Made by a program: the position numbers and the translations under genes
Shown here: positions 1-42,884 of the stretch, in pieces
Layout of the letters: each line of letters starts with the position of its first letter
Position numbering within the stretch: position 1 is the first letter of the stretch
The notes under the pieces: model-generated
Database searches by the model: none
Told to the model about the DNA's origin: nothing
What the model saw: only the letters and a program-made list of their open reading frames with translations
NCBI GenBank assembly: GCA_016235245.1
Contig: JACRLO010000039.1
Coordinates: 1 to 42,884 of the forward strand
Length of the DNA stretch: 42,884 bases
DNA from: Nitrospirota bacterium
Lineage (GTDB): Bacteria; Nitrospirota; Thermodesulfovibrionia; Thermodesulfovibrionales; UBA6898
Direction of reading: 5' to 3'

Positions 1-1117
1 CATGCTCGCCTTTAATGACCTGCAGCACATAGGTATCAGAGAAATTCTGGTTCTGATATCCTTCCTTGTCTTCGAATTTGACAGGGCCGAAAGCTGTTGA
101 CATGTTCGTTGCTTTAAGGGCAGCACGTATGCCCTCAGGAGTCCAGTCCTTTGCCTTTTCGAGAGCCTCTTTTGACACGAAAAGGGCAGAATAGGCAGAT
201 GCGCCGTGATAGGAAGGATAGTCGCCATATTTTTTCTTATACTTTTCTGCATATTCTTTTGAGCCTGGATATTTAAGCTGTGTTGTCCAGAGCGTTGCAG
301 TGATCACATATTCTGCCGCGTCCTTTGCATTGTCTATGAACTCCGGAATTGCGAAACCTGCAGCCCCTCCTGCAAAAAGCTTTGCATCGATCCTCAGCTC
401 CTTGATCTGTTTCATAAGGAGCGAAGCATCCATAACATAGGAAACCATAAAAAGAACATCAGGCTGGGTTGCCTTAACTTTTGAAAGGAGCGGTTTAAAA
501 TCAACAGAGCCAGCCTCATACTTTTCTTTCAATACCACCTTAATGCCGGCCTTCTCCGCATCTCTCGCCATGCCGTCAGCACCTGAGGTGCCGAATGCGG
601 AGCTTTCAAAGAGAATGGCCATGGTTTTCGGTTTGACCACCTTTTTAATAAAGTCGATAACAGAGTCACTGTAGTGAGCATTGACCGGGTTCTGGCGGAA
701 GACATACTTATAGTTCTTCTGGGTGATATCATCGTCAGCGCTTGCAACTACGAGATAGGGTGTTTTTCGCTCCTCGGCGACTGCGGCAACAGCCTTTGCG
801 CAGGCAGATGTATACTCTCCCACAATGATCGGCTGTTTCTTTGTATCAATAAGCTTTTCGACGATGGCGCGGGCTGTCTCAGGCTTGGCGCCTGAATCTT
901 CAAAGGACAGGTTGAGTTTCTTTTTCTTTATGCCGCCTTTGGCATTGATCTCTTCTGCTGCGATCTCATAGGATTTCTTCATCATCTCACCAAACTTTGC
1001 CTGTTTGCCGGTCAGAGGCAGAGGGATAACGAGGTCAAAGGTATCGGCTGCGAAAAGGGACGATGCAAAGAGGCTCAGCACAAAGGAGATCATAATGCTA
1101 AGGGTCAGACGTTTCAT
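1..1117 (-). CDS. Branched-chain amino-acid/amide-type ABC transporter substrate-binding protein (3' end outside window)
   Basis: This reads as a periplasmic type-1 binding protein (LivK/amide-urea family) that would deliver a ligand to an ABC permease. About 372 codons are present and the frame is still open at base 1, so the C-terminus is missing. The N-terminus MKRLTLSIMISFVLSLFASS is a Sec signal peptide, followed by LFAADTFDLVIPLPLTGKQA, the usual mature start of the family. Later segments (INAKGGIKKKKLNLSFEDSG; PIIVGEYTSACAKAVAAVAE; YKYVFRQNP; AFGTSGADGMARDAEKAGIKV) follow the family order. The start is chosen at the ATG preceded by a strong ribosome site, CCTTAGGAGGAG. Substrate cannot be told from sequence. 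Permease and ATPase genes are not in the window and may lie to the left. Confidence 0.88.
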   Translation of the reverse strand, partial: MKRLTLSIMISFVLSLFASSLFAADTFDLVIPLPLTGKQAKFGEMMKKSYEIAAEEINAKGGIKKKKLNLSFEDSGAKPETARAIVEKLIDTKKQPIIVGEYTSACAKAVAAVAEERKTPYLVVASADDDITQKNYKYVFRQNPVNAHYSDSVIDFIKKVVKPKTMAILFESSAFGTSGADGMARDAEKAGIKVVLKEKYEAGSVDFKPLLSKVKATQPDVLFMVSYVMDASLLMKQIKELRIDAKLFAGGAAGFAIPEFIDNAKDAAEYVITATLWTTQLKYPGSKEYAEKYKKKYGDYPSYHGASAYSALFVSKEALEKAKDWTPEGIRAALKATNMSTAFGPVKFEDKEGYQNQNFSDTYVLQVIKGEH

Positions 1118-1410
1118 AACTCCTCCTAAGGGGTTTATATCAGCCGTTGCAGACTGAGTTATAATCGTATAATAAAATTTTATAGAATCTGCTTTAGAAA
1201 TGCAAGAGATAAAGGTTAAGCAGTTGACGGGCCCTTCCTTAAGTATTGTCCTGGTCATTAGGCAGATGCGTATAACCGTCTCTAAGCTTCCCTGCGGAAA
1301 GGCTGCAAGATGCCGACTGAACATACTTTTGATATCGGGCCTGACAATAGTCTTGCGCATTATACGACGAACTATGGATAATAAATAATCTTTGAACTTC
1401 GGAGGTAACC

Positions 1411-2817
1411 ATGTCTCACCAGCCAAGCCCAAGCTACAGCATCACCCTGCGTCTCGAGATAGAGAACCGCATCGGCAAGTTTGCACAGATAGCTACCGTG
1501 CTGAGTCAGGCAGGCGGCGACCTTGGTTCTGTCGATATCGTGCGTGTTGAAAAAGGCAAGATCATCAGGGATGTTACGGTCAATGCCCGCGATGCAGAAC
1601 ATGAGCAGGCCATTGTTCATGCCATAAAAGAGATTGACGGGGTCAAAGTCATCAGGGTCATGGACATGACTTTTTCTGTCCATCAGGGCGGGAAAATCGA
1701 GATCCATAACAAGATCGCCGTGAGGGACCGGTCTGACCTTTCGAAAGTCTATACGCCCGGTGTTGCCAGGATCTGCATGGACATCCATGAACATAAAGAG
1801 CATGCGTACCGGTACACAATCAAGGGGAATGCAGTGGCTATTGTTACTGACGGCACCGCTGTGTTAGGACTGGGCGACATCGGGCCTGAGGCTGCGATGC
1901 CGGTCATGGAAGGCAAGGATATGCTCTTCAAGGAATTCGGCGGCATTGATGCCTTTCCGATTGCGCTTAACACCAAGGACACGGAAGAGATCATTGCTAC
2001 GGTGAAAAACATCGCGGTTCCTTTTGGCGGCATCAATCTTGAGGACATCTCTGCCCCGCGCTGTTTTGAGGTAGAGATGCGTCTGCGCGAGATGCTTGAT
2101 ATTCCGGTGTTCCATGATGATCAGCACGGAACCGCAGTTGTTGTGCTTTCCGCGCTTATCAATGTCGGACGCCTGCTTAAAAAGGATATCCGGAAATTCC
2201 GCATTGTCATTGCAGGGGCAGGGGCCGCCGGCATTGCCAATGCCAACATGCTTTCTGCCTACGGCATAAAAGACATTATTGTCTGTGACAGAACCGGCGC
2301 TATCTACCACGGTCGAAAGCAGTATATGAACCCATACAAGAAGCTGCTTGCAAAGAAGACCAATCCACGGAAAATTAAGGGAAGCATCCTCGATGCCCTG
2401 ACAGGGGCCAATGTCTTCATCGGTCTGTCAGGCCCCAACGTGATCGCTGCTGATGATATCAGGAAGATGGCGAAGGGCCCGGTTGTGTTTGCCCTGGCAA
2501 ATCCGGAACCGGAGGTATCGCCTGAAGATGCCCTGCCTTTGGCGCGGATACTTGCTACCGGCAGATCAGACTACCCAAACCAGATAAATAATGTGTTAGG
2601 CTTTCCCGGCATATTCCGGGGCCTCCTTGATGTTAAGGCAAAAGGCGTTAATGAGGCGGTCAAGTTCGCTGCTGCTGAGGCTATCGCGCATGTGATTACA
2701 GACGATGAGCTGCATGAGGACTATATCATCCCGAGCATTTTTGACCGGAAGGTGGGATCATCTGTTGCCCATGCCGTTGCAGAGGCAGCGCGGAAAACAG
2801 GGCTCGCACGCCACTGA
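1411..2817 (+). CDS. Malic enzyme with N-terminal ACT domain
   Basis: Oxidative decarboxylation of malate to pyruvate with NAD(P), in the cytoplasm. An ACT domain (about residues 9-85, with the R-x-E-x-x-N-R-I-G-K-F start) is followed by the malic enzyme N-domain: YTPGVAR near 114-120, the signature VTDGTAVLGLGDIGPEA near 145, and HDDQHGTAVV near 235, which carries the metal and substrate residues. The NAD(P) Rossmann domain starts at GAGAAG near 269. The C-terminal PSIFDRKVG and alanine-rich end are typical. At 468 aa it is a complete short-type bacterial malic enzyme plus ACT domain. The ACT domain suggests allosteric control by an amino acid or other small ligand (inference). GGAGGTAACC lies immediately before the ATG. 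It stands alone and is divergent from the binding-protein gene; the cofactor (NAD or NADP) is not resolvable here. Confidence 0.95.
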   Translation: MSHQPSPSYSITLRLEIENRIGKFAQIATVLSQAGGDLGSVDIVRVEKGKIIRDVTVNARDAEHEQAIVHAIKEIDGVKVIRVMDMTFSVHQGGKIEIHNKIAVRDRSDLSKVYTPGVARICMDIHEHKEHAYRYTIKGNAVAIVTDGTAVLGLGDIGPEAAMPVMEGKDMLFKEFGGIDAFPIALNTKDTEEIIATVKNIAVPFGGINLEDISAPRCFEVEMRLREMLDIPVFHDDQHGTAVVVLSALINVGRLLKKDIRKFRIVIAGAGAAGIANANMLSAYGIKDIIVCDRTGAIYHGRKQYMNPYKKLLAKKTNPRKIKGSILDALTGANVFIGLSGPNVIAADDIRKMAKGPVVFALANPEPEVSPEDALPLARILATGRSDYPNQINNVLGFPGIFRGLLDVKAKGVNEAVKFAAAEAIAHVITDDELHEDYIIPSIFDRKVGSSVAHAVAEAARKTGLARH

Positions 2818-2917
2818 CAACCGGCCGACTCCCATAAACTGCAGTACAGCACTGTCCTGCCAGGGATCTTTTTCTGTCCATCCCGCTGTTTGACAGGAAA
2901 TTAGTAAAGGATGATAA

Positions 2918-3859
2918 TTGACTATGCAGAGATATAATTCATTCGGTGCGCATATGCGCCGGACCTTCGGCACAACAGTGTACAAAGTCAATGTTGATGC
3001 TGGATTTACCTGCCCAAACAGGGATGGCACCCTCGGCTTTTCGGGCTGCATTTATTGCAACAACGACAGTTTCCGGCCAAGTTCCTGCAAGCCTTCGGTA
3101 TCCATACCCGAGCAGGTCAGAAACGGCATCAGCCATACAAAAAAACGTTTTCAGGCGGCCAAGTTCCTTGTCTATTTTCAGGCCTATACCAACACATATG
3201 CCCCTGTTGAGCAACTGGAAAAGCTTTATACTGAGGCCCTCTCTTCTGGACCTGATGTAATAGGTCTTGCGATCGGCACACGGCCGGACGCGGTTGATCC
3301 GGAGAAAATCAGGATGCTTGAGTCTATTGCATCAAAATACTTCGTGCTCATCGAGTACGGTCTGCAGTCAATGCATGACAAAAGCCTCGAGTTCATACAG
3401 CGGGGCCATGATTATCATTCCTTTCTCCGGGCAATAGAAATGACTAAAAACAGGGGTATCCATATTGGAGCCCATCTTATCGCAGGATTCCCGACAGAGA
3501 CCCGTCAGGAGACGCTCGCCATGGCTGAGGAGATGTCATCGCTGCCGATCGAATTTCTAAAAATCCATCAACTTCAGATCATTAAGGATACACCTTTGGC
3601 CAAAATGTACAAAGACAATCCATTCCCGGTGTTTGGGTATCAGGAATATCTCGATTTTGTCGTTGATTTTGTGGAGAGAACCGCGCCGCATATTGTGTTG
3701 CAGCGGCTTTTTGCCACCGCACCTGATGATATTCTCATTGCGCCTGCATGGGGGAAAAACAGACACCAGATTCTCAGTGACATTGAAAAAAACCTTGCGG
3801 TAAGGGATACCGCTCAGGGGAAAAAGTTCAGTCTTCAATCGGTCGCTGCAAAGAGCTAA
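2918..3859 (+). CDS. TIGR01212-family radical SAM protein (YhcC-like)
   Basis: Radical SAM enzyme of the YhcC/TIGR01212 family; the biochemical role of the family is not firmly established. The cluster motif is the family's own long form: C32, then 11 residues, C44-x-x-C47 in TCPNRDGTLGFSGCIYC. Further family marks are YFQAYTNTYAP, IGTRPDAV, the segment LIEYGLQSMHDKSL, HLIAGFPTETRQE and HQLQIIKDTPLAKMY. Length (313 aa) is normal. The chosen TTG start has AAAGG seven bases upstream; an ATG two codons later is the alternative. It overlaps the convergent nitroreductase gene by four bases, so the two 3' ends share their stops. Confidence 0.92.
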   Translation: MTMQRYNSFGAHMRRTFGTTVYKVNVDAGFTCPNRDGTLGFSGCIYCNNDSFRPSSCKPSVSIPEQVRNGISHTKKRFQAAKFLVYFQAYTNTYAPVEQLEKLYTEALSSGPDVIGLAIGTRPDAVDPEKIRMLESIASKYFVLIEYGLQSMHDKSLEFIQRGHDYHSFLRAIEMTKNRGIHIGAHLIAGFPTETRQETLAMAEEMSSLPIEFLKIHQLQIIKDTPLAKMYKDNPFPVFGYQEYLDFVVDFVERTAPHIVLQRLFATAPDDILIAPAWGKNRHQILSDIEKNLAVRDTAQGKKFSLQSVAAKS

Positions 3860-4359
3860 TCGCGGTATACGACCAGACCTTTCAATTCTTTTCTTTTTGT
3901 TGCCCTGGGCATTTCATCAGGATATCCCATAGCAATGACAGCCATAAGCTCCAGTTCCTCAGGCAGGCCAAGGATCTTCTTGATTTGTTCATTGCTCCTG
4001 ATAATCTCACCGAGCCAGACTGCGCCTAATCCAAGGGCATGAATCTCAAGCAGCATGTTCTGCAGGCAGGCCCCGATAGACTGTATGTCCTTCTCCCGAT
4101 GATAGCTCTTTGCCGTATCAAGGAATACCGGTATCAGCGCCTGCGCTGCAAGAACGATTTTTGCGTAATGAGTCAGCGAGGAGATCCTGGTAATCGTTGC
4201 CTTATCAGTCACAACCGCAAAGCGCCAGGCCTGGTTGTTCAGCCCTGATGGAGCCCATCTTCCGGCTTCAAGGACTTTTTCTATCAGCTCTTCAGGAATC
4301 CGATCAGACTTGAATTTTCTGACGCTGCGTCGGCTCTTTATAAGGTCAAGCATGTCCAA
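3856..4359 (-). CDS. Nitroreductase family FMN oxidoreductase
   Basis: Small FMN-dependent nitroreductase-fold oxidoreductase, cytoplasmic and probably dimeric. It shows the phosphate-binding start IKSRRSVRKFKSDRIPEE, the WAPSGLNNQAWRFAVV segment that contacts FMN, and the C-terminal GLGAVWLGEI and MAVIAMGYPDE motifs. At 167 aa it is of the short type. The substrate is unknown; members range from nitroaromatic reductases to flavin-processing enzymes. The start used is TTG with GGAG five bases upstream; an ATG two codons on (4353) is nearly as good. It diverges from the NifU-domain gene across only 52 bases, so the two may share a control region. Confidence 0.85.
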   Translation of the reverse strand: MDMLDLIKSRRSVRKFKSDRIPEELIEKVLEAGRWAPSGLNNQAWRFAVVTDKATITRISSLTHYAKIVLAAQALIPVFLDTAKSYHREKDIQSIGACLQNMLLEIHALGLGAVWLGEIIRSNEQIKKILGLPEELELMAVIAMGYPDEMPRATKRKELKGLVVYRD

Positions 4360-4411
4360 AGTGACTCCAATCTGTTACAATTATTAGCTCATTTTCAGTA
4401 AAAGGAGACTT

Positions 4412-4672
4412 ATGGAAAATATAGAGAAAGATGTACAGAAAATCAAGCAGATCATAGAAGAGCTGAAGCCCCAATATACGACTCTTGGCGGCGATATCGA
4501 ATTTGTCGATATAAAAGATCAGGATGTCAGGATACGGCCTACCGGATATTGCTGGCGTTGACACATGACCCGCATGGACCTGGTCAGGGCCATAGGTGAA
4601 CGGATCAAGGCTGAGATACCGTGGGTAAAGATGGTTGTTGTCGCACCTCAGGATGTGGCCTCTCAAAAATAA
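4412..4672 (+). CDS. NifU C-terminal-domain protein, probable selenoprotein (TGA = Sec at codon 50)
   Basis: An 86-residue protein homologous to the NifU C-terminal (Nfu) domain, which carries or transfers Fe-S clusters through a CxxC motif. Reading starts at an ATG with AAGGAGA in front. Residues 1-49 give the Nfu pattern: LGGDIEFVDIKDQDVRIRPTGYC. Codon 50 is TGA (4559-4561), exactly where the second Cys of CxxC should be (C47-W-R-U50). After it the same frame continues with HMTRMDLVRAIGERIKAEIP and WVKMVVVAP, the normal end of the domain, to a TAA at 4670. A hairpin at 4574-4593 with a GGTC loop fits a bacterial SECIS element. Conservation of frame on both sides argues against a decayed gene. 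Selenium genes (selA, selB, selC, selD) are not in this window. If not Sec, it would be a sequencing error or truncated pseudogene. Confidence 0.8.
4559..4593 (+). promoter_or_regulatory. Candidate bacterial SECIS: UGA plus downstream hairpin
   Basis: Directly after the in-frame TGA (followed by C, as in E. coli fdhF) a stem forms: ATGG 4574-4577 with CCAT 4590-4593, an A/G mismatch, then CCT 4579-4581 with AGG 4586-4588, closing a GGTC tetraloop (4582-4585). The loop G lies 21-22 bases after the TGA, inside the 16-37 range used for bacterial SECIS searches, and the loop has the GU expected for SelB. A competing pairing, TGACC 4566-4570 with GGTCA 4582-4586, exists. Confidence 0.6.
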
Positions 4673-4724
4673 TTCGAAGTTCTCATTATGCGACTGTACA
4701 ATACCCTTAAGGCCGGCCCCCGTC

Positions 4725-5453
4725 TTAATTGGGCTTTCCGTTTAGATGATTGACAAAGTCCTGAACGGTCTTCTCAGCAGCAAACATTATCTCCTCTTTC
4801 AGGAGGCTGAGATCATTTGCTTCGAGTTCCTCGACTGACATGCCCCTGTCATAATCTTCTGACAGATAAATATAGCTCTTCTGCCAGAGAACCTCGCCCT
4901 GAGGGTCTTTCATGGTTACTACAGTCTTTGACATAAATCCGTCACAAAAAACTCCCTTTTCCATCCCCCGATCCAGTATGATGCCACCGCGTGTGAGGTC
5001 GATGCTCCCGTAAGCGAGACGCTTAACATCGAGTTCGATTGTCGTTATTTTCTCATTTTCGTTAGTTTCTTCCTTAATCGGTTCCCTGACAGCTGAAAGT
5101 TTGGGCCAGTCCGGTTTGGTTTGCTGGACGCTTTCGAGAAACTTATCCATGACTATGGAACCGAAGTCAGGGATAAGGCTCTGGGTCGTGGCTCCACGTG
5201 ATTTGCCATAAGCATCGCCCACCACGAAAAGGGCCGAGCCGCCGGGTACCGCCAGAGTAGCCAACGCCATGACCCCTGTCTCTGTGCCTGAGGATTTGAG
5301 AATCCCGGGAGTTTCGAAACGAACCATTTTAATCGGTCCTCGTGCCGTCTGCTCCTGGTTAAGAAGCGCCTGGTTGGACGTTGAAGCACACCCCTGATTC
5401 AGAAAAAGGGCAGTAATAATGATCAGGAGAGACCATGAATATCTTTTGTGCAT
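4725..5453 (-). CDS. Hypothetical lipoprotein / exported protein
   Basis: I do not recognise the family. It has 242 residues, beginning MHKRYSWSLLIIITALFLNQ then GCASTSNQ: a basic start, a hydrophobic stretch and a Cys at 22 after Gly, so probably a lipidated envelope protein. The lipobox is imperfect (N at -3). A short glycine/alanine-rich hydrophobic stretch near residues 60-80 (GVMALATLAVPGGSALFVVG) may be a second membrane contact. The rest is a soluble alpha/beta domain ending FVNHLNGKPN. A very good ribosome site, AGGAGG, lies eight bases before the ATG. It is monocistronic, convergent with the NifU-domain gene and upstream of tRNA-Arg on the other strand. The integrase reading frame runs into the start of this gene in the inserted state. 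Confidence 0.7.
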   Translation of the reverse strand: MHKRYSWSLLIIITALFLNQGCASTSNQALLNQEQTARGPIKMVRFETPGILKSSGTETGVMALATLAVPGGSALFVVGDAYGKSRGATTQSLIPDFGSIVMDKFLESVQQTKPDWPKLSAVREPIKEETNENEKITTIELDVKRLAYGSIDLTRGGIILDRGMEKGVFCDGFMSKTVVTMKDPQGEVLWQKSYIYLSEDYDRGMSVEELEANDLSLLKEEIMFAAEKTVQDFVNHLNGKPN

Positions 5454-6789
5454 GATAAAACCTCCTTACATCAATACGTATTATGCTATCAGGCTCCAGG
5501 CATTGTAAAGCAGGAATATGAAGGGGGCTGCTGAAGATTGAATCGGTTGACACATAACCATAAACAGATATAAGATATTTTGCTGTTGTTGCACTTTTTT
5601 CTGCGTTGCGATGCAAATGCCCCCTTAGCTCAGTCGGATAGAGCACAGGTTTCCTAAACCTGGGGCCGCATGTTCGAATCATGCAGGGGGCACCATTATT
5701 TTTCAAGGAGTTACGGGCTTCATAATCCCTCTTAATTTTCTCGGTGTCCACACAGGTGTCCATTCTTCCCTCAATCTTCTTGATTTCCTCCTTTCTATAA
5801 GATTGTGTTAAGTGACCATAATGCTTTATGGTTGTCTCTATCGATGCATGGCCCATCCATGCCTGAACTGTTGCCAGTGATACCCCATCCATCACGCAAT
5901 TGGAACCGAATGTTCTTCTTAGATCATGGATAGTAATATTCTCGATTTTGGCCCTTTTTGCCGCAGATTGAAAAGACCTTTTAAAGTCTTTGAACCTTAG
6001 ACCCTGTTTGTCGCAGAAAATATATTCTCCACGTCTTGGCAGTGAATTCAGAATATCAAGAGCATGCTTATTGAGGTCTAAATACCGAGACTTGTCATAT
6101 TTCGCGATTTCGGCCCTGACCAAGAGCTGCTTATTCTCAAAATCAATATCCAGCCATTTGATGGAAAGCAACTCTGCTTTTCTCAATCCAGTATTCAGGT
6201 CAAAGATTATCAAGGGGAGAATATGAGGGGCCTTTTCTTCATTCCCTGCAGACTTAATAAGTGCATCCTGTTCCCATCTTTCAAGAATTCTTTTTCTGCC
6301 ATTGATCTTGAACCTTTTGATCTTATGGACAGGATTAAACAGAGCCTTTCTCCATTCAACCGCTTTTGAAAAGATACCGCTTATAGTGTTGATCTCGTTA
6401 TTTATCGTGTTGTCAGCAGCTTTGCCTATGCGCTCTTTCTTGTATATCTCGACCATGAGGGAACTGATTTCATGCAGCTGCTTATCACCAAAATAAGTCT
6501 TCAGCTTGATACAGATTCCCCTTAAATCCGATTCGCTCTTAAGGCCCTTTGCATGGATAGGCAGATATTCTTTATCAACAAATTCAGAGAATTTGACCTT
6601 GGGCATGTAGCGATCCGGTAATTTTTTTCTCTTAGCAGCTTCATTTTGTCTTTCCCTCAGCAGCTCCTTTGCAAAGGGGAAGTCAAGTAAGCCGGTGCTT
6701 TCACGAACACGCTTTCCGTGCTCGTCGTAATAATCTATGTAATAGATTCCACGATTCTTTGTTTTGTCGAACTTCTTGAAGATTGCCAT
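5359..6789 (-). CDS. Tyrosine recombinase (integrase); frame continues through attL into host DNA
   Basis: Site-specific recombinase for integration and excision at tRNA-Arg. From the ATG at 6789 the protein has an Arm-type N-terminus (MAIFKKFDKTKNRGIYYIDY), a core-binding domain (about 70-165) and a catalytic domain with R203 (TGLRKAE), H288-x-x-R291 (HDLRRTFG), H314 (WMGHASIETT) and nucleophile Y324 (IKHYGH). The true fold ends near residue 355. Residues 366-380 are encoded by the att core. In the integrated state the frame then runs through antisense tRNA-Arg and on to 5359 (476 aa). In the excised circle the frame would meet Lys-Leu-Lys and a TAG just after the core, giving about 383 aa. 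The ATG overlaps the end of the upstream HTH gene (TGAGATG). A TTG start at 6852 is possible but overlaps that gene fully. Confidence 0.93.
   Translation of the reverse strand: MAIFKKFDKTKNRGIYYIDYYDEHGKRVRESTGLLDFPFAKELLRERQNEAAKRKKLPDRYMPKVKFSEFVDKEYLPIHAKGLKSESDLRGICIKLKTYFGDKQLHEISSLMVEIYKKERIGKAADNTINNEINTISGIFSKAVEWRKALFNPVHKIKRFKINGRKRILERWEQDALIKSAGNEEKAPHILPLIIFDLNTGLRKAELLSIKWLDIDFENKQLLVRAEIAKYDKSRYLDLNKHALDILNSLPRRGEYIFCDKQGLRFKDFKRSFQSAAKRAKIENITIHDLRRTFGSNCVMDGVSLATVQAWMGHASIETTIKHYGHLTQSYRKEEIKKIEGRMDTCVDTEKIKRDYEARNSLKNNGAPCMIRTCGPRFRKPVLYPTELRGHLHRNAEKSATTAKYLISVYGYVSTDSIFSSPLHIPALQCLEPDSIIRIDVRRFYHAQKIFMVSPDHYYCPFSESGVCFNVQPGAS
5547..5574 (+). promoter_or_regulatory. Sigma-70-type promoter for tRNA-Arg
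   Basis: TTGACA at 5547-5552, a 16-base spacer, and TATAAG at 5569-5574, about 45 bases before the tRNA. This is a perfect -35 with a 5/6 -10. Confidence 0.6.
5619..5695 (+). tRNA. tRNA-Arg (anticodon CCT), CCA encoded
   Basis: A full cloverleaf can be drawn: acceptor GCCCCCT with AGGGGGC, D arm GCTC/GAGC, anticodon stem CAGGT/ACCTG with loop TTCCTAA (anticodon CCT at 5653-5655, reading AGG), T arm GCATG/CATGC with loop TTCGAAT, discriminator A and encoded CCA. From base 5650 to the CCA it is duplicated at 10106-10151, so the 3' part of this functional gene is supplied by the inserted element. Confidence 0.97.
5650..5695 (+). repeat. attL: 46-bp direct repeat copy inside intact tRNA-Arg
   Basis: It runs from the last base of the anticodon 5' stem to the CCA end and is identical to 10106-10151. 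The base before it differs (G here, T at the right copy), as does the base after it (T here, C there), which fixes the limits. Confidence 0.92.
5744..5763 (+). repeat. Putative integrase arm-type site, left (paired GTGTCCA)
   Basis: GTGTCCACACAGGTGTCCAT holds two GTGTCCA units. A copy with one mismatch lies in the same orientation near the other end of the element (9950-9969). It sits 48 bases inside attL, within the integrase coding sequence. Confidence 0.5.
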
Positions 6790-6790
6790 C

Positions 6791-6958
6791 TCAGATGCCC
6801 TTCTGTTCAAGTTCCATGATATAGGATTCCGGGAACCTAACAAGACGCCCAAGCTTTAGAGGTTTTAATTTTTTTTTCATAACCCAGTTGCGCAGAGTAT
6901 TGACAGGAAGCTTCCACCTTTCGGCAAGGTCTTTATATGTGAGCATTTTGACTGACAT
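6791..6958 (-). CDS. Excisionase-like small HTH DNA-binding protein
   Basis: A 55-residue protein, MSVKMLTYKDLAERWKLPVN then TLRNWVMKKKLKPLKLGRLV and RFPESYIMELEQKGI. It has the helix-turn-helix-17/excisionase pattern: (L)TYKDLAERWxLPxxTLRNWVxxxxLxxxxxGRxVRF. It lies between the RHH gene (4-base gap) and the integrase (stop TGA one base before the int ATG), so the three form one translationally tight operon. The likely role is a recombination directionality factor bending DNA at att arms, and possibly a regulator of int. It is short but the family match is clear. Confidence 0.85.
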   Translation of the reverse strand: MSVKMLTYKDLAERWKLPVNTLRNWVMKKKLKPLKLGRLVRFPESYIMELEQKGI

Positions 6959-6962
6959 GTTA

Positions 6963-7259
6963 CTATTTCTCTTTTTTCTTGCCCTTCACTGAGCCTTTTG
7001 CTTTTTCTATCGAGTCATCTATCTTTTTAAATGTTGGCCCCCAATGTTCTATGAGTCTTTCTCGAAAGTCTTCCCCTTCCTTCGTGCTATCCAGCCATTG
7101 CTGTAATTCAGTGTCAGTTAATTCTCTGCCTTCTTTAATTTCTTTAAACGCTGCTTTTACTAAAAAGGTCAGAACCTCGGAAATGGAGACTTTACGCGGA
7201 AGCTCCTGCAATAAATCATAGATTTCTTTGTCAATTGTTACGGTCATTCTTTCTTTCAT
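6963..7259 (-). CDS. Ribbon-helix-helix (CopG/Arc-type) regulator
   Basis: A 98-residue protein starting MKERMTVTIDKEIYDLLQEL then PRKVSISEVLTFLVKAAFKE: a beta strand (MTVTIDKEIYDLL) and two helices typical of an N-terminal RHH DNA-binding unit. An acidic middle and a Lys-rich tail (KAKGSVKGKKKEK) follow. It is the first gene of the rhh-xis-int operon, so it is likely the operon's autorepressor. Paired TATTAGC boxes at 7290-7296 and 7316-7322 flank the -10 of its own promoter and are candidate operators. An alternative is the antitoxin half of a toxin-antitoxin pair, but no partner toxin is adjacent on this strand. Confidence 0.72.
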   Translation of the reverse strand: MKERMTVTIDKEIYDLLQELPRKVSISEVLTFLVKAAFKEIKEGRELTDTELQQWLDSTKEGEDFRERLIEHWGPTFKKIDDSIEKAKGSVKGKKKEK

Positions 7260-7300
7260 AATATCTGCCTTTCATTGTATATTACTTCCTATTAGCACTA

Positions 7301-7329
7301 ATCATATATCATACTTATTAGCTTGTCAA
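7301..7329 (-). promoter_or_regulatory. Promoter of the rhh-xis-int operon
   Basis: On the minus strand, TTGACA (7329-7324), a 17-base spacer and TATGAT (7306-7301), about 40 bases from the RHH start. Two direct TATTAGC units, at 7316-7322 and 7290-7296 (+ strand), are 26 bases apart, one in the spacer and one just downstream of the -10. Confidence 0.65.
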
Positions 7330-7372
7330 GCGTTAGCTTTAATTATATCCATCGTATTCTACAATTATATTC

Positions 7373-7401
7373 TTGACATGTGGTTCCAAATATGGTATCA
7401 A
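7373..7401 (+). promoter_or_regulatory. Promoter of the hicAB operon
   Basis: TTGACA at 7373-7378, 17-base spacer, TATCAA at 7396-7401, ending 42 bases before hicA. It is divergent from the int operon promoter. Confidence 0.55.
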
Positions 7402-7443
7402 TATAGGCAAATTGATTACTGATAGTTAATAGGAAACAGCTAA

Positions 7444-7701
7444 TTGAACAAACGATGTTTAAAACTTCTTGATGAAGCGAGAAATAATCCAGATGGGCTC
7501 AGATTTTCAGAGCTACAAAAACTATGCGAATGTGCAGGTTTATACCATGACAGAACAAACGGTTCGCACTTCATATATAAAAGCGGATTTTTGCCTTTCC
7601 CCGTCTCCATCCAAAAACTTCATGATGGGAAAGCTAAAGGGTATCAGGTGGAAAAGATAATAGACATTATTGATGAATACAATCTAGGAATCGAGGACTA
7701 A
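7444..7701 (+). CDS. hicA: HicA-family mRNA interferase toxin
   Basis: An 85-residue double-stranded-RNA-binding-fold toxin of type II HicAB systems, expected to cleave mRNA in the cytoplasm. It shows the family pattern: LRFSELQKLCECAGLYHDRT, then the catalytic-His motif NGSHFIYK, then the IQKLHDGKAKGYQVEKIIDI end. The start is TTG with AGGAAA nine bases before it; no ATG fits. HicB follows after one base, the standard toxin-antitoxin order. It is A+T-rich like the rest of the element's centre. Inside the element it probably stabilises inheritance or defends against rivals (inference). Confidence 0.85.
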   Translation: MNKRCLKLLDEARNNPDGLRFSELQKLCECAGLYHDRTNGSHFIYKSGFLPFPVSIQKLHDGKAKGYQVEKIIDIIDEYNLGIED

Positions 7702-7702
7702 T

Positions 7703-8200
7703 ATGCTTAAATATTCTGTTTCTATCCAATGGAGCGATAGTGATAATGGATTCATTGCATTTGTGCCAGAATTGCCCGGGCTCAGTGCTTTTGGTAATTC
7801 TCAAGAAGAAGCTGTCGCTGAGCTTCACATTGCCGCTGATGCATATATAGAATCTCTGCGCGATTCCGAACAGCAACTCCCAGAGCCAACTAAAGTTATT
7901 CGATACAGTGGACAATTAAGGCTAAGAATGCCCAAGTGGCTTCATGCCAAACTCTCTAGATCAGCTGAAATTGATAACGTCTCATTAAATACTTATATTG
8001 TTACCTTATTATCTGAACGTAACGGTGAAAAGGAAGCAAATAATCTCGTCAAAGAATTACTTCAAAATATATATAGGCATCACGCTTTAATAACACAAGT
8101 AAAGGCGGACACTACATATTTAATTTCAGCAAACCAAGAACTGATACGCCCCTCCCTGGCGGAGAACTCATTCCCAATTATAGGAGGAAATTATAATTAA
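7703..8200 (+). CDS. hicB: HicB-family antitoxin with RHH-type DNA-binding region
   Basis: Antitoxin that blocks HicA and represses the operon. Residues 1-60 are the partial RNase-H-fold HicB domain (YSVSIQWSDSDNGFIAFVPE, LPGLSAFGNSQEEAVAEL). Residues about 70-110 (SGQLRLRMPKWLHAKLSRSA, EIDNVSLNTYIVTLLSER) form a HicB-type ribbon-helix-helix. An extra helical tail of about 50 residues, ending PIIGGNYN, goes beyond the usual HicB length (165 aa against about 110-140). It starts one base after hicA's stop and shares TAATG with the next gene, so all three are translated together. Confidence 0.85.
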   Translation: MLKYSVSIQWSDSDNGFIAFVPELPGLSAFGNSQEEAVAELHIAADAYIESLRDSEQQLPEPTKVIRYSGQLRLRMPKWLHAKLSRSAEIDNVSLNTYIVTLLSERNGEKEANNLVKELLQNIYRHHALITQVKADTTYLISANQELIRPSLAENSFPIIGGNYN

Positions 8201-8613
8201 TGATTAAACATGTCTGGACAATTTTATGCGAAAAAATTATTACCGATCAGCAAACTAATCAAACGAGCTACCTTACAGCATTAGAAGGTGTTAACACTGG
8301 GACTTTTCCCGCTGCGATCCCATATATCGCATTAGGAGTTTTGTGGTTCAAAGATTCTGTTGATGAGGAACCTCTAAAATTCAGAATAATATTAATATCC
8401 CCGAATAAAGATGAAAAAACTTTACTAGAAACCGAACAAGTTCTAAAGGCTGGTAACCATCGTACTAATATCGTGCTGAACGGCTATCCGGTGCAAGCAG
8501 CTGGCACGTACTTTTTTAAAGTGCAGGTGTTAAAAGAGAATTTATGGACAACCGCAAGTGAAACGCCGCTTGTTATTTCCTTAGTAGATCAATCAGCTAC
8601 CAAGAAGAAATAA
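8200..8613 (+). CDS. Unknown 137-aa protein coupled to hicAB (DUF6941-like?)
   Basis: I do not recognise this with confidence. The start MIKHVWTILCEKIITDQQTN followed by QTSYLTALEGVN resembles small DUF6941-type phage/element proteins that begin with a strand-rich 'ILCE..I.D..TN..S...vlE' pattern. The body is beta-rich (ALGVLWFKDS, FRIILISPNKDEKTLLE, AGTYFFKVQVLKE), suggesting a beta-sandwich. There is no signal peptide or membrane segment. Its ATG overlaps the hicB stop, so it belongs to the toxin-antitoxin operon. It could be a third component or a passenger. It is A+T-rich like hicAB. Confidence 0.6.
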   Translation: MIKHVWTILCEKIITDQQTNQTSYLTALEGVNTGTFPAAIPYIALGVLWFKDSVDEEPLKFRIILISPNKDEKTLLETEQVLKAGNHRTNIVLNGYPVQAAGTYFFKVQVLKENLWTTASETPLVISLVDQSATKKK

Positions 8614-8891
8614 TTTGTTTCCCTGCTTGTTTCAGTTTCGAGTATGACAATATATTCTTTCCAGTGAGATATGGTTACTAATAATAAACCCCTGCCCGGC
8701 TCTGGCTCTCCAGCGATAGCTGGCGGCGCCGCCTCCGGGCAGAACAGCCTACAAAAACATTGAAACGTAGCAGAGAATGGGCATAAAAGCATTACTCCGC
8801 TATGCCCGAGTAACGTAAAACGAGATTTTAGACGTGGCTGGACTTTCTTCTAATAGGAGGGGCTGCTTCGGGTTAGGTCTTTTGGTGGGCG
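8614..8891. other. Noncoding GC-rich dyad region, candidate replication origin of the element
   Basis: A 278-base gap between the hic operon and the 3' end of rep. It holds nested inverted repeats: CTGCCCGG 8692-8699 with CCGGGCAG 8735-8742; inside, CCAGC-GATA-GCTGG (8710-8723) and the palindrome GGCGGCGCCGCC (8722-8733). A second dyad, GGGCATA 8779-8785 with TATGCCC 8801-8807, follows. The GC-rich block stands out in an A+T-rich element. It may serve as nick site or origin for the HUH Rep, or as a bidirectional terminator between convergent genes. Confidence 0.4.
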
Positions 8892-9884
8892 TCAGGCATC
8901 GCTCAGTGTTAAGGCCTTATACCTCATAAGGCTTCGAACAAACGACATGCCGCCCCAGATGATCTCAGGAAGGAATTGCCCCTTGTAGCGGATGCCCCAC
9001 GAACGAAGCCTTGCTATATACCATCTGCGAAGCAAACGTGCCTGTCTTTTCAGAGAGCGTTCATCTCCATACAAAACAACGCTTTTAACTTTCTCAACAA
9101 GTCCCCGCGAGTGCATCCAGAACCGGCCGGCGTTCTTTATGTGCTCAGGAATAACCTTTTGATCATTTTTCTTGAAATAGCCAATCATATAACTCTCTGC
9201 CTCGGCTTGACTGATAAACATTCGCTTGACGTTCCTATGCCCTTTACGCAGCATTTCACGATAACGCACTCTGTCAGGTTCAAGCCTATAATCACTATCA
9301 TCGACAATGAACTGTATGGACGTTCCGGCCTGCAAGTGTCGAGGATCACCTGAACCGACAACATCGAACCACATACGAGATAATTCTTGTCGATCAATAA
9401 TGCCCGTTACTAAAATATGGAAATGAGGCGCACCACGTTCTTGAAACTCCATAACAGAGAACCACAGGAAACCCATCCTCTTTAATCTCTTTCCAAAGGT
9501 GTCTAAGTGCCTCTTAAACTCTCTCCCGTCTTCAGGGTAATCAGCAGGATAGGTAAGGCAGATAATGGCTCTGGTAAGGTGTATGGAGTTCCCAAGGGCA
9601 AATTTGCACCGCTTTGCCGATAGCTTTGAGAAATGATTAATCTTTCCACGAGGGTTTGTCTTTTCTTTTTTGGTACTCGGATGACCAGAGATGAATCTTA
9701 TCTTCAAGTCTCGATGGTATTGTTCTATTCTTAAAAATGGCTCAATGCTGCAGAGTGAATGTGGGACATCAGACGTTTCTTCGATTCTGTCCTTAGAAGA
9801 CAAACATCTTTTGTTGATACGATAAACTTTGCATTTCTTGACCGGAGATAGGCAATCGCCTATACTTCCTGTTGAGTGATTCAA
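8892..9884 (-). CDS. Rolling-circle replication initiator (HUH endonuclease, G2P/Rep-like)
   Basis: Nicks one strand at an origin through a tyrosine and starts rolling-circle replication. The HUH metal-binding motif is clear: MEFQERGAPHFHILVTG, with H154-F-H156. The catalytic tyrosine motif YMIGYFKK follows (Y232, Y236, K238-239). An upstream strand, LTRAIICLTYPADY, fits motif 1. The spacing matches the replication proteins of filamentous phages and small integrative elements (ORF2/G2P type). At 330 aa it is full length. The first 60 residues are poorly conserved-looking and the TTG start is uncertain, with only a purine-rich AAAAAAGAAA in front. The C-terminus is Arg-rich (RLLRRWYIARLRSW). 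It is the rightmost gene of the element. Confidence 0.8.
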   Translation of the reverse strand: MNHSTGSIGDCLSPVKKCKVYRINKRCLSSKDRIEETSDVPHSLCSIEPFLRIEQYHRDLKIRFISGHPSTKKEKTNPRGKINHFSKLSAKRCKFALGNSIHLTRAIICLTYPADYPEDGREFKRHLDTFGKRLKRMGFLWFSVMEFQERGAPHFHILVTGIIDRQELSRMWFDVVGSGDPRHLQAGTSIQFIVDDSDYRLEPDRVRYREMLRKGHRNVKRMFISQAEAESYMIGYFKKNDQKVIPEHIKNAGRFWMHSRGLVEKVKSVVLYGDERSLKRQARLLRRWYIARLRSWGIRYKGQFLPEIIWGGMSFVRSLMRYKALTLSDA

Positions 9885-10105
9885 TTTCTTTTTTCAAGAG
9901 GGGCATGTTCCAGCATGCCCTTTCTGCTTAATCAGCCAGTCATAAAACCGTGTCCATACAGGTGTCCATCGCCGGTCAATATCCGCTGATTCTTATAAAT
10001 GAAGATCAACAAAGACAAACAATGGACAAATGAACTATCTTTTGATTACAACTGGTTAATTAATCAGAAGTATTTGGGGATATGGACGGAATGCTACTTA
10101 AGCTT
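9885..10105. other. Noncoding right end of the element
   Basis: No convincing gene. It contains a perfect hairpin, GGGCATG-TTCCAG-CATGCCC (9901-9920), related to the GGGCATA dyad on the other side of rep; the arm-type repeat 9950-9969; and the codons AAG CTT AAG TAG (minus strand, 10105-10094) that would end the integrase in the circular form. Confidence 0.6.
9950..9969 (+). repeat. Putative integrase arm-type site, right (paired GTGTCCA)
   Basis: GTGTCCATACAGGTGTCCAT differs at one base from 5744-5763. It sits 136 bases inside attR in noncoding DNA. A single inverted unit, ATGGACA, is at 10022-10028. Location near both ends and the doubled unit fit arm-type binding by integrase or excisionase. 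Confidence 0.5.
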
Positions 10106-10151
10106 TTTCCTAAACCTGGGGCCGCATGTTCGAATCATGCAGGGGGCACCA
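10106..10151 (+). repeat. attR: 46-bp direct repeat copy (tRNA-Arg 3' remnant)
   Basis: Identical to bases 5650-5695, including anticodon loop, T arm, 3' acceptor strand and CCA. There is no 5' tRNA half, so it is a non-functional remnant marking the right end of the element. Confidence 0.92.
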
Positions 10152-10191
10152 CCTAATTCTTTCATAAATTTGTTCGACTTCCCAAATTCCA

Positions 10192-10221
10192 TTGACAGGG
10201 TGAACCCTCTTTAAATATGAT
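10192..10221 (+). promoter_or_regulatory. Promoter of the HU gene
   Basis: TTGACA 10192-10197, 18-base spacer, TATGAT 10216-10221. The spacer has a small dyad, AGGGT-GA-ACCCT (10197-10208). It begins 41 bases after attR, so the host promoter was left intact by insertion. Confidence 0.65.
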
Positions 10222-10266
10222 TAACGGCAGAGATTCAGTTAATAATCCCAATAGGAGGTTTAGGTT

Positions 10267-10542
10267 ATGACAAAGGCAGAACTCATCGAAAAGATGGCAG
10301 AGGCATCAGACTGCACCAAGGCTTGCGCAGGCAAGGCACTTGACGGCGCTATCGAGGCAATCATCAAGTCGGTCAAGAAGGGCGACAAGGTTTCCCTTGT
10401 AGGCTTCGGCACCTTCTCGCAGTCAAAGAGGAAAGCAAGGACAGGAAGAAATCCTCAGACGGGCAAGGCCATCAAGATTGCAGCGAAGAAGCTCCCCAAG
10501 TTCAGCGCAGGCAAGGCATTCAAGGATGCAGTAAACAAGTAG
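10267..10542 (+). CDS. hup: HU-family nucleoid-associated DNA-binding protein
   Basis: Histone-like dimeric DNA-bending protein, 91 residues, complete. The N-terminal helices ([20 protein letters not shown]) lead to [20 protein letters not shown], then [20 protein letters not shown] (the DNA-inserting arm with RNPQTG) and [11 protein letters not shown]. It has two cysteines (C16, C20) in the helix 1-2 region, unusual for HU. It is preceded by AGGAGG nine bases before the ATG and followed by a clear intrinsic terminator, so it is monocistronic. Confidence 0.97.
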
Positions 10543-10563
10543 TCAGATCAGGAATAACAGAGA

Positions 10564-10597
10564 AGCCCTGGAGGAGAAATCATCCGGGGCTTTTTTT
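10564..10597 (+). terminator. Rho-independent terminator of the HU gene
   Basis: Stem AGCCCTGGA (10564-10572) with TCCGGGGCT (10583-10591), nine pairs including one G-U, a ten-base loop and a run of seven T's. Confidence 0.9.
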
Positions 10598-10660
10598 GTG
10601 ATGGAAATCTTAATGTGGCATAACATGCTTCCTTGAGTCTCTGAACGTTATAATAAGGTA

Positions 10661-10867
10661 ATGAGATATAGCCACAAAGACAGCCACTATTCTGAAGCAA
10701 CGGGCAAACTTCATATCCTCTGTCCGCATCGGGACAAGACTGGCATCTCCGTGCATGTTGTTATCAAAGGAGGACACTGCTACCGCTCAAAGCAGTGTAT
10801 GGTGATCAACTGCAAGTTCAATGTCCTCCAGGCAGATCTTCAGTGCCTGCTCTCTCTTGCCTGGTAA
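10661..10867 (+). CDS. Small Cys/His-rich hypothetical protein
   Basis: A 68-residue protein, MRYSHKDSHYSEATGKLHIL then CPHRDKTGISVHVVIKGGHC and YRSKQCMVINCKFNVLQADL. It has five cysteines (C21-PH, C40, C46, C51, C62), of which four could form a zinc site. No family recognised. AAGGTA precedes the ATG. It sits between the HU terminator and the zinc-ribbon gene, on the same strand, with a 36-base gap to the latter. Confidence 0.45.
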   Translation: MRYSHKDSHYSEATGKLHILCPHRDKTGISVHVVIKGGHCYRSKQCMVINCKFNVLQADLQCLLSLAW

Positions 10868-10903
10868 GAGGCGACAAGGATTCCGTAATAAGATAAGACT
10901 GCA

Positions 10904-11224
10904 ATGGCAAGACTCTATATTCTTCAACTGCTCGCCGGCATTGCCGGGGGCTTTATGGCCGCCAATAAGGGAAGGAGTATTCCCTTTTGGTTTATGGTCT
11001 GCCTTATCCTGCCTTTGCTCACCATTATTATTTTTATCCTGCCGTCTTTAAAGGCTGACACGGCCGGAAGGCGATGTCCCAACTGTTCACATCCCCTACG
11101 CAAACATGAAGACAGATGCAGCCACTGCGGCTGGCAGAAGCCGATTGAATTGGTTCAGTGCAGCTCATGCGGAAGCTTTGTGTCCGGGCAGGAGAACTGT
11201 CCGGCCTGCAGCAGGAAAAGATAA
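10904..11224 (+). CDS. Membrane-anchored double zinc-ribbon protein
   Basis: A 106-residue protein. The N-terminus holds one or two membrane segments (LYILQLLAGIAGGFMAANKG; FWFMVCLILPLLTIIIFILP). The cytoplasmic C-terminus holds two zinc-ribbon units of CxxC type: CPNCSHPLRKHEDRCSHCGW and CSSCGSFVSGQENCPACSRK. Such proteins are common but of unknown function, often serving as protein-protein adaptors. It is convergent with glgP. Confidence 0.75.
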   Translation: MARLYILQLLAGIAGGFMAANKGRSIPFWFMVCLILPLLTIIIFILPSLKADTAGRRCPNCSHPLRKHEDRCSHCGWQKPIELVQCSSCGSFVSGQENCPACSRKR

Positions 11225-11233
11225 CGCGGAATA

Positions 11234-12958
11234 TTAGCGGATGTATGCCTCGGTTACATACCTTCTCATCATGCGGTGTGAGTTAAAGTAGTATGCGTTT
11301 TTTCCGATCGCATTCTGCATCATGCGGATCCAGGTATGACGCTCGTTATGATAAAGCGGTATGAGCATATGCTCAAGCTTGTGATAGAGATCTTCAGCAT
11401 CGCGCGCATCCGCATCCGCCCCCGGGGTCAGTTCCTGGGGCGCAGGACCGATTGACCATCCGGTAAAGCCCTCGATGTGACCCTCTATCCACCATCCGTC
11501 CAGTACGCTGAAGTTCATCACCCCATTATGGGTCGCCTTCATGCCGCTTGTCCCTGATGCCTCAAGAGGTCTCAACGGTGTGTTCAGCCATACGTCAACA
11601 CCTGAGACTATTTTAAGGGCGGTCTCCATATTATAGTTCTGCAGGTACACGATCTTTATTTTATCCTTCAGTTTTTCTTTGTAATTAAAAATGTTCTGTA
11701 TGAGCTGTTTGCCGGGCGTATCATGAGGATGTGCCTTGCCGGCATAGACAATCTGGAGCTTGCCCGAGGCTATCCGTTCAAAGCGTTCCAGATCCCTGAA
11801 AAGAAGGTCTGCTCTTTTGTATGCGGTTGCCCTCCGTGCAAAACCAAGCGTCAGAATATCAGGAGAAAGCTCAACGTCCGTCTGCTCCCTGACATAGGTG
11901 ATAAGATGCTGCTTCGCCTCAGCATGGGCTTTCCACAACTTCTCGTCCGGTATGCGACCGATTCTCACAAACAGCTCAGGTTCATTCGCCCATCCCGGCA
12001 GATATTCGTCATAAAGTTTTTTGAAACTGTCGCAGGTCCAGGTAAAAGAGTGCACGCCGTTTGTGATTGCATGGATCTCATATCCGGGGAACATGCTTTT
12101 GGATACTTCGCCATGCTTCTTGGCTACACCATTAATGTAACGACTGAGATTCAGGGCAAGCAGTGTCATATTAAGTCCATCCCTGCCAGCCAATTCATGG
12201 AGAAGCGAAAGTGGTACGATCTCTCCCATCGTTTTCATTACCAGATCATAGGGGAATTTATCATGGCCTGCCTCAACAGGCGTATGAGTTGTAAAGACAC
12301 ACAGGTTTTTTACGCTTCGCTTATCCCAGACCAGTTTTTCATCCCAGACATCTTCGATCGGCTTTTTGTATCTGTTGAGAAGTTCCAGGAGAAGGAAGCT
12401 CGCGTGGCCTTCGTTCATATGATATTTCTTGATATCGAACTCCATCTCATGGAGCATGCGCACACCACCCAGGCCCAGAACAATCTCCTGCTTCAGCCTA
12501 TATGCTTTGTCGCCGCCGTACAGATGTGCAGTGATCTCCCTGTTTTCCGTTGTATTGGCAGGAAGATTCGTATCAAGAAAAAAGACAGGGATGCTGCCGC
12601 CGGTCAGGCTCTTGACATTGTAGAGCCAGGCCTGCACCTGAACATCTTTACCTTCTATCTGGACCGCAACTCTATAGGGAAGGAGCCGCATATAGTCAGC
12701 AGGGTCCCAAACTGCAGGGTGCTCGATCTGCTTGCCTGAGGCGTCTATCTCCTGGGTGAAGTAGCCTTTTCTGCTCATCAGCGTAACTGCAACCATCGGC
12801 AGCTTTAGGTCAGCGCCCGAGCGAATCGTATCGCCTGCAAGAACACCAAGTCCGCCGCTATAGGTAGGGATGTCGTTATGCACGCCTATTTCCATAGAAA
12901 AATAGGCGATCTTTGGTTCCCGGGTAAGTTCCTGGATAAGTTCCTGCGCCTCAGTCAT
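11234..12958 (-). CDS. glgP: Alpha-glucan (glycogen/maltodextrin) phosphorylase, short family
   Basis: Phosphorolysis of alpha-1,4-glucans to glucose-1-phosphate, PLP-dependent, cytoplasmic. Recognised by IAYFSMEIGVHNDIPTYSGG and LGVLAGDTIRSGADL at the start, HMNEGHASFLLLE, FTTHTPVEAGHD, GFARRATAYKRADLL and the PLP-lysine motif EASGTSGMKATHNGV. At 574 aa it matches the TIGR02094 alpha-glucan phosphorylase family, which is shorter at the N-terminus than the muscle/E. coli type. No glgA, glgB or glgC is adjacent. No strong ribosome site is seen before the ATG. Confidence 0.93.
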   Translation of the reverse strand: MTEAQELIQELTREPKIAYFSMEIGVHNDIPTYSGGLGVLAGDTIRSGADLKLPMVAVTLMSRKGYFTQEIDASGKQIEHPAVWDPADYMRLLPYRVAVQIEGKDVQVQAWLYNVKSLTGGSIPVFFLDTNLPANTTENREITAHLYGGDKAYRLKQEIVLGLGGVRMLHEMEFDIKKYHMNEGHASFLLLELLNRYKKPIEDVWDEKLVWDKRSVKNLCVFTTHTPVEAGHDKFPYDLVMKTMGEIVPLSLLHELAGRDGLNMTLLALNLSRYINGVAKKHGEVSKSMFPGYEIHAITNGVHSFTWTCDSFKKLYDEYLPGWANEPELFVRIGRIPDEKLWKAHAEAKQHLITYVREQTDVELSPDILTLGFARRATAYKRADLLFRDLERFERIASGKLQIVYAGKAHPHDTPGKQLIQNIFNYKEKLKDKIKIVYLQNYNMETALKIVSGVDVWLNTPLRPLEASGTSGMKATHNGVMNFSVLDGWWIEGHIEGFTGWSIGPAPQELTPGADADARDAEDLYHKLEHMLIPLYHNERHTWIRMMQNAIGKNAYYFNSHRMMRRYVTEAYIR

Positions 12959-13082
12959 AGCTGTCTATTCTAAGCTATTTCCCGGAGAGAAACAATCATT
13001 TGAAGAAGGCAGGTATTTTTCAAAAAAAGAACTACAACTATTTTTTTAAGTTTGCGTCCCTTTTGTCGCAAATTCTCTTTAT

Positions 13083-13589
13083 TTATGTCTTTGAGAGCTT
13101 TACATAATATTCGATCTCCAGAAGCCGTCGCTTAATATCGACTCCCGGTGTATATCCGCCGATAGAGCCGTCAGACTCTACGACCCTGTGGCACGGGAAA
13201 ACAATAGGTATGGGGTTTTTGCCGAGGGCGTTTCCCACCGCCCGTGACGCGAGAGGTTTTCCGATCCTGTCAGCTATCCATTTGTAAGTCCGAGTCTCAC
13301 CATAGGGAATTTCCTTCAAGGAATTCCATACTTCTTGCTCGAACCCAGTTCCTTCCAAAAAGGCTGTTTTGAATGTGAAGTCCCTTCTGCCCTGCTCAAA
13401 ATATTCTGACAGTTCTTTTCTGACCACCGCAGAAATCTTTGTCTGTTTCGGTGCAACGGCATGAGGTCTGTCGAAGGATAAGCTGATCAGCGAGGAAGCT
13501 CTGAACGCAAGATAAAGCGTTCCGATCGGGGTTTGGAGGCTATCATAATAATCGTTAAGGGCTGACCTGTTCGATTTCATGCTGCTCAT
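13083..13589 (-). CDS. ogt: Methylated-DNA--protein-cysteine S-methyltransferase
   Basis: Suicide repair of O6-alkylguanine: the alkyl group moves to the active-site Cys in the PCHRVV motif (IPIVFPCHRVVESDGSIGGY). Also seen are the helix-turn-helix with Arg finger (IGKPLASRAVGNALGKNPIP) and an N-terminal ribonuclease-like domain (about residues 10-80). At 168 aa it is full length. AGAGGT precedes the ATG. It overlaps the end of the kinase gene by 35 bases, so it is the last gene of the signalling operon. Confidence 0.95.
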   Translation of the reverse strand: MSSMKSNRSALNDYYDSLQTPIGTLYLAFRASSLISLSFDRPHAVAPKQTKISAVVRKELSEYFEQGRRDFTFKTAFLEGTGFEQEVWNSLKEIPYGETRTYKWIADRIGKPLASRAVGNALGKNPIPIVFPCHRVVESDGSIGGYTPGVDIKRRLLEIEYYVKLSKT

Positions 13590-16500
13590 GGGAATAGACC
13601 TCTACCCTGTCGCCGCCTTTTCTGATCGCACTTGCAAGCGCCTTTTCAGCGCAGAGGATAAGCTCCTCTGTTGTCTGTCCATCAAGGAAGACGATGCCGA
13701 CACTAGCCGTTATTTTCCCCTTGGGCTGTCCTTCCTCATGGACAAAGGGATAGTTCTTGATGATAGCGTTAAACCTGTTGCTGAGCGACAGGCCGGCTGA
13801 TATTATCGTATTGGGAAGAATCACCGCAAAAGAATCGCCTCCGTAGCGTACCACAACATCTGAGCCGCGGATGTTTTTCCGCAGGAGTTCAGAGACCTTC
13901 TTTAAGACGATATTGCCATGATATTCGCCGCTTTTTTCAACATAGTTGCCGAAGTAGTCGATGTCAAGGAGTACGAGGTTCAGCGGCAACTTATACCGAG
14001 TTGCCCGCTCCACTTCCTGCGCAAGCCGGATCTGGAAATAGCGGTGGCTGAATACTCCCGTAAGCTCATCGATCAACCCTGCCCGCTTGGGATAGAGGAT
14101 CTCAAGTTCCTTGATATGATCGATCATCTCTTTTGTGTCAAAGGCATGCTTCCTTACAATGCGCTCGATCTTGCCCATGAGAGACATTCTGTCTTCGACC
14201 GAGATATCGCGTTCTGTAAGAATAAAAATCGGCACGTTTTTGGTATATGGGTTCTCTTTCAGTTCCTGAATGGCATCAAAACTGAGCATATCGGAGAGGC
14301 TGAAATCCATGAAAATGATACTTGGCCGAAGCGTAATTGCAAGGTCTATTCCCCTCCTGCCTTCGGCAGCGGTATAGATAAGATATCCCTGCGGCTCAAA
14401 GATCTCCTTGAAATAATCGGTGACGCTTTCCTCTTCCTCTATGATCAGTATGGACGACGGAAGAATAACCTTGCCCAGGGCCATATTGATTTCGCCAAGT
14501 TTTGAAAGAAGAGCTTCTTTATCAAGGGGCTTCATAAGATAGTCGGTTGCGCCCAGCGCGAAGGCAAGCTCCTTGTTGTCAACAATGGAATGGATAATGA
14601 TCGGAATGTCTGCTGTCAGCGGATCGCTCTTGAGCGTCTGCAGCACCTCCCATCCGTCTTTTTTGGGGAGCATGACGTCAAGGGTAATGGCAAACGGGGC
14701 CATGCTCCTGGCCTTTTCTATGGCCTCTTCGCCGTTGTAGGCATGGGCAACCTTATATCCTGCCTGTGAAAGATGGAGCGTCAGGAGCTCTGCGGTAGCA
14801 GCGTCATCCTCCACCACAAGCAGCAGAGGGGCTTCATCTTTTACCCAGGGGAAGGTGAGGCCTATGGCCTCGGGCTCTTCAGCCACGGTTGGTTCAGCAA
14901 CAGAGGTGACCGGCACGGTGAAGATAAAGGTGCTTCCCCTGCCGAGGCTGCTCTCTACAGAAATCGTTCCCCCGTGAAGTTCAACAAGCTTTTTTGAGAG
15001 TGCCAGTCCAAGACCTGCACCGCCAAATTCCCGTGAGAGTGTGGTATCTGCCTGTTCGAATTCGTCGAAGATCCTTTCCGTGTCTCCCGGCCCTATGCCG
15101 ACGCCTGTGTCCCAGACAGAGAATTTCAGCACATCGCTGTCAGGAAATGTCAGCGCAGAGGGATCAACGGGGCGATCGTCATAGGCAACCCTCACGCCGA
15201 CCTTGCCTCCTTCGGGAGTGAACTTGATCGCATTTGAAAGGAGGTTGTAGAGGATCTGTTTTATCTTCACTCTGTCTGCAGTAATGAAATCCACATCACT
15301 ATTGATCAGTTCAGATATCTCGATAAATTTCTTTTCTGCAAGGGGCTTCATGATCGAGATCACTTCGTTGATAAAGTCCTTAATGCGAAATGACTCATAC
15401 ATGATCTCATATTTGCCGGCATCGATCTTTGCTATGTCAAGGACATTATTGATCAGTTCAAGCAGGTGCCTGCCCGCCGTATGGATATTCTTTACGTACC
15501 GTTCCTGGCTGTCGTTTAGCTGACCGAATGTTTTTTCGAGGAGCACATCAGAAAAGCCGAGGATTGAGTTGAGCGGTGTTCTCAGTTCATGACTGGTGTT
15601 GGCGATAAATCTGCCCTTGATCTGGTTCAGCCGCTCAAGCTCGCGGTTTGATTTTTCGAGTTCCTCAGTTCTTTCAAGGACCTTTCTCTCAAGGTTCTGG
15701 CTGAGTTCTTCCAGTTCAAGACTCTGGTTCTCAATTGCCGTTTTAAGAGAAATCTCTTCCTTCATGCTCCTGAGCACATAGATTGTTCCAAGGGTAAGCT
15801 GAGTCTTGTCCTTCAGAACAGCGGCATTGAGCCGAACCTCGAAATCTCTGCCATGAGCATCGGTGATTGTTATCTCCTGTCCGTTAAGACTGAGTTGCCG
15901 GTCAGCTGCTTTTTTCAGCAGCGTATCCAGTTTGGGGCTTTTGATGAGCGATCGTATGGTTTTCCCGGCCAGTTCATCTTTTGTATATCCGACCATTGCT
16001 GCAGTTGCGTCATTACATGAGATGATGAGTCCGTTAGAATCTGCAATCAATAGAGCGTCAAGGGATGCTCTGATAAGGCCTGCATACTTCATCTTGTATT
16101 CTTCGACGCCTTTCATCAGGGCAAAACGGTCGACCGTGAGACTGACAATGCCTGTGGCCAGCGCGAGTGAGTTTTTCTGCCTTTCAGAATACTGCCTTGG
16201 TTTGAAATCATAAATATAAATTGCCCCGGCAATCTCACCCCTCAGTATCATGGGACAGACCAGGACTGATTTAATTTTTTCAGCAATCAGCGCAGGGTTA
16301 GTCAGGTCAGGGGCCTTTGATACGTCAGGGATCTCGCAGAATTCCTTTTTATGAAAAAGCCCCTCCATAGCACTTTCAGGCAAGGCGCTCCAGGATCTGC
16401 TCTCAAGAAACTTTCTGCTCAGTCCCTTCGAAGCCATTATCTTCATCTGGCGGCTTCTCTGCAGAGCGATGCAGCCAACAGGTGCATCGGCAATGTCCAG

Positions 16501-16938
16501 GGCCTTTGCAAGGACCAGATCAAGGAATCCCTTGAGCGAATCTGCCGAGCCGAGTTTCATCGCAAGATTATGCAGGATCTTCTGGTCAGCCGTTGTCTTG
16601 ATCGTTTCTATCTTTGCCCGTTTTTGTTTCTCGATGATCTCCCAGAGAAAACGTGCCCCGACTCCCTCCACTACCTCTATTTTCTGGCCAAAAGCCTCTC
16701 TGATCTGGTTGCTGCTTTCAGCGTCTCCCATCACATTTATCACGAGTTCGGGATTTGCCTTCACAAGATCTTCAAGCTGTAAAAAGACCGGGATACCCCA
16801 TTTCCTGGCCAGCACAATGCCCGGAGACTCAGCCTTTTTTTCAAAAACGCCGACCAGCTGGGAGTTCATGTCAGCCCGCAGAAGGGATATGAGCGCACTG
16901 CCTCCTATGCCGCCGCCTGCTATCGCTATCCTAAGCAT
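13555..16938 (-). CDS. Hybrid sensor kinase: Rossmann-GAF-PAS-HK-REC-REC-GGDEF(degenerate)
   Basis: A 1127-residue soluble signalling protein with no membrane segment. Order: Rossmann-like nucleotide-binding domain (1-110; IAIAGGGIGGSALISLL), GAF (about 125-275), PAS (about 282-392), coiled coil (395-440), HisKA with phospho-His H450 (NTSHELRTPLNSILGF), HATPase (N box LLSNAIKFTPEGG, G boxes DTGVGIG and GAGLGLALSKK), REC1 (703-820; acceptor D754 in LDVMLP), REC2 (828-945; D878 in FMDFSLSD), and GGDEF-like domain (953-1118) whose signature is RYGGDSF (1031-1037). The E-to-S change in GGDEF argues against cyclase activity. It starts inside the last codons of the REC/HD-GYP gene (8-base overlap). 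It probably senses a cytoplasmic redox or nucleotide signal (inference). Confidence 0.92.
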   Translation of the reverse strand: MLRIAIAGGGIGGSALISLLRADMNSQLVGVFEKKAESPGIVLARKWGIPVFLQLEDLVKANPELVINVMGDAESSNQIREAFGQKIEVVEGVGARFLWEIIEKQKRAKIETIKTTADQKILHNLAMKLGSADSLKGFLDLVLAKALDIADAPVGCIALQRSRQMKIMASKGLSRKFLESRSWSALPESAMEGLFHKKEFCEIPDVSKAPDLTNPALIAEKIKSVLVCPMILRGEIAGAIYIYDFKPRQYSERQKNSLALATGIVSLTVDRFALMKGVEEYKMKYAGLIRASLDALLIADSNGLIISCNDATAAMVGYTKDELAGKTIRSLIKSPKLDTLLKKAADRQLSLNGQEITITDAHGRDFEVRLNAAVLKDKTQLTLGTIYVLRSMKEEISLKTAIENQSLELEELSQNLERKVLERTEELEKSNRELERLNQIKGRFIANTSHELRTPLNSILGFSDVLLEKTFGQLNDSQERYVKNIHTAGRHLLELINNVLDIAKIDAGKYEIMYESFRIKDFINEVISIMKPLAEKKFIEISELINSDVDFITADRVKIKQILYNLLSNAIKFTPEGGKVGVRVAYDDRPVDPSALTFPDSDVLKFSVWDTGVGIGPGDTERIFDEFEQADTTLSREFGGAGLGLALSKKLVELHGGTISVESSLGRGSTFIFTVPVTSVAEPTVAEEPEAIGLTFPWVKDEAPLLLVVEDDAATAELLTLHLSQAGYKVAHAYNGEEAIEKARSMAPFAITLDVMLPKKDGWEVLQTLKSDPLTADIPIIIHSIVDNKELAFALGATDYLMKPLDKEALLSKLGEINMALGKVILPSSILIIEEEESVTDYFKEIFEPQGYLIYTAAEGRRGIDLAITLRPSIIFMDFSLSDMLSFDAIQELKENPYTKNVPIFILTERDISVEDRMSLMGKIERIVRKHAFDTKEMIDHIKELEILYPKRAGLIDELTGVFSHRYFQIRLAQEVERATRYKLPLNLVLLDIDYFGNYVEKSGEYHGNIVLKKVSELLRKNIRGSDVVVRYGGDSFAVILPNTIISAGLSLSNRFNAIIKNYPFVHEEGQPKGKITASVGIVFLDGQTTEELILCAEKALASAIRKGGDRVEVYSHEQHEIEQVSP

Positions 16939-17935
16939 AGCTGTAATTGCCCTTTGCCATAACCCGCATCATGCGGATGAATATGCCTGTCAGTTCAGGG
17001 TCCCACTGGCCGGACAGCCTCTCGTTTTCCATAATTGCAATAACGTCATCCATTGACCTTTTGCCGCGATACGGACGGATCGAGACCATGGCATCGAACG
17101 TATCGATGATCGACAATATTCTTGCCATAAGCGGAATCGTGTTGCCATGAAGATTATCAGGGAACCCTGAACCGTCCCAGCGTTCATGATGGTGCCTGAT
17201 GCCGGGCAGTATTTCGCGCAGGGATTTAAGAGGTTTGCAGATATCCTCTCCAAGAGTCGGATGCCTCCTGATCTCCTCAGCCTCTTCGCTTGTCAGACCG
17301 GAAGGTTTTTTAAGTATTGCTTCGCTCAGCGCCATCTTGCCGATGTCATGAAGGGCCCCGGCCTTTTTTAATACGGCCTGATCCCTGGATGGAAAACCGA
17401 GGAAAGCCCCAAACTCTGAAGAAAGATCTCCAACCCGGGTTGAGTGGCCTTTTGTATAATGGTCCCTTGCCTCCAGGGTCAGGACAAGGCTGAAGATGAT
17501 ATTTTCTGAATGGTCGAGCTGCTCATGAAGCTCCTTTAACTTCAGAAGCGAGCGTATCTTGGCTAACAGTTCCTGGGTGTCAAAGGGCTTCGTGATAAAA
17601 TCGTCAGCACCTGCCTCAAGGCCAGTAATCCTGTTTTTCTTTTCATTGAGCGCTGTTACAAGGACAACCGGAATAAATTCTTTTTCCGAAAAATGCTTGA
17701 GCCTTCTGCAGAGCTCAAACCCGTTCATGCCGGGCATCATGACATCGAGCACGGCTATATCGATACGCTCGTTTGCATAGATAGTGAGGGCCTCATCAGC
17801 ACCCAGCGCTGAGTACACCAGAAGTCCTGCTTTTTCGAAAACAGCCTCCATCAGTTCCAGGTTTGGCTGGACATCATCCACAACCAGAACTGAAGGTCTC
17901 CTCTCTTCTCGTAAGCGGCTGAAGGGGGACTGCAT
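16931..17935 (-). CDS. Response regulator with HD-GYP domain (RpfG-like c-di-GMP phosphodiesterase)
   Basis: A REC domain (about 14-130; D20-D21, acceptor D64 in AVLDVMMPGMNG, K116 in TKPF) joined by a helical linker to an HD-GYP domain. The HD pair is H196-D197 in ALHDIGKMA. The HD-GYP signature reads HHHERWDGSGFP (248-259), with GFP in place of GYP, a common active variant. Expected reaction: hydrolysis of cyclic di-GMP, controlled by phosphorylation. At 334 aa it is normal for the RpfG type. First gene of a three-gene operon with the hybrid kinase, whose phosphorelay could feed it (inference). Confidence 0.94.
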   Translation of the reverse strand: MQSPFSRLREERRPSVLVVDDVQPNLELMEAVFEKAGLLVYSALGADEALTIYANERIDIAVLDVMMPGMNGFELCRRLKHFSEKEFIPVVLVTALNEKKNRITGLEAGADDFITKPFDTQELLAKIRSLLKLKELHEQLDHSENIIFSLVLTLEARDHYTKGHSTRVGDLSSEFGAFLGFPSRDQAVLKKAGALHDIGKMALSEAILKKPSGLTSEEAEEIRRHPTLGEDICKPLKSLREILPGIRHHHERWDGSGFPDNLHGNTIPLMARILSIIDTFDAMVSIRPYRGKRSMDDVIAIMENERLSGQWDPELTGIFIRMMRVMAKGNYSYA

Positions 17936-18041
17936 AGAGGAATTAAACCACTGGTCGCAGAAAAAGTCAATATTGTTCTTTAAGTTTAATGTGTTAGAAA
18001 GATAACTTCACATTCTTCTTAAAGAAATAGGAGGTGAAGAA

Positions 18042-18083
18042 ATGGCAAGGCTGGCTTGTAGTAACCATGAGGAGTTGCTATGA
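18042..18083 (+). CDS. Possible 13-aa leader peptide upstream of yjbQ
   Basis: The reading frame MARLACSNHEELL has a near-ideal ribosome site (AGGAGG, seven bases before the ATG) and ends eight bases before the yjbQ ATG, which itself has no good site. Translation could re-initiate at yjbQ. It is too short to identify and may be chance. Confidence 0.3.
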   Translation: MARLACSNHEELL

Positions 18084-18091
18084 TGTAACAG

Positions 18092-18508
18092 ATGAAGAGC
18101 TTCAGAAAAGAACTCTGGTTTGATGTGCCAGCCAGGAGGGCCTTTATAAATATCACCCAAAAGGTTGAAGAATGCCTGAGAGAAAGTGGTGTAAAAGAAG
18201 GGCTTGTACTGGTGAATGCCATGCATATTACCGCATCCGTATTTATCAATGACGATGAGTCGGGGCTTCATCATGATTTTGACCGATGGCTCGAAAAGCT
18301 TGCGCCACATGAGCCCGTTTCACAATATCGCCATAATTCTGGCGAGGACAACGCAGACGGCCATCTGAAGCGCCAGATCATGGGAAGAGAGATTGTTGCA
18401 GCGATCACGGAGGGCAAACTCGATTTTGGACCCTGGGAGCAGATCTTCTACGGAGAATTCGATGGCAGAAGAAAAAAACGTGTATTGGTTAAGATAATCG
18501 GCGAGTAA
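18092..18508 (+). CDS. yjbQ: YjbQ/UPF0047 family protein (secondary thiamine-phosphate synthase-like)
   Basis: A 138-residue single-domain protein of the YjbQ family (PF01894). Members have weak thiamine-phosphate synthase activity and unclear physiological roles. Family marks: [60 protein letters not shown] and [20 protein letters not shown]. The conserved His and Asp of the active pocket are present. No good ribosome site lies before its ATG; a short upstream frame may couple translation. It stands alone between the signalling operon (divergent) and pdxA. Confidence 0.92.
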
Positions 18509-18670
18509 GGTGAATACCCTTCGGAAAGATTCCGGACAAGCCAGAATGACAGCAATTGGGAACTGTGGTAGTCAGAATTAGGCTCTTCTAAGAGAGACTA
18601 CAAAGTATACTATTTATAACATATGGCAGGAAGGCTTTTGTCTTGCCGGTCATGGAGAGGATCAGTCACT

Positions 18671-19648
18671 ATGATGAAAACAATTGCAATAACTATGGGA
18701 GACCCTGCAGGCATAGGGCCTGAAGTCATTGTCAATGCTCTTCGAAATCCTGAGATCCAGACCATTTGCCATCCGATTGTGATTGGAGATCAATCTGTAA
18801 TGCAGGAAGCCATGCAGATTTGTAATGCCTCCTTTAATTTTATTCCTGTGCGCTCCCCTTCTGATGCGTTTCCATCTCCAGGGACCGTGAGAATTATTGA
18901 TACCGCTGAACGGAAAAACTTCCAAAAAGGCGGACCCTCAGCAGAGGGTGGCAGGGCCTGCACCAGTTACATTATAAAGGCGGTTGAGCTTGCGAGGGAC
19001 AGACAGGTTGATGCAATCGTGACCGCACCTATATCAAAAGAGGCCCTGAAGATGGCAGGCCAGAAATGGCATGGTCATACAGAGATGCTTGCTGAACTAA
19101 CGGACACAACCGATTATGCCATGATGCTTGCCGGAGGTCCCTTGCGGGTCATCCTGGTAACCATACATACGGCACTCAGAAACGTGCCGCAACTCATTAC
19201 AAAAGAGGCTGTTCTGAAAACCATACGGCTGGCGAAAAAGGCATGCGACATGATGGGAATAAGCAGTCCGAGAATTGCTGTTGCCGGCCTGAACCCCCAT
19301 GCCGGGGAGGCCGGCATATTCGGCAGAGAGGAGATTGAAGCGATCTCTCCTGCAATCGAGGATGCGAAGAAAGAAGGACTCCCGGTTACCGGCCCCTACC
19401 CGCCTGACACCATATTCCACAAGGCATATAAAGGTGATGTTGACATTATCGTCAGCATGTACCATGACCAGGGTCTCATCCCCCTGAAGATGGTCTGCTT
19501 CGATACCGGCGTAAATGTGACGATCGGACTGCCGATCATTAGGACATCACCTGATCACGGCACTGCCTATGATATTGCATGGCAGGGAATTGCCAGACCT
19601 TCGAGCATGATTGAGGCGATCAGGCTTGCCGCGAGATTAAAACTCTAA
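18671..19648 (+). CDS. pdxA: 4-hydroxythreonine-4-phosphate dehydrogenase
   Basis: NAD(P)-dependent step of pyridoxal-phosphate synthesis by the DXP-dependent route. Motifs: AITMGDPAGIGPEV at the start, the metal and substrate segment KWHGHTEMLAELT, HTALRNVP, AVAGLNPHAGEAGIFGREE, SMYHDQGLIPLKMVCFDTGV and TSPDHGTAYDIAWQG. At 325 aa it is normal. The start is the ATG at 18671 with GAGAGG about eight bases upstream; an earlier frame start at 18623 adds residues outside the family. It shares TAATG with rsmA, the frequent pdxA-rsmA pairing. Confidence 0.96.
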   Translation: MMKTIAITMGDPAGIGPEVIVNALRNPEIQTICHPIVIGDQSVMQEAMQICNASFNFIPVRSPSDAFPSPGTVRIIDTAERKNFQKGGPSAEGGRACTSYIIKAVELARDRQVDAIVTAPISKEALKMAGQKWHGHTEMLAELTDTTDYAMMLAGGPLRVILVTIHTALRNVPQLITKEAVLKTIRLAKKACDMMGISSPRIAVAGLNPHAGEAGIFGREEIEAISPAIEDAKKEGLPVTGPYPPDTIFHKAYKGDVDIIVSMYHDQGLIPLKMVCFDTGVNVTIGLPIIRTSPDHGTAYDIAWQGIARPSSMIEAIRLAARLKL

Positions 19649-20418
19649 TGGCCAAGAAGCATCTTGGCCAGAATTTTCTTTTCGACCCTTCGATTCTTCT
19701 GAACATAATACGGTCTGCGAATCTTTCAGCTGCTGACACAGTGCTTGAGATCGGTCCCGGGCCGGGAAGGCTTACGAGGCTCCTTGCAGAAAGAGTCAAC
19801 AAGGTTATTGCGATCGAACTTGACCATTATCTGTACAATAAACTTACCGAAGAACTGAAGGGCCTTGCCAATGTCGAGCTGGTTTTAGGTGATGCGCTTA
19901 AGTATCCCTTTGAACGGCTTGACCGTTTCAAGGTTGTGGCAAACATACCCTATTACATTACAACACCGATAATCTTCAGACTTATCGAGGCGCGCAAGTC
20001 AGTAGAGTCCATGACCCTTACCATACAGAAGGAGGTGGCTGAGAGGATCGTGGCAGGACCAGGCACAAAGGCTTATGGAGTACTTTCGATCATGGTGCAG
20101 TTTCGCGCTGAGCCTGAGCTTACGTTTATTATTCCCAAAGAAGCCTTCCGGCCGGTCCCCAAGGTTGACTCGGCAGTAATCCATATGAAACTTCTGAAGG
20201 AGCCGGCAGTGTCAGTGCAGGACGAGGTGCTTTTCACAAAGGTTGTTAAAACAGCCTTCTCACAGCGGAGGAAGACCCTGTTGAATTCCCTGAAAGCCTT
20301 CAACAACATCAGGGATGTACTGGTACAGGCAGGGATCGATCCTCAGCGCAGGCCTGAGACGTTAAGTCTCGCAGAGTTTGCTGTACTGTCAGATATGCTT
20401 TCAGCTGCAGACCGGTAG
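19648..20418 (+). CDS. rsmA: 16S rRNA (adenine1518/1519-N6) dimethyltransferase
   Basis: KsgA/RsmA, which dimethylates two adjacent adenines in helix 45 of 16S rRNA. It shows the start MAKKHLGQNFLFDPSI, the SAM motif VLEIGPGPGRLTRLLAE, the catalytic motif NIPYYITTPI, and VPKVDSAVI plus AFSQRRKTLLNSLKAF in the C-terminal half. At 256 aa it is complete. Its ATG overlaps the pdxA stop codon. It ends 13 bases before the convergent acetyltransferase gene. Confidence 0.97.
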   Translation: MAKKHLGQNFLFDPSILLNIIRSANLSAADTVLEIGPGPGRLTRLLAERVNKVIAIELDHYLYNKLTEELKGLANVELVLGDALKYPFERLDRFKVVANIPYYITTPIIFRLIEARKSVESMTLTIQKEVAERIVAGPGTKAYGVLSIMVQFRAEPELTFIIPKEAFRPVPKVDSAVIHMKLLKEPAVSVQDEVLFTKVVKTAFSQRRKTLLNSLKAFNNIRDVLVQAGIDPQRRPETLSLAEFAVLSDMLSAADR

Positions 20419-20431
20419 CAAAGAAACAGCA

Positions 20432-20977
20432 CTACAAGACTTTGCCAATAAGTACTTCATCGATATATTGTTTTCCAATGCGAATTCTTTTATGGCGCAT
20501 ACCTTCTTCAATAAACCCTGCCCGCTCGAAAAGATGGAGAGACTTTTTATTCGTGGTAAAGATGTTTGCTTCTAACTTTTTGAATTTGCGGTCTTTTGCC
20601 CAGTCAATGGCATAGTCCAGCATCTGCGAGCCGATCCCAAGGCCGCGATATGCAGGCACAAGATGTATCCCGATGTTCAGAATATGCGCTGTTTGAGGTC
20701 TTTTGCCCCCATCCATCTGAATGCCGGACAAAGCTCCTACTACCGCCTTGTCCGTAATCGCTACGATGAGCAGATTCTTCTCGAAATCCATACTGCAGAT
20801 GTATTTTTTTACGGAATCCGACTTTGTGCCATAGTGTTCCATCAGCACATAGCTCCTGTCGGGTGCATTTGTCTTGATCACGCCGATGATCTCTTCGGCG
20901 TCCTGGCAGCCAGCGAGTCTGAGTGTGATCATTTCTCCATTTTTTGCTAAAAATTTCAGGACATCTTCTTCTGGCAT
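20432..20977 (-). CDS. GNAT family N-acetyltransferase
   Basis: A 181-residue acetyl-CoA-dependent acetyltransferase. The GNAT core is visible: ITLRLAGCQDAEEIIGVIKT, the beta-4 strand LNIGIHLVPAYRGLGIGSQM with the R-G-x-G-I-G pyrophosphate loop, and LEANIFTTNKKSLHLFERAG followed by FIEEGMRHKRIRIG. The pattern is closest to RimJ/RimL-like or ribosomal/small-molecule acetyltransferases; the substrate is unknown. A good GGGAGG ribosome site precedes the ATG. Confidence 0.88.
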   Translation of the reverse strand: MPEEDVLKFLAKNGEMITLRLAGCQDAEEIIGVIKTNAPDRSYVLMEHYGTKSDSVKKYICSMDFEKNLLIVAITDKAVVGALSGIQMDGGKRPQTAHILNIGIHLVPAYRGLGIGSQMLDYAIDWAKDRKFKKLEANIFTTNKKSLHLFERAGFIEEGMRHKRIRIGKQYIDEVLIGKVL

Positions 20978-21081
20978 GGCACCCTCCCTTTAATCTCTGA
21001 TCAGATTATACCGCTAAACGATGCCTCTCACAACAAACAATAATCGAATCACATGCTTTCAATCAAAGCATTATCGACATT

Positions 21082-21420
21082 TCATGCACCTGACAAATCA
21101 CAGTTACATCCCTTCCGACGCAGGATTTCAATCTGTTTTTCTACAGGGTCAACAAAAGTGGTCTGAACACTATTTCCTTTCGCAAGGCTCTTATCCAAAG
21201 GACTATTGTGATTGTATCCCCTCGCAAGCATCTCCAGAACAATCTTCTCATGAACAGCGAATAATGCCATCAACTTGCCCTTCCATCTTTCTGTTTCCGG
21301 ATGATTGGCGTACCCTTTCTTCCCCTGCGTCAGAATATTCCAGATAGCATGAAGTTCATTATGCTCACCAAGAAGATGATTACGACATAGTATGTCAGGA
21401 GGAATATCCCATATTCTCAT
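21082..21420 (-). CDS. Pyrimidine-dimer DNA glycosylase/endonuclease V-like protein
   Basis: A 112-residue protein resembling the T4 endonuclease V family (PF03013), which excises UV-induced pyrimidine dimers. Marks: MRIWDIPPDILCRNHLLGEH then NELHAIWNILTQGKKGYANH, the conserved 'RNHLLGEH.EL' helix, a second helix WKGKLMALFAVHEKIVLEML, and ARGYNHNSPLD. The start chosen is the ATG at 21420 (MRIWDIPP), the family's usual N-terminus; an in-frame start at 21468 adds 16 unrelated residues. The family match is moderate and activity is not proven. Confidence 0.7.
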   Translation of the reverse strand: MRIWDIPPDILCRNHLLGEHNELHAIWNILTQGKKGYANHPETERWKGKLMALFAVHEKIVLEMLARGYNHNSPLDKSLAKGNSVQTTFVDPVEKQIEILRRKGCNCDLSGA

Positions 21421-21733
21421 ATTTCTTTTTCTTTCGTCCCGTTGGTTCCGGCACAAATCTCCGGTCATTCATCCTGAGTGCATCTGCAATACCTTGAGAT
21501 ACGGCTTAAAGGTCTCCAGATGTTTCAGCTTGGAGAGCGCTAGATGCCATATAGCATTCTACCGCATTGTTCCGTTTAATACCCTCAGAATTAACTCAAA
21601 TCGCCTCCATGGGGGCAACCATGAAAAAGTGATTGTATCGGAGGAGTTCAAGACGGTGATTAAGTCAGATTGCAGGGTAGAATCGTTGACGGTTCTTTTC
21701 TAAAATCTTGCTCAGCGACAAATATAAAAGAAA
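21421..21733. other. Gap without confident gene; possible decayed reading frame on the minus strand
   Basis: In the frame of the downstream glycosylase gene, the minus strand between about 21640 and 21469 reads as protein-like: SWLPPWRRFELILRVLNG, TMR, stop (TAG), NAIWHLALSKLKHLETFKPY, LKVLQMHSG, stop (TGA). The two in-frame stops and lack of a start suggest a gene remnant. I cannot name the family. Nothing else recognisable is present. Confidence 0.3.
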
Positions 21734-21823
21734 TGGCGGAGAGGGTGAGATTCGAACTCACGGTAGAGTCGCCCCTACAACGATTTTCAAGACCGTCGCC
21801 TTCAACCGCTCGGCCACCTCTCC
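21734..21823 (-). tRNA. tRNA-Ser (anticodon TGA), CCA encoded
   Basis: Reading the minus strand: acceptor GGAGAGG with CCTCTCC, D arm GCC/GGC with loop GAGCGGTTGAA, anticodon TGA at 21789-21787 in loop CTTGAAA, a long class-II variable arm, T arm GTGAG/CTCAC with loop TTCGAAT, discriminator G and CCA. The first 36 bases are repeated in altered form at 22076-22139. The GIY-YIG gene's last codons and stop lie within its first 22 bases. Confidence 0.96.
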
Positions 21824-22062
21824 GACTGCTTTTTCAGCCACTCTCTGCCCGTGCCGCTTTTCAGATAAAGCTCACGCTTGCGGGCCTCAGAGTAGCTGTC
21901 AAATTCTTCCGTATATACTAACTCAAATGGTCTTCTATTCTTTGTAGTTTTTACGTTTCCTGCGTTATGGGCTTTCAGTCTTTTCTGCAGATCCCGTGTG
22001 GACCCCGTATACAACCTCTGATCACAACACCTGAGAATGTATATATAAGCCTTATTCACCAA
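21802..22062 (-). CDS. GIY-YIG nuclease-domain protein inserted at tRNA-Ser
   Basis: An 86-residue single-domain GIY-YIG protein: NKAYIYILRCCDQRLYTGST (the two strands, here YIY...YTG), RDLQKRLKAHNAGNVKTTKN, RRPFELVYTEEFDSYSEARK with the catalytic Glu region RELYLKSGTGREWLKK. Such proteins are UvrC-like nuclease units whose cellular role is mostly unknown. The C-terminal QSERWPSG and the TGA stop are encoded by the 5' end of tRNA-Ser. The start is TTG (22062) or GTG (22059) with no good ribosome site. Upstream is a partial tRNA-Ser copy, so the gene lies between tRNA repeats. Confidence 0.82.
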   Translation of the reverse strand: MVNKAYIYILRCCDQRLYTGSTRDLQKRLKAHNAGNVKTTKNRRPFELVYTEEFDSYSEARKRELYLKSGTGREWLKKQSERWPSG

Positions 22063-22075
22063 TTGCCATTTCGGA

Positions 22076-22139
22076 CAAGACCGTCGCCTTTCCGCCCCGG
22101 CGGACTCGCAGAGGCGAGCAACCGCTCGGCCACCTCTCC
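22076..22139 (-). pseudogene. Partial tRNA-Ser 5' half with 28-base insertion in the D loop
   Basis: The minus strand matches the first 21 bases of the intact tRNA-Ser, then has 28 extra bases made of two small hairpins (CTCGC-CTCT-GCGAG and TCCGCC-GG-GGCGGA), then the next 15 tRNA bases up to the anticodon, and then diverges. It lacks the 3' half. A TATACT -10-like box (22155-22150, minus strand) lies just upstream, suggesting this copy sits at the original tRNA promoter. Confidence 0.75.
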
Positions 22140-22214
22140 GGGGAAAATAGTATAACAGAAAATATCCTTTTTTATGATGGTTTAATTTCAGAAAAAAAGT
22201 TAATATTTCTTAAT

Positions 22215-22243
22215 TTGACTTTTGGCAATGAATTCATTAAATT
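22215..22243 (+). promoter_or_regulatory. Promoter of the tol-pal operon
   Basis: TTGACT 22215-22220, 17-base spacer, TAAATT 22238-22243, about 23 bases before the tolQ ATG. Confidence 0.55.
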
Positions 22244-22266
22244 CTTTAAAATGGTAAGGGGTGTAC

Positions 22267-22896
22267 ATGAATAATTCTGTCATACAGCTTATTCTCAATG
22301 CTGGCTATATTGTAAAAGCTGTTCTGCTGATCCTTATGTTATTTTCCGTAATCTCCTGGGCTATCATCTTCTTTAAACAGAAGTATTTCTTAAGGGCAAA
22401 CAGGGAGTCTGACCAGTTCCAGCGTATATACCGCTCTAACCGTGACCCCAAATCCCTTTTTCAGGCAACGAGAAGCCTTACGCTCAGTCCTATTGCAAAC
22501 GTTTTCAAGGCGGTTTATGCTGACGAAGCAAAAAAGGACAAAAATGAGATAAAGCGTCTTCTCAGGAGATACGAGACCCTCGAGTCGGTAAAGCTCGAAA
22601 AATATCTTAACTTTCTTGCAACAACAGGTTCAACCGCGCCGTTCATAGGGCTGTTCGGGACAGTTTGGGGAATCATGAATGCATTTCACGGCATCGGTTC
22701 CGCAGGCTCAGCATCCCTGGCGGTTGTTGCTCCGGGTATTGCCGAGGCGCTTATCGCAACGGCAGTTGGCCTTGCGGCCGCTATCCCTGCGGTTATTGCC
22801 TATAACTACTATCTCAGCATGTCCAGAAAAATGATATTGGAGATGGAGGACTTTTCAGAAGACCTCCTTGAACTTTTTTCAAAAGTCGCTGAATGA
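22267..22896 (+). CDS. tolQ: TolQ (ExbB/MotA-family proton-channel protein)
   Basis: Inner-membrane proton-channel subunit of the Tol-Pal system. It has three membrane segments: AGYIVKAVLLILMLFSVISW near the N-terminus and two in the C-terminal half (TGSTAPFIGLFGTVWGIMNA; PGIAEALIATAVGLAAAIPA). The family motif GTVWGIMNAFHGI and IAEALIATAVGL are clear. At 209 aa it is slightly short but complete. The ATG at 22267 has AAGGGG five bases upstream; a GTG two codons earlier would overlap that site. Its stop overlaps the tolR ATG. Confidence 0.95.
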   Translation: MNNSVIQLILNAGYIVKAVLLILMLFSVISWAIIFFKQKYFLRANRESDQFQRIYRSNRDPKSLFQATRSLTLSPIANVFKAVYADEAKKDKNEIKRLLRRYETLESVKLEKYLNFLATTGSTAPFIGLFGTVWGIMNAFHGIGSAGSASLAVVAPGIAEALIATAVGLAAAIPAVIAYNYYLSMSRKMILEMEDFSEDLLELFSKVAE

Positions 22897-23294
22897 AGAC
22901 GAACAGGAACAGAAACGTACTTTCTGAGATCAATGTGACGCCTTTTGTTGACGTCATGCTGGTGCTTCTCGTCATCTTTATGGTGACGGCTCCGCTAATG
23001 CAGCAGGGGGTTGATGTGAATTTGCCCAAGGCAAAAGGGAAGGAACTTCCGCCAGACGAAAGGATTTCTCTGGTCATAAAGCGGGATCGGACCGTATATA
23101 TGAATGACACTCCGGTTTCAGTCGCAGAGATGAAGCGGAAGCTCGAAGCGATAAGCAAGCTGAATCCAAATGTTTTTCTCAAGGCAGATAAGGATGTCCC
23201 CTATGGTCTGGTGGTTGAAGTAATGAGCGAGATCAAGGATGCCGGAATAGAGAAACTGGGAATGATAACAGAACCGAAAACTGAACTGAAATGA
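22893..23294 (+). CDS. tolR: TolR (ExbD/TolR family)
   Basis: Second subunit of the Tol proton channel, with a single N-terminal membrane helix and a periplasmic domain. It shows ...LSEINVTPFVDVMLVLLVIF with the essential membrane Asp (D18 region), MVTAPLMQQGVDVNLPKAKG and the periplasmic VFLKADKDVPYGLVVEVMSE. At 133 aa it is normal. ATGA overlaps join it to tolQ and to the next gene. Confidence 0.95.
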   Translation: MKTNRNRNVLSEINVTPFVDVMLVLLVIFMVTAPLMQQGVDVNLPKAKGKELPPDERISLVIKRDRTVYMNDTPVSVAEMKRKLEAISKLNPNVFLKADKDVPYGLVVEVMSEIKDAGIEKLGMITEPKTELK

Positions 23295-23977
23295 GGGGCC
23301 CGAGTCTGCAGGTAGCAACGCTAATCTCCACGGCGCTGCATCTCACTTTTTTTCTTGTAGCTGCGCTTATCCTCAGACATTCCCGAAATACCATCATGCC
23401 GTCTCCATATGAAGTAAATCTTGTCGGTCCGGCAAGTTCCACTCGGGGAGAAGCTCAAGAAGAAACCTCTAAGAAGAACGAGCAGGCTGCAAGGAGCTCG
23501 GAGCACGAAAAAGAGGCCGACAGGACGATCCAGGATAAGAAAGCTGACATAGAAAGAAAGGCCAACGCTCTGTCAGAGATCGAGGCGAAGAAGAAAATCG
23601 AGCGAATCGGGAAAATCAGGAGAATGATCACCGTAGGAAGTCAGACAGTATCTTCACCCAAAAAGCTTTCGCAGCGGGCGGGATCCGTTGTCGGATCAGG
23701 ACGCCCCGGCGGTGGAACCTATGAAGATCTGATTGCATCACGTATCGGGCAGGAGATCGTATTTCCGGAAACAGGTGAATCACAGCTTGCAACAATTGTG
23801 CTGGTGAAAATCCGGAAGGACGGAGAAATTATTATTCAGGGCATCGAAAAGAGATCAGGCAATGCGCTTTTTGACAGGGCTGCACTCAGAGCAATCGAAA
23901 AAGCAAATCCGGTGCCGCCCCCTCCTTCGGAGATGGAAGTAGGCTTGACATTGTATCCATATGGAACACGGAAATGA
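23291..23977 (+). CDS. tolA: TolA/TonB-like periplasm-spanning protein
   Basis: A membrane-anchored energy-transfer protein with an N-terminal helix (about residues 7-29), a charged Lys/Glu/Ala-rich helical stretch (about 50-115: EAQEETSKKNEQAARSSEHE ... DIERKANALSEIEAKKKIER) and a C-terminal TonB/TolA domain (LIASRIGQEIVFPETGESQL ... RSGNALFDRAALRAIEKANP, VPPPPSEMEV). It is shorter than E. coli TolA (228 against about 420 aa). Position between tolR and tolB with four-base overlaps on both sides supports the TolA role over TonB. Confidence 0.88.
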   Translation: MRGPSLQVATLISTALHLTFFLVAALILRHSRNTIMPSPYEVNLVGPASSTRGEAQEETSKKNEQAARSSEHEKEADRTIQDKKADIERKANALSEIEAKKKIERIGKIRRMITVGSQTVSSPKKLSQRAGSVVGSGRPGGGTYEDLIASRIGQEIVFPETGESQLATIVLVKIRKDGEIIIQGIEKRSGNALFDRAALRAIEKANPVPPPPSEMEVGLTLYPYGTRK

Positions 23978-25284
23978 ATACTACTTCTGGTAGGAACGAG
24001 ATTCTTTCCCGGTCCTGCTATTCCCTTTTGCCGGAAACCCTGTTATTTTTTATTTTGCTTGCCGCCTGCTGCTTACTCCTTCCTTCTTATTCAGAGGCAA
24101 AGATATATATTGATGTCCATGCCCCATCTGCAAAGAAGCTTCCCATAGCGATCTATGATCTGCAAGGAACGCAAGGCAGGGAGATCTCTGACATCATCAG
24201 GGACGATCTCACCGTTACCGGTCTTTTCAGCTGCATCGACAAGGCATCGTATATTGAGCCCATATCCCAGAGGTTCAATCAGCAGAACTGGAAACCTCTT
24301 GGGATAGAGGCTGTTGTGAAGGGTGCAATAACATCAGCTCAGACCCTTTCCGTCGATATCTCGGTCTATGATGTGTTTGAAGGCAAAGAGATCTTCAGCA
24401 AACAGTATCAAGCAGATAAGGCACTTATCCGACAGCTTGCACATAATATTTCGAATGATATCTACTATGCCTTTACCGGTCTGACAGGTATGTTCAGAAC
24501 AAAGATAGCCTTTGTCGCAGAAGACGATGGGGAAAAAGGCATTTATGTCATGGACTGGGATGGATACAGGGCAAAAAAACTCGGATTGAAAGGATCGCTG
24601 GTCCTCGCGCCGCACTGGTCAGCTGATGGAACGAGAATTATTTATTCTTCGGAGCGCGGCAGACAATGGGGTATCTATCTGTTAGATTTTGGAAAGATGA
24701 CCGAAAGAAAGATCTTTGCGTCAAAGGGCACCAATATGGCCGGCGACTTTCTCCCAAAGGGTGATGCAATAACCTTCTCTTCAACAAAAGACGGAACTCC
24801 TGATATTTATATGTTATCTCTTAAGGATGAGTCAGTGAAAAAGCTGACTTTTACGCAGGGTATTGAGGTTTCTCCTGCGGTGTCCCCTGACGGCAGCCTC
24901 ATTGCGTTTGTATCTGACCGCGGCGGGAGCCCGCAGATTTACCTGATGCGTGCTGATGGCAGCGATATCAGAAGAGTTACGTTTGAAGGTTCATATAATA
25001 CATCTCCTGGCTGGTCTCCAACAGGTGACAGGATCGTATTTTCCTGCCGGCGGGGAAAGAACCAGATCTGTATCGTGAAACCTGACGGATCAGCACTTCA
25101 GCAGCTGACAGAAAGCGGCAACAACGAGGACCCATCTTTTTCACCTGAGGGCAGGCACATAACGTTCTCTTCTGACAGGGATGGGACTAAGGGAATATAT
25201 ATCATGAGGGCAAATGGAGAGGTTCAGAAAAAGATCAGCCCTCAGGGGCTCCGTTCCAATGCCCCCAAATGGTCTCCAAACTAA
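23974..25284 (+). CDS. tolB: TolB periplasmic beta-propeller protein
   Basis: Periplasmic TolB: a signal segment (ETLLFFILLAACCLLLPSYS, cleaved after SEA), an N-terminal domain (IYDLQGTQGREISDIIRDDL) and a six-bladed WD40-like propeller with repeats such as SADGTRIIYSSERGRQWGIY, SPDGSLIAFVSDRGGSPQIY and SPTGDRIVFSCRRGKNQICI. It ends RSNAPKWSPN. At 436 aa it is typical. About 20 residues precede the hydrophobic core, so a later start is possible, though the ATG overlapping tolA's stop is the natural one. Confidence 0.95.
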   Translation: MNTTSGRNEILSRSCYSLLPETLLFFILLAACCLLLPSYSEAKIYIDVHAPSAKKLPIAIYDLQGTQGREISDIIRDDLTVTGLFSCIDKASYIEPISQRFNQQNWKPLGIEAVVKGAITSAQTLSVDISVYDVFEGKEIFSKQYQADKALIRQLAHNISNDIYYAFTGLTGMFRTKIAFVAEDDGEKGIYVMDWDGYRAKKLGLKGSLVLAPHWSADGTRIIYSSERGRQWGIYLLDFGKMTERKIFASKGTNMAGDFLPKGDAITFSSTKDGTPDIYMLSLKDESVKKLTFTQGIEVSPAVSPDGSLIAFVSDRGGSPQIYLMRADGSDIRRVTFEGSYNTSPGWSPTGDRIVFSCRRGKNQICIVKPDGSALQQLTESGNNEDPSFSPEGRHITFSSDRDGTKGIYIMRANGEVQKKISPQGLRSNAPKWSPN

Positions 25285-25309
25285 TAACGAGGATCTACGG
25301 AGGAAGCAG

Positions 25310-25885
25310 ATGAATTTAAGAAGTGTAATGGTTATGATTACCGTATCTATCGTCTTTGTATTCGGACTTTCTGCCTGCCAAAAGAGGGTAGTTACGCAGC
25401 CTGATTCAGGCCAGCAGGGACAGCAGAAAGATATGACGCAGCAGAAAGGCCAGGAAAAGATAACGGAGAAACAGCTTGACGGCAAGGTCGATTCTGTTGA
25501 TGCAAAGAGTAAGGGTGACCAGTATACGGAGAGCAGGGAAAATCTGTTTTCTGACCTCCTCTTTGATTACGACAAATATGATGTGAAGGATTCATACAAA
25601 CAGGCGCTTCAGGCAGTATCGGCGTGGATGGCAAAAAATACGACTGCCCGATTATCGATTGAGGGCCACTGCGACGAGCGCGGCACCAATGAATATAACC
25701 TTGCACTCGGGGACCGCAGAGCCAAGGCCGTAAAAGATTATCTGGTCAGTCTTGGCGTCGCATCGGGCAGGGTCGATGTGATCAGCTATGGCGAAGAGAA
25801 GCCTGCCTGCAAAGAACAGACCGAAGACTGCTGGGCGAAAAACAGGCGAGCTCATTTTACGGTTCTCATAAAGGCGGGCAAATAG
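25310..25885 (+). CDS. pal: Peptidoglycan-associated lipoprotein Pal
   Basis: Outer-membrane lipoprotein that binds peptidoglycan and TolB. The signal peptide MNLRSVMVMITVSIVFVFGL ends in the lipobox LSAC (Cys23). A Gln/Lys-rich linker leads to an OmpA-like domain: FDYDKYDVKDSYKQALQAVS, LSIEGHCDERGTNEYNLALG, DRRAKAVKDYLVSLG, NRRAHF. The ATG at 25310 is set by GGAGGAAG just before it; an upstream frame start overlaps tolB and gives no signal peptide. It is 191 aa. Confidence 0.96.
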   Translation: MNLRSVMVMITVSIVFVFGLSACQKRVVTQPDSGQQGQQKDMTQQKGQEKITEKQLDGKVDSVDAKSKGDQYTESRENLFSDLLFDYDKYDVKDSYKQALQAVSAWMAKNTTARLSIEGHCDERGTNEYNLALGDRRAKAVKDYLVSLGVASGRVDVISYGEEKPACKEQTEDCWAKNRRAHFTVLIKAGK

Positions 25886-25887
25886 CC

Positions 25888-26778
25888 GTGAAAAACGCAT
25901 CTGTTTTTTTTATGCTTTTTTTTCTATCTGCCTGTGTCTCTGGCAATGACTTTGACCGGGTAAGAAGCGATCTCCATGAACTGCAGCGTAGCACCTATGA
26001 GACACGTAAGGAGATAGACTCTCTGAAGGAAAAGACGACAGGTGTTGTCAGGGAAGATTCTTTCACTGCGATGAAGGAAAGCCAGGCGGACCTCTTTTCC
26101 AAGGTGAATGCGACGTCAAGCGGGCTTCAGGAACTGAGAGGCCGGTTGGACGAAAGCAGATATTTTACGGAGAAATCCCTGAAGGAATTCACCTCTGAAA
26201 AGGACCTTCTTAAGGCACAGATTGCCGGACTGGAGACGCAGATAAAGACGGTAAAAGAAAAGCTCTCTGCCCTTGAAAACCAGGGCAGGCTGAAAGAACC
26301 TGCCGTAGACGCTGCCGAACCATCGCTGAAATCGAACAATACCGTGAAAACCGAAATCGAGACTCCAGCCGAACCCATTGCTGACACGAAGGCAAAGGCG
26401 TATGACGCTGCTTACCTGCTTTTTAAGGAGAAGAAGTACAAAGAGTCAAGGGAGAGGTTCGAGGTCTTTATGAGGGAGTATCCGAAGACTGACCTTACGG
26501 ACAACGCACAGTTCTGGATCGCCGAATCATATTACAATGAGAAGGACTTTGAAAGCGCAATTCTTTCTTATGAAACATTGCTCAAGAAATACCCTGACAG
26601 CGACAAAATCAGCGGCGGCCTGCTCAAGCAGGGATATGCATTTGCTGAAATTGGTGATGCCAAGACAGGCAAGATCATCCTTAATAAGCTTATCGAAAAA
26701 TATCCTGGCACAAAGGACGCTGATGCGGCAAAAAAGAAGATTGCAGAACTGAACAAGAAGCCACAAAAAAAGAAATGA
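25888..26778 (+). CDS. cpoB: CpoB/YbgF-type TPR lipoprotein, last gene of the tol-pal operon
   Basis: Coordinates Tol function with cell-wall synthesis in known systems. It starts with GTG two bases after pal. The signal MKNASVFFMLFFLSACVSGN contains a lipobox (LSAC, Cys16), so this version is lipidated, unlike E. coli CpoB. A long coiled coil (about 20-135) is followed by a C-terminal TPR domain with repeats AYDAAYLLFKEKKYKESRER, NAQFWIAESYYNEKDFESAI and GLLKQGYAFAEIGDAKTGKI. At 296 aa it is normal. Confidence 0.92.
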   Translation: MKNASVFFMLFFLSACVSGNDFDRVRSDLHELQRSTYETRKEIDSLKEKTTGVVREDSFTAMKESQADLFSKVNATSSGLQELRGRLDESRYFTEKSLKEFTSEKDLLKAQIAGLETQIKTVKEKLSALENQGRLKEPAVDAAEPSLKSNNTVKTEIETPAEPIADTKAKAYDAAYLLFKEKKYKESRERFEVFMREYPKTDLTDNAQFWIAESYYNEKDFESAILSYETLLKKYPDSDKISGGLLKQGYAFAEIGDAKTGKIILNKLIEKYPGTKDADAAKKKIAELNKKPQKKK

Positions 26779-26814
26779 TTTCATCAGCCGCCCGTTTTCC
26801 CTGGGCATTGACTA

Positions 26815-27510
26815 ATGGAATTAGGCCTGATTGAAACGCTGCAGATAAAGAAACAGGAACTGCGGGAACTTCTCAGCAGGGAAGCAACTTCACATGGTGA
26901 GCTCTCCTGGCTTTTTCTGCCGGAAAATCTCCAGAACAAAGTTGCTCTTGTTGCTCATATAGACACGGTGCATGACGATGAGCATGCCCGTGAGGTCATT
27001 ATCAATGAATCAGCCAGGACCCTTTGGAGCCCTCAAGGCCTCGGCGCTGACGACCGGGCCGGAGTCTGGACGGCGCTGACGCTGTTCAACTCAACGCCGG
27101 AGCCCTTAAGGCCGATTATTCTCTTTACAGACCTTGAGGAATGCGGGGGGCATGGGGCAAAAGAGGCGGTTCACCTCTTTGCAGACAAACTCTCAATGGC
27201 AACTTTTCTTGTTGAACTTGACAGGAGAGGCGATCGTGAATGTGTCTTTTACAATGCAGAACCGCCCGAGTTTGTTGATTATGTTGAAACGTTTGGATTT
27301 TCTAGGAATAAAGGAACATTTTCTGACATCAGCATTATCTGCTCCGCAGTGAACCGATGTGGCGTGAATCTGAGTATTGGATATCACCATGCCCATACAA
27401 AAAAAGAATATCTCAATCTTATGCATATGAACAATACCCGTGAAGCTTTGTCCAGACTGCTGAAAGACAATTACGAAAAGAAAAAAATCTGGTTTATAGA
27501 TGCAGATTGA
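26815..27510 (+). CDS. M28/M20-like zinc metallopeptidase-fold protein
   Basis: A 231-residue single-domain protein with metallopeptidase metal-site motifs: VALVAHIDTVHD (first His and Asp), LGADDRAGVWTAL (bridging Asp), FTDLEECGGHGAKEA (catalytic Glu pair) and a late His (GYHHAHTKKEYL). This is the M20/M28/M42 fold without the dimerisation domain, so it probably cleaves small peptides or amides. The true substrate is unknown. It is 36 bases after cpoB on the same strand and lacks an obvious ribosome site. Confidence 0.75.
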   Translation: MELGLIETLQIKKQELRELLSREATSHGELSWLFLPENLQNKVALVAHIDTVHDDEHAREVIINESARTLWSPQGLGADDRAGVWTALTLFNSTPEPLRPIILFTDLEECGGHGAKEAVHLFADKLSMATFLVELDRRGDRECVFYNAEPPEFVDYVETFGFSRNKGTFSDISIICSAVNRCGVNLSIGYHHAHTKKEYLNLMHMNNTREALSRLLKDNYEKKKIWFIDAD

Positions 27511-27542
27511 TCACTTGATCCTTGCGGACAACAGGACTGTTT

Positions 27543-29012
27543 TTAATCCTTTGTGCTATCTAGTCCTTTTCTTGCCTTTTCATTCTTCGGGTCTATTTTC
27601 AGGGCCTTCTGAAAGGCCGCATGTGCCCGCTTTTTGATCCCAGCCTTCATATAGACAAGTCCAAGATGGGAGTGGAGTTCAGCATTGAACGGATCAAGCT
27701 TCAGGGCGGTGAGCAGAGCCTCCTCAGCCTCCTTGACACGTCCCGGGACTTTTGAACAGGCAAGGGAGAGGTAGCTCCAGTAGTTGACGTTCTTCGGCTC
27801 CATCTTTGTTGCCCATTTAAACTTATCTATTGCACCCCAAAAGTCACCTTTCTTGAAGTCAGCCACTCCTTCTTTGAACTGTTCAGCCGCACGCATACCA
27901 GTATCAAGAACACCCTCCTCCTGTTTTGGTCCTAGTAGTGACGCCAAATACTCGTTGCGGCTCCGGTCATCCTTAAGGACATTATATGCCTTGGTGATGG
28001 CATCAAAGATGGTAGTCAGTTTAATCTTGACGGACGGGTCCGTTGAACTAAAATACCGGTCAGGATGAAACTCTTTTGCAAGACGGTAATAATTTCTCTT
28101 AATCGTCTCACTATCAGCCTTTCCTTCGATTTCAAGGAGTTCAGTCATGGTTAAACTGCCCAGCTGCGAATAGATTTCGTCAACTTTTCTGAGCAGTATC
28201 TCATCTTCTTCAGAAAGCGGGGTGAGAATATCATTCAGCGTGACTTTGTCTTCGACCTTGTTCTCGTCTTCCAGTCCGGAAGATTCTACATCTGCCGATA
28301 ACTGGTCTTCAACCATTCCGATAGACCAGAGCACATAGAGCACCTTCAAGGCCTCAAAAGATCCCATCCAGGAACTGTCAATGATTTCCTTTATCGTCCT
28401 CTTGCCATCAACTAATGAGAGAATCTTTTTGTCCTGCTGTGACAGCTCAATTTCCTGAAAAAGGCTCAGTGGATCTTCGCCCAGTTTCAGTACTGAGTCA
28501 GTGTGCGGCATTTCGTTTCTGATCCTTGTCCAGTTTACGATTTTGTTCACGCCGGTATAGATCAGGTTGCCGATACTCATCCTCAAAGTGATCACCTCCT
28601 GCGTAGGAAGCTCTCCTTCGTGGAACTCGTAATCACCCTCCTCTACAATGAACATGCTGTGAATGATCTCATGTACCTGGTATTTGACTCCCCAGAAGAG
28701 GTCTTTTGGCGTCAGATATCCAAGTTCAACAAGAATTGCGCCTTGCCGCTTGTTCCTGGTAGACTTCAGAATCTCGACTGACTTGTCATACTGCTCAACC
28801 GTAATCTTTCCTGCCTTCAGAAGCATCTCGCCCAACCGGTCATCCTCATAGGTTGACGATGCAAAAATGACATCTCCCTCGCTCAAGTATATTTTTTTTG
28901 TAAATGAAGCCGTGGCGAGGGAAAGTGTGCCAGTTCGCCGGTTCCTGTTCAGCTGCACCAGGATCTTTACAAGACTTGTGTCCCTGATATTACCTTTGGG
29001 TAGTTTTTCCAT
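27543..29012 (-). CDS. DUF4388-J-domain-TPR protein
   Basis: A 489-residue protein. The N-terminus (about 1-110) is a DUF4388/PATAN domain (LVKILVQLNRNRRTGTLSLA, KIYLSEGDVIFASSTYEDDR), found in bacterial signalling and motility proteins. A middle helical region is followed by a J-domain (about 300-360) with the HPD motif intact (RLAKEFHPDRYF), then TPR repeats (about 385-485; FKKGDFWGAIDKFKWATKME, EAEEALLTALKLDPFNAELH, AHAAFQKALKIDPKNEKARK). It likely works as a DnaK-recruiting scaffold (inference). AGGAGAG precedes the ATG. It overlaps the upstream small membrane protein gene by 23 bases. Confidence 0.85.
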   Translation of the reverse strand: MEKLPKGNIRDTSLVKILVQLNRNRRTGTLSLATASFTKKIYLSEGDVIFASSTYEDDRLGEMLLKAGKITVEQYDKSVEILKSTRNKRQGAILVELGYLTPKDLFWGVKYQVHEIIHSMFIVEEGDYEFHEGELPTQEVITLRMSIGNLIYTGVNKIVNWTRIRNEMPHTDSVLKLGEDPLSLFQEIELSQQDKKILSLVDGKRTIKEIIDSSWMGSFEALKVLYVLWSIGMVEDQLSADVESSGLEDENKVEDKVTLNDILTPLSEEDEILLRKVDEIYSQLGSLTMTELLEIEGKADSETIKRNYYRLAKEFHPDRYFSSTDPSVKIKLTTIFDAITKAYNVLKDDRSRNEYLASLLGPKQEEGVLDTGMRAAEQFKEGVADFKKGDFWGAIDKFKWATKMEPKNVNYWSYLSLACSKVPGRVKEAEEALLTALKLDPFNAELHSHLGLVYMKAGIKKRAHAAFQKALKIDPKNEKARKGLDSTKD

Positions 29013-29247
29013 TTTCTATCTCTCCTGCCTGTTTCCTTGCTGAAGATATCTCTTCACTCAGGGTTTCCCGTTCGCTCTTAAGGAGCTGAAGCTGCACTGA
29101 AATATCCCTGAGATCTTCGGTCTGTTTTTTAATTGTAGCCCTCAACATAAAGATATAGTACCCCTCAAAGCATAAAGCTGCGAGCAAGGCAGCAACGATA
29201 AGATAGCGCACTGCAGTAACAACAGGCTTTCCCTGGACAACTTCCAT
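28990..29247 (-). CDS. Small membrane protein with coiled coil
   Basis: An 85-residue protein: a single membrane helix (VVTAVRYLIVAALLAALCFE, continuing GYYIFMLRA) then a heptad-like coiled coil (IKKQTEDLRDISVQLQLLKS, ERETLSEEISSARKQ). Topology is like FtsB/FtsL-type bitopic proteins, but no family mark is seen. AGGTGA lies before the ATG. It lies between the AMMECR1 gene (six-base gap) and the DUF4388-DnaJ gene (overlap), so it is surely co-expressed with both. Confidence 0.75.
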   Translation of the reverse strand: MEVVQGKPVVTAVRYLIVAALLAALCFEGYYIFMLRATIKKQTEDLRDISVQLQLLKSERETLSEEISSARKQAGEIENGKTTQR

Positions 29248-29253
29248 GCAACG

Positions 29254-29763
29254 TCACCTATATCGTGTTACGGTAAACCGGAAAATCTCCAGATTTTCAT
29301 CTGTCCAGATCCCTGCCTTCATCTTTGTTATTCTCAGTTGTTCCTCAACGGTATCAACACCCTCGAGATCGGGAAGGAGCAGTCCCCGTTTGCCTCCCTG
29401 AACGACGATAATGCCGTATTCTTTCGGGTCAAGATCCTGTACGCTCCTTATCTTTTGCGGGGGAGAAAGAACATCTACGGAATATTCGATCTCTGTGAGT
29501 TCATCCTCCTGCACTGCCTGAAATCGTGGATCCTGAGTTGCAGCCGCAATAGCGTTTCTGATAACCTCCTGAGCAACAGTATCTGTGATTGGTTCAAACG
29601 TACCTATGCAGCCTCTGAGATTCCCCATTTTCTTGAGGCTTACGAAGACGCCTGCACGGGCCGCCAACTCAGGAGAAAGGTCTTTGGGCGGCGATACTGC
29701 CTTTCCGGTCCTCACATATCCCTCAATGGTCTGCCTGGCGAGTTCTACGATTCTATGCATCAT
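29254..29763 (-). CDS. AMMECR1-domain protein (AmmeMemoRadiSam system protein A-like)
   Basis: A 169-residue single AMMECR1 domain with the invariant LRGCIGT motif ([15 protein letters not shown]) and [40 protein letters not shown]. In many bacteria this domain is part of a set with a MEMO protein and a radical SAM enzyme whose reaction is not known. Those partners are not in this window. ATGA overlap with the upstream polyprenyl synthase gene shows co-translation. Confidence 0.92.
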
Positions 29764-30761
29764 TTCTCCCGGTGCAATGAATAGTCAGCAATAGCGAGAA
29801 GTGACTCTTTTGCCCTGCAGTCAGAAAAGAGAGAGAGCTCCTTTCGGGCCTCATCGACAAGAGTTTGGGCCTTGCTCAGGGATGCCTCAATGGACCGGTA
29901 CTGTTTCAGCAGGCTGGTGATTTTTTCAAGGCCTGCGGCAGAAAAGTCCTTGATGATTTTTTTTATTTCAACCTTGTCCTTCTCTTCTGCAGCGGAAAGA
30001 AGCAGAAGCAGGGGAAGCGTTATCTTTCCTTCCTCAAGGTCTTTGCAGAGTTTTTTCCCCAGATCTTTCTCCTCAGCCATATAGTCAAGTATGTCATCTG
30101 CCATCTGGAATACCATGCCGATCTTCATGCCAAAGTTCGCAAGAGCGAGTTCTTTTTCCTCAGAAAGACCGCCAAGAATTGCACCGACCCTGCAGGCCGC
30201 AGAAATGAGTGCTCCTGTCTTTGCGGAAATAATGTCGAGGTATTCCGTCTCAGTTATATCAGGGTCTCCCACTCTGTTAAGCTGAAGCAGTTCTCCTTCG
30301 GTCATTCGTGTGGTTGCTCCGGAAAGTGCCTCCATGATCTTCTGGTTTTTCTGCATGACAGCGGCCCGAAGCGCGTTAGAATAGAGAAAGTCGCCAACCA
30401 GCACCACGATCTGGTTTCCCCAGAGAGCGTTTGCTGATGGCTTACCGCGTCTTACTTCTGCCGTATCGACCACGTCATCGTGAAGAAGGGATGCCGTATG
30501 GATAGATTCAATAATGCTTGCGATCTCAATACAGGCAAAGCCGTCATAGCCCGCAAGGTCAGCGCTTATGAGATGAAAAAGAGGCCGCAGCCGCTTGCCA
30601 CCGCTTGAAATAATATAATCGCCGATCAGGGGAATAAAGGGCACCTTATTCCTGAAAAGTTCTTTTATCTGGTGTTCGACAAGACGAAGTCTTTCCTCAT
30701 AGGAATCAAACACTTCCTGCAGATCCATCTTCTGGTGATAGGGCATATCTTTTGGTGTCAA
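29760..30761 (-). CDS. Polyprenyl diphosphate synthase (octaprenyl/heptaprenyl type)
   Basis: Trans-prenyl chain elongation for the quinone side chain. Both aspartate-rich motifs are present: [18 protein letters not shown] (first) and [20 protein letters not shown] (second), with [16 protein letters not shown] and LLHDD upstream. At 333 aa it is typical of IspB/HepT/SdsA. Chain length cannot be read reliably. The start is TTG with AAAGGA eight bases upstream; ATG at 30746 is the alternative. It follows mtnA by 18 bases. Confidence 0.92.
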
Positions 30762-30779
30762 GTCAGATATCCTTTGGCT

Positions 30780-31844
30780 TCAGGCCCTGATCCTGATCTT
30801 ATCAAGGTCAGCGTCAGCCCTTGAAAGCTTTTTCAGATCATCAGGTTTGAATGCACCCTTCTCGGTTATGATTGCAGTTACATACTTTGCAGGGGTCACA
30901 TCAAAAGCAATGTTTCTCACGTTTACGCCCTCAGGGGCAATCCTGCAGGTGCCGAAAATATGTGTTACCTCTTCGGCTGCCCGTTCTTCAATGGGGATAA
31001 GATCACCCGTGGGTATTGAGAAGTCAATACTGCTCATCGGGGCAGCGACATAGAAGGGGATGCCATGCTCTTTGCAAAGCACTGCAACCGTGTAGGTGCC
31101 TATCTTATTTGCAACATCCCCGTTACTGACGGTCCTGTCTGTGCCCACGATCGCAAGGTTAATTTCGCCTTTCTGCATTAACGCACCGGCTGTATTGTCT
31201 GTTATCAGTGTGACCGGGATCCCTGCCTGCATAAGTTCCCATGACGTGAGCCGCGCTCCCTGCAATACAGGCCGAGTCTCATCGGCAATGACCTGAAAGT
31301 TCTTGCCCTGCTCTTTTGCGATCAGCATCGGAGCAGTTGCTGTGCCGTAGCCTCCGGTTGCAAGGGAGCCGGCATTGCAGTGGGTCAGAACCGTATCGCC
31401 GTCATGAATAAACTGTGCGCCCCATCTGCCTATTGTCATATTTATTTTAATGTCTTCAGCAAGGATCTTCTGAGCTTCATCTATGAGCAGTGCCTTGAGC
31501 CTCTCAACCGGCTCATCCTTTATCGCAGCGAGAAATTTTCTGATCCTCTCGACCGCCCACTGTATATTGACTGCTGTGGGGCGGGTTGCCATGAGTGTTT
31601 CGAACACAGGCTGCAAGCCTTTCAGAAAGCCCTCATAATCCCGCGCTGCAATCTCCTGCGCAGCGAGTGCGATTCCCATTGCCGTTGCAATGCCGATAGC
31701 AGGAGCGCCGCGTATCCAGAGCTTCTTGATGCCCTCTGCCACCATCAGGTAGTCTTTGCATTCAATATAGGCAACGTCGATCGGCAGCCTGCTCTGATCG
31801 AGCATTATTACTTTATTGTCTTTCCATTCTATTGTCTTTACCAT
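30780..31844 (-). CDS. mtnA: S-methyl-5-thioribose-1-phosphate isomerase
   Basis: Methionine-salvage isomerase related to eIF2B. It shows [18 protein letters not shown], the catalytic-Cys segment [40 protein letters not shown] with the Asp partner near [20 protein letters not shown], and [20 protein letters not shown]. The ATG at 31844 has GGAG five bases upstream and gives the normal [17 protein letters not shown] start; a frame start ten codons earlier adds foreign residues. It is 354 aa. Other salvage genes are not adjacent. Confidence 0.95.
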
Positions 31845-31898
31845 TGTATCTCCAGGCGGACGTATTATAACCAAAAAAGCCCTCAGATGCCGAGTTTG

Positions 31899-33134
31899 TC
31901 AGCCGTTAAGCGGGATAAAGGTTGTTATGACAAGAAATGATGTCAAAATAATAATCGTTATGATCGTTGCCCATGAAATGTAATTGTACGTTCGGGAATT
32001 CGTATATTCGCCCATAAGCTTCCTGTTATTCACCAGAAGCAGGGCGAAGACCAGGACAAAGGGAAGCAGAAGCCCGTTAATAACAGCAGAAAGGACCATC
32101 AGGAAGACCAGTGGTGCTCCCGGGATCAGGATAACGAGCGATGCAAGAGCGATGGTCATGGTATAGATCCACATAAACTGGGGAGCTTCCTTGAATGTCT
32201 TGTTGATGCCTGCCTCCCATCCCATTGCCTCGCAGACATAATATGCAGTTGCAAGCGGAACGATGATGGCACCAAGCAAAGAGGCGTTGGCAAGACATAT
32301 GGAGAAGACCAGATATGCATATTCCCCGGCAAGGGGTTTTAAGGCAAGCGCTGCTTCTGAAGCCTCATTAATGCGGATGCCATGAGGGAAGAGCAGTGCT
32401 CCACAGGTAACGATGATGAAAAAACTGACGATATCGGTTATAAAGCACCCGATAATTACGTCAAGGCGCGAGGCCTTATACTGCTCTTTCTTGATGCCCT
32501 TCTCTGCGATCGAGGACTGGAGGTAGAACTGCATCCAGGGCGTAATCGTAGTCCCAATGATTGCGATGCTCAGCACAACATATTCTGCATTCCACCTCAT
32601 CTGGGGAATAACTGCGCTTTTCAGAACAGGTCCCCATTCAGGTTTTGCCATAAAGCCTGAAATGACATATCCGAAATAGAGAAGACATGCGAACAGGAGG
32701 ATCTTTTCAACAAACCGGTAGCTTCCCTTTGTAACAAGGATCCATATCGAAATTGCCCCAACCGGTACCATCACAAACTTGCTGAAACCGAGGATCTCCA
32801 TGCTCGCTGCCCATCCTGCAAGATTCGCAACCGTATTGCCGAAATTAGCCACAAAGAGACCCAACATCATAAAAAAGGCTGTCTTGACGCCGAAATTTTC
32901 CCGGATGAGATCAGAAAGCCCTTTCCCTGTGATAACGCCCATGCGGGCGATCGTCTCCTGGATAACCACAAGCGCTACCGTTGTTGGAAGCAGGGTCCAG
33001 AGCAGACCATACCCAAAGCGCGCACCAGCCACAGAATAGGTCGTTATTCCGCTGGCATCATTGTCGATATTTGCCGTGATGATGCCCGGGCCCATGACGC
33101 TGAGGAAAAAGAGTATGTTCTTCCAGAGCTTCAC
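31899..33134 (-). CDS. NRAMP-related divalent metal transporter (possible Mg2+-type)
   Basis: A 411-residue polytopic membrane protein, about 11 helices, of the NRAMP fold (GPGIITANIDNDASGITTYS, VAGARFGYGLLW matches the helix 1 region of MntH). The metal-binding motifs are altered: canonical DPGN in helix 1 is DASG (26-29), so the Asn ligand is lost. The helix 6 MPH motif is TPW (TTITPWMQFYLQSS), so the soft Met ligand that favours Mn and Fe is lost. This pattern fits the NRAMP-related magnesium transporter class (inference). Its ATG overlaps the stop of the upstream MgtE-N/CBS gene, strengthening a magnesium link. Confidence 0.85.
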   Translation of the reverse strand: MKLWKNILFFLSVMGPGIITANIDNDASGITTYSVAGARFGYGLLWTLLPTTVALVVIQETIARMGVITGKGLSDLIRENFGVKTAFFMMLGLFVANFGNTVANLAGWAASMEILGFSKFVMVPVGAISIWILVTKGSYRFVEKILLFACLLYFGYVISGFMAKPEWGPVLKSAVIPQMRWNAEYVVLSIAIIGTTITPWMQFYLQSSIAEKGIKKEQYKASRLDVIIGCFITDIVSFFIIVTCGALLFPHGIRINEASEAALALKPLAGEYAYLVFSICLANASLLGAIIVPLATAYYVCEAMGWEAGINKTFKEAPQFMWIYTMTIALASLVILIPGAPLVFLMVLSAVINGLLLPFVLVFALLLVNNRKLMGEYTNSRTYNYISWATIITIIILTSFLVITTFIPLNG

Positions 33135-34393
33135 ACCCTCCTCCGTTTCTTTTTTGCAGCAGGAGGCAGCAGCAGGTCGATGATGTCGTCGACCGTGATA
33201 ATGCCGTGCATATAGCCGTTCTCATCAACAACCGGGAGTGCAAGAAGGTTATATTTTGAAATAATGCCGGCAACAACCATCTCGTCCTCGCCAGGAGCAA
33301 CGGACTTGATATTCGTTTCCATAATGTCAGCAAGATAGCAGTCATTCTCCGCAAGGAGCATCTCCCTCAGAGAGGCAACTCCTCGGAGTTTTTCTTCCTT
33401 GTCAACGATATAGAGATAATAGACGTTTTCAGCTTCCCGCGCTTCGATTTTGAACTTTTCGGTTGCCTCCTGTACCGTTATATCAGGAGGATAGGCAATA
33501 AAGTCTGTTGTCATAAGACCGCCAGCCGTATCTTCTTCATGGCCGAGAAGTTCCTGGATGTCCTCAGCTTCCTCTTTTTCGATATGCTCGAGAATCTCCT
33601 TTGCGCGCTCTGTAGTCAGATCGCTCAGAACGTCAGCTGCTTCGTCTGGCGGCATTTCTTCAATGATGTCGGCAGCTTTTTCGGTGTCCATGGCACTGAT
33701 GATGTCAGCCTGCATCTCAGGTTTAAGTTCGGACAGGGCCTCTGCCGCAGTTTCGATATCGAGATTATTAAAAAAGGTGGCTCCATCTTTCTGAGACACG
33801 CTGCTGATGATATCGGCAATATCTGCAGGATGAAGGTCTGAGAGCATCTGCCTCGGTATGGTCAGTGATATTTCGGTGAGTTTGGGCTCAAGGGGTTGAA
33901 GGTAGTCCCAGCTGATGAGTGTAAAAGGAAGACTCTTCTTAAAGAGTCTCGCAAGGTCTTCACCGCCCCTTTCCATGCCGAGTCTTCTCAGGATACCCCT
34001 CATGCCCACATCAACGGCAATAAGCACCGCCTCATTATTATATCCTTCGAGCTTGATATCGTTCACCCGAACTACCTTTGCTCCGTTTGCATCAACGATC
34101 TGCTTATCAAGGATATCTCTGAGAATGAGGAGGTCATCAGCCATCATTTCGTATGATTTCAGTGTCTCGGCATACACTTTGGAGGATATTATTTTCTTAT
34201 TAAAGATATTAAGATCATGCCAGGGAAGGTAATATGACTTCTTTTTCCTCTCGATAATAAGTGCGGAGATCTTTGGCAGCGGATCGCCCTTTATAACAAC
34301 GAGGTCACGCACCCGTCCGAGGTCCTCTCCCTTGGGGTCAAGGACTGTCTTTTTGATAATCTCGCTTGAAAAAACTTCAACGAAAAAAGGCAT
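33131..34393 (-). CDS. Soluble PRC-barrel + MgtE-N + CBS-pair protein (no MgtE membrane domain)
   Basis: A 420-residue cytoplasmic protein. The N-terminus has PRC-barrel-like segments (VLDPKGEDLGRVRDLVVIKG; QIVDANGAKVVRVNDIKLEG). The middle, about 185-285, is the superhelical MgtE-N domain (DLHPADIADIISSVSQKDGA, DTEKAADIIEEMPPDEAADV). Then come EEDTAGGLMTTDFIAYP and a CBS pair (about 290-415). In MgtE channels these cytosolic parts bind Mg2+ and gate the pore. Here the pore domain is absent and the next gene, overlapping by four bases, encodes an NRAMP-like transporter. It is likely a Mg2+-responsive regulator of that transporter (inference). GGGGAG precedes the ATG. Confidence 0.88.
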   Translation of the reverse strand: MPFFVEVFSSEIIKKTVLDPKGEDLGRVRDLVVIKGDPLPKISALIIERKKKSYYLPWHDLNIFNKKIISSKVYAETLKSYEMMADDLLILRDILDKQIVDANGAKVVRVNDIKLEGYNNEAVLIAVDVGMRGILRRLGMERGGEDLARLFKKSLPFTLISWDYLQPLEPKLTEISLTIPRQMLSDLHPADIADIISSVSQKDGATFFNNLDIETAAEALSELKPEMQADIISAMDTEKAADIIEEMPPDEAADVLSDLTTERAKEILEHIEKEEAEDIQELLGHEEDTAGGLMTTDFIAYPPDITVQEATEKFKIEAREAENVYYLYIVDKEEKLRGVASLREMLLAENDCYLADIMETNIKSVAPGEDEMVVAGIISKYNLLALPVVDENGYMHGIITVDDIIDLLLPPAAKKKRRRV

Positions 34394-34576
34394 ACGAAAC
34401 TCCCCGGAATTTGCGCAAAAATGCAGGATTTGACTTACAGTATAGACTTATAAGCCTTTTCAGGGCAACAGAAAAGATGGATCGTCATGGTGCTTTTCAA
34501 CTTTTTGATGCTCCTGTTGCAGGTTTGCTATAATCTTTCTGGCTATTATTTATGATATTTACATTGGAGGATGGTT

Positions 34577-35047
34577 ATGAGCTCAGAAGAAAAAAATGAA
34601 CTTGAAGAGAATCTGGAAGGATATAAGGGCAAGATAAGGCCGGTTAATACGGCATCATTGACATGGGACAAGGATCTCATCTTCCTCGGCAGAACGCCTC
34701 GGGGGTTTGAGCTTGATTTCGATGCTGAGGCACAGTGGGGCTGTATTCCTACCGAAAGCCTGCTTCTCAGTGTCGCGGGCTGTCTTGCGATAGATGTCGT
34801 TTCCTTTGTAACAAAGATGAAGGCAAAGATCGCGAAGTTCAAAATAGATATTTCCGGGGAAAGGAACCCGACTCCGCCCCAGTACTACACGAAGATCGAT
34901 ATGGTGCTTCATATATCCGGTGAAAACATTACACCCAAAAAGCTCGACAGGGCAATCTCACTTTCGCAGGAGAAATACTGCTCGGTATATCACTCCCTCA
35001 GAAAAGACCTGCAGGTGAATGTGAACTATGAGATAGAGGAAGCCTAA
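34577..35047 (+). CDS. OsmC-family protein
   Basis: A 156-residue OsmC/Ohr-fold protein with both conserved cysteines: one in SVAGCLAIDVVSFVTKMKAK and one in QEKYCSVYHSLRKDLQVNVN. Other marks are RTPRGFELDFDAEAQWGCIP and TESLLLSVAGC. Members act as thiol peroxidases or are of unknown role. The start is the ATG at 34577 with GGAGG six bases upstream; an ATG two codons earlier overlaps less well. It diverges from the MgtE-N/CBS gene. Confidence 0.9.
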   Translation: MSSEEKNELEENLEGYKGKIRPVNTASLTWDKDLIFLGRTPRGFELDFDAEAQWGCIPTESLLLSVAGCLAIDVVSFVTKMKAKIAKFKIDISGERNPTPPQYYTKIDMVLHISGENITPKKLDRAISLSQEKYCSVYHSLRKDLQVNVNYEIEEA

Positions 35048-35151
35048 ATGCGGAAGTCCCGATGCAATAGAAAAACAACCCTGAAGCGCTGCCTACGAAC
35101 AAAAATATCACATAACAAGTAGCGGCTTCGCATGAAGTGCCCCCTATCTAT

Positions 35152-35198
35152 GCGATATGATTTATGTCATATCGCCATCTGCCCTGCTGGAGTAAAAT
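35152..35198 (+). promoter_or_regulatory. CRP/FNR-type dyad and promoter upstream of ferredoxin
   Basis: Perfect inverted repeat GCGATATGA (35152-35160), six bases, TCATATCGC (35167-35175), which has the TGA-N6-TCA core of CRP/FNR-family sites. A TAAAAT -10 is at 35193-35198. With transcription starting seven bases later, the dyad centre is at -41.5, the class II activator position. No good -35 is seen, as expected for an activated promoter. Confidence 0.6.
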
Positions 35199-35262
35199 GA
35201 AGTTTTGAAAACCTATCAGAAGTTCTTGGGGTATGCAAATCTTATCGGAGAGGTGAACGCGG

Positions 35263-35457
35263 GTGTTTATAGCTATAGTGGATTGGGACAAATGCACCGG
35301 GTGCGGGGATTGTATAAACGCCTGTCCGGTCAAATGTTTTGAGATGTCAGACGGCAAAAGCTTGCCTTATCGGTCGTCCTATTGCATTGACTGCGGCACT
35401 TGCAAAGAGGTCTGTTCCGCTGATGCCATAATTATCAGCATCGGCTGGGGCGGCTAA
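35263..35457 (+). CDS. 2[4Fe-4S] ferredoxin-type protein
   Basis: A 64-residue electron carrier with two cluster motifs: CTGCGDCINACPVKCFEM (CxxCxxCxxxCP) and CIDCGTCKEVCSADAI (second set, last Cys without Pro). The start is GTG with GGAGAGG nine bases upstream. A CRP/FNR-like dyad at -41.5 suggests redox or nutrient control. It is a lone gene; its partner enzyme is not evident. Confidence 0.92.
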   Translation: MFIAIVDWDKCTGCGDCINACPVKCFEMSDGKSLPYRSSYCIDCGTCKEVCSADAIIISIGWGG

Positions 35458-35562
35458 ACGAATTTTCTTGAATCTGCGGATAGAAGCGACTGCCTCTTGC
35501 TGCGGACGCCTCCGTGAATGGCTTAGTCATTGCCTGCGGAACGCCGAGCACTGTGAATAACT

Positions 35563-35604
35563 GAGGCGGCCGGAAGGAGTTTTAAAGCCTCTTCCGGCTG
35601 CCTC
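35563..35604. terminator. Bidirectional hairpin between ferredoxin and rho
   Basis: GAGGCGGCCGGAA (35563-35575) pairs with TTCCGGCTGCCTC (35592-35604), 13 pairs with one wobble. It lies between convergent genes. No long T run follows on either strand, so it may be a weak terminator or a 3'-end stabilising hairpin. Confidence 0.5.
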
Positions 35605-35610
35605 CAATTG

Positions 35611-36870
35611 TTACTTGTTCATCATATCAAAGAAGTCTTTATTGGCCTTTGTGCCGGACAGTTTGCCAAGCAGAAACTCCATGCTCTCAACGGTACTCAG
35701 CGAGTTCAGCACCTTTCTGACGATCCAGATCCTGTTCAGCAGGTCTTTTTCTACCAGCAGTTCTTCTTTTCTTGTGCCTGACGCATTGATATCAATGGTC
35801 GGGAAGATTCTCTTTTCAACGAGCTTCCGGTCGAGATGCAGCTCCATGTTACCTGTTCCCTTGAACTCTTCGAAGATAACATCATCCATCCTGCTGCCGG
35901 TATCAATAAGCGCAGTCGCAAGGATCGTGAGGCTGCCGCCGGTCTCGATATTCCTTGCTGCACCAAAAAATCGTTTTGGTCTCTGGAGCGCATTGGAGTC
36001 AAGGCCGCCTGAAAGGACTTTGCCGCTTGTCGGCATGATCGCATTATACGCCCTCGCAAGCCTGGTAATGCTGTCAAGCAGAATCACGACATTCCTCTTG
36101 CTTTCAACAAGGCGCTTTGCCCGCTCTATTACCATCTCCGAAACCTGAACATGTCTTTGGGGCGGCTCGTCAAAGGTTGAACTGATGATCTCTGCAGTAG
36201 AGACCTGCCGCTTCCAGTCAGTCACTTCTTCGGGCCGCTCATCGATGAGCAGGATGATAAGATGAATATCCCTGTGGTTCTTCTTGATAGCCTTTGCAAT
36301 GGACTGCAGCAGAACGGTCTTTCCTGTCCTGGGTGCGGCAACGATCATGCCTCTTTGCCCCATGCCGATGGGCGTAACCAGATCCATTACGCGTGTTGAG
36401 TAGTCTGTAGAATCATATTCAAGGCGTATTCTCTCGGTCGGATAGTAGGGGATGAGGTTGTCAAAGAGAGGACGATTTACGTTTTCCTCTGGAGATTCGT
36501 GGTTGATCGCCTCGACCTTGAGGAGAGCAAAATACCTCTCAGATTCTTTTGGCGGCCTGATCTGTCCTGAGATCAGGTCTCCGGTCCTGAGATTGAATCT
36601 GCGGATCTGGGAAGGAGAAACATAGATATCATCAGGTCCCGGAAGGTAACTGTAGTCAGGCGACCTGAGGAATCCGAATCCGTCAGGGAGTATTTCAAGG
36701 ACTCCGGCAGAGAAGACATTGCCGGTCTTTTCTGTCTGTGCCTGGAGGATAGCGAATATCAGATCCTGCTTCCTGAGGCCTGAAGCTCCTTCGACCTTCA
36801 GTTCCTTGGCGACAGTAGTAAGTTCATCAATGGTTTTGTCCTTGAGTTCAGAAATTGAGATGTTTCCCAT
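35611..36870 (-). CDS. rho: Transcription termination factor Rho
   Basis: Hexameric RNA helicase that ends transcription. It has the Rho N-terminal SAP-like domain ([20 protein letters not shown]), the RNA-binding cold-shock domain ([40 protein letters not shown]), Walker A ([15 protein letters not shown]), Walker B ([16 protein letters not shown]), the Q/R-loop ([20 protein letters not shown]) and the end [20 protein letters not shown]. At 419 aa it is standard. GAGGAG precedes the ATG. Confidence 0.98.
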
Positions 36871-37026
36871 AAATTACTCCTCATCCGGGTTTAGACGTCA
36901 GGTTTTTTATTCGCGGAAGGTTATGCCTATCACGCGGGGTTGCTTTTTACTTGCAGAAATACTTTAGTAACTTACAAAAACCGATTTATCTTTGTCAAGA
37001 GAGCACTTTACAATTTCCTGCTGCAC

Positions 37027-37419
37027 ATGGTAGATTTTCCCATGAAATACGGGGAAAAATCTATACAAAAGGCGAAGCTTGAGGTCTGGGACAACCCGAA
37101 CCCTGAACGTGATTATGAGATCAATATCAGTTATCCGGAGTTCACCTGCCTCTGCCCGCGCTCCGGATACCCCGATTTCGCAACAATCAATCTGCGCTAT
37201 ATCCCTGACAAGAAAATTATTGAACTGAAATCACTAAAGCTTTATCTGAATGCCTTTAGAAGTGCCCATATCTCGCACGAGGAGATCACCAATAAGGTCT
37301 TTGGCGAACTCGAAAAAAAGCTGAAGCCCAGATTTCTTGAAGTGGTCGGCGATTTTAATCCCCGCGGGAATGTGAAGACATTTATTAAAGTAAGCTCAGG
37401 CAATCTCCAAATCAGCTAA
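37027..37419 (+). CDS. queF: NADPH-dependent 7-cyano-7-deazaguanine reductase QueF
   Basis: Reduces preQ0 to preQ1 in queuosine synthesis. It is the unimodular short form (about 130 aa): catalytic Cys region [20 protein letters not shown], the motif [20 protein letters not shown] (His-Glu pair present; the usual Asn of FRN is Ser), and [11 protein letters not shown]. The start is uncertain: ATG at 37027 or 37042, neither with a good ribosome site. The longer frame from 36940 adds unrelated residues. It converges with trpF. Confidence 0.92.
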
Positions 37420-37427
37420 AGGCCAAG

Positions 37428-38036
37428 TTAAGTCTTTGCCCGTTCTATAAAGAGCTTTATTTTCTGATGATCCTTTTTGCCCTTTTCCCGCTCTACCCCG
37501 CTGCATACATCAACACCATATGGCCTCACATGTCTTACAGCGTCAGCAACATTCTCGGGCGTCAGCCCTCCGGCAAGGATGATCCTGCCGAACTGCTTTG
37601 CCTCGACAGCAATGTCCCAGTTGAATTTCTGGCCCGTGCCGCCCAGCTCATCAGCGGAATATGCATCGAGCAGCAACGCAGAGACAATGCCTTTAAATGT
37701 TTTCAGGGGCTCAAGACTGTCGATTGATTTTATCCTGATTGCCTTAACACTTCTCCGGGAGTGATGGCAGGCCTCAGGTCTTTCATTTCCATGGAGTTGA
37801 ATGACATCGATGCCTGCATCAATAGAGAAGCGAATCATTTCCGGGGTCTCATCGACAAACACGCCTACCGTAGTAACGAATGGGGGAATTTTACTGATGA
37901 TCGCTTCAGCCTGTTGCAGGCTAACGCAACGGGGACTTCCCTTAAAGAAAATAAACCCCAGGGCATCTGCACCGAAATCGATCGCAGCTGCAGCATCTTC
38001 GTGATTTGTTATTCCGCAGATCTTGACTCTTACCAT
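37428..38036 (-). CDS. trpF: Phosphoribosylanthranilate isomerase
   Basis: Third step of the tryptophan branch. TIM barrel with VRVKICGITNHEDAAAAIDF (catalytic Cys in KICGIT), GFIFFKGSPRCV, VGVFVDETPEMIR, VIQLHGNERPEAC, LLLDAYSADELGGTGQKFNW (catalytic Asp) and GVDVCSGVEREKGKKDHQKI. The ATG at 38036 has GAGAGG upstream; the longer frame adds 20 foreign residues. It is 202 aa and the last gene of trpC-trpB2-trpF. Confidence 0.95.
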   Translation of the reverse strand: MVRVKICGITNHEDAAAAIDFGADALGFIFFKGSPRCVSLQQAEAIISKIPPFVTTVGVFVDETPEMIRFSIDAGIDVIQLHGNERPEACHHSRRSVKAIRIKSIDSLEPLKTFKGIVSALLLDAYSADELGGTGQKFNWDIAVEAKQFGRIILAGGLTPENVADAVRHVRPYGVDVCSGVEREKGKKDHQKIKLFIERAKT

Positions 38037-38123
38037 AACAAATACCTCTCCGGGAAAAACAAGGGCAAAAGGATTAGTCCTTTTGCCCCCATACAATGCG
38101 TTTGCAAGATTTAGTCTCTCTGG

Positions 38124-39476
38124 TTAAATTACCGGAAGATTTTTCAGGGCCTCCCGAATCTTTTCTTCCGGGTATTCATAGTCTTCCAGTTTGCCTGCCG
38201 CATAGTCTGCATAGGCTGCAAGATCAAGATAGCCATGGCCGCTCAGATTGAAAAAGATCGTTTTCTGCTTGCCCTCTTCCTTTGCTTTCAGCGCCTCATC
38301 AATTGCTGCCTTGATTGCATGAGAACTTTCCGGTGCAGGGATGATGCCTTCCGTCTTTGAAAATTTGATCGCTGCCTCAAAACATGCGTTTTGACCGTAA
38401 GCCACTGCCTCTATCAGCTTGTCGTGATACAGTTGGCAGACAAGAGGCGAGTCTGCATGGTATCTCAGGCCGCCGGCATGGATGCCTGGAGGCATGAAGT
38501 CATGCCCCAACGTATACATCATCATCAGCGGCGTCAAGCCGGCCGTATCCCCAAAGTCATATCGGAACTCTCCCTTGGTAAGCGTTGGGCAGGAAGAAGG
38601 CTCCACCGCGACAACTCGTAACTGCCTGCCGCCTATTTTGTCCTGGAGAAAAGGAAATGCCACCCCGCCAAGATTGCTTCCCCCTCCGCAACAGCCGATG
38701 ACAACGTCAGGATAGTCGCCAACCATCTCGAACTGTTTCTTCGCCTCGAGCCCGATTACGGACTGGTGAAGCACAACATGATTCAGGACTGACCCGAGGG
38801 CATAGTTTGTATCGTTATGCGTTGCAGCGTCTTCAACAGCCTCTGATATGGCGATACCGAGGCTGCCGGGGCTATCAGGGTCAATTTCAAGAATCTTCCT
38901 GCCGGAATTTGTTAAGTTGGAAGGGCTGGGATGCACTGTTGCCCCCCATGTCTCCATTGCGATCCTTCTGTAGGGCTTTTGGCTGTAGCTCACCTTAACC
39001 ATATAGACTGTAACATCAAGGCCGAACATTGTTCCTGCAAGTGCCATGGAGGATCCCCATTGCCCGGCACCGGTTTCTGTTGCGATTCTTCTGATGCCTG
39101 CCTGCTTGTTGTAATATGCCTGAGGGATGGCGGTATTTGGTTTGTGACTGCCAGCAGGGCTTACGCCTTCATATTTATAATAGATCTTTGCGGGAGTGCC
39201 TAGTGCTGCCTCAAGCCTGTGTGCCCTGTAAAGAGGTGACGGTCTCCAGAGACTATATATATTCAGCACTTCCTCGGGTATATCAATCCACCGCTGAGTT
39301 GAAACTTCCTGCTCGATAAGCGCCATGGGGAAAATCGCACTCAGATCCTGCGGACCTACCGGCTGCTTCGTTCCAGGGTGTAACGGCGGCTTTGGCAGAT
39401 TCGGCATATCGGCCATAATATTGTACCACTGCCTGGGGATCTCTCTGTCCGGGAGCACTACTTTTGTTTCCTGCAT
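38124..39476 (-). CDS. trpB: Tryptophan synthase beta chain, TrpB2 (long) type
   Basis: PLP enzyme that joins indole and serine. The PLP lysine lies in [20 protein letters not shown] and the phosphate loop is [11 protein letters not shown]. The long N-terminus ([20 protein letters not shown]) and the sequence [20 protein letters not shown] place it in the TrpB2 family (about 450 aa, TIGR01415), which often acts without a stable TrpA partner. No trpA is adjacent. GGAGGT precedes the ATG. It sits between trpC and trpF. Confidence 0.95.
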
Positions 39477-39545
39477 GTGTTACCTCCGTTTATTTAGCTG
39501 CCTGAAGACTTGGTAGGACCTATTTTACCACAAGGGCTCCTGTTC

Positions 39546-40328
39546 TTACGTGCCCCTCAATTCCCCAATCTTTCTGCCAATGTCTGCAGATTCCATAAAA
39601 GATGTGCCTATCAGCATCGCATCGATGCCTGCCTGTTCAAGCTTCAGGACATCATCCCGCGTCTTTATGCCGCTTTCACTTACGATAATTTTGTCTGCTG
39701 GGATCTCTTTCTTCAGCTCAAGGGTTGTATTCATGTCTATCTGGAGAGTCTTAAGATTCCGGTTGTTAATGCCGATAATGGGGACATTAATCCTCAACGC
39801 CATTTCAAGCTCCTGATGATCATGGACTTCAAAGAGAACAGCCATTCCCAGTTCTCTGGAGACATGAAGATATTCTTCTGCCTGTTTTTCACCAAGGATC
39901 GCTGCGATGAGAAGGATCGCATCCGCCTGGTTTGCCCTCGCCTCATAAATCTGGTATTCGTCGAAAATAAAATCTTTTCTAAGAACAGGAAGCAGGGAAA
40001 TGTTTTTTACCTCATCAAGAAATTCAAGTCGACCCTGAAAAAAATCCTCTTCGGTGAGGACGGATATTGCATTCACTTTCTTCTCTTTATACACAGCCGC
40101 AATCGTCTTATGATTAAAGTCCTGTCTGATAAGTCCCTTCGATGGAGACGCTTTCTTGACTTCGGCAATAAGATGTATTTGCCCGGCTGTTCTTTTTATT
40201 GCCCGTTCGAAGTCAAAAGGCAGAGGGATATCTTTAAGGGAAGTCTTGAGATGAGCCATTGAGGCAGCCGCTTTTGCGTGAGAAAGACGTTCTTTTTTTC
40301 TGGCTATGATTGTGTTTAATATTGACAT
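39546..40328 (-). CDS. trpC: Indole-3-glycerol-phosphate synthase
   Basis: Ring closure to indole-glycerol phosphate, TIM barrel. It has IIARKKERLSHAKAAASMAH, IHLIAEVKKASPSKGLIRQD (catalytic Glu and Lys), ISVLTEEDFFQGRLEFL, LPVLRKDFIFDEYQIYEARA, PIIGINNRNLKTLQIDMNTT and IVSESGIKTRDDVLKLEQAG. At 260 aa it is complete. It is the first gene of the trpC-trpB2-trpF cluster and diverges from murJ across a region with a perfect 15-bp dyad. Confidence 0.97.
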   Translation of the reverse strand: MSILNTIIARKKERLSHAKAAASMAHLKTSLKDIPLPFDFERAIKRTAGQIHLIAEVKKASPSKGLIRQDFNHKTIAAVYKEKKVNAISVLTEEDFFQGRLEFLDEVKNISLLPVLRKDFIFDEYQIYEARANQADAILLIAAILGEKQAEEYLHVSRELGMAVLFEVHDHQELEMALRINVPIIGINNRNLKTLQIDMNTTLELKKEIPADKIIVSESGIKTRDDVLKLEQAGIDAMLIGTSFMESADIGRKIGELRGT

Positions 40329-40364
40329 CCGAAATTTTAAAGGGATTTTGCTTGTTTTAGCAAT

Positions 40365-40400
40365 ATATCAGGGCTCATTTGCTATAATGAGCCCTGATAT
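40365..40400. promoter_or_regulatory. Perfect 15-bp inverted repeat over an extended -10 promoter (trpC/murJ)
   Basis: ATATCAGGGCTCATT (40365-40379), TGCTAT loop, AATGAGCCCTGATAT (40386-40400). The + strand holds TGC-TATAAT (40380-40388), an ideal extended -10. It would start transcription near 40395, four bases before the murJ ATG at 40399. A repressor bound to the dyad would block it. Confidence 0.6.
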
Positions 40401-41967
40401 GGACGGCAGAGGTAAAATAGCAAAGGCAGCAGGTATCATGTCTGTCGCGACATTTATCAGCCGGGTCCTTGGCTTTGTAAAGGATATGATCCTTGCTGTT
40501 TTTTTCGGCGCTACCGGCCTTTCAGACACCTTCTTCGCGGCCTTCAGAATACCAAATCTATTGAGGGAGCTTTTTGCGGAAGGATCAATGTCTTCTGCCT
40601 TTATACCTGTTCTTACCGAATACCGACAGAAGCAGGGAGACGAAGAAGCATCCCGCCTTGTCCGTATAACGTTCACCTTTATTATTATTGTGGTCGGCCT
40701 TGTCTGTATTGCAGGTGTTGTTTTTTCCCCTGCGATTGTCGCGGCAATTGCTCCGGGATTTCTCAGTTCACCGGAAAAATTTTCAATGACTGTGCTTCTT
40801 ACAAGGATCATGTTTCCCTTTCTGTTGTTTATCAGCCTTGCATCTCTGGTCATGGGAGCGCTCAATACAAAGAAGGTCTTTTTTGTTCCTGCATTGGCAC
40901 CTGCAATGCTGAATGTCACGACAATTGTTGTTGTAATCGCCTTTGCCCCCATAGCAAAGCAGCCGATTCTTGTTGTTGCGGTCGGGATTGCACTGGGGGG
41001 ATTTGTGCAGTTTGCATTTCAACTGCCCGCTTTTTTCAGAAACGGCTATTCGCTCGGCCTTGATCCGGGGTTTCGCCATCCTGGGCTAAAAAAAATGGCC
41101 ATTCTTATTCTCCCGGCAACAATGGCGCTTGCCGTAAACCAGATAAACATAATCGTGAGCAATATCCTTGCATCTTACCTGCCGGAGGGAAGTATTACCT
41201 ATCTCTATTATTCCATGAGGCTTATACAGTTTCCTGTTGGTATCTTCGGTGTGGCCATGGGCATGGCAGTGCTTCCTGCATTATCAGAACATGCGGTGAA
41301 GGGCGATTTTGATCGGCTTCGCGAGGACTTTTCTTTTGCGATTCGGCTGCTTTTTTTTATTGCAGTACCCTCCATGGCAGGGCTTATAGCGCTGAGGGAG
41401 CCGATCGTAAATCTTCTCTTCCAGAGGGGGCAATTCGATTATGCTGCAACCCGGGGGACCGCAGAAGCCCTACTTTTCTATTCAATCGGTATTTGGTCCA
41501 TTGTAGGTGTCAGGGTCATAACCGCAACCTTCTATTCCATGCAGGATACGAAAACCCCGGTAAAGATCGCGGCATTTGGCGTTGCGTCAAATCTCCTGCT
41601 CAGCATTGTGCTCATGGGTCCGCTCAAGCATTCCGGGCTGGCACTTGCGAATTCGCTTGCTTCGGGGATCAACTTCCTCATTCTATTTTATTTCCTGAAA
41701 CATAAACTCCATCATATTGACGCGAGAAAGATCGTTAAATCATTCGCCCAGATCGTTTTCTCCTCTGCTATCATGGGATTGGTCGGGTGGTTATTGGTGC
41801 GGGGAGAACTCTGGACAAAAAGCGGGTTGTCTGCAGTCAAGGCTGTCTATCTTTCAGGGGCAATGGTCGTATGCATTTTTATTTATGCTGCGGTGAATAG
41901 TCTCTTAAGAAATGAAGAACTGCGGTATGTCCGAGAAATAATCATGAAAAAAATGGGTAAGGGGTGA
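40399..41967 (+). CDS. murJ: Lipid II flippase MurJ
   Basis: Inner-membrane flippase of the MATE/MVF fold (14 helices) that moves lipid II for peptidoglycan synthesis. Family marks: AGIMSVATFISRVLGFVKDM, FFAAFRIPNLLRELFAEGSM then SSAFIPVLTEY, SLVMGALNTKK, the helix 7 region PATMALAVNQINIIVSNILA, YYSMRLIQFPVGIFGVAMGM and FYSMQDTKTPVK. About 522 aa. The start is set by alignment; ATG at 40399 or 40387 lacks a ribosome site and the message may be leaderless. It ends two bases before the MBL gene. Confidence 0.94.
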   Translation: MDGRGKIAKAAGIMSVATFISRVLGFVKDMILAVFFGATGLSDTFFAAFRIPNLLRELFAEGSMSSAFIPVLTEYRQKQGDEEASRLVRITFTFIIIVVGLVCIAGVVFSPAIVAAIAPGFLSSPEKFSMTVLLTRIMFPFLLFISLASLVMGALNTKKVFFVPALAPAMLNVTTIVVVIAFAPIAKQPILVVAVGIALGGFVQFAFQLPAFFRNGYSLGLDPGFRHPGLKKMAILILPATMALAVNQINIIVSNILASYLPEGSITYLYYSMRLIQFPVGIFGVAMGMAVLPALSEHAVKGDFDRLREDFSFAIRLLFFIAVPSMAGLIALREPIVNLLFQRGQFDYAATRGTAEALLFYSIGIWSIVGVRVITATFYSMQDTKTPVKIAAFGVASNLLLSIVLMGPLKHSGLALANSLASGINFLILFYFLKHKLHHIDARKIVKSFAQIVFSSAIMGLVGWLLVRGELWTKSGLSAVKAVYLSGAMVVCIFIYAAVNSLLRNEELRYVREIIMKKMGKG

Positions 41968-41969
41968 TT

Positions 41970-42593
41970 ATGAATATAGAGACGATTGTTGTGGGACCGC
42001 TTCAGGTGAATTGCTATGTTGCTTATGATGAAAATAGCCTTGACGCCCTTGTCATCGATGCTGGCGATGAGCCTGACAAAATACTGAGATTTATCAGGAG
42101 CAAAAACCTGACTGTCTCACGCATTATCTGCACGCATGCCCATTTTGATCACACGGGTGCCATTGCCGCCCTGAGGGAAAAAACCGGGGCAAAAGTAATG
42201 CTCCATGTAGACGACCTCGAGGTCTATTTGAGAGTTGAGTCCCAAGGCGCGATCTGGGGATTTCATGTTGTTCAGCCGCCCCATCCTGACCTGTTTGTCC
42301 GGGATGGAGAGGAGATCGTTGCGGGGGGAGTCACGTTGAAAGTTATGCACACCCCTGGCCATAGCCCCGGAGGGATATGTCTTGTTGCCGACGGGATAGT
42401 TTTTACGGGAGATACTGTGTTTGCGGGGTCTATAGGCAGAACCGATTTCTACGGTGGCAGTATTGAGGCGTTGAAGGAGTCTTTCAAAAAGGTCCTTTCT
42501 CTGCCGCCGGAAACAAAATTATTGCCGGGTCATGGGAACTGGACTACAGTTGAGGATGAATGGCAGCAGAACTTCTTTGTTCATGAACTATAG
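41970..42593 (+). CDS. Metallo-beta-lactamase-fold hydrolase (glyoxalase II-like)
   Basis: A 207-residue MBL-fold hydrolase of the glyoxalase II/YcbL group. Metal motifs: THAHFDHTGA (HxHxDH), HTPGHSPGGICL, FTGDTVFAGSIGRTDF and LLPGHGNWTTV. It probably cleaves a thioester such as S-lactoylglutathione or a similar thiol adduct, though the substrate is not proven. The ATG at 41970 has GGGG five bases upstream, inside the end of murJ, so translation is coupled. Confidence 0.92.
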   Translation: MNIETIVVGPLQVNCYVAYDENSLDALVIDAGDEPDKILRFIRSKNLTVSRIICTHAHFDHTGAIAALREKTGAKVMLHVDDLEVYLRVESQGAIWGFHVVQPPHPDLFVRDGEEIVAGGVTLKVMHTPGHSPGGICLVADGIVFTGDTVFAGSIGRTDFYGGSIEALKESFKKVLSLPPETKLLPGHGNWTTVEDEWQQNFFVHEL

Positions 42594-42685
42594 TCAAATG
42601 AAGCAATAAACCGTATCGGTGCCCTATAGTTTTTCTTGATTTTTCAAGGCATTTCCTCTTTTTTTTAAAAACTGTAATATTTTGC

Positions 42686-42714
42686 TTGCAAAGTTAATTC
42701 AATATATTTATAAT
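42686..42714 (+). promoter_or_regulatory. Strong rRNA operon promoter with A/T-rich UP region
   Basis: TTGCAA 42686-42691, a 17-base spacer and a perfect TATAAT 42709-42714. Upstream is a run of A/T (42650-42680) that fits an UP element. Confidence 0.75.
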
Positions 42715-42729
42715 CAGGGTTCGTCAGTT

Positions 42730-42754
42730 AAGCCATATTGAATTAATATGGCTT
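42730..42754 (+). promoter_or_regulatory. rRNA leader hairpin
   Basis: AAGCCATATT (42730-42739), GAATT loop, AATATGGCTT (42745-42754): a perfect ten-pair stem, starting about nine bases after the predicted transcription start. Confidence 0.55.
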
Positions 42755-42807
42755 CTGCAGTTGTCCAGAGTACCTTTTAAATCAGTAAACAGGTATTCCG
42801 GGCTTCG

Positions 42808-42820
42808 TGTTCTTTGAAAA
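42808..42820 (+). promoter_or_regulatory. boxA-like antitermination site in rRNA leader
   Basis: TGTTCTTTGAAAA resembles the rRNA boxA consensus (TGCTCTTTAACA) used by NusB/NusE complexes. Its place about 45 bases before the 16S start supports this. Confidence 0.55.
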
Positions 42821-42865
42821 CTATAGAGCAGGTCACGTTAAGTTTGAGTTTAAGAGAAACCAGTA

Positions 42866-42884
42866 TCAAATGAGAGTTTGATCC
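42866..42884 (+). rRNA. rrs: 16S rRNA, first ~19 bases (truncated by window end)
   Basis: The window ends with AGAGTTTGATCC, the universal 5' region of 16S rRNA (27F primer site), preceded by TCAAATG. The promoter, leader and boxA upstream agree. The exact 5' end is set by comparison with the E. coli numbering. Confidence 0.9.

Follow-up and report, generated by a model that had tools for sequence, protein, structure and literature searches.

Comparative sequence evidence for a NifU-domain selenoprotein in Nitrospirota

Results

The window analysed here is a stretch of 42,884 nucleotides (contig JACRLO010000039.1) from a bacterium of the phylum Nitrospirota, and its forward strand carries a small NifU/Nfu-domain gene whose reading frame passes through an internal TGA (Table 1). 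Translation with TGA as U gave MENIEK...RPTGYCWRUHMTRMDLV...ASQK*, with U as residue 50, which confirmed the claim of a preliminary description of this DNA that the TGA occupies the second Cys of the CxxC motif (C-W-R-U). The same description had called the frame NifU-C-like on both sides of the TGA, and the Pfam model PF01106 (NifU) indeed matched the entire frame with 56.1 bits (gathering cut-off 27, E = 4e-15); the NCBIfam NifU/NfuA models also matched the protein, with scores under their cut-offs. An antisense open frame of 106 aa over the gene (4346-4666, minus strand) was taken as chance.

Table 1. Positions in the window of the candidate selenoprotein gene, its elements and its upstream neighbours
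Feature	Position	Strand	Remarks
TIGR01212 tRNA-modification radical SAM protein MnmL/YtqA	2927..3859	+	Next to the Sec gene in 12 genomes, which belong to two families
Nitroreductase-family protein	3856..4359	-	Between MnmL/YtqA and the Sec gene in part of the window's own family
Shine-Dalgarno GGAG	4404..4407	+	4 nt upstream of ATG; from sequence, rated good
Stand-alone NifU/Nfu-domain selenoprotein CDS (very probable), 86 aa	4412..4672	+	Codon 50 (TGA) decoded as Sec; ends at TAA
Codon for Cys47 (first position of C-x-x-U)	4550..4552	+	Invariant in 22 orthologs
TGA codon for Sec50 (second position of C-x-x-U)	4559..4561	+	TGA in 22/22 orthologs
Bacterial SECIS hairpin (putative)	4574..4593	+	Covariation; synonymous shuffles (22/22); absent in Cys paralogs

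Among 60 related genomes, 11 orthologs were detected, and in every one the TGA occupies the equivalent codon; among 396 genomes of the phylum there were 20 carriers at E ≤ 1e-14, including members of a family outside the window's class. In total, 21 further orthologs were found in Nitrospirota, belonging to three GTDB families inside and outside the window's class (contig names place the relatives in Nitrospirota, one being labelled Thermodesulfovibrionales), with identities to the window protein reaching down to 59% within its own order and lower outside the class. The window gene included, all 22 orthologs carried TGA at this codon, and because 22 separate assemblies agree, sequencing error, named beforehand as a possible refutation in the form of a miscalled TGC or TGT, was excluded. 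The 22 sequences shared the motif G-[YF]-C-x-[RS]-U-H-x-T-R with an invariant Sec; the CxxC cluster motif of canonical Nfu proteins was absent, CxxU standing in its place in every one, and the family was therefore classed as Nfu-like selenoproteins, not canonical Nfu. In one further genome (G007) that carries the gene, an assembly run of N covers the Sec site (L014, around 1490-1505), and extra TGA counts in two genomes (G011 and G034) were rejected as Sec codons, being ordinary terminators.

The preliminary description had pointed to homologs with Cys or Sec at position 50 as support, and both were found: Sec in 22/22 orthologs, and Cys in the canonical Nfu paralogs of the same and related genomes, which read GAC-x-x-C-P-M-S. 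At E ≤ 1e-14, no ortholog with Cys at codon 50 was observed in the 396 genomes of the phylum, so the Cys/Sec pair depends on distant paralogs. No relative was found in the viral contigs or plasmids searched. A phylogenetic tree separated the Sec proteins from the Cys proteins of the same phylum by a single branch with support of 100/100, and because columns were few and branches long, only this Sec/Cys split was taken from it. Purifying selection was found on both sides of the TGA, and over the 26 codons that follow it dN/dS between ortholog pairs was at most 0.48 and mostly below 0.3, which would not be expected to be maintained past a stop or in a decayed gene. In parts of the window's own family dS was lower after than before the TGA, the pattern expected where an RNA element is superimposed on coding sequence.

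The preliminary description had also proposed a bacterial SECIS hairpin at 4574-4593. A hairpin with a GGTC loop (4582-4585) is present there, although its own fold was unexceptional when considered alone (42-nt RNA, -10.2 kcal/mol, z = 0.11 against dinucleotide shuffles), and it became highly significant across the 22 orthologs. A free-energy test of the whole 42 nt gave a mean z of just -1.2 across orthologs and was replaced by a local 21-nt test, a scan along the gene and a Cys-paralog control. Locally, the hairpin was more stable than synonymous, protein-keeping shuffles in 22/22 genes (z below -1 in each), and in the scan the mean z was -1.44, -2.28 and -1.81 at codons +4 to +6 and near zero elsewhere. 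The signal was absent at the same site in 30 Cys-type Nfu genes (z = 0.07 at +5), and no other single line of evidence is as strong as this control. In a gap-free alignment of the corresponding regions of the 22 genes, 87.9% of the cells of a 6-bp helix (columns 18-23 against 29-34) held standard pairs, and two helix positions showed compensatory changes (G-C/A-U/U-A and C-G/A-U/G-C). The helix covariation of 0.296 compared with a shuffled mean of 0.160, was reached by none of 500 shuffles and fell much lower when the helix was slid by one column. The loop-closing pair (columns 24 and 28) was G-C in some members of the window's own family and C-G in two sequences of family f9. In the window, this conserved helix joins 4576-4581 to 4587-4592 and encloses a 5-nt loop that begins with GGUC 20 nt after the TGA; in the orthologs the hairpin starts 5 codons past the TGA and its loop is likewise of the GGUC type. 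An 8-bp register of the window's own genus (4574-4593, 4-nt loop) lacked covariation across the family and was rejected as the family helix.

The window hairpin fits the published bSECIS model (loop G, spacing of 16-37 nt, MFE of -7.5 or below), and the weak hairpin in G034 (MFE -6.1) falls short of it. In the SECIS of E. coli fdhF, a small hairpin lies just past the UGA with GGUC in its loop; the window element is alike in these respects but differs in stem sequence and spacing. The C that follows the TGA, to which the preliminary description had drawn attention as a resemblance to fdhF, is present but is not independent evidence, because the next codon encodes an invariant His (CAC or CAT, 22/22) that dictates it.

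The preliminary description had further suggested looking in the genome for selA, selB, selC and selD. Two of these were present: a tRNA-Sec (selC; 70.9 bits, anticodon TCA) and selD, whose product is itself a selenoprotein with an in-frame TGA in the motif CAGU (contig 35, L038:1501-2427). selA and selB were not found in the sequence of this genome (G000), in which positions 8001-40000 of contig 25 (C25) read only N. The flanks of the N stretch were 85-87% identical to, and collinear with, contig 20 of a congener (G002), where the 31-kb interval between the flanks holds selB and an adjoining 472-aa ORF of selA length; selB was found in 7/7 congeners. The absence, which would have counted against Sec decoding, is probably only apparent, because the 32-kb N stretch is collinear with the congener's selAB region, and by this collinearity the two genes very probably lie within the N stretch. 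In the congener, a gap of 432 nt separates selB from the selA-length ORF (L042:9300-9732), and part of it matches contig 4 of the window's genome with 65% identity. Across the phylum, SelB was detected in 18/20 carriers of the Sec gene and in 159/376 non-carriers (Fisher P = 2e-5, uncorrected for relatedness). One carrier (G097, L089) had the Sec gene and a tRNA-Sec without a SelB match, probably owing to an assembly gap, and another (G131) had no tRNA-Sec above the cut-off.

A predicted model of the protein (pLDDT 77.5) had Nfu topology, its best PDB matches were all Nfu domains (2z51, 2m5o and 1veh first), and it placed Cys47 where a loop ends and Sec50 in the opening turn of helix two. The gene neighbourhood in the three families provided no clear functional clue. 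The MnmL/YtqA gene is sometimes directly upstream of the Sec gene on the same strand, and the nitroreductase-family neighbour is probably unrelated to it. In the third family the Sec gene mostly lies behind an ispG-proS pair; neighbours are presumably ispG, proS and rseP, names that we assigned from their sequences.

Discussion

The preliminary description had judged this gene a probable selenoprotein, and the invariant TGA in 22/22 orthologs, the selection past it, the SECIS-like hairpin, the tRNA-Sec and SelD strengthen that judgement: on comparative sequence evidence, the window gene is very probably a Sec-decoding NifU-domain gene. Sequence comparison shows UGA codon 50 to be a sense codon maintained by selection, with a SECIS-type hairpin behind it; following established bacterial Sec biology, SelB and Sec-tRNA-Sec would bind this hairpin so that Sec is inserted. 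The product would be an 86-residue Nfu domain of alpha-beta-beta-alpha-beta order, carrying Cys47-x-x-Sec50-His51 where an ordinary Nfu has its Fe-S cluster site.

The protein resembles the Nfu/NifU C-terminal Fe-S carriers (PF01106; 2z51, 2m5o, 1veh) in domain, fold, GGD motif and the position of the two-residue motif, but these have CxxC and C-P-M-S whereas the window family has CxxU and U-H-x-T-R and forms its own branch (100/100). Selenoproteins of the GrdA, HdrA and SelW-like types share the UGA-decoded C-x-x-Sec pair but have other folds without a NifU domain. Within Fe-S biology, the nearest parallel is the HesB-like selenoprotein (TIGR01911), which is likewise related to a family of Fe-S carriers (A-type) but has an unrelated fold and the motif UxGP (PMC13188914). 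Whether the family had already been catalogued was left in doubt by the preliminary description, and that doubt has narrowed: a NifU selenoprotein is absent from a review of May 2026 that covers 119 families of prokaryotic selenoproteins (PMC13188914), from a 2022 review and from the deep-Sep paper, NCBIfam 20 (June 2026) holds no matching NifU selenoprotein, and our literature search for one found none. The NifU-type selenoprotein, sampled here within Nitrospirota, is thus apparently an uncatalogued selenium-dependent family.

The role that we consider most likely, if tentatively, is that the CxxU pair acts as a selenol/thiol redox site, which would serve in a redox step tied to the handling of Fe-S, sulfur or selenium; the invariant His51 and Arg54 and the near-invariant Arg49 would favour the selenolate. 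Two properties of ordinary Nfu proteins bear on the possible role of CxxU: CxxC pairs from two subunits hold a cluster at the homodimer interface (PMC7939391), and an empty CxxC can form a disulfide that is reduced by thioredoxin (PMC6210436). The first of these supports a reading that is almost as probable, in which Sec50 is mainly a cluster ligand, a [4Fe-4S] or [2Fe-2S] cluster is bound between two subunits by their Cys47/Sec50 pairs, and the protein is a carrier with an altered potential or transfer rate. CxxU coincides exactly with the CxxC position in the Nfu fold, and both Cys47 and Sec50 are positionally invariant; against it, the canonical C-P-M-S-x-x-T-[LM]-[KR] is replaced by U-H-x-T-R-x-[DAG]-L-V. 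Conceivable at slightly lower confidence still is a protein devoted to Fe-S trafficking that natively binds its cluster through Sec (Cys2Sec2 at the homodimer interface), with Cys never occupying the site in the members found. His51, Arg49, Arg54 and the loss of C-P-M-S lead us to lean slightly towards the redox pair over the Sec-ligated carrier. It is improbable that CxxU-H serves as a binding site for metals or metalloids (Hg, As, Se) or hands selenium on, with neither an Fe-S nor a redox role: many newly listed selenoproteins are metal-associated (PMC13188914), but none of the conserved neighbours was recognised as a metal-resistance or selenium gene.

The readings that dispense with Sec fare worst. 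That the TGA is a true stop, leaving a decayed gene or a functional 49-residue peptide, is hardly credible, for although TGA is an ordinary terminator in this genome (12/34 long ORFs of the window), here it is invariant in 22 species with purifying selection beyond it, and no TAA, TAG or frameshift occurs at the site in any of the 22 orthologs. Insertion of another amino acid, whether through a changed code (Trp or Gly) or through simple readthrough, is equally far-fetched given the widespread TGA stops and the tRNA-Sec of the genome, the Cys at position 50 of the Nfu paralogs and the SECIS-type hairpin behind the TGA.

Gene callers that treat TGA purely as a stop would truncate such genes at codon 49. 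Selenoproteins are usually thiol oxidoreductases. This family very probably carries Sec in the motif with which a universal Fe-S carrier domain binds its cluster, and Sec is retained there in 22/22 species found; the small protein would be suited to testing directly whether Sec can ligate a biological Fe-S cluster or whether cluster delivery is under redox control.
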